Positions 1 to 64,000 of a stretch of DNA of 64,000 bases are shown in pieces (position 1 is the first letter of the stretch; each line of letters opens with the position of its first letter). A program made the translations under genes and the position numbers. The notes under the pieces were generated by a model. It saw only the letters and a list, made by a program, of their open reading frames with translations, was not told where the DNA came from and ran no database searches. Origin of the DNA: Sphagnum magellanicum (taxonomy: Eukaryota > Streptophyta > Sphagnopsida > Sphagnales > Sphagnaceae); contig CM038917.1 in assembly GCA_021904315.1 (NCBI GenBank), positions 11,826,041 through 11,890,040 of the forward strand, given 5' to 3'.

Positions 1-660
1 GTTCATCTTTATTTTTTTCTGTATGGGATGTCGAGGATGTTCATTATTAATTTTACATGCCATGTAGCAATGCAAATTGAAAGAAAATCAAATCCTATGT
101 GAAAATATAATTGAATGAATTAATTTGAAAGGGAAAGGGGAGATTGATACCATGGGTTGACATTTGGTCACATTTTTAAAAACAATTTGTTTTCTTCACA
201 AAATAAATGTTAATGAATGAGTTTGTTTCCATCAATGAAATAAAGGATGGGGTTGATTGTGTCCATTGTAGTCATAAACATTAAAAATGAAAAAGTTAAA
301 TGTTGGTCGGGTAACACACACACACACACACACATAGTTTTTGTCCATTATTGGCTAAGTGGAGTTAATGAGGTCTTGCTTCAATTTTTGACACAAGATT
401 ACATACTTAATAATCTTGAAATGGGTCAATGTTGAATGTGTATAAAATGAATCAAACTGTGTCATGTCATTTCACAATAGTAATGAAAATATTCAATGCT
501 TATGATTGGAATTGAACAACTATTAATCTTATACACAAAGTATGGAATTTGGATAGTCCTTGATTTTAATGTTAGTGATGGCCCTTCATGGTCAGTTAAT
601 AGAAATATAATAGTTAATACAATATAATACAATTTTTTCAACAAAAGCTTTTACTTTTGA
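1..660. other. AT-rich intergenic DNA
   Basis: No coding signal is seen on either strand. A short (CA)n microsatellite lies near 314-334. The segment ends exactly at the 3' terminus of the Helitron at 661-914. Confidence 0.6.
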
Positions 661-914
661 CTAGTGTGAATATGGTGCATAATGCACCCATCGAGCTTCC
701 CCCCGCCCGGTCCTTCCTCGCCCGTGCTGGCCCCCCTCGTCAGTTGGGTAATAACTGTCACAGAAAACAAAACCCATCAAAAAAAAAAAAACAAAGGTCC
801 GGGCACCAAGTGTGACACCGCAGTGGTGTCTGTTTGTCTGTTTGTCTAGGCAGTGCTTGGAAACTGCCCGGACAGACAGACTGACTGACACCACTGTAGC
901 TTTAATATATAAGA
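661..914 (-). mobile_element. Small non-autonomous Helitron, apparently complete
   Basis: Read on the minus strand, the element starts with TCTTATATATTAAAGC just after an A, and ends with CTAG just before a T. These are the 5'-TC and 3'-CTRR termini of Helitrons, inserted between A and T. Nine bases before the CTAG end is a perfect hairpin, GGTGCAT-A-ATGCACC (674-688 on the plus strand), the expected 3' structure. At 254 bp it can encode nothing and would depend on a Rep/helicase supplied in trans. It is a GC-rich island in AT-rich DNA and contains a GTTT/CTGT-type microsatellite. Its termini resemble those of the two larger elements at 60.7-63.5 kb, so all three look like one family. Termini, hairpin and A/T flanks are seen directly; the Helitron assignment follows from known terminus rules. 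Confidence 0.72.
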
Positions 915-1755
915 TGGCAAAGATGGGTCTTTTATAACATAAAAAACCTTGTTAATTCAAAAGCTTAGACAATATAACTAACGTAATTGACATTGAACGA
1001 TGAAACCATTCATATGCTAATCTTTTGTTGGCATTGACTAACATTTAACATTAGTAGGTAAACAAAATTGAAAAAAAACTAAGGTAAATACTAGAAAGGA
1101 TTTTTTTTTTGAAATTGATCACATTGGTATACCTCGTGATATGATGAACTATTGTGAAAAAAATTATATTATGAAAAATGCTAAGGTATTAAAAATAATG
1201 GATTGAACTTATCACATGTAATATAAGTATCAATTCATTAAAATTTTAAAAAAACCAAATATTTCAAAAATTAATGTTCATCTCAAATGTGAATGTCACA
1301 CATTGTAATAAACAATAATCTTTTCCCAATTGCCAATTACCCAAACTTTTTGCACACCATCTCCATGTTCATTATCAAAGTTCATAGACTAACACACCAC
1401 CCATCCAAAACAAGCAATGTGTTTCAAAAACAAAAAGAAATCAACTTAATGTTACCATAATATTATTAAGTCAATTTATATATACTAAAAGGAGGAAAAC
1501 TTACTTTGATAAACATTTCTACTACCTCATAAAAAGGGCATCTTCTACATTTTGCAAATCAAAAAGTTGACAAATATACATTCTATTAAATTTCAACAAG
1601 TGTGCAATTCAAATTACATGTCTATAATGCAAAACATATAACTATGCAACAAATATAAAACATTTGGGTTTATGATGTGAGTGGAATTCAATCAAGGTTT
1701 TTGTGTTTGCCCTAATTTTTCTTAAAGAAAAAAGAAAAAGCCATGGAACTTTACT

Positions 1756-1947
1756 TGAAATGGAAGTGATTGTTTATGATTGATTGTGATGGAATGTTTT
1801 TTTTATGAGTATATCACAATGATAGTTTTGAGCATTGGTGTTTATTTGTTTTGAAATGGAAGTGATTGTTTATGATTGATTGTCATGGACTGTTTTTCAA
1901 TCAATATGTCTTGATGATAGTTTTGCACATTGATGTTTATTTGTTTT
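1756..1947. repeat. Two-copy tandem repeat, about 96 bp unit
   Basis: The phrase TGAAATGGAAGTGATTGTTT recurs with a 96-base offset (1756 and 1852). The following text (ATGATTGATTGT, GATAGTTTTG, TTTATTTGTTTTG) is shared with scattered substitutions. It is an old, diverged local duplication. Confidence 0.7.
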
Positions 1948-3439
1948 GTAGGTTAGAGTAGAAGGACAAATTTGTTATGAGACATGCCATGGATCAAAAT
2001 TACTAAGTTGTGATGAAGGAATGCAATGGTGGGCTATATGTTGTGAAGTGCAAAAGCTCATGAATAAATGGAGTTAAGATCTTGCAGTGATGTGAAGATT
2101 CAAGGAGTTTTTTCTATTTAGTGGTGTTTGTTGGTTTTGCATAATTTTTAAGTAAAAAATCAAACATGTAAAACATGAAATGTGTAAAATAATATTATAC
2201 GAAGGCCCTGATTTCTAGAACACCATCTTTATGCCTCGTAAGCCTATACTCAATAAAGAAATCATGGAAAAATACGAAAAGGATGACAAATTAAGAACCT
2301 TTTGGATCTTGTGAAAAAGTTTGGGAAATTGAAAATTTTAAGAATGGTTAGGCTTTCATGAGGGAAGACTTGCAATGAGATAAGGTGGGAATCATTGGTT
2401 GATCGATCAAATGGCTTTCTTTGTTGGGATTCATGGGAATGTTTAAAAAATAACAATATATAAAAATTGATGTTCTAATAAAAGTGTTTTTATGTATGTT
2501 AGTGATTCAAAAACAACATGATATTTGAAACATCAATATATGTTTATTCCATTTCAAATATTTTTCTAACTTGATTTAAAAATAAATAAAATACCATAAA
2601 GTGTACATCTAAATTCAATTTAATTTATTGGACACATTACTTTCTTAAATTTAAAATGGTTATGTTCATTATTAAGTTTCATGATTCCACATATTGCACA
2701 ACATTTTAATTTTTCACACACATTTGTAAAAGAATTAGCAAATAATTCATGTTGAACATTATAACTTTGATCACAAGACTGATCATAAATATCATTTTCA
2801 AACCTCATTTTTTAAAGTAACATTAAATAACACATACACAAAAATATAACACATCCCCATCAAAAGAAAAATACCAAAATTACTATAAAAAATTCTCCAA
2901 ACATATAACAAAGTATTATAAAATATAAGTAACATATATGAAAAATCCTTTGAAATTTACTTTTTTTTCTACATAAAAACTCAATTAATGAATTTTAATA
3001 TATTTCAAAAATCAAAACACATATAATAAATACCACCTAATTGTACAATAGTTTTGTTAATTATCCACATAATTTGATTTTCCATACATTTGCAACAAAA
3101 CCTCTTGTAAACAACACAATCTCAAATATATATAGTCAACCAAAATGAACTTTAAGCAATAACTTCAAATAATGTTTTTTGCACAATGAAACCACACTAA
3201 TTAAAAGTGATACAATTTCCAATGTACAAGCCCTAAAGGATTATCAAAGTTAAAAAACATGTACTTGCATGTTTAGAATACTATAAATTACTTAAAACAT
3301 GTAACAAAAAAAATATGAATTCTAACAAATTGTGTCTTTTTGAGAATGCAAAAATATTTATGGCAAATGAATATTTTTTGTTCATATATATGTTTCTTTT
3401 CAATGCATTTTATGCCTTAAGAAACAAGGGTATTATATT

Positions 3440-3915
3440 AACAACAATTATTGTTCATCATTCTTGGTTTAATACAAAATTAATATCTAATGACTCCAAA
3501 ATTGAACTTATTGAAAATAATTGAATAAATATTACTTAGAATTTGATTATCATGTATCCCATGTTGCATATCATTAACACAAGTTGAATGTTGTTAATTA
3601 TTTTTATACATCACTGCTATTTTAATACAAATTTAGTATCCAATGATTTTGAACTTGAGTTTATCGATAATAATTAAATAAATGTTACTTAAATTTGGTT
3701 ATCATGTATTCCATTTTGCATATTGCTAACACAAATTGAATGTTGTAAATTGTTTATGTAAATCATTACTATTTTAATAAAAAAATAGTATCTAATATTT
3801 TCAAAATGGAGTTTATTGATAATAATTGAAAGAATGTTATTTTAAATTTGACTATCATGTGTTTCATGTTGCATATTGGTAACACAAGTTAAATATTGTA
3901 AATGATTTTTGTAGT
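3440..3915. repeat. Diverged tandem repeat, about 153 bp unit, roughly three copies
   Basis: The anchor AATAATTGAATAAAT or a close variant occurs at 3516, 3669 and 3821. Each copy continues with a similar run: TTTGATTATCATGT, a CATGTTGCATAT-like word, AACACAAGTTGAATGTTG, then ACTATTTTAATA. Copies differ by several percent plus small indels. No coding capacity is apparent. Confidence 0.7.
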
Positions 3916-5959
3916 ATTTTTGAATCCTACAATATTGCATTAAGAAAACATCAATTTCATTATAAAAATATCATAAAATGAGAGGTTTTTGAACAATTAT
4001 ATAAACCTCCAATGAGAAAATGTAAATATCAAAACATTCAGTCATCATGCTTTCTTTTGAATCTATTTCATGAAAAGAAAGAACACCTTAACAAATAATC
4101 TACCAACAAAAAAATGTTACCCCTAGCCGTTATTCTCTATTGATTTTGAAAAAAAGCATCTTCTAGAAGATCCACTTTCATCACCTTTGCTATGCTTGGC
4201 TTTAATACTATTCTTCATGAGCAAAGATAATCTTTCTTGACAAAACCTTTTTCGAAGTACTCTAACCTTCCAATAGAGAAACACAAATCATTACACTTGG
4301 CACTGAAATGAAATGAATATACATAACCTTATTGTTTCTCTAATGATCATACATGCTTTTCCCATTCCTCCTTGCCTCTTTTTGTTTACTACATGCAAAT
4401 GTTGTGACCATGCCCAACATTTACACAATCCTTAAAACCATTAGTAAAATAAATTTGTTGAAAACATGAAAATTGTCAAGTCCACCAACAATCTACCTTA
4501 AAAGTTTCTCAAGATCTCTATTTGGCGTGTCTCATAATTGCACCATGAAAAATGCCAACATAAAAATTGCAAAACTCATTGATCTAGACTCATGTCTAAA
4601 GCTTCCACACTAGACATGGAGAGAGAAACACCTTGTAAAAAACTTCAATGTTGGTGCCTCAATTCCTTGTTTGATGAATGTTTCCAAAAAATAAAATTTG
4701 AATAAAAAATTAGAAAAATCACCCAAAAACCTCCACATTACCAAACAACTTATAGAATAGAGATTGTGAGAAAAAAAAATTGCTTGTGAAGGTTGCTCCA
4801 AAGTTTGTTGTTTCTTTCTTTTTGGCTTGTATGGTATTATACAATTCCCACCAAAACCACACCATATATTGATGAATCCTTGTTGAATCTCACAAGCTTT
4901 GCTTATGGTTGCTTTTTAGTTGTATATCTATTCAATTTCAATGGTAGTCCTAATACATAGTTGTTTGCAAAATTTGCCAATTGTGTAAATGAATAGTTTT
5001 TTCACCCTTTTCCCAACTATTAAAAATGTAACTATTGCTTTTTCAAAGGTGGCCACCTCCTCACCATGTGGGTCTTTCCCACTTGAGCTATTGATTGCCT
5101 TGATATAGAAGAAAAGTTCTTGAGTATTCTATTCTTGAACCAGGGCTTTTATATAGAAAATATATTTTAAATTTTATTTTTAATCAATTTCATGGTGTAG
5201 GTTAGGAAGGAAAATAGAATTTTTTTGGTGATCATCCACAAGAAATTAGCCAAATTTGGCTACAAGTTAGAGAGGAAAGTAGAAAAATTTAAGAATCTTG
5301 TGATATTTTGGCAAAATGTGGACCTTATCGTCTAAATATGGAAATTATAAAATAAATTCCTTGCAATCTATTGACTTTGGCAAAAAAAATTCACAAAAAT
5401 CCTTAGTTTGAGTTGCACCAAAATTCGCCAAAAAGAAACAATGCCTCAAACCATTAAACTCCTTATTACCTTTTGAGAATGCCATTGTTGAACTTGGAGT
5501 TTAATCATGAATGCGTTCATAGTTGTAGAATGTGCACAATCTGTAACCACCAAGCTTGATTAACATTACTTAACAAAATAACCAAAGGGCCAATCAAGGA
5601 AACAAACATATAAAATCAAAGTGCTAATCTAGGTCTATTGCTGGTCCTTACAGCACACTGTTGGGTCAATCACAGAAGATTTGGGAAGCCACCTCGTTGA
5701 CTGCAATTCTCAGTTGAACAGTGCAGATCTTTGATGCATTTGGCAAGATCTTGTTGAGTTTCACAAAATGAATCTTAAGAGCTACAACCTAAGTCAAAGA
5801 AAGCTACATGTCAGAAAACACGTTTCAGTCAGTTGAGCATTTTTGACAGTTGAAACGTCAATGCCCCCATCTACACTGTCTTTTACATGTTACTTTGCAT
5901 GCAGGATGTTGAAGGGACAAAAATAAAAGAGAGAAAATGTTGAATGATGGGAGTGGAAA

Positions 5960-8900
5960 TCAAACTTGATGGTCTTCGATAGGGGTGTGTCTGTTGCTCC
6001 CATTGTTCGACCTTCCTGCCATAAACAGTTCACCTAGCATCTTCTCCACCATTTCTGGGGAGTACTTCACATATTTATTGGGGAAGGAAGACTGGCTATC
6101 TAAAAAGGATCCAAAGTTCTGAAGGTAGGTTCTATATGCAGGAACCACAGCCTGCACAACAGATACCTGTACCCCAACTCTTAAGTCTTCCTCTGCTATG
6201 ATCCACTTTGACTGAGTCAGGCAGGCCTCCTCAAATGAGGCTGCAAATGATCTGAGGCGTTGCCGTACCAACTCACGTGCTGCTGATCTTCCACCTGAAG
6301 ACAATGATAGTCTGTCTCGGCCAAGATGAACCAGCACGGGTTTCCAGGCTTCCTTCTGAAACCTGAGGGCATGTTTCTCCACCTGGAAGTACACAAAATG
6401 GTCAACACAGGCTGATGTATGAGAAGCCGAGATCAACCTAAAGATACATTTTGTCAGACCAGACACAGGATATCACAATCAACAAGATCTTCTTCACTAG
6501 AGTAAGAGACCCTCTATGCCAATGCAGTTCCATGTCCAAGTATGGTGGTGGTCTGAGAGTCATAAACCACTTCAGATATGCATCATCTGTGTCTCTGTCA
6601 TTTAACCCCTTCCTGACTTCTATCAAACCCAGATGGAAATCAAAGAGGGTCTGCCCTTCAGACACACGTCTCTCCCTCTCTCCCTCCCTCTCTCTCTGTT
6701 GTAATCTTAAGTCCGTACTGAACACAAGAAGACAGTCACTTTGTCCCAGGACCATAATGCTTTACCTTCTGGCTAAGGTTTGAAAGCCAGGACTCGCCTA
6801 AGAGTGGTCCAAGCTCACTCATTTTGGCTCGGTTGCAAATGTAGTAAAGATTATTCATCATGAAGATGTGTCGCAAGGCAGTGTTGGAATGCTCCTTAGA
6901 CCGGGACTCCACCTGCTGCTCAAGTGCTTGCATGAACTGCAGAATCCACATAGATAGATCCATCTCCTGGAGCTGGTCCTCACTCCGCCAGCTGTGTTCA
7001 ATTCTCAAAACCTTGTTGATTGCGCTTGAGTATTCCTGTACCAGATACTTTAAGTAATTCACCACATAGCTGGAGAGTTGTGTAACCCCACCATCAAAAG
7101 CAAGAGGGTAGTTTTGCACTTCAATCCACCTGGCTATTTCCTGAAATGTTTTCGAAGCTCCATAAACAACCTGCAATTAGAATCAATAAGATTAGTGAAT
7201 GTTCCATGAAATCCTAATTTGCAGTCATCTTGTCAACAGCTAAGAGTCCATCTATGAGATTGCAGAGAAATTTCCACAACATTGCTTTGAAGCCAACATG
7301 ACAATATATGCGGTCATAACCTTCTGAGAGTTGCTTACAAAGTGTCAGACCTTCACATTCAACACAAACAGCAGTGAGCAACTGCCATGACTACCCACTG
7401 ACCTCATCAGCTACTGAAAATTAATTGTACAATAATCTGCCTGAAACAGCTAACTACAAACAGGCTTTTCATGCAGATGATGATTTATCCTCTGCACAGT
7501 GTGACATGTTTTCCTTTCCCATCTGACAGCAAGTTTTCCAGTCTGAATCAAGAAGCCTGATGTTGAATTTGCTGACCAATTATGCTAAAATACAGTAAAT
7601 TCACACCTGCTTCTGAAGTTCTCGATACCGGGAGCGAATACCATTCATCTCTCCATCAAACACGCGCAGTATACTTTTTGCGCATTTCTCCATGGCATCA
7701 AACATGTCAAGCAACCCACACAATTTTTCTGGGGCACGTTCACTACATGCAACAGCCTCCCCAAACTGCAAGAAAGCTATCATTCCAGCATGGGCCACCT
7801 TGCCCACGCACTCTGCCCACACAGGTTGACCCAGATCCTTGAACACTTGACATGCCAGTCGCCTTTCTCCAGCATACAACACCTTCACAGCTACCTCAAG
7901 ATGCTGCATCCAGAACCCTATCATATTCTGCAGCTCTTCTGACTCAACTCTATCAACTAGTTCAGGTGTTGAGTTCTTCAGATATTGCACCTGCAGGGCC
8001 TGCAATTGTACAAGCTTTCCACAAACAGCATCAGAAGTGTGAGGCATTGCACTCTTCTCATCAGAAGTAGGAGGCATTGCAATCTTATTCATCAGAAGTG
8101 CAAGGCATTGCACTTTTCTGCATCAGACGTAGGAGGCATTGCACTGTTATGTATCAGAAAAGAGAATTGTGCTCTTTGCCATCAGACGTGAGCATTGCAG
8201 TCTTCTGCATCAGAAGTGAGAATTGCACTCTTCTGCATCAGAAATGGGCATTGTGCTCTTCTGCATCAGTCATTACAAGCAACAAAACCAGTCCATCATT
8301 TGGGTAACCCTATAATTTGCTTGCCATGATGAGCAAATGGGGAAAAAGCACACCTGCAAGCTCAACCTGATGAGACTGCTTCGAGTCTCTTGATACATTT
8401 GCAAGCAAGCTCGATGCCGGTGATTGTTGCTGTCTGCTGCCACTCTTTCCAGAATAGCATGAAGCTTTTGCATCACGTCAGGTGCAAAAGATGGCTGCAA
8501 ATCCTTGTCATTGGTAGTGGTGGAGGAAGAATCATCTGTTGTGGTGGTTGTCTCTTCTGATGGCATGATTGCAGGTAGCCACATTACCACACCATGCTCT
8601 CCCACAAGACGCTTGAATTCTCCCTCCAACTGCCTTAATGCCATGTCCAACAATCCACCATCCAGCTCTGAACATGTTGTCCCACCTGTTCCAGCAGCTT
8701 GGCACACACATTCTCTCTCGCCCTCTCTCAGAAACTCAATATACCATTGCCGAGAGAGAAGGCAATCATGCTTGCAACTCTTCTATCTCCACAAGAAAAT
8801 GAAAGGAAAACAATCAGGGATCGAAGGAGAGGCTAGGAAGTGCGCACCTGCCTGCAAGCTGACAAGAGATTGTTGGAGATGGTGCAAGTGGTGAGAGTCT

Positions 8901-9460
8901 GTGTTGGAGCTTGCATCCAGCTCCAGATGCTTCACCGCCTCTTCCAAGCATCTCACACCGGCGGTGTACTTGTGCTTCAGATAGTCTCTGGCTTCTTCCA
9001 GCTGCATCACGGCTGCTAAGTAGCCGTCGAAATCCTCCTGTGGCTCCTTGCTCAGAATCCTCTCCAAGCCGTGCATCCCGTTGAACATCTTGAGCAATGA
9101 AGTGGCGGCCGTCATTGCCCGCTCGATCCTGCTGGACATTCCTCCCGTTGCATCTGCTTGCAGCTGTAAAGGAGCCAACGCCCGCTCCAGAGGAGCGTGA
9201 CGCTGTCTCAGCATGTGGAGTCGATTCTCCCAGCCGTTTATCTGCGTGCCTAACTCCTGTGTCTTCTCCACTGCCTTGTGGAGCTTCTGGCGCGCTGCCA
9301 GCAGACATTCGAGTTCGGTCTTGATCGGCCATGCTGCTGCTGCTGCTCCTCCTCCTCCTCCTCCACCACAGCTGCTTCTCGACTGCAATGCCATTTGCAA
9401 CGCTCGTGCACTCTCGAGCCCCATATTTGAGGCTTTCTCGACCTCCCCCCTATTGTCCAC
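5960..9460 (-). CDS. EXO70: EXO70 family exocyst subunit (five exons)
   Basis: Subunit of the exocyst, which tethers secretory vesicles to the plasma membrane; EXO70 contacts membrane phosphoinositides. Exons on the minus strand: 9460-8848; one ending at 8354 whose start is uncertain (about 8720-8782); 7999-7607; 7170-6766; 6382-5960. The last three junctions are phase 0 with CAG|GT-like sites. Family landmarks appear in order: an N-terminal helical region (LLKMFNGMHGLERIL, EDFDGYLAAVMQLEEA); the middle block (FWMQHLEVAVKVLYAGER, SPEKLCGLLDMFDAM as APEKLCGLLDMFDAM); FMMNNLYYICN; and the C-terminal KYVKYSPEMVEKMLGELF, all matching plant EXO70 consensus. The predicted length of about 640-670 residues is usual for the family. 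The ATG at 9460 is the first in frame; an in-frame Met 12 codons later is an alternative. A poly-Gly/poly-Ala run near residue 30 is unusual. Plant EXO70s form several subfamilies; I cannot place this one without a tree. Confidence 0.9.
8044..8275. repeat. Intronic minisatellite, about 28-31 bp unit, eight copies
   Basis: Eight head-to-tail copies of a unit like GCATTGCACTCTTCTGCATC followed by AGAAGTGAG fill most of the EXO70 intron between the exons ending at 8354 and starting at 7999. Early copies are about 31 bp and later copies 28 bp, with a few substitutions each. All frames through it are broken or lack motifs, so it is not read as exon. Confidence 0.85.
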
Positions 9461-10333
9461 TCGCTCATCCCTTGTCCTCCCCGCCCCCTTTCTCCTCTAC
9501 GCCTACTGCAAGTTCACGTCCTTCTCTCTTCCTACTTGCAGTTCTTCCCTTTCCGGTCTCCTCCTACCGCAATGCCCCCGGTTTCTGCATCGAAGAACGT
9601 TCTCCAAGGCTCTAATTCCCGGCTCTAGAACTTCTGTCCTTCCGAGGCAAGCTCTAAATATGTCCACCCGAGGATATGGAGACAAGCTCAACAGCCATCG
9701 CCTGTGAACAACCTCGGCAGTAAAAGCTCATCAGCTCGTCCGTTCTACTCCGCATCCTGTTTCATTACGAAACTCCCCTCTAACAACAATGCCGCACGCC
9801 AAAAAAACAAAGAAAGAAAACAGAGGAAAACTACAGATCAAGTCGGCGAACAACAGCTGCACAATGTCGCAACAAACGGACACGCTCATGATCAACAAAC
9901 ACCAGAAAACATAGAGAAAAAAGCTAGAAAAACTGCAGCAACTCGTTACCATAAAGAAGGCTACAACAAATAAACACAAGACACTTACGAGGTGAAGTTC
10001 GGGAAGAAGCGATACTAACATCTTTACCGACGTTACCACGATGCCGAGGGATCCACAGAGATGAAAGTCCTGTGAGTTGGGAGCAAAACAGAAAAAAAGC
10101 GAGAAGACGAGAGCAAGAAGATAGAAGAGAGATTCAGCTCAGCATTGTCGAAAACAGCTTGCACACAAGGCAGAGTTGCAGCAGGAGAGATTCAGGAAGT
10201 ACAAAAGTAATCATTCAAGAACGACATTTATTTATTTTTGTTTTTCTCTTGTGTTTCTATAGCGGAACTGGCAAAGATTCCAATGCAATGTGGGAAGAGC
10301 GGAAGAAGGAAGCGAGCGAGCGAGCGAGCGCAC

Positions 10334-10391
<58 letters not shown>

Positions 10392-10600
10392 AACAGCAGC
10401 AGCAACAGTTGCTGTTGCTGCAGCAGCAGAGCTCTGCAATCTCTGGCGATGGCGGCAGCGCGGTTCCGCGGTCGGTCTGAAGGACCGGGCGGTGTGTGTC
10501 CTACGGCCCGGGTATCTGTCGTACACGTACGGAGAAGCGACTAACGGGCACACACACACTTGGGAGGGAGCTTATATTATTTAGAAGCTGGTGGAGTCGA
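9461..10600 (-). promoter_or_regulatory. GC-richer 5' flank of EXO70
   Basis: This stretch upstream of the EXO70 ATG is visibly richer in G+C and CpG than the surrounding DNA and holds purine/pyrimidine tracts and a GA microsatellite. It probably contains the promoter and 5' UTR. ORFs crossing it on both strands have low-complexity translations (Arg/Glu, Ser/Leu runs) and no domain, so I do not call them genes. No TATA box could be assigned with confidence. Confidence 0.45.
10336..10388. repeat. (GA)n microsatellite
   Basis: About 26 uninterrupted GA units, preceded by GAGC/GCGA tetramers (10313-10330) and followed by an AGCAGCAACAG-type trinucleotide tract. It lies roughly 0.9 kb upstream of the EXO70 start codon. 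GA repeats near plant promoters can bind GAGA-binding (BBR/BPC) factors; that role here is only a possibility. Confidence 0.9.
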
Positions 10601-10699
10601 GGTGCCATATTCAGGTGCCGAGAATTTGGGTACCTCGTCAGTCAGACTCAATCATCACCTACGCCACTTGATTTACTCACCGACTTGAGAAAAATCTGG

Positions 10700-10825
10700 C
10701 CATGGGGGATGAATATGAGGTGTGGAAATGAGGAATGGTAATAGATGAGGTGTGAAAATGAGGTGCGAAATGACGTGTGTAAATCATGCGTGCTGATGAA
10801 TGAGGTGTGGAAATGAGGTGCTTTT
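10700..10825. repeat. Short degenerate repeat, GAGGTGTGGAAATGAGG-like
   Basis: Words such as GATGAGGTGTGAAAATGAGG and GAATGAGGTGTGGAAATGAG recur four or five times within 125 bp with varied spacing. No coding sense is evident. Confidence 0.6.
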
Positions 10826-11383
10826 AGTTTACGGGTCGGTACGTTGTCACGTGATAACAAGTCGGCCCCTAAATTTAGGACCTGATTCTGTTTGTTTGTT
10901 TTTTTTTTTTTTTTTGTTTTTGGGGGGTGGGGGAGGGTGGGTAGGATTAAATTGGGATTGGTGGGGAGGGTAGAGACTTTAGGGGGAAAGGGAGGAGATT
11001 AGAGAGATTTTTAAGGTGAGGGATTTTCAATCAGTTCCTTCAAGTGTTATTACTACCACTATAACCATTATTTTCCCCCTTAGGTCTCCATTCTTTTGAC
11101 CCAACTATGGTTGGCTACATTTTTTATGTAAAAAAAAATTAGAGTTGAAAAAATATTAAATATTGGGAATGACCAAATTTGGAAACTATTCTTTTTCATG
11201 TGTCAATCAAAATGGCCACTGCACAAAAAAAAAAAGAGGGGGCGGGGGGAGAGAGAGAGAGAAAGCAAAGAAGGAAACAATTAAGGAACTTTGATGCATA
11301 CCAAAATGGTTTATATAATCCCCTATAAATTTCCTAGTTTATTTGGAGGGCACCTTATATGTGTGAAGAACCCCTTGAGAAAA

Positions 11384-11442
11384 GATCTTACACCTACTCC
11401 ATAAGTGGGATGATATGATGACCTACTCATAGGTGTAAGATC
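11384..11442. repeat. Palindromic repeat GATCTTACACCTA ... TAGGTGTAAGATC
   Basis: A 13-base word and its exact reverse complement are separated by about 33 bp, forming a strong potential hairpin. Similar pairs occur at 11866-11904 and, more decayed, at 19624-19686. Confidence 0.75.
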
Positions 11443-11865
11443 CATGCCAATCTTAAGGAGTAATACTAAGAATTTTCATACTAAATGCAAGGGTTTTTAG
11501 TACACACTTTGTATCATACTTATGCTTTTTAAAGCTCGATTCCAACGAATGCCAATACGTGCCTCATACTTCATGATGACATTTTATCTTCATTAAAATC
11601 GTAAATTGCATTTCAATATGAAAATTGATCGATATCTAGTATGTATCAAATGTCGTGGAGTTTAATAGGTTTGTGTAATAATATTACACATAACCTAAAG
11701 CCTTAGGATGGGGGCATTCCCAAAACAAGGAGCCTAGGACAAAATTGTGACACAATATTTTGAGAATGTCCCTCACATGTGGGCCTTACCCAAGGTAAAC
11801 CATGAGGCAAACCTTACTATAAAGCCTAAGCATTATGAAGATCACAAGGCAATATGGGTAAGAGG

Positions 11866-11904
11866 GATCTCACACCTACTATTTAGGAGTACTAGGTGTG
11901 ATCT
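11866..11904. repeat. Second palindromic repeat of the GATCTCACACCTA type
   Basis: GATCTCACACCTACT faces its near-complement ACTAGGTGTGATC with a short loop. It is related to the palindrome at 11384-11442 by one T/C change in each arm, which keeps the pairing. Confidence 0.7.
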
Positions 11905-12830
11905 CCCACACCAAAATAGTTTTATAGCTGAGATCTTATAGGCCTAAGGTCCCTATGGCTTCCAAATTGTAGGCGTAAGATCCCCACTTTTATAAAAGGG
12001 ATAATCATGAAAGTAAGGTGCCTTCCAAAAATTTCAATGCATTTTCAATTCCTTGTTACACTTGGGAGAATTGGTCCAAGAGGTCCCCATGTTTGCAAAG
12101 TATTAGAGAATGGGCCCTTGGTGGCAAATTTGCCGCACAAGCCCCACCAAGGGTGAAAGCACTTTAAGGTGGAGCACTTTGAATATCACAAAATATATAT
12201 TTTAGTAAGTTTTCAAATTTTCAATAGTGATTAATTTCAATTTATATGTGCAAATGCTTTTTAAAAAAAAGACTCATGTCAACAATCAATTCACAAAATA
12301 TAATTAAAAAAATCGTAGGGAAAAAAATAAATATTCAATTCATTATGTACTTTTGAGGTCATGCCAAAAATGTGTCATAGCCCATAATGAGTTTAGATTC
12401 CATGAGTATGGTTCAATACACTTTGATATAATGCCCTATAATGAATAAAGAACTCAACAATAATATAGTGTGATGACCTTCATATTAAAGAAGACGATTT
12501 AAAAAGATGTTAATGACCAAATATTGAGATGTACATTGAATTACAAGTTTTAAAATTTTGAAAAAAATCAGTTATTGATTGAATTTATTAATTTAAATAT
12601 TCATGTTTCAAAGTTTAGATTATTATAAGCTAATAAGATAAAACTATTCAAATCCTTATGACAAAAATCTAATGACACCAATTTGTCATACAACCCATGT
12701 TAAGGTATCTTACTTACACAATGTATTGACTTTCAAATGGACTTTTGAGTTCTATCATTTTGGTTGCACCTTGGTGTGTTTTCACCCAGGGTCAACCTTG
12801 TGAACCCCGAGCCTATAAGAATCAACCACC

Positions 12831-13148
12831 ATGGGCTTGCTCATTGGCATAATTAACAAGTTCCCTAATGACAAAAATCAAGAGAACTTTTTGAATAACA
12901 AGACTCCCCCTTATGCCAATTGGGCTTGGAGAATCATGTTGTAGGGACCCCCATTCTTTACCTATGAAGACATGGATGGTTTGGATGATGGTTTGCTTGC
13001 TAGGCCCTATACATTTGCCCCACATATGGGGGCCAAGCAATCCTTGGACATCACATATGTTGGCATTGTGGGCCTAACTTGCAATGGAATTGGACCTAGT
13101 CGCCCATATGAGACCATGGAAGTATGTAGTGTCTACACAATCAAAGGG
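12831..13148 (+). pseudogene. Decayed coding-like frame, unidentified
   Basis: From ATG at 12831 one frame stays open for 106 codons apart from a single TAG at 12942. The translation is varied and protein-like rather than low-complexity, with pieces such as MGLLIGIINKFPND, FFTYEDMDGLDDGLL and FAPHMGAKQSLDITYVG. I recognise no family. It could be a fragment of a transposon gag/pol or of a host gene, or a chance open frame in a slightly GC-richer stretch. No splice sites or neighbouring exons were evident. Confidence 0.25.
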
Positions 13149-15545
13149 TAGGGAAGGTTCTAAAAAATAGTTTGCATGGATGGCCAATGCATTGACACAT
13201 TGAATACCTAGTGTTCAACCATTGCCCATGTAATATTTCATCATATCATTTGTACAAAATGCATAGACGAACTTCATTAATGCACTAAATGCAATGACAA
13301 TATATGTCCTAAATCCCCAAGGCATTGTACATTTATGTCAAATACATGAGCTCTACATACATACATGCATCACGTGTAACGAATTAGGGCCAAGGGGCCA
13401 TTTGTGTATGGTTAGTATACCCAATTGCAAGATGGCAAAAGAGATTGTGCCATATGGGCTTGGCAAATTGGACAAGGAAGAGGTTCTTAATCACCATTAG
13501 GTTTGACTTGGCTTTTGGATTAATACATATGGATGTGCATATAACCTCCCCAATGTCACATATAATTAACAAAACTGAATGACACAATATGTAACACAAT
13601 ACTTTACACTAAGGTTGTTTTAGTCATTAAATAATCCTTAAAATAATGAAATGAATTTTTGTGAAAATATGAGGTTGACATGTTGAAAACATCATCATAA
13701 TTAGGATATAACTACACTCTAAATAATTTCATTACTCATATGACAATATCATGTGGTAGATCATGGGAAAAAAAAATAAAAATTCAAATTTTTAAAAAAA
13801 GAACTAATTTTTTTTGGAAAAATTTATTATTAGTTTTGTCAATGTGGAAACTGGCCCTAGGCTATGGATGGTATCATATGCACCAAATACAACTTTGGGG
13901 TGGGGGCACAAAGAACCTTTATGAGTCATCATGCCAAGTGTGGAGCTCAACAACACTTTGTGTTGTGAGAGCAAATCCTTGAGCTATGAGTTATCACTCA
14001 ATTGGTCTGTCTCACACTTCAACATTCTTTGTTGACACTCTTTGTACTTCTTTTGTGTAAGGAATTCACCTCTTAATCTTGTAAGGAAAACTTTGAAATG
14101 AATCTTTCTTGGTTTGAGAAGAAGATTTTCACCAGGATTTAACTCAGGGAATATTAGTTTAGTCTTGGGCAGGGATATTTATAATGTCCATAAGTAACCA
14201 AAAAACAATATATTCGGGGTTTTTATTAGTGTTGTGTAAGTGTAAATAGACATACATTAGTGTTGGTCAGTTATTGAATTTTCATAACTGTCTAGTAGGT
14301 TTTTAAAAAAAATAAATTGGGTGTCAATTAGGTTTTCAATATCATTATCACAATCTTTTTTTGGGTGCCAATTAGGTTATCAATATATTTTTAATAATAA
14401 TTGTTGGTTATGCATATAAAAAAAGGTTTTCAAATACTCAATTGCTAACCACTAGTTAACTTGTCAATTACACATCAGTTGTAAGGTTTTCTTTCAAAAA
14501 AATTAAAATTAAAATGTTTATATTTAAGTTTCTAATTTTTTCTACCATATTAAAATGTTTAGTGTTTCAGGGTTAATAACCTATGAAGATGATAACCAAG
14601 TCATTCGAGTGAGTTAAATTAGATTTTGAAAATTCAATACCAAACAATGAGGTTATTTAATGGTTATAAAAACAAATAAAAAGATTGATAATCAAGTTGA
14701 TAATCGATCAAAACTCAATAATTGACCAATGCTAACATATATTTTTTTATGTAAAATTTATGTACATGTAAATCATTTATACTTATATAGCTTTGCTTGT
14801 TACACTTACATTAGTTGCACTTGCAATTTCTAGTTCTAAACACTATGAGAAAATGATGTTCGTTACAACTAGTTTATCTAGTTATAATCTAATTTTATTG
14901 AACATATTTATTTATAAATTTAATTTTATCGAACACTTTCTAATTGCATTGGACAAATTATAACATACATAAATTTTCTCATAATAATGAAATGAGCTTT
15001 TAAATCAGGACTCGTTTTGACAAATTTTTACAAAGATAAAATCTGCAACCAAAAAGACCTTAGGATAGAGCCATTACATGATGAGCCTGCTTGTCAAATC
15101 CATCCATCATGTGGGTGTGCTAATTCTCATCATAAAAGGATTTCTCAATCAATCCAATATTCCATCTCAAGTGGGTGCTAATTATAAAAGGATTTCTTGA
15201 TCAATCGCGGCGGCCGAAAACAAAAAGTGGGACTTCTTTTTTGTTCCAGGATCTCGAGATTGCTGAAAACTTCTTTTGTTCAGAAGCTGATGATCAAGAA
15301 ATGCACAACTTTTTGATCTGGCATTTGAAGATCATGTAGCTGAATTTCTCTTTAGATCTGGCATTTTGTAGTGTGTGCACCTGTCAAGGTAACATGCAGC
15401 AAGATATTAACAGTTGAGCTACACATCTAATTCAATCTTTCAAAACTTTTGTGGGAGAATATTGCAGTAATTGTTGGATAGATTTAATAAGCTGAGAAAT
15501 GATCTGCACAGTGATCAGAGCTGAAGTGTTTTTGGGGATGGGGGG

Positions 15546-15572
15546 ATCATCATCATCATCATCATCATCATC
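15546..15572. repeat. (ATC)n microsatellite
   Basis: Nine uninterrupted ATC units, about 0.85 kb upstream of the arabinogalactan peptide ATG. A related GATGATGATGG run lies at 15826-15847. Confidence 0.9.
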
Positions 15573-16399
15573 AACAATCTCTTGAGCAGCTTTTGTTTCT
15601 TGTCTACATACTTGGCATGACTACAGAGCTTCAAAAATTAATTAATTGCTGAAGTAGTTTAGAATTTAATTTTTCAGATCCAGCAACAGATTTGAAGCTG
15701 TGAAATGTGTGTAAGATTTGGTAATTTTGTGGTTGCTTTTTTAAAATTATTTATCGATCTTTGTTTGCATGGAAGAAGATGCGCGGCATGTTGAAAGATT
15801 TGCAGATCATGTGTTGTGGCGCACATGATGATGATGGTGATGATGATGACTTGAGAACACATGACTGATGATCCATGGAATCCATTTTCGTGCAAGTTCT
15901 CTCGAGAATCGAGTCTCAAGATTCATCAGAAAGGATTGCATTCCCGATACTTTTGTCACGATTTCCTTGTTGTCTTTGCTACGATCCACGTCCTGCGTGA
16001 TATTCTGTCGCTTTCTCCTTGCTACATTTGTGTTTTGTTGAGAGCTGCAAGTGGGTCCCAGTATTTTGTGCAGAACATTCAATCGCCAACCATGGTCAAG
16101 GAATTGCTAAAACTCTTTATATCCATGGAGTGCTTGTGTTTCTCTCTGCAGAGTCGAGCGTGACAATAGTTGCATTGTGAGACTTCATTACACACGACTC
16201 ACTCCTCGGAATTCTGCATCACAATCCTGCCAGTTGCTATAGTAGCTAGTTGTTGATCGATCGGTTGAATCCAGTACTTTTTCAAGCTTTTTTGTTTTTG
16301 CAGCAGCTTCATACTGTGTTAAGAAGTTGAGAGCTGTCATCAGACAAGTCGAGACAGGAAGAAGCTCTTTGAAACTTTTTCCCTGTATTTGTTGTAATC

Positions 16400-16627
16400 A
16401 TGGCCTTCAGCAATATGGGAGTGAAGAGGAGGACAGCAGTGGTTGCAACAGCAGCAGCTGTCATGCTCATTACAGTTACCATGGGAGTGACGATGACACA
16501 AGCTGCTGCTCCGGCTCCGGGTTCGAATTCCAACGATACTAATCAATCGGCGTTGCCATCTCTTGTCACCTCCATTCTGCTGAGTCTGATCACATTCGTT
16601 GCAGCAGCAGGACTTCTGAAGATTTAA
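16400..16627 (+). CDS. Arabinogalactan (AG) peptide, GPI-anchored
   Basis: A 75-residue precursor with the three-part layout of plant AG peptides. A signal peptide spans about residues 1-35 (MAFSNMGVKRRTAVVATAAA, then a hydrophobic stretch ending TQA). A very short mature part holds AAAPAPGS, where the Ala-Pro repeats are typical sites of hydroxyproline formation and type II arabinogalactan addition. A hydrophobic C-terminus (LVTSILLSLITFVAAAGLL) fits a GPI-attachment signal, with small Ser/Asn residues before it as candidate cleavage sites. The product would be a cell-surface proteoglycan peptide. The gene is intronless within the coding part and ends in TAA. The family is recognised from architecture, not homology search; another small secreted peptide is the alternative. 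Confidence 0.72.
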   Translation: MAFSNMGVKRRTAVVATAAAVMLITVTMGVTMTQAAAPAPGSNSNDTNQSALPSLVTSILLSLITFVAAAGLLKI

Positions 16628-17937
16628 GATGCAGCAGGCGGTGCAACAGCATGATCTGCACAAACCCATCTCAGGATCATCTTGTAAAGCTCATGAATGG
16701 TGCAAGAACCATGCAGTGCTCATGAATCCAGGTGCTGTAGTGGAAGAAATGAATTGTCTGAAAAGTTTTCAGTCTGAATCTTACTTGTTGGAAGCCATAA
16801 AACCCTAAAACAAAAAACAGAGAAAAACCCACACAGTAGCACAAAATTTGTGTTTGTTGTATTTTTGTGATATTCTTATTATACTTTCCTGTTGAAATTG
16901 TTATATAAAGTTTTTCAGTAATTCCTTGTCTGTTTAGACTTTTTGATGAATTCCAGTTCTTTTGCAACTTCTTCTTCTTCAATCCTTTTGTCTTTCTTCA
17001 GCTGCTTTTGTAATAATATAGAGTTTCGAATGCTGTTTTCACATAAATAAACTCATTTTAGGATTCCGTGTGTGTGTGATCATCAAGAAAAACCTTGAAT
17101 TTCATCTATGCAAACATGAAATGGGTTGTTTGACAATGGGGAATTACAATGATCCCCCTATTTCACAATGGGAAAATTAGAATCAAGTTACATTGAAATA
17201 TTGGTCCTACAATTTCTGGTCTTTTGTTAATTCAACTCCACTTTTGTTAGAGGTTTCACTATTTTCCTTCCAGGGTATATATGCCAAAACCAAAAAAAGT
17301 TCTCCACAAAATCATTAAATTAGCTTTCCACTTGATGAGTCCCCTCTTCTTCAAGCTTTCCATGTGATGAATCCCATGTCCTCCTCTTCTTCTTCTTTTG
17401 GATTTGTGAGGTTTTAAACCAAAAAAAAAAGAAAAGAAAATTTCATTTGTGCTCTCAATCGTTCTCTCAGGAACAACTAGCTCTTGCATGGTTCTTGTGC
17501 TTGTAAATAAAAGTAGATTGCTAAACCCATTTGCATTCAAGTCATCAAGATACAAAGTAGGAACTAAACAGCCAAAAAAAGGCTAGAGGTCGAAAATAAG
17601 TAATAACTAGTCAAGAACCAGAGAAAATCAGAAAGGATCAAAAGATAAGTTGTAATAGTGAAAATTTCGCTTAAACAACAAATTAATTGAATAATCAATC
17701 AGTTCTCCACAAAAGACAATGAAAAATATGATTATTCATACTAACTAATTTATCTAAGTGAAATATCTGAAGTAAGAGTGTGATTATTTTAACACCCCCT
17801 ATCACACTATAATTCATGCTATATAGAAACTATCACAAATTTGCTAAAAATGGAAATGAGAACTAATGAAATGCGATTAGTTGCAAATCTTTTTATAGAG
17901 AGAACAAACTTTAGATCAGCTTTAGGTCTTGTACTTC
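16628..17937. other. 3' flank of the AG peptide gene and AT-rich DNA
   Basis: The first few hundred bases probably include the 3' UTR of the AG peptide transcript; no single poly(A) signal stands out. The rest is AT-rich, with TTC/CTT-rich tracts near 16971-16990 and 17379-17398. No gene is seen. Confidence 0.45.
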
Positions 17938-18415
17938 TACATGTCTCTAAATTTATATAATTTGATCTTGCCGTGTGATTTGTTAAGACTATTAGCTAAT
18001 TGATCTGTAGTTGCAACATGAGCAAGTTCCATTTGTCCTAAAATCACCTTCTTCCGAATGAAGTGGTAATGAAGTGGTAATGGATTTCAATATGCTTGGT
18101 TCTAGCATGAATAATGGGATTTTTAACAATCTTCCTACAACTTTGATTGTCTACATAAAAAATTGTAACACCTTCAATTGCTTCAATTTATTTTAGGAAA
18201 GTTTGCAACCATGCTACTGTTTTGGTGCTTTCAACTAACTAACGTCTGATATTTTGCCTTAGTAGAGGAAAGAGCTATGGTTAGTTGTTTTGAGGAACAA
18301 TAAATGATTGGTCCCCATGTAGCCTGAGGTTGATTTGCACTTGATTTGCACTCCTTACAATTCCCTACTCAATTCACATTGGTGAAACCACACAATATTT
18401 GATTATTGCGCATCA
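17938..18415 (-). mobile_element. Ty1/copia retrotransposon remnant (RNase H end of pol)
   Basis: The minus strand carries, in order, broken copies of hallmark copia RNase H motifs: a GFTNVN...VGNCK block (family GFTDADWAGD), KSTSGYM, SSKQLTIALSSTKAKYQTL (family SSKKQPTVALSSTEAEY), FYVDNQSC, and KNPIIHARTKHIEIHYHF followed by a MELAHVATTDQLANSL-like tail. The frame shifts several times and has stops, so it is dead. No LTRs or integrase, protease or gag parts are recognised nearby. This is the 3' end of an old copia pol. Confidence 0.85.
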
Positions 18416-21400
18416 TTTTTATGATTTGACCTTTTGTTTAGATAGAGAAATATATTTGTTATAAATAGCTTAGGCATTATATTTAGATTCATAGTTAAAT
18501 TATTTTTTGATAGAAACATTTTCTAGTTTTTTTTTTGTAATGTATTCTTTAACATGGAATGTTAATCTATTTAAAGTTTCAAATCCATTTCATGATTATA
18601 AATAGTAATGTCCTATGCAATTCAATATTATATATTATAATTATGACAACATGATAATGGTTGTGTGAAGTTTGTATATTTGCATTGTAAGTTGTAATTC
18701 AATTGTTTAGTACTACTAAAATCAATTACCATACAATTGTTTTGAAACCCAAACTTAAACACTTAGTTGCAAATTAGTCACTAAATCTTTTATTTTCATT
18801 TCATCTTTCGTTGGAAGTTTGTTACAAAGGATAGGAATAAAATTCATTGCTCAAATGGATGAATCAAATAATAGAAAATTATATTAATCAAATTAGTTGT
18901 AAAATAGTTGCAAATAAGTTGCAAAATGTATTAACATATGTCATTTATCGACAAATGGATGAAAAACCATGTTGGCATTTTGTTTGCCACATTGGAATGT
19001 GAGTGAGAATTTGACATGGGGATTAGTTCCAAAAAAGTTGCATATAGTTGCATGTGAGTTGCATTGTATATACAATATTGTATATACAACATAGGGTGTC
19101 CAATGTAATTACTACAACTACTGCAACTTGTTTGTTAGCACTCAAAACCATATAAATACCATGAGTTACAAGTGTTCGTTGTAACTTGAAAACCCATTTA
19201 CAAGCCCAATTGTAAAACCTTATATTTTTTCATAGTGTTGCAAAATTGGGATTTTCTTCTAATGATTTTGGGAGTGTCTCCATCTTGTGGGCTTTATGAA
19301 GCCAAATCATGAACATAAAGCCTTGCCCTTGTTTTTCTAATGTTGTGATAAAACACAATGTAAAATGTAATAGTTCATTTTTTGAAAAGTTTTAACCCAA
19401 TGGGTATTGTGAATAAATAAAAAAACAACCAAGCTTTATGAATGGTAAAAGGTCCTTGAATAGTGCATTACTAAAATCAAAATTGTGTTTGGCTTTACCT
19501 CACATGGGCCACATATTTTGGTAATGCCCTTCCTTTAAAGTCTTTTTTACCACTTAAAACATATGTAAATCACAAGGATTGGGAGGGGGAAGGTTCTTAC
19601 ACCTAATTCATGAAAGTGAAAAAGATCTTACACCTACATAAATATGCATAATCTCTTTTCCACTTTTTAGGAATAGGCATAAGATCCATCCTCTATTGTA
19701 CAAGGAAGGGTAATGATGTATAAAAAACAACCCCAAAAATACACTAGGAGATTTTTTCAAAATCTTTGTATTAGGTAAGGTCCACACATAAAAGCATTAT
19801 CAAAATAAGATGCTCATCTTAGCGATAACCAAGGGCAACACTGAATTTTGGTAATGCATCCATCCAAAGGCCTTACTACGTGTAATGATTGTGTCAAACT
19901 AAGAAAAAACAATAATGGGCCTTTACATTTCCATACGATGACCTCTTAACCTATGAGTGTTCAACCTTATAGATTTAAAGCACCTTTAGATCATTGACAC
20001 CTCATTACAAGCCAAATGATAGTGGCATTTAAACCTTAACAAGTTAACAAGTTCTATCAAATGTTGCATATGTATTTTGAATTTTTTAATAAACCTTAAT
20101 TTTGTCTTATCTAATGTTGTGTGAAATTTTGATTTTGGTTATAACCCACAACTCCATCTTATGGTCTTATATGTTATTGTGTGGGTATATGATTTTTTCA
20201 ATAACCCCCCATTCTACATTTTGAAATTTGAAATTTTGATGAACAATTAGCTTTTGGTTATTGAAGGGAAAAGAAAAGGTTTCAAAATTCATAAGAAAAA
20301 AATGCTCCAATTTTGGTTATTACAAAAACTCAAAGAAATGGTCTTGGGTAATCTATCTACAAAGGTAGTTTGCTTGTTTTGTTTATCTTGTTGAGAGCTT
20401 TCAAACCACAACATGATCATGGCAAGTCTTTCCATGCTCTTGGTGCCATTGGAAAGCCTTTGATGAATAAGGGTGCATCAAGTTGGTCTCATAATCTTTC
20501 AACTTATGATTGAGACATTGTTGAATGTTAAATAATTTTGTGATTGAAATTTTCTTTAAATCAAAATTAAAAATTATGGTGGAATTTGGCTGCACTTTTC
20601 GTATTACTGGAAAGCCCTTTGTGACTAGGATTTAATAAAGGTGATTTGGAAATTTTTTAATTTCAAATGTGAGAAATGATGAATTTTGAGTAGTTATTGT
20701 TATTGTAAATTAATTAAATCAAATTATACCAAACAGTTTTGGAAGAAGAAATTAGTTAAATAACCACCAGTTTTCACTTGGGTCAATGGCATAAGCCACA
20801 TTAATGGTTTTACAAGGAAAAACTAGTTGGTTAACTGATTCGCACTTGGGTCAATAGCATAAGTTACACTAGTCTATATGAAGGAATGTAGTTTGTTTCC
20901 TTTATTTATTTATTTTGTTTTGTTTGTCATGTTGATTGTCATGTTGAAATGTCTCAAACCACATCACTACTTGCAACATTCTTGGTACTATTGAAAAGCC
21001 CTCAATGAGTAGGGGTGCACCGAGTTGGTTTCATAACGTTTCAACCTACAATGGAGAAGTTATTGAATATTGAACATTTGTTTAATTATTAAAAATTTAT
21101 TCAAATAAAAAATAAAAATAATTAAATTTGGGGAATTTGTTTAGGTGCATTCTTTATATTTTTGGAAAGCCTCAATGAATAAGATTCAATGATGTTATAA
21201 AAGTAATTACCATTTTTTTAAAATTTTAATTTCAAATTTTTATCATTCATAACTTATTGGTTCAATTTTTGATGCAATGTTTCATCACCATTTGCTTGGT
21301 GTTCACAATTAGTTCCAATTATGGAAAGGAGAATTTTCCTTTTACACATTCAACTATCCACTATTCCTTCACAAAATTAACAATTTCAAATATGTTATTG

Positions 21401-24400
21401 TAATGCTTCTTGGTATATACAATATTGGATGTATATGTTCATGAAGACATCATTTGTTTTCTATGCAATGATCTTCAAATCTTATGTGCAAGGCATAATT
21501 GGTCATGGTTGAAAATTGTTTCCAAGATACATCTATTAATGTTTTTCCTTATTCCTTGCTAAAGATGAAATCACAATTTGAATATTATAGTTTACTAGAA
21601 ATTATCATTATTTTAAAATAAATGTTCAAGCATCCAAAACATATGGCATGAACAAGCATACATAATTATCATATGTGTTGCCATTTGTTTGACCTTGGGT
21701 GTTGTTCATATGGCATAGTAGGATGACAAGACAATTGAATTTGAATGGAAGTTTGTGTTGTGGTGTGCTTGGGTATTAAAAAGTTCAAAAATAGTTCAAC
21801 ATTTTTTTTTTGTTGAAGCCCACCAAAGTTGGTATAATAATCATTTGGATCCATAACAAGGAAGTTTGTCACAATGACCATTGAATTTTTGTAAATATGT
21901 TGTCATGTCAACAATCTAATCAATTTTGATGTGTTGATATTCAAAAATTTCATAACTATAGAAAGCCAAACTCCTTATTATTGAAATACCTACATGGTTT
22001 TGACAAATAAGTGCCAAATTATTTATTTATTTAAAATTTGAACTTTGGCGAAAAAAATTTTAATTTTGGACTTTTCAACATGTAAGGAATATAGTTACTA
22101 AATACACAACAATTATCATGATTTTCTTGTTGTCTTTATGGTCAATTGGTTCATAACTAGTGCATTTAATTTGCATGTATTTGGTCATAGTCCAATTCTA
22201 GTTGCCTTTATTTTCAAATCTATTTTTTTGGAATTTTTGACATAGAGGGCTGATGATGTTTCAAAAATTCAACAAAATAAAAAATAATTTAATTTATCCA
22301 AAACTACCCATGTGTTACAATATATCACAATTGCTAACCCCTATGCCCAAGGACATGCTAAAGTTTAAGGATTTGAATGTTTCAATGATGTCTTACTTCA
22401 TTAGTCATCAAGAGTAATGGTAGGGCATCAAGGTGAGATTAAGACAACTTAAAACTATCCTTTTATTATACACCCATACTTTCCTTTCCTAGGTTGAAAT
22501 GGTGATAGACATACATGTTTATGGCCATAATTTTCATACATAGTCTATGAAATTTTTTAGCATGCACTCAATAAAAACCATATTTTTTCTTTTGGTATTT
22601 GGTGGGGGGGGGGAGAAACTGAAATTTTTAAATTTTTTTTCTATTCACAATGTGTTCCCATTGAATTCCAAATGTGATCTACAATATGTTCGCAATATCA
22701 CCATATTTTTATCCTATATGTTTTGGCTAAAGTTGAACTTTCATGTATATAAACTATAAAGGGAGCCTAAAGGGAAGCACATTTATGCTTCTAATGGGGA
22801 GTGCCGATGTTTCAAAAACAATTATGATTGGATGCTCAAAGTGGGTCCCTAACCTAGAAAAAAAACTTTGGGCACACCTCTCAATTAATTAATGAGAAGC
22901 CATGCATATACACCCACCTAACCTTGCTTTAATTAACTTAGGGGAGAAAAAAAGGATTTCCATTGATAAAAGATTAAGTTGTTGGTTATTTTTTAAACAT
23001 AAAAAATACATATGGGAAGCACAATGTTCAAAGAAGATGGAGAGACTACTAAAAGTGCTAATGAAACTAAAAGTATTACAAATCTTTTAAAATATGTCAA
23101 TTCAAAATGTGTGTTGAATGAAAGCTAATGCATGTGAATAGATTAAATACAACTAAAAAATTCATTGGGATCATTTAATGCAATTGTATGAATTCAAATA
23201 GATAGTGAACAAACCTTTTTTTAGAAGAAATTTTTTCACTTCCTACAAATGAAAGGTTGAAAAAGTTTTTCATTTTATATTCAACACAATAACACAATAA
23301 AGCAAATGATTATATAGCCACACATTGTTGTGGTTGAAATAAAGGATTTTGATGTTGTGATGACAATATTGTTAAATAGTTTATTAAAAAGTCACAACAA
23401 AATAATGGCTTTGGAGGCTAGAGTTAATAATCTTTGACTTGCGTTTGTAATAAACCAATTGTTGCGTAAAGGCTTGAAGAAGTAGGAGGTTGGAAAGCTT
23501 GATGAAGATGGAAGAATTGGAAAAAATAATGAAAAACAAAGGATTTAGAAATGTCTTTAAGATTGTTAAAAACTTGAACATTCTCTATAAATAAATCAAC
23601 TTTTTAAGGATTACAAATCAAATTCCATGATGAGATATACAAGATTTGAAACAATTTGGAAGGGTGCTAGCTAAAGGTTAAGGATGACTTATTATTTTTC
23701 AATTATGAATTTTTAATGGACATCATTTGGGAGAAAGTTTTTTGAAAATATTAGTAAACCTTAAGTCTAGAATAAAATGACTTGTTACACATGTAACCAC
23801 TTTTAAATAACACATTTGTAAATTTTCAATCCAACTTAAGATTTGATATTTCTCATTTAACCCATGTATTGCGATGTAATATACATTCAAGAATGACATG
23901 TAAGTTTATGAATCACTTCTATCAAGACTTGAGTGTGAAAAAACCTTAATTTATCACTTGTAACCACTCTTGAAATCTTAAGTGATGTAAGAATTCTCAA
24001 AGTAGGTCGAATTTTTTTTTGAAATTTTTTCATATTAATGCAAATTGAATAATTATCATACTTTACATAGTTTGTGATCATCATTTGGATTCATGTATAA
24101 ATAAAAAATGTAATAATATATTGTAAAAGTTGAAATTATATCTAAAACATAAATTGTGTGCAATGGTTGCACATCACATCACCTTCTTTACTCCTATGCT
24201 TTTGGAAATGGAATTGGGCATGAGTTGTTTTACCATAGACTTACCCTAAATCAAAGATTGGTCAATGGCATAAAACTTATATCACAATGAAATATGGGAG
24301 TTTTTTGGAAGGCTATGCAAAAGGTAAACAACACAATTTGTCTTTCCATAGTGTAATGAACCAAGAAAAGAAATTGATCTATGTTGGATCTTATGCATGT

Positions 24401-26537
24401 TAAGCAATATGGTTTAGTGCAAATTAATTTTAAAGAGGAGTTCAATATTTTTTGAGTTTCAAAAATGAGAAATCAAGAGTGTGAACATATCTTGTGAAAT
24501 AAGAAATCAAAAGTTTTGAAGAAGTGTTTGAACATTCATGAGAAAGAAAATAAAACATTTAAAACTAATTTAATGGTTTCGCAAAATGTCTTTCTATAAA
24601 ATTCTAGTTTTCTGTAAAGAATTTTTTTTTATCATCAATTAACTACACCTTACACACTTACACACTCCAACATTGGGGAATGGTTGAACACTTCAAACTT
24701 TGGTAGGAATCGCATGATTTATGTTTCACTAAAAGGAATTAAATTATAATTTTGAGTAAAAACAATAATTATTATGATATACTTTTTTAAATGGTTTAAT
24801 CCTTGTATTAGTAAATTAAAAGAGATAAATTCACCAAAAAAATGAATTGGTAGAACATTTGAAAATGTTTGGAAATGAAGCGTAACTTCATAAACTCCAA
24901 TAAATGAGGGAAAACCTATAATTGATGCTAAAAGTTTCAAATGTATTTTTTGTGGGTTTTAGGCAACATAATAAAACATAAAATTTGGAATCATGAAATA
25001 AGAAGATTATAATTAATAGAGCTTTCCCAAAAAACCATGAATTAAAATGTAGTTGTTGTGAAAAAACCACAAGTTGAGGTCATGACTAGTGTGTGTGATT
25101 TTCATGATTGGGGTCGATTTTTAGGTTGGTCACCATACTAATTCTCTCAATGAAAATTGGTGGTTCTAATTTATTTGAGAACCAATTCCTTGAAAATTAT
25201 CATGGGTATCATATGGCCCCATTTTAATACCCATGGTGGTTATGGGATGGATTATTGGGTTTAGTCCTTGGGGAGCAGGTTTTCACCTTCATAAGGGATC
25301 AAAATTATTGTACATTGAAAAAATAGGCATAGGCTTTGTAAAGTGGGAATTGAAACCCAAAACTTCCATGATACCAAAAGGTTGATTTATCATTTGTAAA
25401 ATATCACATTATTTAGCTATCAATGCCCTTAGCTTTAAAAGGCATTGACATATGTGTCCTTTTCAAATTGAAGAAATTATAACTTCCTTTTCGGACAAGG
25501 GAATGTAACATAGTGGTAAAAGTCATGATTTTCTTTAAAAGATTATGGGATCATATTCTCTTGAAATGAAAACTTAATTTAAAACACTAGAAGAAAAACT
25601 ATTGTTAACAACTAATATTTGCAATTGAAAAATGTCATTTTCAACACTTTAGGTCACTTATGTTGATGACTTAATTACCAACGATCAAATTGTATTAAAG
25701 TAAAAAAACATGAACATTTTTTTTAAATGCCTATTGGAACATTTCATAAAAATTCAATGGGTTTTAACACTTGGAAAAAAGCTCCTCACATGTGTTATGG
25801 CCCATTATTTATGGGCATTCTTCCACTACACATTTAGAGGTGGATTTGTTTTGTGAAATTTTATATATTTAGCAAATTATATATATATAGTATTTTTTTT
25901 AATTTTTCAAAAAATGAAAAAAAAAATCATCATGTTTATACACATAGTTCAAGTAAATAGTTAGGATTAAAAATTATTTCAATAAATTTTTACTTTCATA
26001 ATTAGTGTATGGCCAAAGCTGGTTAAATATCTTTGTATTTTGATCACTAATGTGGCAACATCACAAAATTGAAATAAAAAATTGTTATTACTCCTTTGAT
26101 TGTCTTTAAAAGTAACACAAAATTTTAAATTTTATGGGCTACTAAATCATGTTGAAATACTCACCATGCCAAGGTGCAAAATGTCACCCACAGTCTAACC
26201 TTTTGTTAGGCAACCACAAGTTTATTTATTTACATGAATTGAAATTGTTAATCATAGAGGAATCAACTTTTGAATTATAGGAGTTTCTTTTATCTTCTCA
26301 TTTTCAAGTTTACATCTTTTGTTCTTGTTTGGTGGCAATTATCTAACACATGCAAAATTTTGATTGCATATTTTAGATTAATTTGAACATGGTTTCATTT
26401 TTTTTAAACCGTTTTAATAAGGATGAGCATGAAATAAAAATGTTTTTAATGAATGGTGTGCTTGAATGGTGAGAGAAGTTCCAAAATGCCCAATTTTGAA
26501 AAAATATTAAATGGATTCTAATGTGTTATACATTCAT

Positions 26538-26901
26538 CAACAATAGAAAATAAACACAAGAAAAAAAAATGTGCATTAATGGTTGCTCAAAATAACACAT
26601 AATATTAGTGAATATAATATGAACATTTAAAAAATAAACTTCTAACTCACATAAATTACAAATTTGGAAGACTTTCTCCCCAACCCTTCCCACCCCCTAA
26701 ATCCCAAATCAAAGTTGTGCAACAATAGAAAATAAACACAAGAAAAAAAAATGTGCATTAATGGTTGCTCAAAATAACACATAATATTAGTGAATATAAT
26801 ATGAACATTTAAAAAATAAACTTCTAACTCACATAAATTACAAATTTGGAAGACTTTCTCCCCAACCCTTCCCACCCCCTAAATCCCAAATCAAAGTTGT
26901 G
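26538..26901. repeat. Perfect two-copy tandem duplication, 182 bp unit
   Basis: The segment from CAACAATAGAAAATAAACAC to TCAAAGTTGTG occurs twice, at 26538-26719 and 26720-26901. I saw no mismatch between copies, so the event is either recent or an assembly artefact. Confidence 0.9.
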
Positions 26902-29234
26902 AAAGTGAAAATACCCATGTTGGGTGGATATTTGATTTTGTTAATAGCTTTTAGTTCTCAAGGTTAAAACATTTCACAATGAAAGAAAAAACCATTGGTT
27001 TTGATATTTCTAGAGGTGAAAAAAAATCAAAATTAAAGAATTGGCTACTTCATTTATTTCACAAACTTCAAAAAACATTTTTTAGGGAAGGACTAATAAA
27101 GAACCAATAATTTTGTGGGTATTTATCTAAGTTTTAATTCATTAAAGAAAAAGAACCATGATTATGTATCAAAACAATAACTTTGTTTGATAATCACGGT
27201 TATACATTAAGAACTAATTCTTTGATTTTTTGAGACTTATAGTTTATATATTAGAAATAGATCTTTGATTTTTTTGAAAAACATTTTATTATCTTAAGAA
27301 TTGTCTTCATATATGTCAAGGTCTACTAACCACTCAACATAAGTATGGATTAGTGTTGGATGGTTCTTCATTATTTAGTATAATCTACACTTTTGATTTT
27401 ACATCCATCATGGATAATGGTTTTGGGTCCCAGTGGAATATTTGGAAATTTAATAACCTTTAATTGGATTTAGTTCCAATGTTTTCCATCAAACTAATGA
27501 CAAGTTCCAATTTCAATTGGGTTATCTCAAAATGTCAAAGAGTCCATTGGTTCCTATTTAAGTTCTTAATTGTCAAAAGGTTCTATATCCAATTTTTCAT
27601 TTCATTTTTGCTTGCCTAAGTAATTCTCAATTAACAATTGTCTTTTAAATAGGTCGATTAGTAGGTAGGTTGGGTTAGGTCCCAATTAGTTATTGGTTAG
27701 CTTCCAATTTGGAAAAACTTGAATTTTTACTTGGAAGTATGTGAACATTAAGAAAGAAAAAAATAAAATAAAATTATTGTGTTCTATTGCACCACTTAAA
27801 TTTGTAAATTTTAAATATGGAAAGTTGTTTGAACATTACAAATGGAAACAAATTCAAAGGACCTAACTTATTTGTGGTATGGAGTGTAACAAGTAGGATG
27901 GGTATTTTTTATCCTTGCCTGTCTTTCTTCCCTCACTTCTTATTGCAAGAATTAAATCCGGCCCAATGATTCTAGGTGCATATGTTGATGCACATCCAAT
28001 TTCCAAGGGAAGATTACCTTCCAGAGGGAACTTTTGCAACAATCACACACATGCCAAAAACATTTATGCAAAAAAACCATGGGGACTTTTATTATGAAAC
28101 AAGTTTGTGATCCAACATTTGTGACAACACACATTCATCCAAAATAATGGACAATTATATTATGAAAGTTGCAATTTATACTCCGTAATGTGGAAAACCA
28201 TTGAACTAATGTTTGAAGGCTAAAATGAAACCAACAATAAGCCTTTCAATGAAAAATGTTCCTAAACAACAACATTTCCATTAACTATGTTCACTATTTT
28301 CTCATGCTTCATAAGACTTGGCACACAACACACAACCTTGAAAGAAGATTATGGGTAATTTTGGATTAAATAACCCCTACCTTGGTAGAATTAGTTTGTC
28401 ACACTCATTATGTTGGTGGATCCCAAAAACCAAAAATTTCCAAAACATCCTTAATGATTAAAAAAAACACAAAATCTTCAAATAATTCTTGAAGACTATA
28501 AAATTTGTTTGTCATGATTTCTCACAAATGCACCTTGAGTTCCCACCTTCATTCTATCACACTACCCACATTTGACATTCTCACAACTTATTATCTTCCT
28601 AATTACACTCAACATTAATGTGACAAACCTTGCATTCTTCAATTATTTCATCATTTTCACTAACCTTTAAATTAGTGTAACCCAAGCTACTGCCTTCACA
28701 TTATACTTTCAAAACAAAAACTTAAAGTCTAATGGTGTTATCATCCACCTCCAAAAGCCCAATCTTACCCATATTATCTTCATTTTCCTCCATCAAAGTT
28801 TTTTTCCATTTCCATGAATTCTTCCATGCATTACAAGAAAGTCCATCTTTTGCAACTTGATTTATGATTAGGTTGTTAATCATTGAAGACATCTATGACT
28901 ACATGATTATGTAGTCAAATAAAACATGTCGTTTATGACATTTAGTCGCTAGTGTTGTTCAATCACAAGACAATTTGTAATTATGAATTTTGCTATAAAA
29001 TCATGGAGGCCATCAGTGCTTGATGAGATCCATAAATTATGGCTATTATATATAATTCATTAAACATGAAATAAATATGTTATCCATCCATGCCATGTAG
29101 ACACATGGTGTGTAGTCGCATGGTATAAAGGTTAAAAACCCAACTTATATGTTAGGAATGTACACCCTAGCCTACATAAGAATGTAGGTTAATTTAGTTA
29201 GCAAGCCAAGCTAATTAGGTAGACAACTAAGTTG

Positions 29235-29315
29235 CAAGTGTGAGGCCTTGAACCTTTCACCTCCACATTGAAAGAATAAGTCTTTAACCCCCACTAACCA
29301 TTGCACCACATGATT
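29235..29315 (-). mobile_element. tRNA-derived SINE-like head
   Basis: On the minus strand an A-box-like word (TGGTGCAATGGTTAGTGG, within 29288-29310) is followed about 40 bp later by a good B box, AGGTTCAAGGCC (29244-29255). This spacing matches internal Pol III promoters of tRNA genes and tRNA-derived SINEs. No tRNA cloverleaf can be completed, so it is not called a tRNA gene. TAGG/TAGT repeats begin about 50 bp away on the upstream side. Confidence 0.45.
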
Positions 29316-29369
29316 TTTATATGACAAAAATTGTCACCATATTGTTATAAACATGTTTTTAAAACCTAC

Positions 29370-29650
29370 TTTATAAGTTAGGTACCTAGGTAATAGGTAA
29401 GTAGGTAGGTAGGTAAATAGGTAAGTACACACATATGTACATATGTAGTACCTACAAGGTAGGTAGATAAATAGGTAGGTATTTAATAGTTAGTAGGTAG
29501 GTAGGTAAGTACGTATGTATTACTTAGTAAATAAGTAGATAATAGGTAGTACTAGCCCATAGGTATTAGTTACTTTATAGGTAACTAGTAAATAATTAAT
29601 AGGTAGCTAGCACTTAGTTAAATTACTAATATAGGTAGGTTATTAATGTA
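29370..29650. repeat. Degenerate TAGG/GGTA tetranucleotide repeat tract
   Basis: About 280 bp dominated by TAGG, TAGT and TAAG tetramers (for example GGTAGGTAGGTAGG near 29405-29418), interrupted by substitutions. A similar tract occurs at 47222-47358 and shorter ones near 50585 and 51050. Confidence 0.85.
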
Positions 29651-32600
29651 TGTAGGCTAGTCATGTAGTCACAAAATAGTTTTAATCTAGTCATGTAGTC
29701 ATAATGCAATTGCAATGTAATCATAAATTTGAGTACAAGTATATGACTAAAGACATATGACTACATGACTAGATTACGACAGTAGTCATAAATATCCAAG
29801 TCATGAAAGACATGTTTTGGCATTGTGATGGACATTGTTCTCATTTGAACATCATTAATTTGATTTTTATAAATGTTCACAAGCATTTCGAAGTTTTCTA
29901 TGCACAATTGGGAACATTACATGTTTATGCATATATTTTCAATGTAAACATTCTTTCTACTTCAATTTGTGATTAAATAATTCCTAAAATCTTTTGAATC
30001 ACAAAAGCAACATAAGTAAATTGTGATTCATGAACTTTCCACCATGCAAAAAGGTTAATCTCAATGAGGTCATACAATTATGTACTTTTAAAATTGTTCA
30101 CAATAAAGGCACAACATCATTGTTAGCAATGGAGTTCAAAGTTTTATATGCACAAACTAGGAATGGGAATAAAACATATTCGTCATACTCACCTACGATT
30201 AGTTGTGTTTTTTCCTTCCCAACATATTGTATGTTTAGTTTTAGGCTTTTGAAATATGAGTCCAACATCATATTTAACATGTTATAAACTTTGATTTCCT
30301 ATAAGAACAACATAAATTAAAGGAAGGGTTATAGAACTATTATTATTTGGTTTTGCATTCATTGTTATAGAATTTTTAATCAAAATCTTGGGTTTTTGAG
30401 AAGTCAACTACTAAATAGTTTGTTTACATTTGGAGGACAAGAAAGATTGCAACAACAAGCGCATTAGACAACAACTAGTAACCTTGTGTGGGTTATTGTC
30501 TCTTGCAAAATAATTAACATTCTTTGATGGAAATTGATGTTAGTTCAACACAAACTTTGGTGTTGTACATGTTACATATTGGTAACATTAGACATAATAT
30601 GACCCCAACAACTCCTTATAGATGGTATTGTCAACCCCAAAACTTGACATGAAATAATAGAAATAAGGATAAAGGTCATAGTTGAGATATTGTTACTTTC
30701 ATTGTTGACACATGCAAGAATCTTAACATTTAAGCCATATGTTGTTAACACCTCATTAACTTGTAAGGCCATGACAATCCTAGATGTGTTAACATTCTCA
30801 AACATGTCAATGGTTCAATGACCATATTCCCAATTGTGGTTCAAAAAATGGACAATAAAAACAAAAATGTTTATTCTTCTTCTTCACATTTATAAATCAA
30901 AACTCATTATGAAAGTGTCACATGTTTCAAAAGCCTCATAAACCATTTATTTTTTTCTTTTTAAGCCAACTTTGGCAAAATTATCATTAATTAATGTATT
31001 GAAGGAAAGTTGACATGAGGATTCTACCGTAGAATTAATCATCTAAAAAATGGTGACTTAATAAAAAAACAAAGGCACCAATTTTTTAGCAATAAACAAG
31101 ATGAAATCCTATAATTCAATTTGTTTTTTATGAAGATTATTTTTATTATAGGGACCAACACTACCAAAAAATGATGCAATGTTGGATGGGGTGGGGGCCA
31201 AACCTTTTTTTTGGTAGTTCATCTATCTTCAAATCCAAAATCTTGTTCACTTTCTTTAGCTTGAAAATTTTGGTGAATGGTTTCCAAATGTTTTTAAAAA
31301 ACTAAAATTATGTTCATGGACTTGTAGCTAATGATATCATTTCTCACATACCAACAGCTAAATAACACAAAATGCATTTTAATTGTTTAACTGGGATTGA
31401 GTTAGAATTTACTTTTGCAACATTATTTGAAACATAGAAAGCCCATGATGTGGTAATGTGACTTTCCAACTTCCAAAAATCTCATTGTTTTGCCAATGCC
31501 AACCATAATATTCTATCATCCACAACTATGGAAGATGGATTTGCTTCATTCGGAATAGGAATACTAGCAAAAACCAACACAAGTTGATGTAGCCACACAA
31601 GTAGTAACATCCCAGTCTATTGTCTTAGATTCCATCTTGATGACATTATAAACTTGGATATTTGTAATAGGTTGTATGTTGTCCACATCCTCCATCTTCT
31701 ATGTACCTTTATGGAAACAACAATAGTTGTGTTAGTCATAAGTTACAAAACAAACAAAAGGGTAATTCTCAAGGATTCACCTACTACAACATCTCATTTT
31801 GAAAGGATAGGTTGCACTCTTATGACATGAAATTCAACACATTAATCATTAATACCCATTTATTCAAAAAACAAAAAATGAAAGGAGAGAAAAAGTACAT
31901 ACCTTACCTATTGTCAAAAAAACAAAAGACCTATGTGATGAAAAAGAGCTACAAAGAATTACAATGTGGTGGAGAATAATTGTATCATGGAAAAGAATAT
32001 TCAAATCTACAAAAGAAAAAGACACAATTAGTAGAAGGCAAATGACAAAAACCTACAATATGTTGCAAAGGAACACCCCAATAATGTAAAGCCAACGAAA
32101 ATCGTGTGGTAACAAACATCAATTTTGTTATAATGGAACAAGCTACAAAGGAGTAGTACAAGGCATGTTTTATACACAATAACAAAACACACAACCGACA
32201 AAAGGAATATATATTTTTATATATACGAGAAAAGATTACAAAGCATGACCTTAGAATGCAAGGTGAAAACAAAGATCATAATGAAAATGAACTACAAACT
32301 GTTAACAAAAATTAGAAAACACAACCAAGAAAGGAAAAACCTTGAACAGAAACAAAGTTATAAACAAACATCATCAAATGCAAAACATAAGTCAAAAGTG
32401 AAACCCAACAAGAATGTAAGGCAAAAATGAAAATTTACCCAAAACAAAAAAAAAAAATGCGAGTTGAATGTGAAACCCAACAAGAATGCAAGTCGATAGA
32501 GATGAAAACTAGACACCTTATAAACAAACACCTCAAAACACAAAATGCAAGTTGAAAATAAAACACAATGAATACATAGGTTATTTGCGATTTTAGAAAA

Positions 32601-32682
32601 CAAATCACGAAGGTGAAGAGCAAGAGAAAGACGACAAAAGGGGAAAGAAAGAGGGAGATGGGAAACAAAAACAATGAAGAGC

Positions 32683-33105
32683 AAACCCTAAAGGACAAAG
32701 GCAAACCCTAAAAGGAACCCTAAAACCCTTAACCCCTACAACTAGAACGAGAACCAGATTTTTGCAAATATCCTGATTTGGTTCAATGCCGATAACCTAA
32801 CACCTAACTGACCACCCAGGTCTGGTTACCAAAAAAATTTACTGGATCTACAGTCTGGTTCCAGTTGCCTTGCTTCCAAACCTAAGAACCAGAGGTTAGG
32901 TTCCAGGTCGGTTCTTTGGAATCGAAAGGGGAACCGGCAGTTCTAAACCGTCAAAGCGGGCCAACCGCCCAGCGTTGCTACGGACCCCATGATACCCGGA
33001 TCAGTGACACCCGGGAAACCAACACTGTTATGGAACCCCGTGATACCCGGGAACAGCCCCTGGGGCCCGAAACGAGGAGGGCTTTAGGAATTAGGGTTAG
33101 GGTTT
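32683..33105 (+). promoter_or_regulatory. Telo-box cluster upstream of valyl-tRNA synthetase
   Basis: AAACCCTA occurs at 32683-32690 and 32703-32710, and its complement within TTAGGGTTAGGGTTT at 33091-33105. Telo-boxes (AAACCCTAA) are established elements of plant promoters for ribosomal-protein and other translation genes, so their position before a tRNA synthetase fits. The same interval holds a short GC-rich tandem with ATACCCGG words (32990-33055). The transcription start is not identifiable by eye. Confidence 0.5.
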
Positions 33106-33394
33106 GGCGGCCAAAGAAAGAAGAGAAGCAGCTATGCCTATCACGTTGCCTGCGAAACTATTGCTCTTGTAGTGTGGCAGCGCCATCAGGTGAGGGAGCG
33201 TCAGGGAGCTTCCATCTCCAGCATCACAAATGGGTGGACCGGAGAAGGAGGTCAGTTGTCTCTGACTTTGCAGGGAATTGGGTTTTTAATATTTTTTTGT
33301 GAAAGAAATTCTTCTGGGTTCCATCAGCTGGAGTGAGAAATCAAGACTCTCTGGGCGAAGTTTGTTGGTTTGTGACCGAGATTTGTGGTTGCAG

Positions 33395-36300
33395 GTGGTG
33401 GATGGAGCTCTCGGAGCTCAAGAAGGAGCGCAGCAGCAGCAAGAAGATCCGGAGAAGAAGAAGAAGAGAGAAGAGAAGGTGAGTCCATGGCTGTACAATC
33501 TTAGAACCTTGCATTATATGACGAAAGAATAGCTCAGAGAAAGAATGATTGATTGCGGAAGTGGGTGCTGCTCGTGCCTGCTACATATCTGAGAGCATTT
33601 GATTTTCTAATTAGAGATGGTTTAGTTTGCATAACTGAATGATGTAAGAGTATGTGTAGGCAAGAGAGAAGGAGTTGAAGAAGTTGAAGGCGGCACAGAA
33701 GGCAGAAGCTGCTAAAGCTCCAGCTCCACCCTCAAAGAAGTCTGAACAGAAAGCAAAGAAAGCAGCAGCAGCCGCAAGCAATGAAGCAGATGCTGTCGAT
33801 CCTTTCACACCTCCAGGAACGAAAAAACTATTGGCTCCGGAGATGGCCAAATCTTACAACCCTAAGGCCGTTGAAGCATCGTGAGTTCTCGAGTTTGTCT
33901 TCCAAACCACAATGTCTGTTTCCTTAGTGCCAAATTCAATCTTGTTTCCTTAACACTCTTTACCATTTCTGTCTGTTTTTTTTCCCCCCTGCAGATGGTA
34001 TGAATGGTGGGAAAAGTCAGGTTTCTTCGTTGCTGATCCCAAGAGCAAGAAGCCACCATTTGTGATTGTAAGATTTTGCAGCATAACATCTGAATGAGGT
34101 TTTTTTTCCCCTCCAGTTCATGGAATTTCAGGGCTACCAGGATTCAGTGAATTTTAGGGTCTCCAAGTCTGGTGTGAAAGCTTTCATTTATTGGCTCTGG
34201 TTCATGAACAGGTTGTGCCACCACCGAATGTGACAGGAGCACTTCACATTGGTCATGCTCTCACTGGTGCAATTGAGGTTTAAACTCTATCCTTTGAATG
34301 TTCAGCTTACTGTGATCTGATGTTCTTGATGATTGATGACCAAAATTTTTGCGTCTCTTTTTTTCTTTTGAACCATAAGTTGCCTCTTGCAGGATATGCT
34401 GGTCAGATGGCGGCGGATGAGTGGGTACAACACTTTGTGGGTTCCTGGGGTTGACCATGCTGGTATTGCAACACAGGTGATGCTCCAAAAATTCCAAAAG
34501 ACTCTTATAGCCTACAGTGGTAAAGCAGATGTTGCAATTCTTGTTGACAATGGCAATATTTTGTTACTGTTTTTTTGGATCAGGTGGTAGTGGAAAAGAA
34601 AATTATGAAGGAGGGAAACAAGACAAGACATGACCTTGGACGAGAGCAATTTGTAGCTGAGGTACTTGGATATTTTTTGTTTATTTATTCTGATCATCCG
34701 TTTTCTCTGCTAGTCTCAATTTTTCATTATGGGTTTTCCTCTCAGTTTTTTTTGTTGCAAAGCTGAGCATTGTAAATTTTACACATGGATTCAAAAGTGC
34801 AGGATTAACCAGAGGTTGATGGTGGGCCATTACAGGTGTACAAATGGAAGGAGCAATCTGGAGGCACCATTTGCAATCAGTTTCGCCGCACTGGCATGTC
34901 CCTAGACTGGTCTCGAGAGGTATATTCATCTGCAGAATGTTCACTCAGCATTTCCAGATCTTTTAAGTTGAGCCACTGTGGATTTTGGCATCAACCTTTC
35001 TCAACATTTGTGTCAAGGGCTGATTGGCATAGTGGGTGCTATTTGTTTGATGCAGTGTTTCACAATGGATGCAAAGCTCTCAAAGGCAGTGACAGAAGCA
35101 TTTATCCGGCTTCACAAAGATGGTCTCATTTACAGGTTAAACATGCCCCTCTGGTTCTCAAAAGAAGCCTACATCTTTGGCTGCCATTTCAATTTTATGT
35201 TTAGAATCAGGTATCTTCCAGCAAAGGGACAGCTACTGTTGCACATAATTGATGCACAGACAAGGGGTCCAGAATGATAATTGAATGACAAATCATGTGA
35301 CCTAACTGGTATGTCTTGTAATGTGATTCTCTTGTGTTTTTAGTTCTGGGAAACTTCTTGTGTTTTCAGAGACAACCGACTTGGGAACTGGGATTGTGTG
35401 CTGAGGACCGCCATCTCAGATATTGAGGTAACCTCAACTTTCATATTAGTGTGTCATCCTCTCTATCATTTGCTTCCCTGGAAATGCATCTCTACTTAGA
35501 GTTCCCAGGAATATGTGACCAATGAATGATTGGGTTATCTGAATCTCATTCTCAAGGTTTCCAGGATGCTTCTGAAGCTCTTGAAAACTCCTTTTCTTTT
35601 CCTGGCTGAACTGTGACTCTGTTTAATTTAAGATGAGTGCATATGGTATTTTGGTTGTTGTCCCCCCACCCCACCAAATTTTAGACCTTTTTGAAACATT
35701 TATGTCTTGATCCAGGGTAGATTGGAAGGTTTGTACTCATGACAAATTCTCTATTTGAGCATTTTTTCCTGAAGGCAAGTGTATCTTGTAGGTGGATTAT
35801 GTGGATCTCAAAGGGCGGACATTACGTCGAGTACCAGGATATGACAAACCTGTTGAATTCGGGGCCATTACATCATTCGCTTACCCACTTGAGAGTGGGG
35901 AGGGTGAAATTATTGTTGCTACAACACGGCCTGAAACTATGCTTGGAGACACAGCTGTAGCAGTCCACCCCGAAGATCCACGGTACAAACATCTTCATGG
36001 AACATTTGTGGTGCATCCGTTCAATGGCCGCAAAATCCCAATCATTTGTGATGACATCCTTGTTGATATGGCTTTTGGAACTGGTGCTGTAAAGGTGAGC
36101 CCTAATTCTACATTAACTCCGAAGCCTTGTGATTGCTTGATGTGTCCCGACTCCTGACATAACTCAATAGTGGAGGTGAGATTTTCCAACCTCAAAGTGT
36201 TCAAACCAGGGTTTAGGGTTTAAGAGGTAAGCAAGCACTATTCTGTGACAAAATTTATGTTTGCTAAACAGTACAGGCAGAAGTTTGTTTTCCAGCTTTT

Positions 36301-39300
36301 GTGGGAAAGTCTGAATATCAACAAGCTGACTTAAAAGCTAGGGTTTCCTGTCAACGGTGAGCTTTTCCCAGCTCTTCAGCTACATGGGAGTTGAGACTTG
36401 TCAATATTCTGTTTCTCTGCAGATCACACCAGCGCATGACCCAAATGATTTTGAGGTGGGAAAGCGACACAATCTGGAGGTGATAAATATTTTCACTGAT
36501 GATGGAAAAATTAACAGCAATGGAGGCAAGGCTTATGAGGGCATGAAACGATTCGATGCTCGAGAGGCTGTTGTAAGGGATTTGGAAAAGAAGGTGAACC
36601 CTGAGCTCTGTTCTATTTACAATAGGGTGGATTCTCACAAGCTTACAAGATTCTAACTGGCATCCATTCTGAGTTGTTGTTCTTTTACCCACAATGCTGA
36701 AGATGGCTTGCAAAAATGTAATGACCTTGAGGAGGGCCATTGTTCTCTAGGCAGAATCATAATGCTAACGAGGAACTGGGTTTGGTTTCATTGTTTCTTG
36801 GGATTGGAAGGGCCTGTATAAAGGGGTTGTGGACAATGCCATGAGGCTGGGTATTTGCTCTAGAAGTGGTGATGTTATAGAGCCTATGATCAAGCCCCAA
36901 TGGTATGTTGTCATTTTCTGTACTGGCATATGCAATTTCATTTATGTCAGTTTGTGAGTTATGCTTAACAAGGACAGGATTTCATGCTTTCATGTACTTT
37001 AACCTCATTTTGGCCTTAAATATTAGCAATAGATGGAGATGCCAGCTGAAACCACAGTGCAACTCTCTGTCATCCTTCGAATTCTTAGTGCCTTTGAAGC
37101 AGTTAATCCAGAGGGCCACATAGAACTTAGATGTCAAAATTCTGCAGAATGGTTTGTCAACAAGAAACAGAGGAAATAATGTGATTATTTCACTTTGGGC
37201 AGGTATGTCGACTGCAAAGAAATGGCAAATGAAGCATGCAATGCAGTACGGGATGGTCGGCTTCAAATTATACCTAGCCAGTTTGAGGACACGTGGTTCA
37301 GGTTTCTATTGCTGTTCTTTCATTTGCCTTCTATTCACATATTGCTGCCTCAGAAACATTCCCATGTTACATTGGATATCAAGTTTGTTTCAAGTGTGAT
37401 ATTTCAGTAGACTCTGTTTTTTTGCAGGTGGTTGGAGAACATTCGAGATTGGTGTATTTCACGGCAGCTTTGGTGGGGTCACCAAGTGCCTGCATATTAC
37501 ATAACATTGGAGGATGATTTACTGACAGAAATGGGGGCTTACAATGATCATTGGGTTGTAGCCCATGATGAAAGTGAGGCTGAACGGATTGCAAAGGAGA
37601 AGTTTCCAGGGAAGAAGCTCAAAATCAACCAGGATCCTGATGTGCTGGACACCTGGTTCTCATCAGGATTATTCCCATTCTCAGTAATGGGGTGGCCTGA
37701 TGAGACTCCTGATCTTCGTGAATTTTATCCAACGTCACTTTTGGAGACTGGACATGATATTTTGTTCTTTTGGGTGGCACGTATGGTCATGCTGGGGATG
37801 AAACTAACAGGGAAATGCCCTTTCAAGCAGGTACTTCGAGACTCTGAGCCAACATGAGCTGGATTCTTGATGAATAAGTACACAGTTGTCAGAGAAATTC
37901 TTCTCAAGTCTCAGTAGAATGCTTCTTTAAGGTCTAAACATTCTGTTGACAGGATGCATTTCTGTCATTCTAAGCCTGAGCTGGTGTTTTGTACACTGGT
38001 GAACACATGGAGCAGATGTTGGGGCTATCCTCTTCTAGAGGATTCATGACACCTGTAAATTTTTGGTTGCAGGTGTTTTTGCATGCAATGGTGAGGGATG
38101 CTCATGGTCGCAAGATGTCAAAGTCACTTGGTAATGTTATAGATCCACTGGAAGTGATCAATGGGGTTACGCTACAGGATCTCCATAAACGCATTGAGCA
38201 GGGCAATCTTGATGCCCGTGAAGTTGAAAAAGCAAAGGCTGGTCAAGTTGCAGATTTCCCAAATGGGATAGCAGAATGTGGGGCAGACGCCTTACGCTTT
38301 GCTCTTGTGGCCTACACTGCTCAGGTATGGTTTTCACTATTGTTATTGTTATTTGTCAACTATCTGAGTGTTGTTTTGTTGATCACAAACAAACCTCAAC
38401 AGATGCATGGAGAAACTTGCATATATATGTAAATGAGGGGTGATGGTAGTGCCTAATGCTACATGCATTAGTGCTGTGGAAAGCACATGGTGGTGATGTG
38501 GGATTTGCTGGTTTTTTTCAGACAGTGAATATAAACCTTGACATTCTACGGGTAGTGGGGTATCGTCAATGGTGCAACAAGCTCTGGAATGTGATTCGTT
38601 TTGCAATGATGTATCTGGGGACAAGTTTTGAGCCTTCTTTGACTCTGGATGTGGTGTCCCTCCCTCTGAGCTGCAAGTGGATTCTTTCAGTCCTCAACAA
38701 GACTGTGGATAGAACCATAAAGGGATTGGAAAATTTTGAGTTCTCAGAATCTACTACAGCTTTGCATTCATGGTGGCTTTATCAACTTTGTGATGTCTTC
38801 ATCGAACTTATAAAACCAGTGATGCATGGAGATGATGAGGAATTGAAGAAGCAGACACGGGATACATTGTGGGTATGTCTAGACACCGGTTTGCGTTTGT
38901 TGCACCCTTTTATGCCGTTTTTAACAGAGGAGTTATGGCAACGGCTTCCTCAAAAACCAGGGGTTGTGAAAGCTAAGTCATCAATTATGGTAGCAGATTA
39001 CCCAACTGTCATCCAGGTTAGTTGGTTCCCTGCCCAGTCTTTTTCTCTTTATAAAATATATTTACTTGTCCGACCAAGTTCTGTAAGCTCTCCAGCAGAC
39101 TCTTCTGCTTGAAGTTACAATTGTTACTTTGAAGTGATTCTTTTTTCTTCCTTACATGGAAGTGTTGAAATGAACATGGAAAGTTGTAAGAGGTTATGGA
39201 AATATCCTGGTAGTTCTCTTCCAACAACTGGTTGAAGATCTTTCTGTAACCCAGTACAATGGATTATATTTTGTTTATTAATTTGGAAGATTTGGGTGGC

Positions 39301-40424
39301 TCTTTTGCTTTGAAGGAATGGAGGAATGAAGAGGCAGAAGCAGAAATGGCAGTGATTGAAGCTATAGTCCGGGCTACTCGATCTTTACGCATGGTTTATG
39401 ATTTGCAACCAAGGATCAGGTTATCCTTTTTCTTACACATGATTATCACTTCTGGGGTCGAAGTAACTGCACCCATGTAGAAGTTCTGTCATAGAAAGGG
39501 CTTTAAGTGTTGATATCTTACTATGAATATTTGTGCCTTTGACAGGCCAGAGCTTTATGTAATGTGCAAGACCAGTGAGATGGCCACACTCGTCAGAAAG
39601 ACCACTTCTGAAATCGGCACCCTGGCTTTGTCCTCTTCTGTACAGGTGTGCAACATGTAGAATACTGAAAAGTCGAAGTTTGGTATTTGATTTACTTTGG
39701 CAATTGTTTCACCCCTTGGTTTCGGTTGATTTCTGTATCAGATGTTACAAGAGCACAATGAGCCACCACTGGGTTGTGCAATCTCAGTTGTGAATGAGAA
39801 CGTGTCAGTCTATCTACTTTTGCGAAATGTGGTGGATGCTAGCATTGAGATAGCACGGCTTCAAAAGAAGCGAGATGATCTTATTGGGTATGTTTTCTGA
39901 AATCTAGGAGAATGAGTCAGGACTGGATAGCAGACTGTCATGTAGGGTTGGCAAGCACATATAACAAGCTACAGTATTTGGGCATTTCCATTCACCAAAA
40001 TCAGATCCATTAAATTCAGTAATTGCTTTCAAAATCAACACTGTGACTTGACTTTTAGGGTTTAGAGTTTGAACAAAAGCTGATGTTAAGCAATTCTGTG
40101 TTATATTTCTGTATGCTAGTTAATCTCTCCTAATCTGCCTGAGTCTTTGATACAGGCCACAAGATTTTGTAATTACTCAGGATCCACAGACTAGTTCCTG
40201 TAAAGGGAGCGCAATCTAATTTTTCCAAATGCATCTTCTGTGTTCTAATCCTGTGCAGACAGCAGAATGCATTGAGTAAGAGGATGAACACACCAGGCTA
40301 TACTGAGAATGTCCCAGAAGCAGTGCAAGAAGAACTCCAGGCCAAGTCCAGCAAACTCGTTGCAGAGCTTGAAAGTGTGGTGGAAGCTACACTCAATTTC
40401 CAGAAGCTTCTGATTGATCACTAG
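33395..40424 (+). CDS. ValRS: Valyl-tRNA synthetase, cytosolic type (at least 20 exons)
   Basis: Class I synthetase that charges tRNA-Val and edits mischarged Thr. Exons: 33395-33478, 33660-33880, 33995-34067, 34212-34277, 34393-34476, 34584-34661, 34836-34919, 35056-35135, 35370-35427, 35792-36094, 36423-36593, 36811-36902, 37203-37301, 37428-37830, 38073-38324, 38522-39016, 39316-39419, 39546-39645, 39742-39887, 40259-40424. All junctions are GT-AG and phases match, giving 3159 nt (1052 residues plus TAG). Landmarks: Lys-rich N-terminal extension ([12 protein letters not shown]), [15 protein letters not shown] (HIGH, near 138-141), [13 protein letters not shown], editing-domain [53 protein letters not shown] (near 646), the anticodon-binding domain, and a C-terminal coiled-coil tail. 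The first exon has no Met; the start exon lies upstream and is unresolved. One phase-compatible join uses a donor at 33189 and an acceptor at 33380. Confidence 0.95.
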
Positions 40425-41600
40425 GTATCATCAACCAAAGCTCCAGAGAAAGTTAAAGCTGTCAACAGGTCTTTTGTAGACAGCCAGTGACAATCAGATT
40501 CTGCACTCCAATTTCAAGCACCTGTGGAGCTTCTGTAAAGTACGCGAGTCAGAACTGCAAGCACCCAAAATTGGGTTTTGATATAATTGAGCAGAGTTAT
40601 TTGAGGGTTTGCAATATAAAATAGATCTCATATGGGTAGAGTGATCCAAGAAGTGATCTCGGGCTTTGCATTGGTTTCTGTGCAGAATTGGTGACCACAA
40701 TGAGAAATTGCCTGTCAACTATGAGAGCTCTCTGCTGGATGCCTGGAGTGAGCTTGAGAGACAAACTGAGAGCTGTCAGGATGCTGTGAATCATATCATA
40801 GCCCTCGGGCCAATGAGGTTTCAAAAGCTGGTCCAGATATACAACAGGAAGTTCTGGCTCATCACTTGAATTTTGTTAGCAGACATCAGGGTTTTCTTCT
40901 CATTGCCCTTCCATTTCTTACATCTTTGTGTTGAAAAATTATTCACTATTTGCTTCATTTCCAATTTACTGGTTTGTGTAGCTTATCCTTGCACTTCAAT
41001 GCAATGGAATGGCGCTAAGTTGAGGTTGCCAAAGTCAGTATTCAATCCTGACTTGATTGTTTGAATGACAGAAATGTAAGAGGTATTCTAACTTGATGCA
41101 TTAAGCTCCTTTTATGTGTAAAAGCAGTGGCTGCAATGTCAAATGGGGGCAGTACAATTTAAAGTTTTCCCATATAATAAAAGGTTTGCTCAAGAATGTG
41201 ATGTCTGGACTGCAGTTAGTGATCCTTCAACATGTACATCAGGGGAAAGGGTGCAAAGGCTTTTAGTCTCATCTATATCTTCTATTTGGTGTGTACCCTG
41301 GAGTATCCATTTTGGACTTTGTACCATAAGATGACCACACAGCTGAGGGTTGATGCATATCATAAGACGAGTCTTGGGTTCGTTGGATTTTTGTAGTACC
41401 CAATGTGCAAACTCTTTTTGTGCATATATAATCTGTTTTTCCCCATGGTTTGTAGGCGAGCCAAGCTTTTCTGGATGCTATTCCAATGGTGTTCCTGGAT
41501 GGAACTTCTAGTTTGATGAATACATTCAATTTTCACCTTGGGATGAGTCAAATGCTATGCAATGTGACTTTGTTACGGGCTTAACAGTCTCCCCCCATAG
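40425..41600 (+). other. Probable 3' UTR and downstream flank of ValRS
   Basis: This stretch is less AT-rich than the DNA beyond it and directly follows the ValRS stop codon. ORFs crossing it (for example 40666-40869) lack motifs. It may contain the 3' UTR, possibly with alternative poly(A) sites. Confidence 0.4.
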
Positions 41601-44600
41601 ATTGAATGATGTCAATCTACTTCTATAAATTACAATCTAATAGCAATGGAGGAAATGTTGTCCATGGGCAAACTAGACTACTCAACTAATAATTGTTATA
41701 ACAATTAGGTTATCAATTACATTGTCCTGGTTGTCTACATTCTATGCTTTTAGCCAGAGTTGCAATGTTTTCACATGGAGTGAAAATGGATGACTTGCAA
41801 TTCATTGATCCATATGCAATAGTATCACAGCTCCAAGTTGCAACAATTTGTTTCCCAAGGGTGAAAGTTGACATCAGGTCAATGGTTTAAAAATTTTTGA
41901 CTACTTTTCCACCTTGATTAAGCAAAGTTGTAAAATAGCATGGAGGGATTGGCCATTATAGTACTTTACTCTTATAAGCAATTTTGGAATTCAAAAGATT
42001 GTTTTATATGGGAGATCTACATGAGTCCAAAGATCTCTAACCTCTCACCAACTTCATGAGCTTGAAATGTTTGTGAAGGTAGTTGTCATACATGGTGATT
42101 TATTGATTGTATTCCAAAATTGAAGACATGATTTTCACATTTGCACATAACAAGTGAGTAATGGAAAATGTCAGTTATATAGGTAACATGTGTTTCTATA
42201 ATTGGGGATTTGGAAAGTTGATGTCAAACTATTCTAGGTGCATCCTAATTCTAACTTTAGAATCAATCCTAAGGAGATGATGAATGGGATGAAAATGTTT
42301 CAACAAGATCATATTGGAGAAGTGTGGCACTACTAGGAGCAAGAGTAAAAGCACTAATACAATTTCATGAATTGCAAATGGCTTGCATGGGAAGCAAATC
42401 GTTGCTACCCTTCATTTTTACAAAACAACATAAACAATACATATATTCCAAACTATTCCTCGATTAAGGAAGATCCATAGCATATCCAATGCTACATTAG
42501 CAAAACAATAGAGTTAGAGAATGGTGTCGAGTAGGAAAATACCACTAGATCATTGGCTTTCCTTGAAGGAACTTGCCAAGTAGAAGGTGAGAAGATTTGC
42601 ATGACATAGGGAAGGTTCATGAGTTTGCACTCCTATCGAAGGAGATTGCCCATGTGCATACCAACATGGCCAATGCACATATCAAAACATTTCTTGGCAA
42701 TTTTTTTTGTATACATCAAAATGAAATGCACCCACTAATCTCCATGCATTTTCAATGTGAACTTTATAAGTACTTCACGACACATTGTTTAACTCAATTT
42801 ATCTTCACATGATGCATGCAATGTAATGTGTTGTTTATATAACTTGTGGAAAATGATCACACAATATCTTTTCCCTAAAAAGTATAAATCAATCTCCCCC
42901 TTTTTTTTCAAAATGTTGCATTAATTTATTTCCTATGTGCTTATTTTACCCATTTCCTTACAATAAGGAAATTGATTAATTGTTATCTCATCCAATTGGA
43001 ATAACGTTTGATGTGATGACCAAATGGTTAAGTGGTTCAAAGATGTTATCAAATTAGCTTCCCAAGCAATTTGAATTGCATATTTAGAATTATGAATTGC
43101 ATTTTGACCTTTGCATGAAATAAAAAAAGGTCACATAAATATTGGACATGTTTTAAGTAGATCCCCCCAAAGGATGTTGAGTGTTAAAATTTTACACTAC
43201 ATACACCAAACAAAGTATTGATTAGAAAGTATTTTGTGAAAAAACCTCCTTTTTTCAACCCTATTATTATTTATTTTCTTAATATAACATATTTAAACCA
43301 ACCTCTTTTTTAAAATTTGCATCAAATTATGATACTTTATATTAAATATTTTTTTAGTTTTAGTACTTGAAGTTATGAGGATTGATGAGGATGCAACTAA
43401 ACATGGTAAGATCAAGTGATAAGATTATTATTTTTTCGACATATCATATGTACTTATGATATCCTCCAACTACGTAGTTGGGAGTTGCCAAAACAAAATA
43501 CCTATCTAAAGTGCAAGTTTTTTCAAATGATTCAAAGGTTAATTGTGTGAAGGGACTTTCACTTTAGGTTCCTCCAAGTTTGTTAATAATTCATTTACTA
43601 GTATTAGTTCAATTACTAACCTATTAATTGAACCTACTAACAAAAAAACACCTAAATTTTTTAGTACTTTTTAAAAATATATTGGGGATTAACACATATC
43701 CTATATAATTATATCTTGGGTTTTTAAATAAACATAAACCTATTATAGAAAAAAAAAAATTATCCGACAACAAATACTTTATGCTTTTGTTCACATATTC
43801 CATAAATTCAGAAAAGTGTCTCGCCCCCCCCGATTCTATACCTTGAAAATGTTTTTTCTCACATCTTATAAATGGGAATTAAAATGCCTTAATTTAAGGG
43901 ACTTACAAATACCATGAAAGTTGGCAACAATATTAATTGATCATGAGACAAAAGATCATGTTTTTTGTATTACCAAATTTCCTCCATGGTATATGATGTG
44001 CCTTTAAAAATTTGTTAAATAATATTGAAGGTAATTATGCAATATGATGTGTTCCATATTTTTGCAATTTGGGCATGTTCCCAACTCCTTAGGTTGAAAC
44101 AAGAGGTTCATGCAAGAGCTTTGTAAAGACTAGGATGAGCACTTCATATTCAGGACTTAATCACATCAATTAAACAAACCAAAATAAGAAGACAATTAAT
44201 GTAGTTAGAGTTTAAAATGAGACACATGACAACAAGTACTCACATTGAACTCATCATGCACTACTATGGGAGGACTACTCTACCTAAAGTATATGTTGTA
44301 GCTCCACTTTTAGAGGTTTTTCATCCATTTTTAAAAAATTTCTCTTGCAACTTGGTTACAAGCTAGTTAAGGTATGGTGATACACATGTTCCAAGATTTT
44401 TTTTCAAATTTTATATAAGAATAGGTTTTTAGTTTCCTAGGTGTTATCACAAATCTTCAACAATCTAGGTGGGGATTGAAAATTTGGATAGATTCTTCTT
44501 GATAAAATAGGCCTAATGATGTTTACATTGTATGTGATGGAATCACCAATCTTAGGAGTATCAATAAATTTTTGACGTGTGGGACCCCTGCTTGATGAAA

Positions 44601-47600
44601 ACAAGAAGTTGATTGAAGATACAAGGCTTTTTGAAGAAGAATATGAATTCACTTGATTTTTGAGAGGTTTTCATTTAGATTTTTTTTAATCCACTTTGTT
44701 TTACTTCCTTCGTGCATTTTGTTTTGAATTTGATGTACAAGTAGTACATGCATGTGCATTGCATCCCTTTTATTCCTAAATTATTTTTCATGAAGGTTGC
44801 TTTGGGGTTGGAAACAAGTGGGTGAGAGGGATTTGCTATGTGTTGTGAATGAGACCAAGAAAATAACTAGAGACCAAGAGCTTGAAAAAATGGTCAATCT
44901 GTATAGTGCAACCCTTAACTCACTTTTGTATCAATATTCCAATGCATTGAAATTTTATCATTATGAAAAAGTATAGTTATGATTTGCGAGGGCAAGGGTT
45001 GTAGGCTTGAGATGGAACATTGACACATCTTACAATGTTTGTAAATTCTTGCAATGCTACTCACTTAAGGTAGAATTCTTAAAGTATAATTCATTGTTTG
45101 ACGTTAATATGAAAATAGTAATGTTAAAGTAAATGTTTTTTGAAAATGATTAATTTTATATGGATAAATCAAGGTTAGTTTTTCCAACATGACATCTAGG
45201 CTTTAAAATCATACCTTAAATCTTTCCTTTCAAATTGTTCTTTTCCAAATGGAGAAATGATCTTATTTGTACAATTTTTTGTGTTGTTTAAACAAGGATA
45301 TTTGTGCTAAATTCATAGCTTCGTGCAACACATGGAAAGAATTAATAGCAATAACCAAACTTTAAATTTTGTTATTTTGTTTATGAAGTTGTAAGACAAT
45401 ATCTATCATAAATAGGAAATATTTATATTAAATCAAAGCTAGATTAATGATTCATTATCATGCCACTTTAAATACCAAATTCACATTTTTCAAATCTTTG
45501 TTATTTTTTGTGATAACCTTAAACCTTGACCACATCTAGAATTGACTCCTACTCAAAAATCTTAAACCTTTTACTTGAGAATTGCCACTTTTGAGGAAAG
45601 AAATATGGACCATATCCAAAGGTTTTGGTAAATCTCAAATTTTCTTTAAAACCCTTATACCTAAAGATTTTAACTATTTAAAAAATACATATAATTTTAA
45701 ATAACCTAGCATTGAAATTTTTCTTCAAAATAAAGTATTGCACATTGGCTACTAGTTATTACCACTATTTAGCCTTATTATATTTTGCAAACAATTCTAT
45801 TATACTCCATATCAACAACCGTAGTTCCCCCTCCTTCTTAACATGGCAATGTTGGTAGGTTTTGGGATTTACATAGGTTTAGGTGTAGGTTATAGGTTAG
45901 GTTCTAAGGTCTTTGGATTGTAGGTTTTGAGTTTTCTTGGAACCTAATTCGACAATTGACCTTTTTTCAAAATTGAATTAAAACTTAAATTGGGGTGCTA
46001 CATCACAAACTCAATGGGTCACAATTTGGCAATAATAGTTGCACAATATTTTCTTTTCATAGGTTCGTATAGAATAAACACAAATGTCATTCATCTACTT
46101 ATGTTGTTTGAACATTGATGTTGTGTGCATTATTTAAACACAAATGTCATATGCCTATTTGTATTGTTTAGACACGCATGTTGTATATTTATTTGTGTTG
46201 TTTACATACGAAAATTGTGCACATAATTTTTGTGTTTAAATAATGCATGACATTCAAGTTTAAACAATATGAAATAATAAATTTTCCACGTATTTAAAAC
46301 AAATCCACGAAGCTTGTAAGTTTGTGATGTACTCAATTTGAACATGTTTGAGTTCTTTAAGTAGATTATAAAAAACATATTTAAAAAAAATATGTTTGGC
46401 CCTACATTTTAGGCAAATTCTTGCATTTGATTGGATGTACATAATTAATCTTCCATAATCTCTATCTTGGTCTATGTACACTAGTTGAACAAACTATTAT
46501 TGCACCTCAAAAAATAATTTATTTGTTTGTAATGGATATAGAACTGGACCTAATCTTAAACCAAACTAGTTTTAGATTCTTTGTGAAAATGATTGGAACC
46601 AAAAGTTTAAAACATTCAAAGAACAAATTTCAAGACCAAATTAGAGGTTACATCGAAAACAAAAAAAGAGTTATAACTAGGATTAAAATTTTCTTTTGAA
46701 ATGAAGAACTAAACAACATTGATATACATGTTTACATTTCCTTAAACAATCTTGTGAATGTAGCCCCTTCTAATCCTACAAAAATGGCAACTATTCCTTT
46801 CCTACAAACCCTAATTTTGTTATCAAATGGATTGAATAATGCTTATTTATTTATAAATATGTACTATCTAAAAAACATGTCTTTTACACCCTTAGCATTG
46901 TGATTAAAGTGATTGATGTAATTGAACTTCATGTCCAAAATGCCTATGTTGATTTATTTTGCCTCCTTTTCAAAAGTAGGTATGTTTGAAATGACTTTGA
47001 TGACTTACCACTTACACTTGGCATTTTTATGTTTGCGTGACTTAAGTGCATGTAGGCATAATGATTAACATAAGCCACTTTTATTAACATTGTTACAAGT
47101 GACATGTAACATTTGCTAGTTTTTAGTCATGGTGATTACTAGATTTATAATTTGGTGTGCCTAGGCATGTAAGTATGTAGGCCCCCCCCAAGCTATATCT
47201 AGGTGTATACATCTAGCTTGGGGTAGGTAGGTAGGTTGGTAAGTAGGTAGGTAAATATATAGATAGGAAAATAGGTAAGTGGGTAAGTAAGTAAATAAGT
47301 AAGTGGGTAGGTAAATAAATAGGTAGGTAGGTAGATAAGTTGTAGGTAGGTTGATGACCAATACACTTACGTGTTTTCCTTCCTACCTTCCTTACCTACC
47401 CACCTATTATGACCTTGCTACTACTTTTTTACCTACCTTCTTACATATTTAAACAAGAAGTGCAACAAAATGTGAATTTAACAAACCATACAAAAAATCA
47501 TGGCTTTTTGAGAAGTTCATGTTGATTGCATGTTGTTTTTTTAAAAAAAAACCAAAGGATCATAATATGAATGACCTATTTGACTATGTGTCAAATGAGA

Positions 47601-47780
47601 CATATAGTCGAAATGGACCAAAAAATGACGTCCTTGATAAAAATTACCAAAGGTTTAATCAAAATCACATGCCATTACCTATATTAGTTAAGTACCCTAA
47701 CTATATCTTATAAATTGTCAACAAAAAGGACGTGCCATTACCTATAGTACCCTAGCTATGTCTTATAATTGGAACCCCCA
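41601..47780. other. AT-rich intergenic DNA
   Basis: No genes or recognisable transposon ORFs. It contains ordinary A/T homopolymers and, at 46081-46215, a loosely repeated phrase (ACACAAATGTCAT followed by a TTGTTTA word, two or three diverged copies). A TAGG tract near its right end is listed separately. Confidence 0.5.
47222..47358. repeat. TAGG tetranucleotide repeat tract
   Basis: Degenerate GTAG/GTAA tetramers over about 135 bp, followed by a CTAC-rich tract on the same strand at 47380-47440. The two facing tracts could pair as an imperfect hairpin. It resembles 29370-29650. Confidence 0.85.
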
Positions 47781-47782
47781 TA

Positions 47783-49929
47783 CAGTAGAACCTATCTAAA
47801 ACAATAATGTTGGGACCGGGGGGTCGGTATTAATTAGAGAGGTTATTGAATTAGGCAAGGTCATACACTGGGCCATTTTAAGCCTCTTCTTATTACGGTA
47901 TAAATAGGGGTGGGGGGGGGGGGGGGGGTGCTTGGGGGAAGGGAGGGACAGGTTTGAAACATGCGGTTGGAACCTTCGCGAAGGTTGTTTCTCCGTCAAC
48001 ACCCCCCACACGCGCGCGTGCGTACTCGCATGCCCCCAACAACACACCATCCCGAAGAAAGGCGGGAAATACATGATGATGACGGACGAGGTCCGCATTG
48101 CTTTGTGCAACCACAAAAAATGCAACCCTACACTTTCACAAGTTGAGCTTCAGCACTAACTCAAGTCAAAACACAACATCGACGTCAGCCAGCTTATGAT
48201 TTCTCAGACCTTGAAGCGTTCAGCTGAGCTACTCAGATGTGATGAGGATCCCAACATTCAGAGCAAGTGCCAACGGACTGTCAAGTTCCCTACGATGGAA
48301 GAAACACTCGTTGAATGGATCCTGGCAAACCAAGAACACATCCCAATATCTGGGGATCTCATCAAGGAAAATGCCGCAAAGATCTTGGATCGCCTGCATC
48401 CTGGCCATGAACTGTTTGAGTTTTCAAACGGTTGGTTGGAAACATTCAAGCTTCGTCGCGGAATCAAGTCTTTCCGCCGTTTTGGTGAGAGTGGCTCCGT
48501 AGACATGAATGCCGTCAACCTAGCCTCCCAGGAATTTGCTAGTTGCTGGACCAGTATGCGTGGAATGACATCTACAATATGGATGAAACTAGCCTTTTCT
48601 TCCGCATGCAGGTTTGGGACATCTACTGTCTAATTGTGATCTGCGTCTAAGTCTTCACCTTTTTCTGATGCTGACCTTGCTAAACATTTTCAATTCCAGG
48701 CTGATAATTCCCTCGCAACAGAGCAACTTGAGGGGCGCAATCAGAACAAAGAGCGGCTCACCTTGGCTCTTTGCTGTAACAGAGACGATTCCGACAAGCT
48801 CCCCTTTTGGGTCATCGGAAAATACAAAAATCCCTATTGCTTCAAAAACATTAACCTTGGCAGCCTGGGCTACACTTATCGAAGCAATGCAAAGGCTTGG
48901 ATGATGCAGATCATCTTCTTAGAATGGTTGAACGCATTTGACCTTCATGTTGCCAACCGCAAAGTCCTTTTGGTTCTCAACAACTGCAGCGCACATGTCC
49001 CCCTTGAGCAACTCCTGCCCACATCCAACTGAGAAACACACGTGTCTTGTACCTTCCTCCCAATATGACGTCCAAGATCCAGCCCTGTGAAGCCGACATC
49101 AGCCGCAATTTTAAAGCCTATTACCACCGTCGCTTCAACTATCTCATGCTGCAGCGCCTTGAGGACGACATTGACCAAACACAAAAAATTAACGTGTTGC
49201 AGGCCATCTGGCTCGCTGTTCCTATCTGGGCAACAAATGTCAAGATTGCGACCATCTAAAACTGCTACAGGCACTGCCAAATCCGCACGATAAAGGGCCC
49301 TGGGCAGGCAACACCGACTTAGGAGGACCTCATTGACAAGGACGTCATTGACGAGCTAGAGTCGTAGATTACTAGGCTACACTACTAAAATTCGATGGAC
49401 ATTAAGAGCCTTCTCACCTATCCGGATGAGGATATTGTCTCCTACAGACCGACGATTGACGAAATCATTAATGGTCATCTCCCTCAGCTGGAAGGCACTC
49501 AGGCTAATGATGCTGACGAGGAGGATGACAATCAAGAAGTTGTTCTAGTGTCGACTAAGGAAGCCAACATGTTGTAGTCCCTAGAAACTTTTTGGCTCCA
49601 GCAAGACGGCGATAATGTTGTGTTTATCTCGTCATTGAGGCGCATGCAAGAAAAGGTCAGCATGTTTATGACCCGCCAAATGGTGCAGAAGAGCATCAAT
49701 GACTTTTTCTAGCTAGTTTAGGGAGGTTTGCAGCGATTTTGTAGCTATTTTTTTTTGTGTTTTGTAGGTTGTATTGAATTACAAAATTTTCGGGACTGCA
49801 AAAAGTTATTGAATATTGAATTAAAGAGTTTTATTGAATTGAGTATGGGCCCAACGTTGGGACCGGGTGCATATATTGAATTACAGAGGTTATTGAATTA
49901 AACAATATTGTTTTAGACATGTTCTACTG
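47783..49929 (+). mobile_element. Degenerate pogo/Tigger-type DNA transposon (2147 bp)
   Basis: Both ends carry terminal inverted repeats starting CAGTAGAAC and continuing TCTAAAACAATA after a short variable stretch, about 27 bp long with a few mismatches. The TIRs are flanked by TA on each side (47781-47782 and 49930-49931), the target-site duplication of the Tc1/mariner-pogo superfamily. Inside both termini is a roughly 45-bp direct repeat (GTTGGGACCGGG, then AGAGGTTATTGAATTA) near 47808-47855 and 49853-49900. The interior is clearly GC-richer than the host DNA and carries a damaged transposase. A G-homopolymer lies at 47909-47927. The element looks like an inactivated full-length copy. Confidence 0.9.
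48073..49712 (+). pseudogene. Tigger/jerky-like transposase pseudogene
   Basis: The N-terminal part has the two helix-turn-helix units of a CENP-B-type DNA-binding domain (TLSQVELQ, then VSQLMISQTLKRSAELL, then the HTH_CenpB part ending LRRGIKSFRRFGESGSVD). The DDE_1 domain follows: IYNMDETSLFFRMQ, then a GT-AG intron at 48612-48699, then ADNSLATEQLEGR, KLPFWVIGKYKNP, LLVLNNCSAHV, LPPNMTSKIQPCEAD and FNYLMLQRLEDD. Damage includes a TAA at 48157, a frameshift near 48540, further frameshifts near 49020-49050, and stops near 49258 and 49575. The second catalytic Asp is Asn (LNNCSAH for usual LDNCSAH). The acidic tail ends near 49712. It cannot make an active enzyme. Confidence 0.9.
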
Positions 49930-49931
49930 TA

Positions 49932-50915
49932 TTTACAAAACTTGTCTACTTGTGTGGCAAGCCATGTTAAATTTAATAACTTGTCCATTAATTCTACCAT
50001 TTAATAAGGCAACTTGTAGCTCAAGAACCAAATGAATTGCTTGTTAATTTGGAAAGGTTTTCTTTTCTATTGCAATATCAATGTAATTCAAAAGTTTTAA
50101 TGTGAACAAGTTTTGTACAAATCTTTGTGAATTTGGTTATGTAATGTGTTTAACAATTGTTTCTTGATTTTTTTAATAAGACAATAAAAAAAAATGATAT
50201 GTATATATATAATTCAATAGCCTTTAGTCTCCTCTATCTCTTGGTTTTCATTTAATGTCACCTCAATTATTGAATAACATACTAAAATTTGGATGTTTAG
50301 ATATGTATTGCCCCCCCATTTGTAAAAAAAATCAAGTGAGATGGAACAAATAACTACTACAAATTGGATCCCTAGAGAGTTTTTTAAAAAATTAAGGACA
50401 TAATAACAAAGGAGAAGCAAATCCCCAGGCCTTGGGTGAACATAATTTTCCAAACCCAAATAAAATTAGTCCATAGAATGTTATTCATATTATTTTGTAT
50501 TTGAAGTTGCATTGTCTTCATATGCAATAACAACAATTGTGTTAAACTATATGTTGTCACTTGATGTGCTACCTACTTACCTTATGTCTACCTACCTACC
50601 TATGACATACCTTACCCTACCTATCTACTTACATAATTTTGTTCAATCACATAATGAATGGAGTTTGAAATGTAAGAACCATAATTAACATGTTTGAATT
50701 TGTCAACAATTTGTAGTTTTCAAAAAAAAATCTTAAAACTTATTTGAACATTTATAAATTATATTGATTTTATTAAAATAAATATTTGAATAAGCTACAA
50801 GATGATGTTTTAATTTTCTTCATTTGAACAAAATGTGAAATAAAAAAGAATTTTCTAATGGTTTCATAGTTGACAAGACAAATGAAAATGTTACACATAT
50901 TTATTAACAAAAGGT
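49932..50915. other. AT-rich intergenic DNA
   Basis: No gene is seen. A short TACC/CTAC tract lies at 50570-50630. Confidence 0.5.
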
Positions 50916-50917
50916 TG

Positions 50918-51060
50918 TGTAGCTTGGTGGCAAAGGCATTGGGATGATTCTATGAGGTCTTGGGTTCAAACTTGTGCAAATTAGATATATGAATTTCAAA
51001 TATTTGGTCATGTACACAGTGTACTTGTATATCATAGACCTATGATTGTAGGTAGGTAGG
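50918..51060 (+). mobile_element. tRNA-derived SINE-like element with TAGG tail
   Basis: An A-box-like word (TAGCTTGGTGGCAAAGGC, 50920-50937) is followed 25 bp later by a B-box-like word (GGGTTCAAAC, 50962-50971). About 70 bp of unrelated body and GTAGGTAGGTAGG come next (51048-51060). The layout matches a tRNA-headed SINE with a simple-repeat tail. No complete tRNA fold is possible. It differs in sequence from the head at 29235-29315, so the two need not belong to one family. Confidence 0.45.
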
Positions 51061-54000
51061 ACTTATATGACATAACAAAACATTGACATGTGGAAAAATA
51101 TATATTCATATGTTGCCATGTGTCAAGTAAATGACTAGTTGAAAGTGACTACCATTTTGATTGGTCATATTTGACTACCATGCAAATGGGGAACTTGATA
51201 TATTGACTAGTCAAAAAAGTCATTACTCAAAAGTGCCACCCTAGTCTTGGTCAAAAAGACCACCTAATTGCATTGGGCAATGTTAATAACAACTTGTCCA
51301 AAACGAGTGGATGGCCTTTTTTATCATTGTCATTTTTGAATCATTTTTTGCTAGTTTTTCAATCAATTAAACTTTGAATTCTTGTAGTGAAATGAGGGTT
51401 CCCTAGGTTTGGTGAAAGCTTGAGGATGAAAGTTTAGGCTCAGGGAGGTTTGCTGAAGCTTGATAGAGGTTTGGCGAAGTACCTAGCCTTGAGGAAATTG
51501 CCTACTATTATTTTATAATATATAATACATTATTTAAGAATCATATTCATTATTTATGCTACCTATTAATCAACAATATTAATTAGCACCTTTGTCAATT
51601 TTTAGTCAAAACCAACAAGCCACTTCAACTAGTGCTTGTTAATTTTTAGTTAAAATAGACATGACATAATGAACATAATTAGTAATTCAATCATGTCCAA
51701 AATGATTGATGTGCTACATTGTGATGTCTTAAATGATTGGTCCTTTTCTTGATTATGGAGTCAACTTGTCCAAATGTCTGTTTTGACTAAAATCCAATGA
51801 TAAAAGATAGTGTTAAAAACAAGATCTATAATAATGATGGCAACTTTAACAAGGGGTATGTTGCACGGTGGCCTTGCCATTTATATTAAAATATTTGAGT
51901 TTCCCTAGTTTTTAGGCAAAAAAAGAATTATGGAAACTCAAATATTTCACCATGCTAAAATATAATCTTCAAAAAATTCATTTAAAAGAAACCAAAACCC
52001 TTCAAAATATTACAACTCTATAACTAATCTCAAGTTTCAACACAAGCCAAAATATCATCTTTCAAAAATCCTCATATAAAAATAGACCTATTATTTATTA
52101 CCTAATAGGGGCCAAAATCCCTTAAGCTACTATACTCTATAATGAATCTAAACACAATATCCTTGCCTACCAAGGCAAGGCCAACAAACCTACATAAAAT
52201 CATTGACCTCATCCTTGATCTAGTGGGCTCAACATGCCCACTTACTTTAACCCCTTCCAACTTACCACTAGTAATTCAAAATTTACCCTACAACCCAACA
52301 TTTTTTTGTGGCAAATTTTCACCATTTTGTGAAAAAAAAGGACCCAACAACATGGTCAAAGGGTTTTTTTTTTTAAATTCCAATTTTTTTGTCTCTAGGA
52401 AACTATGAAATCACCAATTTTTTGGGCAAAATTTGGCAAAATTCTAGTTTTCTTCCTTGAAAATCACAATATTTAGATATTAGGTTCTAGCAAGCCACCA
52501 AAATATAGCATGATTTATAATTTTTCTACTTCTCAATTTGTCTACCTAAATCCTCTAGTGGCTGATTGCCATGTTGGGTGCAACATCAAAAAATTGGAAA
52601 AAAAAAAAAAAAAAAACACTGCTACAACCATGCAGCAATCTTTTTCCATTTTTGTGATATCAAAATTTTGGAATTAAAAAAAAAAAAAAAATTGGAAAAC
52701 TTAGTCGAATTTACACTAGGAAAACAAAAAATTCTAAAATTTTCCCAATTTCTTTGTCAAAAAATGGCGAAATTTTGCCAAAAACAAGCACTACAATCAT
52801 GTAAACAAATAAATTCAAGTGACTAATTCCTACTTTTTAATACTATATCATAGTTTTTTTGGGCGAAATTTGGCGAAATTTTCAACTTTAAAAAAAAAAT
52901 ATTTTGACATATCCAAAGGATTTTTCATGGAAAAAATGGTAAATATATTCTCTAGATTTCAAAGAAAAAATATTCCAAATCACCTGAATTTCATGATGAG
53001 TTTCAGCATGGTAGCTAAGGATATAGAAGGATTCTAGTGTTCATATATGATGGTATGCAGCCAAATCAGGCTAAATCATCTTGTGGATGATCACTACTTA
53101 CAACTATACATCACAAAATTGAAAAAAAAAAAAAAAAAGCCCTGTTGAAGTGTGCTAGTAGATTCAGCAAAAAATTAACTATTAGAAAAATAAGTGAACA
53201 CTTTTGAGAAATTATGAAATGCAATTAAGATGAACTTAAAAAGTTTTTTTTTAAAAAAAACACATTAATTAATAATTTCCTAATGTAAGTGTTGGATTCT
53301 CAGAATTATAAATAAATAAAAATTCAGTATTTTTAATGTGCTGAATCTACCTACTAGCACAATTACAGTACTAGTTGCCATGGCAAAACCTTGAACCCCA
53401 AAGTATTCTTAATTTAAAACAATTTTCATTTGTCATGTGCAATTAACAAGCTCTTAGCACTTCCATCACTTAAGACTCTATGATGGGAGATGGTGGTGAG
53501 GTGCTTGGTTTCTTTTTTTAAGGGTTACCAAGGCATTCTCTAGTCACTAGGGTGTTACAACTCTGCAGTCTCAAACTATCATTTCATTTGCTACTTTCCT
53601 AGTTTCTATTTATTCAAGGAAGAAAGTTCATCATTTTGTACCTAATTGTGAAGAATTTGGCTTAATTGTTTTGATTACCCAGGTGTGCCTCTATTCAAAG
53701 AGCTTTCGCAAACATTTTAAAGACCAAATGCATATATGGCCATGAAATTTTGTACTTAGCCTTCTGAAAAATCTTCAGAAGCTGTCCAAGTTCCAAATAC
53801 TGCCTCTGCAGTGAGGGAGATTACACCAGACTTACAAGATTACACCAGTCTGCAGGATAGATATGGGAGCATTGTCCTCCAGAGAGACATGTATATCTAG
53901 ATAGCATGCGATTTAAGAAACAGGGGATTGTCCAGGTCCCTCATGTCTACACAATTGTTGCTCATGTACATGTGGACTTGCATACCTAATTGAAAACTGA

Positions 54001-54250
54001 CAAACTTTGTCCCTGTGCAACCTGGTTACCTCCTGCAATATTTCATACTTGTACTATCACAATGGTGTTTGTCTCGATCATAGTATATCAAGAACATGAC
54101 TTGGGTGTTTGTCAGAATCCTAAATCGACTCTTTCAAATGTCGTCCGCAAGGTTCTTGACTACCAACATCTCATTTTTGTGAGGTTCTGTGTTTCACATC
54201 TTGGCTGAGGTACAAACTGATGGGTAGACCAGATCCTTGTCCAAGTACCT
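51061..54250. other. AT-rich DNA, GC-richer from about 53.5 kb
   Basis: No gene is recognised. The part at 53.46-54.25 kb is noticeably less AT-rich and continues into the ORF at 54254-54634, so it may belong to the same unit, for example a 3' flank of the minus-strand gene or retroelement. Confidence 0.4.
52280..53150. repeat. Repeat-rich tract with GGCGAAATTT-type words and A/T homopolymers
   Basis: TTTTTTGGGCAAAATTTGGC (52417-52436) and TTTTTTTGGGCGAAATTTGG (52854-52873) are near-identical, and several A(n)/T(n) runs of 10-20 bases intervene (52598-52616, 52677-52691, 53120-53137). The same word family appears near 5390 and in the hairpin at 61052-61120, so this is a dispersed repeat. Confidence 0.5.
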
Positions 54251-54253
54251 TGC

Positions 54254-54620
54254 CTAAACAAACCTCAATTTCTCCATAAGTTCTAGGGCATCTGGAGTAG
54301 TACTAACTATTTGCTGCATTGGATACCCATCTAAACTCATTGAAGCTCTAAAGAGGATGCCCATCCAAGCCTGCCATATTCTCCATACGCACTTAACATT
54401 CCTTTCACAAATACACTTGCAGAACCATATGTGAATAACACGTATCAAGTATTTGCACATATTTGTTCTTGGAGCCACTGAAATGTCTGGGATAGGTTTG
54501 ACCCTTAATGATAAAATGTCAACATCTGTGCAGTACAAATTTGCTTGATGGCTTCCATATGCAAGAATGTAGGTGGCCCAATACTTACAAATTCCAGGAG
54601 ATGCCATTTCTGCTTGGCAT
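54254..54620 (-). other. Unidentified ORF downstream of the reverse transcriptase
   Basis: A minus-strand frame of about 120 codons is open from a plausible acceptor (CCAAGCAG, ending near 54614) to a TAG at 54254. Pieces such as MASPGICKYWATYILAYG, RNVKCVWRIWQAWMGILF and PDALELMEKLRFV are protein-like, but I recognise no domain. It is on the same strand as the hydrolase-NB-ARC gene and could be a displaced 3' exon of it, part of the retroelement, or unrelated. Confidence 0.3.
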
Positions 54621-54656
54621 ATCAACAGAAACATAAGGCTTAACTAATCTAGGGAT

Positions 54657-55115
54657 TCAACGGGCAATAGATGTCATATCTGAAGTCTTGGAATTGAATG
54701 AATAATTGTTGCTGGTCGGACTTGGTTTCTCCCACATAGAACTAAAAAGAATGTCTTTCATAAGAATAGAGAAATCTCCGTTCTCACGATGAAGAAGAAA
54801 CAGCAAGGCTAACACTTCCTCAGGAAGCCACAGAAAGAACCAAACAAGGGGAGACAAAAAACAAAACAAAAAACAAAAAACACATTAGCGGTATGAACCA
54901 AAGTCCCAGTCTCACACCTGTTCAGGGACCATCAACAGCAGTATGTATGATAGTGACTTAACTATCACAACTTCCCCACTGACTTCATCAGCTCCCTACA
55001 GTGGGTAAAGGCCGGTGACAAGCACCATCCTACGAACTGAGTTTCTGCTGCAAATCCGGAAGCAACGGGAAGACTCAGCCATACTACTGGCTAGCAACAG
55101 ACCCCACAACAAAGA
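54657..55115. other. Spacer between the unidentified ORF and the reverse transcriptase
   Basis: This holds a 70-codon minus-strand frame (54657-54869; LPEEVLALLFLLHRENGDFS) without a recognisable family, and an A-rich CAAAAAAC tract near 54858-54880. No retroelement terminus is recognised. Confidence 0.35.
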
Positions 55116-56530
55116 CTAGACAAAGAAACAAAGAAAGACAGAAAGGGAAAAGAACAGGGAAGGACTAAGAACAAGTGGGCTTACAGGAAGCTCCCCACTT
55201 ACATGACCCGAAGCAAAATCATTCTGAAAATGCCAAAAGCGGAAATTCCGAACAGGAATTTTTCGAACCAACCCTCTAGTTCTCTTAAGAAGAACTTTAA
55301 AAGGGTAGCCTTTTGCCTTCAGAAAGACAATAAGACTGACCATCTGGAAGACAAAAAACTTCTTACAACTACAAAGTCTCAAGAAACTGTAAAATTGACT
55401 ATTGATAACTCCCAGCTTCGCAGTCATTGAGATATTGGAATGAACATGAGGCATTCTAATCGTTTCAATACCTGCATACTCTGGTTGAGAGCGTTTGTCA
55501 AAAATGTCACAGGATAAACCTTGAGGACTCTGGCTCACAGTTAGATCCAAGAAATTACAAGAGAAGCCTTTAGATGTACAAGTCAACTTGCAAGAGGTTT
55601 TTGGGTATATGCCGCTACCAAAAGAGTCTTGGTTAAGGTACATGAAGTTCTCAAAATCTGGAAAATTAGGAACAAAAAGATCATCCACAAACCTGCGAAC
55701 CAAGGACAAACTATGAAGCACAACAGGACAAGTGTTACTCTTCAAGAGACGCTTAATGAAATCAAACTCATAGGTGAAGAGATAGAAATTAGCCAAATAG
55801 ACCGCACAATTTGTACCCATGGGGATACCAATGCATTGTCTATAAACACCCTGACCAAAACAAAGAAACAAATTGTCTAATAAGAAGTCCAGCCAAGAGA
55901 TCAAATCTGAAGCCTCTGCAACTTTGAAGCTATGAAGATTTTCAAACAAATTGATCTCTGCTTTATTTTTCAGCCACAAAAACCTAAAGTTCAAAGCAGT
56001 TTTTTGAACCATCAAAAACTTAAAACGATGAAGCTTCAGCATCCGATTAAACACTTTATTTATCAGAACTCTCATACGAGCTTTTAGATCCACTAGGTCA
56101 ATGTTAGTGTATAGAGTTGAGAAATCAAAAGACTGCAACAGAAGTGGGGAAGCTTTATCAATTTCAGATCTTGAACAATTAAGATTATTTATTACCTCCA
56201 CCACTCCTGTAGAGTCATTGAGAATCCAACTACTATCACAAGGAACACCTGCTTTTTTGAGTTTAGACACCCAAAGGTCATTGACTGTAGGAAACATAGC
56301 TTTGAAGAAAGAACACAGCCACTTAGAAACATCAGTCAGAGAACTAGAGCTGGCTGCACAGATAAATCTAGGTTTAATTGGATTTTTATGAAACTTCCAA
56401 ACTGCACAAAGAAACAGGAGACGAGGGCCACACTTAACACCTTTAAAATTATGAGCCTTATTAAAAGAGAGATGAGAACTTAGAACATCAGATTGGGCAA
56501 GATTGGAGACTACATAAAAAGAAAGAAAGA
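55116..56530 (-). mobile_element. Penelope-like retroelement reverse transcriptase (5'-truncated or partial)
   Basis: A minus-strand frame is open from about 56530 to the TAA at 55116; its first ATG is at 56297, but the homologous sequence starts earlier (FLCAVWKFHKNPIKPRF). RT landmarks follow in order: KNPIKPRFICAASSSS, SFDFSTLYTNID (motif A with catalytic Asp), GIPMGTNCAVYLANFYLFTYE (motif B area), RRFVDDLFVPNF (motif C, FVDD with both Asp present), and a thumb-like C-terminus (KAKGYPFKVLLKR). The GIPMGTNC block with a following (Y/F)xDD box is typical of Penelope-like elements, including the Chlamys/Naiad group known from green lineages. I see no GIY-YIG endonuclease, so the element is partial or its endonuclease is displaced. 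The RT core itself has no stop. It begins where the NB-ARC gene ends. Confidence 0.75.
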
Positions 56531-59500
56531 ATATCTTTTCTTCCTTTCACTCCTCCCTCATCCACAAGAATTGTTGGCAAATCAATTGGCTCCAATTTCG
56601 TTGCCACAAATTGTCTGACCAAATGGTTTATCTTCAAATAACGAGTTAAGAGCTTGCCATTCAAAAAAAAAGGACTAGTTACTTCCACAAGCCCTTTTGT
56701 TATAAGATCTCCCACTACCATATTGAAGCAATCAACCATCCCTGGAGGTTGTAAACAACGCCATATGACCTCCACCATACTAGCTAGAGCATCCCAAGAA
56801 AAGAGTGATATCACTCGAAGCACATTTTCCATTCCAACATAGTAAGGCTTTTCTTGCCCATAGTAAAGACTCATACTAATTGCCGCATATAGGCCATCAG
56901 ATTTGTAATCACTTGGAATGAAACGATTTTGATAACCATAGTGTTTGAATTCTGTTTCCACCTTCTCCCATGCTTCAGGAGTTTTTGGGACTTCAGACAA
57001 AATTGAACCAAGAATTTTCACAGCCAACAAACATCCACTGCACTTCTCCAAAAGACGTTTTGCTATGCCCTACATCACAAACATTGAATCATATTTAGTG
57101 CATACAAGTGCAACATCATCTTGACCCTAAATAATGTTTCAAAATGGAAGCCCTATATTTTTGTACCTACTCTTATTATTTCAATCTCCATGTGTAATAG
57201 TAAATACTACCCCATGCAATGAAGAACAAATTTTCATGGATTGTCAAGCCAACAACATGAATCCAACTTTGGTCATGCTTCATTCAATGTGGGCATGATG
57301 CTAACAAACAGTATCTATTATCTACTCCATTGGCGTTGAACCACACAAAAGGATGTTGCACTAATTACCTCACAGCCTGGAGGAAACCTTGTTTGATGGG
57401 GATCATTGGCAGCTTTACTTGCAAGAAGCCTTGTAGCAATGTCATTGTTGCTACTCTCATCAATCTTGATACGAATGGCAGGCAACTCATCCAACTTAAA
57501 CCGTGATGTTATCACCACCTTGCAAAATTTATCACTCGGGAGAGGTGATTGATAAATTGATTTCTCATTCCACACATCATCAATGAACAATAACCATGGG
57601 CCATGCAAAGTATCCAATTTTTTTTGAATGCTTGGCTGAACATCCTCAATGGACAAGTATTTGAACCCATGTATCTGCACACAATAGTTTCCAAGCATGA
57701 CAAAAGGTTGAATAAACACATTTTTGTAGCAATGAATTCCTTGGCACTTGTGTATAAAGTCATTTAAAATATGTACGTAAATATTTTTTATTTGCATATC
57801 TTTTAATGACAAACCAACCAAAATTTTAGGATTCAATTTAACGATAAGAAATAGTACAATACTTTGCGGTCTTCAGGTATGAGGTTCCTCAATAATTGTT
57901 TTTGGGCTGCTAATATATTGTTGCAATCACTGCCATATTCCATTTGAAAAATTCCTCCAGGAAAATGATCATGCAAATCCTTGGCATGTCGTTGGAATAG
58001 TACATATTCCACAACAGCAGTCTTTCCACAACCAAAATTTCCATGCAATATGATGTATTGTAATCCCTCTTCCTTCAGGCCTTCCAAAAGCTTTTGAATG
58101 TCCTCTTTAGGTTCAACAAAAAAATGAAATTGCCATCCTGGCCGTCGAATAGATATTGGTTGTCCCTGCATAAGAAATCATCAAGTTCACCATTGATCCA
58201 AATATAGACACACTATGCAAGGCATTTAAAAATTGATAATTTGCCTACACATTTGTATTGCCTTGCATCATCCTACATCTAACACGATCATAAGTGTTAT
58301 GTAGATATACTACAATATCCATCAATTTTTCATGTTGTCAAACAGCACTAACCAAACTAAAATTGATTGACAATCAATAGTCAGCAAATCCTCTCATTGT
58401 TTCCAAAACTTAAAGGGCATTCAAGCTAACCAACATCAACCCCATAGAAGTAAAAGATTAACTAATTAAAAGGAGTTTAACAATGAACCCAGAAATTGTG
58501 ATCACTACCAATTTCACTTCATAGGCTATGTGTGTCTTCACCTCTTGTACACAAATTTTTATGGTGTCCAAAAGCTTGGAGTAACTTGGATGCTGCTTGC
58601 TAGGTGGTTTGCAGACATCGAAATGATGACATCCTTCTAGTGTATAATAGTTGTCCCTTGCTGATCTCCGTGCTCCTGGCTTCTCCACCAACTTAAACCC
58701 CTGTCATTTGAATCACATTCAGTGAAAGTTAATGACTTAACCATGGAAAATACAAATGGGTTGCCCCCTGTAGCTTTCTTAAACAATAGGATGTTTGTTA
58801 AATCAACAAGGATTTCTATATTTCAATCCAAAGAACATGCATCTAGTTATTGACAAAACATTTGTTTTGTCAATACTTACAATGCCCTTTATAGTTGTGC
58901 TTTCAAGGAAAGCAAACACATTGATGGACAATTCACTTGCTATCTTTTCAAAAGAATTGGACAAGTCCTCCATCCTGGAATCATGTGCTTTCAGATTCTT
59001 CATGAACCCTGCCCACTTGACACCATCAGCCGAAGAAGTTGAGCTGAATTGGGTGTAGTACGATTCTAACTCTGAACCAGTATGGGGAACTGCATAAAAT
59101 ACAACACCCTTGAGATTTTTCAAAAACTTATTAGCTGATGTCGCAACACTCCTATCAAGGCCATTTCTTGGTGTGCTGTGGGCCCTTTTATATGCCTCTT
59201 CCATCAAACTCTTGATCACAAGGCCCCCAAAACAATGGCCTATCATGATGAACCCACATCGTTGGCCTACGTTCCACGTGCTACTGCAAAGCCCAAAATG
59301 AACTCAAAACACCCATATTAGAGTCTTCACAATCTATATTTTTGAATAGCTAGGAATAACTTACTTGTCTGAATTTGAGAAACTGCACAAACTAAGTAAC
59401 AGTTTCCAGCTCTAATTCTACTCCTAAAGTCAACTTACTCTTTGAAGGCCAAAACCATTTTGTTTAGCAAATTTAGCCATCACAGTTTAACAAATCTATC

Positions 59501-60634
59501 TTTGGATATTTTTGTGAAGGTTCAATTCCCATCCACTCTCTCATCCACTCACCATTAAGTATTTGCTAGATGCATGCAATGTAACTTGCACCTTTGCAAC
59601 AAACCCTACAACAAACTGTTTTGATTTGTGGCAACTTGGTGTGGTCAAATGGGGAGGCCGAAACCCCTCCCTCATACATGACTAGGAGGCTCTTCTTTAT
59701 TTCAATCAAGGTGCACATAGTGCAAAACAAACCTGGAAACAAGAATTTGCAGGATGTTTTTTGCAATCTCGGAGACATCGTCAGTATTGCCTTGGTTGCC
59801 ACATTGCATGGCACATGAGTCATATGATAGTGCAAGCACACGCACACGCACATTTACTTCACTCAAGTCTTGTGGTAGCCAAGTTTGAACCCAACAATCA
59901 TGGGGGTCATTGCACGTCACCCAAGTTGTCTTCCAGGGTTGCATTTCACCTGGCCTGTGTGTACCATGAAATAAGACAACATCGCAGTTGGTGGATTGGA
60001 CAACATCTTCAGGGGGCCAGAGTTGATGAACTGGTTGATCCTGCTTTACAAAAGCATAATCAAAATGTTGATGGATTAGTAAAATTAATTGCAATGTGCG
60101 ATATTCTTTTGTGGTGCAATGAATTTCAATTTTGTATTAAAGAGTGGACTGTTATCACAAAGGATTCATAAGAATTCATTGAAAAAAGAAATGAAAAAAA
60201 CCCTTGATATTTCAAGTTTGTCAAGGCCATATGTGTGATGGTTCTTTGGTTAGTCCAAGCACAAAAAAGAAACACTTGTTGATGCTCTACTACACCCATA
60301 ACATGGTGTGCTCAATTCAAGTCAATTCAAATTAATTTTCGTAAGTGTGAAATGAGCATGCTGTGAAACTTTGACCATAACTTTCATAAAATAAGCAATT
60401 TACTTGATTGGGTCAACTCAAATCAAGTTAAATCTGTCTAGTAGAAACCTTATACATATTATCTAGCACATATACAAGAGTTACTTGATTCTTTCATTGA
60501 CCTACAGCAATTCCAAAAGAAAAAGAACTCACATCTTGAAATAAAGTTGGAGGTGCCTTTGGAGGAAAAAGATGCCTCGTAGATTTTCCCAAGAAGTCAT
60601 TGAACCAATTCTTCTTCTTCTTCTTATTTCTCAT
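56488..60634 (-). CDS. Alpha/beta-hydrolase-NB-ARC protein (HNL-class immune receptor, no LRR seen)
   Basis: Seven minus-strand exons join in phase to exactly 721 codons: 60634-60533, 60040-59733, 59283-58881, 58700-58542, 58165-57863, 57674-57369, 57069-56488. Exon 1 encodes a Lys-rich start (MRNKKKKKNWFNDFLG). Residues about 35-324 form a SERAC1-like alpha/beta-hydrolase: CDVVLFHG (oxyanion region, about 53-60), a nucleophile elbow GHCFGGLVIKS (152-162, Cys154 where Ser is usual), and a late His in EGCHHFDVCKPPSKQHPSY (296/297). Residues about 325-720 form an NB-ARC: P-loop GNFGCGKT (366-373), kinase-2 LLFIDDVW (453-460), VVITSRF (RNBS-B-like), GLPL-like CSGCLLAVKILG, a winged-helix region, and INHLVRQ (674-680) in place of MHDLVRQ. 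The product is probably a nucleotide-switched intracellular sensor. It stops about 40 residues after the MHD position, so no LRR is encoded. Hydrolase-NBS fusions (HNL) are known from liverworts and other non-flowering plants. Confidence 0.88.
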
Positions 60635-60741
60635 TGTCACTTCGCCCTAGAAGTATTTCATTGGGGTTGCTTGTAAGTCCTGGAGAAATCAGCTTGTACA
60701 CACTCAATCATTCAAGCATCACAAGAAGCCATATTATTATA

Positions 60742-61633
60742 TTATATATATTAAAAGACGTCGGGATGACAAATGAACCCGCCCCTGAACCCGCCCGTCC
60801 CGTCATCCGTCCCTGTCGTCCCTGTGTCCATCCGTCCGGTCGTCCATGCGGATGGACACCCTGGAAGCTCCGAGGTTGCCGGCTGCACACCATCCCTCTA
60901 CTGAGTCTTAAGACACAGTGTGTGTGAGTACATGTGTGCATTTACTATCTCCGTGCCTTTTTCGCGCTCACGCACGCTCTCTCTCCCTCCGCACTGTGTA
61001 GGCTCTGAGAATGTGCACTGCAACAGGAGTGGTGCGATTTTCGACGTAACCTTTTTTGGGCGAAATTTAAAATGAGATTTTCAATAGCCGTAAAAATCTC
61101 ATTTTACTTTCGCCAAAAAACCTCAATTTCGACGCAGCCTTTTTTCGGCGAAATTTAAATGATATTTTTATGAAAAAAATAAACGCATAAAAATAGAAAA
61201 CAAATGAAGATAGAAAAAATAAAAATAAAAAAAATAAAAACCTGAAACAAACATTTTTTTTTTAAAATTTTTTTAAAAACACACCAAAACTATAAAAAAG
61301 GAATGGAAACAAATGAAACAAGGAAAGAGAAATACAATAAAAAAAATTTTAAGAAAAAAAAAATTACTAAAACGAAGGAACCAAATAAAGAGTAGAAAAG
61401 AAGAAAAAATAAAACTTATAATAATTTTAAAAAACCCTACTTGAAAAAGAATGAAGTGTGTCTTCTTTCTTCAAACTTCAAACTTGCATCCAAATAAACA
61501 AAAATACAAAAATGAAAAAAAAACACATAAAAATATAAAAGTTAAAAGATAAAAGTTTTTAAAAAAAACTAAAACATGAACCAAACATTGTTGAAATAAC
61601 ACACCTGTGCATTAGACACAGGGTTCACACTAG
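60742..61633 (+). mobile_element. Helitron-like element, copy B
   Basis: The 5' end TTATATATATTAAAAGACG resembles the TC-initiated end of the Helitron at 661-914, but no TC precedes it here. The 3' end is CACACTAG followed by T, with a 6-bp-stem hairpin CCTGTG...CACAGG (61604-61622) eight bases upstream, as expected for a Helitron. The first 190 bp are GC-rich (CCCGCCCGTCCCGTCATCCG and similar); the rest is AT-rich with a long internal hairpin. No Rep/helicase is encoded. Its left end lies about 108 bp upstream of the ATG of the hydrolase-NB-ARC gene. Confidence 0.62.
61052..61120. repeat. Long inverted repeat (about 28-bp arms)
   Basis: TTTTTTGGGCGAAATTTAAA plus ATGAGATTTT (61052-61081) faces its near-complement at 61093-61120 across an 11-base loop; the arms differ by a 2-base gap and one or two mismatches. 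A second TTTTTTCGGCGAAATTTAAA word follows at 61140-61159. Confidence 0.8.
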
Positions 61634-62025
61634 TTATATATATTAAAAGACGTCGGGATGACAAATGAAGCCGCCCCTGAACCCGCCCGTCCCGTCATCC
61701 GTCCCCGTCGTCCCTCTGTCCATCCGTCTGGACGATGTTGCCGGCTGCACACCATCCGTTAACTGAGTCTGACACTGCAGGTTTCTGCCGACCAAGATTG
61801 GAAAGGAAATAAACCAGGAATGGCCCTCATCATCATCACCACCACCACCACCACCACCACCTGCTGGGAGAGTGCATAAGGATTTTGAGGTTGGGTCCCA
61901 GCAAGACGGAGGGGCAGTGGCGGACCAGGGACGAAGTAGGCTGAGCGCGCGCGTTGTAGACGACCTTATTGTTTTCTTCAAGAGCGTCAGAGGTTTATCC
62001 TTTCTCCACTGTCATTTTGTACCAA

Positions 62026-62382
62026 TTACTCTTTCCTTATGGGAGACTGCACAATATTAAGAAAGAGAGAGTGATGTGTGTGTGTGTAAAAGGTACCCGT
62101 CCACCATTGCTCAATCTCTTTCCCCCCATCAAATCGCTGATTTCCACCAGCCACAGATTCGAGAACGATCGCCTCTAACCAGACATTCACCGTGAAAACG
62201 GGGGTGACATACGGAAACGAAAAAAAGTGCGGTCTAACGGGGACACGAGCTGCTTTGCGAAACGTACTTTGTTTTTGTGGCGACGCGTCATCACAAACAG
62301 AGACACGTTCGTCGTATCGTCGCGGAAGGAAGAGGAACCTCAAAGTCGGCATCAGATTCAGATACGCGTCGGATTCTTCCAC
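62026..62382 (-). other. CpG-rich, coding-like segment inside Helitron-like copy C
   Basis: A minus-strand frame of 118 codons begins MEESDAYLNLMPTLRFLFLP with balanced, CpG-rich codon use unlike the surrounding DNA, and a possible donor (ACG|GTGAATG) lies near 62190. The first 64 codons look most protein-like. I recognise no family. Its position between two copies of the Helitron head suggests a captured gene fragment, but this is inference. Confidence 0.3.
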
Positions 62383-62485
62383 TTTACCATCTCAGAGCTA
62401 CATTTCATCTTCAACTCCCATCTGTTTCCATCGCAATTTGATCTTCGCGTACGGACACAACAACAAGTAAAGGAAGGAAGTTCCT

Positions 62486-62660
62486 TCCCCTGACTCCGTG
62501 CGTCCCGTCATCCTCCCTCTGTCCATCCGTCCGGTCGTCCATGCGGATGGACATCCTGGAAGCTCCGAGGTTGCCGGCTGCACGCCATCCCCCTGCTGAG
62601 TCTGACACTGCAGCTTTCTGCCCACCAAGAATGGGAAGGAAATAAACCAGGAATGAAATA
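62486..62660 (+). repeat. Third copy of the Helitron GC-rich head segment
   Basis: This matches copy B at 60805-60900 (GTCCATCCGTCCGGTCGTCC, GCTCCGAGGTTGCCGGCTGC) and copy C at 61750-61825 (TGACACTGCAG, GGAAATAAACCAGGAATG). It lacks the TATATATATTAAAAG start, so it is an internal duplicate or a nested, truncated element. Confidence 0.8.
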
Positions 62661-63209
62661 TTAATAATTTAAGATGATGATGATGTTGTCGTTGCAGAAA
62701 TGTTGCAAGTTAGCCAATAACACCTGGGTGTTTAACCCATATGCTTTGCCCAAAGTTCAAACTCCCTTATAAATAAACTATAATCCAAGGGTGTACCTTT
62801 GTTTCTATTTTGCAACTAGGGGTCCAAAGAGGTACTTCTATTGGGGGCATGCCCAAAAGTTCCAAAACAATTGCAGGTGGGCCAATCAATATGGCTCCAT
62901 TAAAATAAATAAAAAAGTTGTGAGGGCACCCATGATGTAATTAATATGAATCACACTATGACATTCCTTAGAACACCCTAGCTATTCACCTCTTTTATTA
63001 ATTAGATGAGGTGCCTCCCAATTTTTTTTTTTTTTTTTCACAATGAACCAATTTGATTGGCCCATCACACCAAAAAAATGAAACTATGGAGGCTCCCCAA
63101 GATGGAAGGTTCTATTTTGAAGTATTGAGTTCCTCCCCTTTGGCCCACCCATATGGGTGAAAGGAGGACAACAATTTGCCAAAGCATATGGGATTAAAGT
63201 GAGATGCTA

Positions 63210-63295
63210 TGGAGAATATGTTGGGGAATACATTGGGAACTTGGCACCATATTGGGAACCCATTGAGAACGTAAAGGGAACACATTGGGAACGAG
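63210..63295. repeat. Short degenerate repeat, CATTGGGAAC-like
   Basis: Five ATTGGGAAC/ATTGAGAAC/AAGGGAAC words occur at 13-26 bp spacing. No coding meaning was found. Confidence 0.6.
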
Positions 63296-63535
63296 AGAAA
63301 AATGAAAAAAAAAAAACCTTCTAGCTCCCAGCAAAGCCTTGGGTGAGCACCTACTAGCAATTTAATTCAGTTTCCATGGCCACAAGGCATTTCACATTGT
63401 GAAGGAGAAGGCCCCATGCCAGATTTTGCTGGACTCCACAGAGGGGTCTAACCCCAAGGTAAGTGGGTAACTGAAGCACCTACGTGGCATCCTAGGTGGC
63501 ACACACCTGTGCATTAGGCACAGGGCCCACACTAG

Positions 63536-64000
63536 TATAAGGAGTATGTGAAGGATATCCAAGATGGGTACTATTTCATATTAAACATGGATGGGTCTCA
63601 CATCATCTTTAATGAGACATGAAGCCCTCTCGAAATACCCACTGCAGTATTCTACCCCCCTTTCACAAACAAAGATTGGGATTATCCATGTGCAATTTCT
63701 TTGTTCAGTTTGTTGATCTAGCTACCATTTCGAGAAACTGAAAGCACAGGCTTGGTTAAGCTACCAGCAAACCAACCAAGGAACCCATCCCCAAAATCCT
63801 AAAGAAACTGAAGGAGAAAGTATTGGTGAGGACATGAGACAAAAACCTTCAGGAAGTTGAAGCCCTGATCCAAAGATATCTCTGAACCTTGCGCTAAGGC
63901 ACACAGCAAGTATTAGTGTGGAGAATGGGAGTCTGGAATGGGTCAAGGTAGGGTGTGGTGCAAGGTAGAGTCGACAGTGCAAGGTTAATATTTTTTTAAA
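63536..64000. other. Flank right of the Helitrons; possible fragment of a gene
   Basis: Just after the Helitron end a plus-strand frame reads KEYVKDIQDGYYFILNMDGS and stops at a TGA near 63618; it looks protein-like but is too short to identify. The rest has ordinary composition with no recognisable domain; the minus-strand ORF at 63761-63982 has no motif. A gene may continue beyond the window. Confidence 0.3.

Follow-up and report, generated by a model that had tools for sequence, protein, structure and literature searches.

The window, a 64,000-nt stretch of Sphagnum magellanicum contig CM038917.1, carries a hydrolase–NB-ARC gene on its minus strand (Table 1). The seven exons sum to 2163 nt and encode 720 amino acids, and all six introns are GT-AG, with phases 0, 2, 0, 0, 0 and 0. 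These introns, the fitting phases and the 2163-nt length had been proposed in a first-pass annotation, and checking the acceptors and donors confirmed them; the seven-exon gene is real. Introns 3 and 4 are both in phase 0; intron 3 lies inside the hydrolase, and intron 4 (58541-58166, 376 nt) falls exactly between the two domains. The hydrolase also has a phase-2 intron, and the NB-ARC is interrupted by two more. At the place corresponding to the exon 2 donor, all seven paralog regions carry an in-phase GT. A donor for exon 4 that is 33 nt further on, giving a 2196-nt model, was dropped, as the paralogs favour that of the 2163-nt model. The homologues of exon 1 in two C12 paralogs, L039 and L043, have a GTGAGT donor and an AG ahead, and lack an ATG. 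The start proposed earlier is therefore doubtful, and the methionine at 60634 may be internal. In exon 7 we have named the CLLAV motif GLPL-like and INHLVR MHD-like, the latter being variable between paralogs. Rfam and tRNA scans within the window gave no match.

Table 1 Features of the hydrolase–NB-ARC gene and of the insertion in its last exon
Feature	Position	Strand	Basis
Exon 1 (first-pass model), 34 aa, start codon uncertain	60533..60634	-	homologous exon in C12 paralogs L039/L043
Exon 2, alpha/beta-hydrolase N-terminal part	59733..60040	-	donor site matched in paralogs
Exon 3, hydrolase core: nucleophile elbow GHCFGG (Cys154), putative acid Glu264	58881..59283	-	paralog alignments
Exon 4, hydrolase end, putative catalytic His297	58542..58700	-	paralog alignments
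Exon 5, NB-ARC, P-loop GNFGCGKT	57863..58165	-	Pfam match and paralogs
Exon 6, NB-ARC kinase-2 LLFIDDVW and ITSR	57369..57674	-	Pfam match and paralogs
Exon 7 as modelled	56488..57069	-	host part and element-derived end
Exon 7, host-derived part, 185 codons, CLLAV and INHLVR	56515..57069	-	paralog comparison
End of the modelled protein (8 codons and stop), element-derived	56488..56514	-	
Inserted 5'-truncated retroelement, reverse-transcriptase-like frame (stop-to-stop 55116-56546)	54752..56514	-	
Target-site duplication copy 1, TTCTTTTTA	56515..56523	-	
Target-site duplication copy 2, TTCTTTTTA	54743..54751	-	
Receptor coding remnant beyond insert: 22 in-frame codons, then TGA	54677..54742	-	

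A retroelement truncates the window copy

The last exon is interrupted by a retroelement of 1763 nt, flanked by a 9-bp target duplication, and the first-pass annotation had missed this truncation. Thirty of 39 copies of the element elsewhere start within query 183-185, corresponding to window 56518-56516, and the element is 98% like its nearest copies. When the flanks of the insert are joined, homology extends further across them in five of six paralogs. A Pfam scan of the insert gave no match at E<=1; by eye it carries reverse-transcriptase-like motifs, and it may be a Penelope-like retroelement. The single stop previously assigned to the gene (56490-56488) lies inside the element and so is not its own, and as modelled the frame runs from a doubtful start to an element-derived stop. 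The remnant on the far side of the insert comes to a stop after 22 codons; a tail that was shorter, or had decayed, before insertion could account for this.

With the presumed sensor lost, the window copy could be a pseudogene in decay or a partner protein made of head and switch, the former being somewhat more likely. The 712 host codons over the seven exons contain no stop and no frameshift, so the copy may not be old enough to be judged either dead or alive. Comparison with L043 gave a dN/dS of 0.41 over 664 codons; constraint is weaker in recent paralog pairs (dN/dS 0.86 and 0.68). Short TIR-NBS proteins of flowering plants provide a comparison for a truncated receptor that serves as an adaptor or decoy, and here the expressed product would be the 720-residue protein with eight element-derived residues. 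The unbroken host frame, the dN/dS against L043 and the stop supplied by the element would all suit such a functional protein. However, the constraint may be older than the insertion, and the similarity of the element to its nearest copies possibly leaves little time for decay, and we consider this reading possible but doubtful. Any immune role or remaining activity of the window gene is putative.

The hydrolase and NB-ARC exons are joined in the modelled paralogs

Seven paralog regions were fetched, and all seven have corresponding exons in one shared order on one strand. Six could be modelled with exon order and phases as in the window from exon 2 on, and in each the hydrolase precedes and is joined to the NB-ARC, which bears out the domain order first proposed for the window gene. 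Exons 3-4 contain stops in the region outside these six, L045 (C9, 15.7 Mb), while L044 has one in-frame stop and, as modelled, no AG ahead of exon 2. A hydrolase exon was found upstream within 4 kb at 75 of the 125 best NB-ARC hits, but at none of the 125 downstream on the strand of the NB-ARC, and at none on the other strand. The class had been called rare, which is wrong for the source genome given this pairing. Although the position of intron 4 would also suit separate hydrolase and NB-ARC genes wrongly joined, the co-linearity of the paralogs and the upstream-only pairing led us to reject two genes, and the phase-0 boundary intron in group C and in one gene of group B likewise makes that arrangement highly improbable.

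Hydrolase receptors form at least three groups in the genome, with differing NB-ARCs. In group B, the one gene examined, L088, has hydrolase exons homologous to those of the window gene and equal intron phases, but differs in its AYSFGG elbow with serine, in a 937-aa open LRR frame and in an NB-ARC with a WHD_ROQ1 match, which we take to indicate the TIR-NLR type (the class of Roq1). In group A, the hydrolase of L007 is likewise homologous (39.7% identity over exon 3), whereas its elbow is GHSFGG with serine, LRRs are present and its NB-ARC, unlike that of the window gene, groups with RPW8-matching L001 and L004 (85/87).

The hydrolase head carries a cysteine elbow

The nucleophile elbow of the window gene has cysteine where serine is usual. 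Cys154, Glu264 and His297 are invariant across six aligned hydrolases; more widely, the putative catalytic histidine is kept in 36 of 36 aligned rows, several of which repeat one genomic place, and the elbow cysteine in 18 of 20 group C rows. Pfam matches fall below the cut-offs, both for the window part (DUF676, E 0.0047) and for the paralogs (Abhydrolase_6, 0.00045 for L041 and 0.00024 for L042). Despite this, the conserved elbow, glutamate and histidine identify an N-terminal alpha/beta-hydrolase, and by the same alignments the window hydrolase is a member of a conserved family. A search of solved structures with the hydrolase profile returned a single match, glutamate carboxypeptidase 2, at E 0.77; in an NCBIfam search one of six members matched one unrelated model (0.027), and a prokaryote scan with two peptide patterns from the hydrolase alignment matched 94 stretches, none of which was confirmed.

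The cysteine appears to have arisen by one change with the nucleophile column in the tree and by two with that column masked, and the topology test did not reject one Cys clade (p-AU 0.194); this tree left out six group A loci (L061, L062 and L064-L067, all with serine) and loci repeating one place. Cysteine catalysis in the head is putative. The portions of the literature searched held no account of a Cys-elbow hydrolase group.

NB-ARC domain and C-terminal tails

The NB-ARC was identified by Pfam (PF00931, E 4.3e-19, 69.2 bits against a cut-off of 23.5, run on the 2196-nt model). Searching solved structures with the single sequence gave APAF-1 as the best match (1.8e-10), the top plant match being 2.5e-5, while a family-profile search placed the two nearly level (6e-10 and 1.6e-9). 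Best NB-ARC matches outside plant NLRs had been named beforehand as evidence against an HNL; formally the single sequence gave such a result, and the profile a near tie. APAF-1 is an animal protein that differs from the window gene in its CARD head and WD40 tail. In a within-genome tree the NB-ARC of group C, to which the window gene belongs, separates from the seven others included (100/100), though on long branches, and by these comparisons the domain is divergent.

The last exons of paralogs L039, L041 and L042 gave no LRR match at E<=1, and LRR matches were obtained elsewhere in the genome for L001, L004, L006 (below cut-off), L007 and L088. Nor did Pfam reveal a repeat in the paralog tails, phmmer with the L042 tail gave one match at 0.98, and the best match of a three-tail profile was PF16 (E 0.079), which we take to be an armadillo-repeat protein; 'armadillo-like' is a guess. 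The HNL class assigned at first agrees with the hydrolase and the NB-ARC and not with the C-terminus, the window copy being truncated and three paralog tails giving no LRR match.

HNL denotes hydrolase-NBS-LRR, and the HNLs described from Marchantia carry phase-0 introns in the hydrolase as well as between it and the NBS (PMC3352924). The window gene shares the N-terminal alpha/beta-hydrolase, the NB-ARC and these phase-0 introns with the HNL or Hyd-NLR proteins described from liverworts and mosses (PMC3352924; PMC11218826), which would fit a canonical HNL that lost its LRRs in the window copy only. However, its group differs in the tails of three relatives, which gave no LRR match, the Cys elbow, the phase-2 hydrolase intron and the divergent, isolated NB-ARC with two extra introns, in addition to the truncation of the window copy itself, and we regard a canonical HNL as quite unlikely.

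Discussion

We consider it probable that the window gene belongs to a family of hydrolase–NB-ARC receptors without recognisable LRRs and was truncated by a retroelement insertion. We propose a multi-locus bryophyte family of receptor-like proteins in which the hydrolase head would be followed by a divergent NB-ARC encoded in three exons and, in the relatives, by a C-terminal region lacking LRR matches; in the window copy the 5'-truncated element would have removed this region and supplied the stop. Such proteins may act like NLRs, with the C-terminal part as the sensor. ADP/ATP exchange at the NB-ARC would then lead to oligomerisation, and the clustered hydrolase heads could use an ester, a thioester or a lipid as substrate and so bring about defence or cell death.

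From bryophytes, hydrolase NLRs have already been published, as have NB-ARC proteins whose C-terminal repeats are of other kinds; Sphagnum and Ceratodon are named among the holders of Hyd-NLRs in a review that describes the precise biochemical function of hydrolase-headed plant receptors as little known (PMC10952240). In Nicotiana, the heads of two Marchantia hydrolase NLRs are reported to elicit responses resembling cell death (PMC11218826). Among fungi, NLRs with SesB-like lipase heads likewise combine an NB domain with a head of the lipase/hydrolase type and a C-terminus other than LRR, and SesB is described as the sole head shared by the three fungal NB types, much as one hydrolase occurs on three NB-ARC types here (PMC12258605); they differ in being fungal, and the likeness is one of description. 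A more speculative view, which we put forward tentatively, is of a separate plant NLR class, in which a Ser-to-Cys change gave a Cys-Glu-His head (thioesterase-, acyltransferase- or protease-like), joined to an APAF-1-like NB-ARC and an armadillo-like sensor in place of LRRs, with a single hydrolase module transferred to three NB-ARC backbones within one lineage of mosses.

Truncation by an element is an ordinary event. One head with three NB-ARC partners would be a case of head swapping, as for SesB in fungi. Within one genome, the natural divide between Ser and Cys groups opens the role of hydrolase catalysis to experiment: were catalysis needed, replacing the serine or the cysteine by alanine would be expected to stop cell death in the group concerned, and substrate preference may differ between the Ser and Cys groups.

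Gene model and paralogs

The seven minus-strand exons proposed in the first-pass annotation are present at 60634 to 56488, with GT-AG introns in phases 0,2,0,0,0,0 and a total of 2163 nt (720 aa). An alternative exon 4 donor, adding 33 nt, was ruled out, as the paralogs place the donor where the 2163-nt total requires. A protein search of the genome (G000; 438,994,042 bases in 31 contigs, the window being G000:C11:11826041-11890040) gave at least 69 exon matches among the best 61 of 811 candidates, six of them the window's own; those listed cluster on C12 at 9.52-9.64 Mb and on C2 at 26.2-26.6 Mb, with further places on C16, C17, C9, C5 and C6. Seven paralog regions (L039-L045) were fetched for comparison. 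Because hydrolase and NB-ARC exons keep one order on one strand in 7/7 of them, the comparison supports the proposed arrangement of hydrolase then NB-ARC within a single gene. Six paralogs, modelled from exon 2 onward, have phases 2,0,0,0,0 at corresponding introns and share 48.0 to 60.5% identity with the window protein; among them, L044 is interrupted by an in-frame stop, and its exon 2 as placed is not preceded by an AG. The seventh region, L045, has stops in exons 3-4.

The Met start of the original model is doubtful. The exon homologous to exon 1 in two C12 copies, L039 and L043, has an AG in front and no ATG, which suggests that the ATG at 60634 may encode an internal Met, with a further exon missing from the model on the 5' side. 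Similarity to the window extends a few codons (EVT) 5' of 60634 in the comparison with these two copies; the exon 1 counterpart in L040 is weaker (E 0.002). Several copies of a GC-rich repeat unit of ~90-100 nt, pairs of which are 88-95% alike, lie directly upstream of the gene and end ~108 nt from the putative start. The unit may represent a small mobile element that lies in the promoter or in intron 1. The tRNA synthetase elsewhere in the window is perhaps valyl, a guess made by eye.

Other features of the window, in window positions
Feature	Position	Strand	Pfam match (E-value)
GC-rich repeat copies	60742-60842, 61634-61734, 60816-60908, 62511-62603, 61733-61822, 62566-62655		
EXO70 exocyst gene	5960-9496	-	Exo70_C 4.9e-30, Exo70_N 4.2e-8
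Class I tRNA synthetase gene	37980-39112	+	tRNA-synt_1 2.6e-14, Anticodon_1 1e-30
Tc5-type transposase DNA-binding domain	48160-48633	+	9.8e-15

A retroelement interrupts the last exon

The single stop of the model is not the gene's own, as it falls within an inserted element. DNA from about 56516 on is 90-98% identical to at least 39 other genomic places (best 40 of 999 candidates). The match starts at query 183-185 (window 56518-56516) in 30 of the 39 other copies listed, and ends between 54754 and 54738 in nine. The 9-mer TTCTTTTTA flanks both sides of an insert of 1763 nt (56514-54752). Additional upstream sequence is shared by 8/9 copies, which indicates that the window copy is 5'-truncated. 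Its reverse-transcriptase-like frame resembles Penelope-like elements in putative motifs but matched no Pfam family at E<=1.

The flanks were joined in silico and alignments to six paralogs compared before and after. The alignment end moved onward in five of the six (L043, 668 to 681; L040, 674 to 692; L041, 668 to 676; L042, 701 to 704; L044, 669 to 674); for L039, aligned with different gaps, it shifted back from 688 to 685. E-values dropped on joining, the smaller database being part of the reason. Such continuation of paralog homology across the joined flanks shows that the insertion cut coding sequence. Beyond the insert, 22 codons lead to a TGA, whereas the C12 and C16 copies continue for ~80-130 residues more, which suggests that the remaining sequence had already decayed or was shorter beforehand. 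Lacking its putative sensor, the receptor gene of the window is on balance likely to be a pseudogene. Against L043 its dN/dS is 0.41 over 664 codons (hydrolase 0.38, NB-ARC 0.44); the recent paralog pairs L039-L043 and L041-L044 give 0.86 and 0.68.

The open frame of L042 runs for 933 residues beyond the NB-ARC and continues off the fetched piece. No repeat match was found in the last exons of L041, L042 and L039, and a 639-position profile of the tails of L041, L044 and L042 gave PF16 (E 0.079) as its sole fold hint.

The NB-ARC switch and the hydrolase head

On sequence, the switch is certain to be an NB-ARC; alpha/beta-hydrolase matches of the head in Pfam all fell below the cut-off. With the single sequence, the best solved structure lies outside plant NLRs (APAF-1, 1.8e-10; best plant match At5g66900, 2.5e-5); with the family profile the two are nearly level (6e-10 and 1.6e-9). 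In a within-genome NB-ARC tree, the window gene's family (group C, 7 rows) separates at 100/100, on long branches, from the other seven rows, six of CC/RPW8 type and one of TIR type.

Despite these weak Pfam matches, the GHCFGG elbow and a PHxGS motif, along with one Glu and one His, are conserved in the head across the family. In alpha/beta-hydrolases, a Cys at the elbow position could serve as nucleophile, and the elbow Cys of group C is a putative one. It is found in 18/20 tree rows of the group, the other two (L045 and the further locus L082) having Ser. Ser also occupies the elbow in group A (8/8 rows), group B (13/13) and five other rows. The tree requires one Ser/Cys change with the nucleophile column included and two with it masked; in the latter case a tree that unites all Cys rows in one clade still passes the AU test (p-AU 0.194). 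Two Ser hydrolases, L075 (C6:4406499) and L083 (C18:442886), adjoin group C at 95/89; none of the best 125 of 380 NB-ARC matches lies within 4 kb downstream of either. These two relatives may stand alone, or each may have an NB-ARC that falls outside those 125.

Hydrolase receptors across the genome

The class had been described as rare, yet hydrolase-headed receptors are common in this genome and form the majority of the best 125 of 380 NB-ARC matches: at least 75 have a hydrolase exon on their own strand no more than 4 kb upstream, and 0/125 have one downstream or on the opposite strand. Paired counts are lower bounds, the hydrolase exons being the best 150 of 332 candidates. HNLs were first reported from Marchantia in 2012, mosses then appearing to have none (PMC3352924), and afterwards also from Sphagnum and Ceratodon (PMC11218826); they are reported absent from ferns (PMC12512272). 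The literature matches listed on hydrolase NLRs, and the titles listed on cysteine nucleophiles in NLRs, gave no account of a hydrolase group with a Cys elbow.

There are at least three groups, each with a different NB-ARC type. Group A (L007) combines a GHSFGG elbow with a CC/RPW8-type NB-ARC and LRRs, and would fit the minor Sphagnum group placed within the CC/RPW8 clade (PMC11218826). Group B, read as a whole gene in L088 only, has an AYSFGG elbow, LRRs, and an NB-ARC that matches WHD_ROQ1. AYSFGG, in which Ala-Tyr replaces the usual Gly-His and Ser is retained, occurs in 11/13 group B hydrolases (L088 at C8:23037000-23044500, L068-L074, L077, L079 and L084); the remaining two have GYSFGG (L076) and AHSFGG (L078). 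By eye, L088 and group C have a phase-2 hydrolase intron, a phase-0 intron after exon 3 and a phase-0 boundary intron at the same places, and exon 3 of a further locus, L057, ends in phase 0. The differing NB-ARCs of the three groups, together with the intron places common to L088 and group C, point to one hydrolase module carried on three NB-ARC backbones. In Nicotiana, the heads of two Marchantia hydrolase NLRs elicit ion leakage and responses resembling cell death (PMC11218826). By the proposed mechanism, oligomerisation driven by the NB-ARC would turn on hydrolysis by the head.
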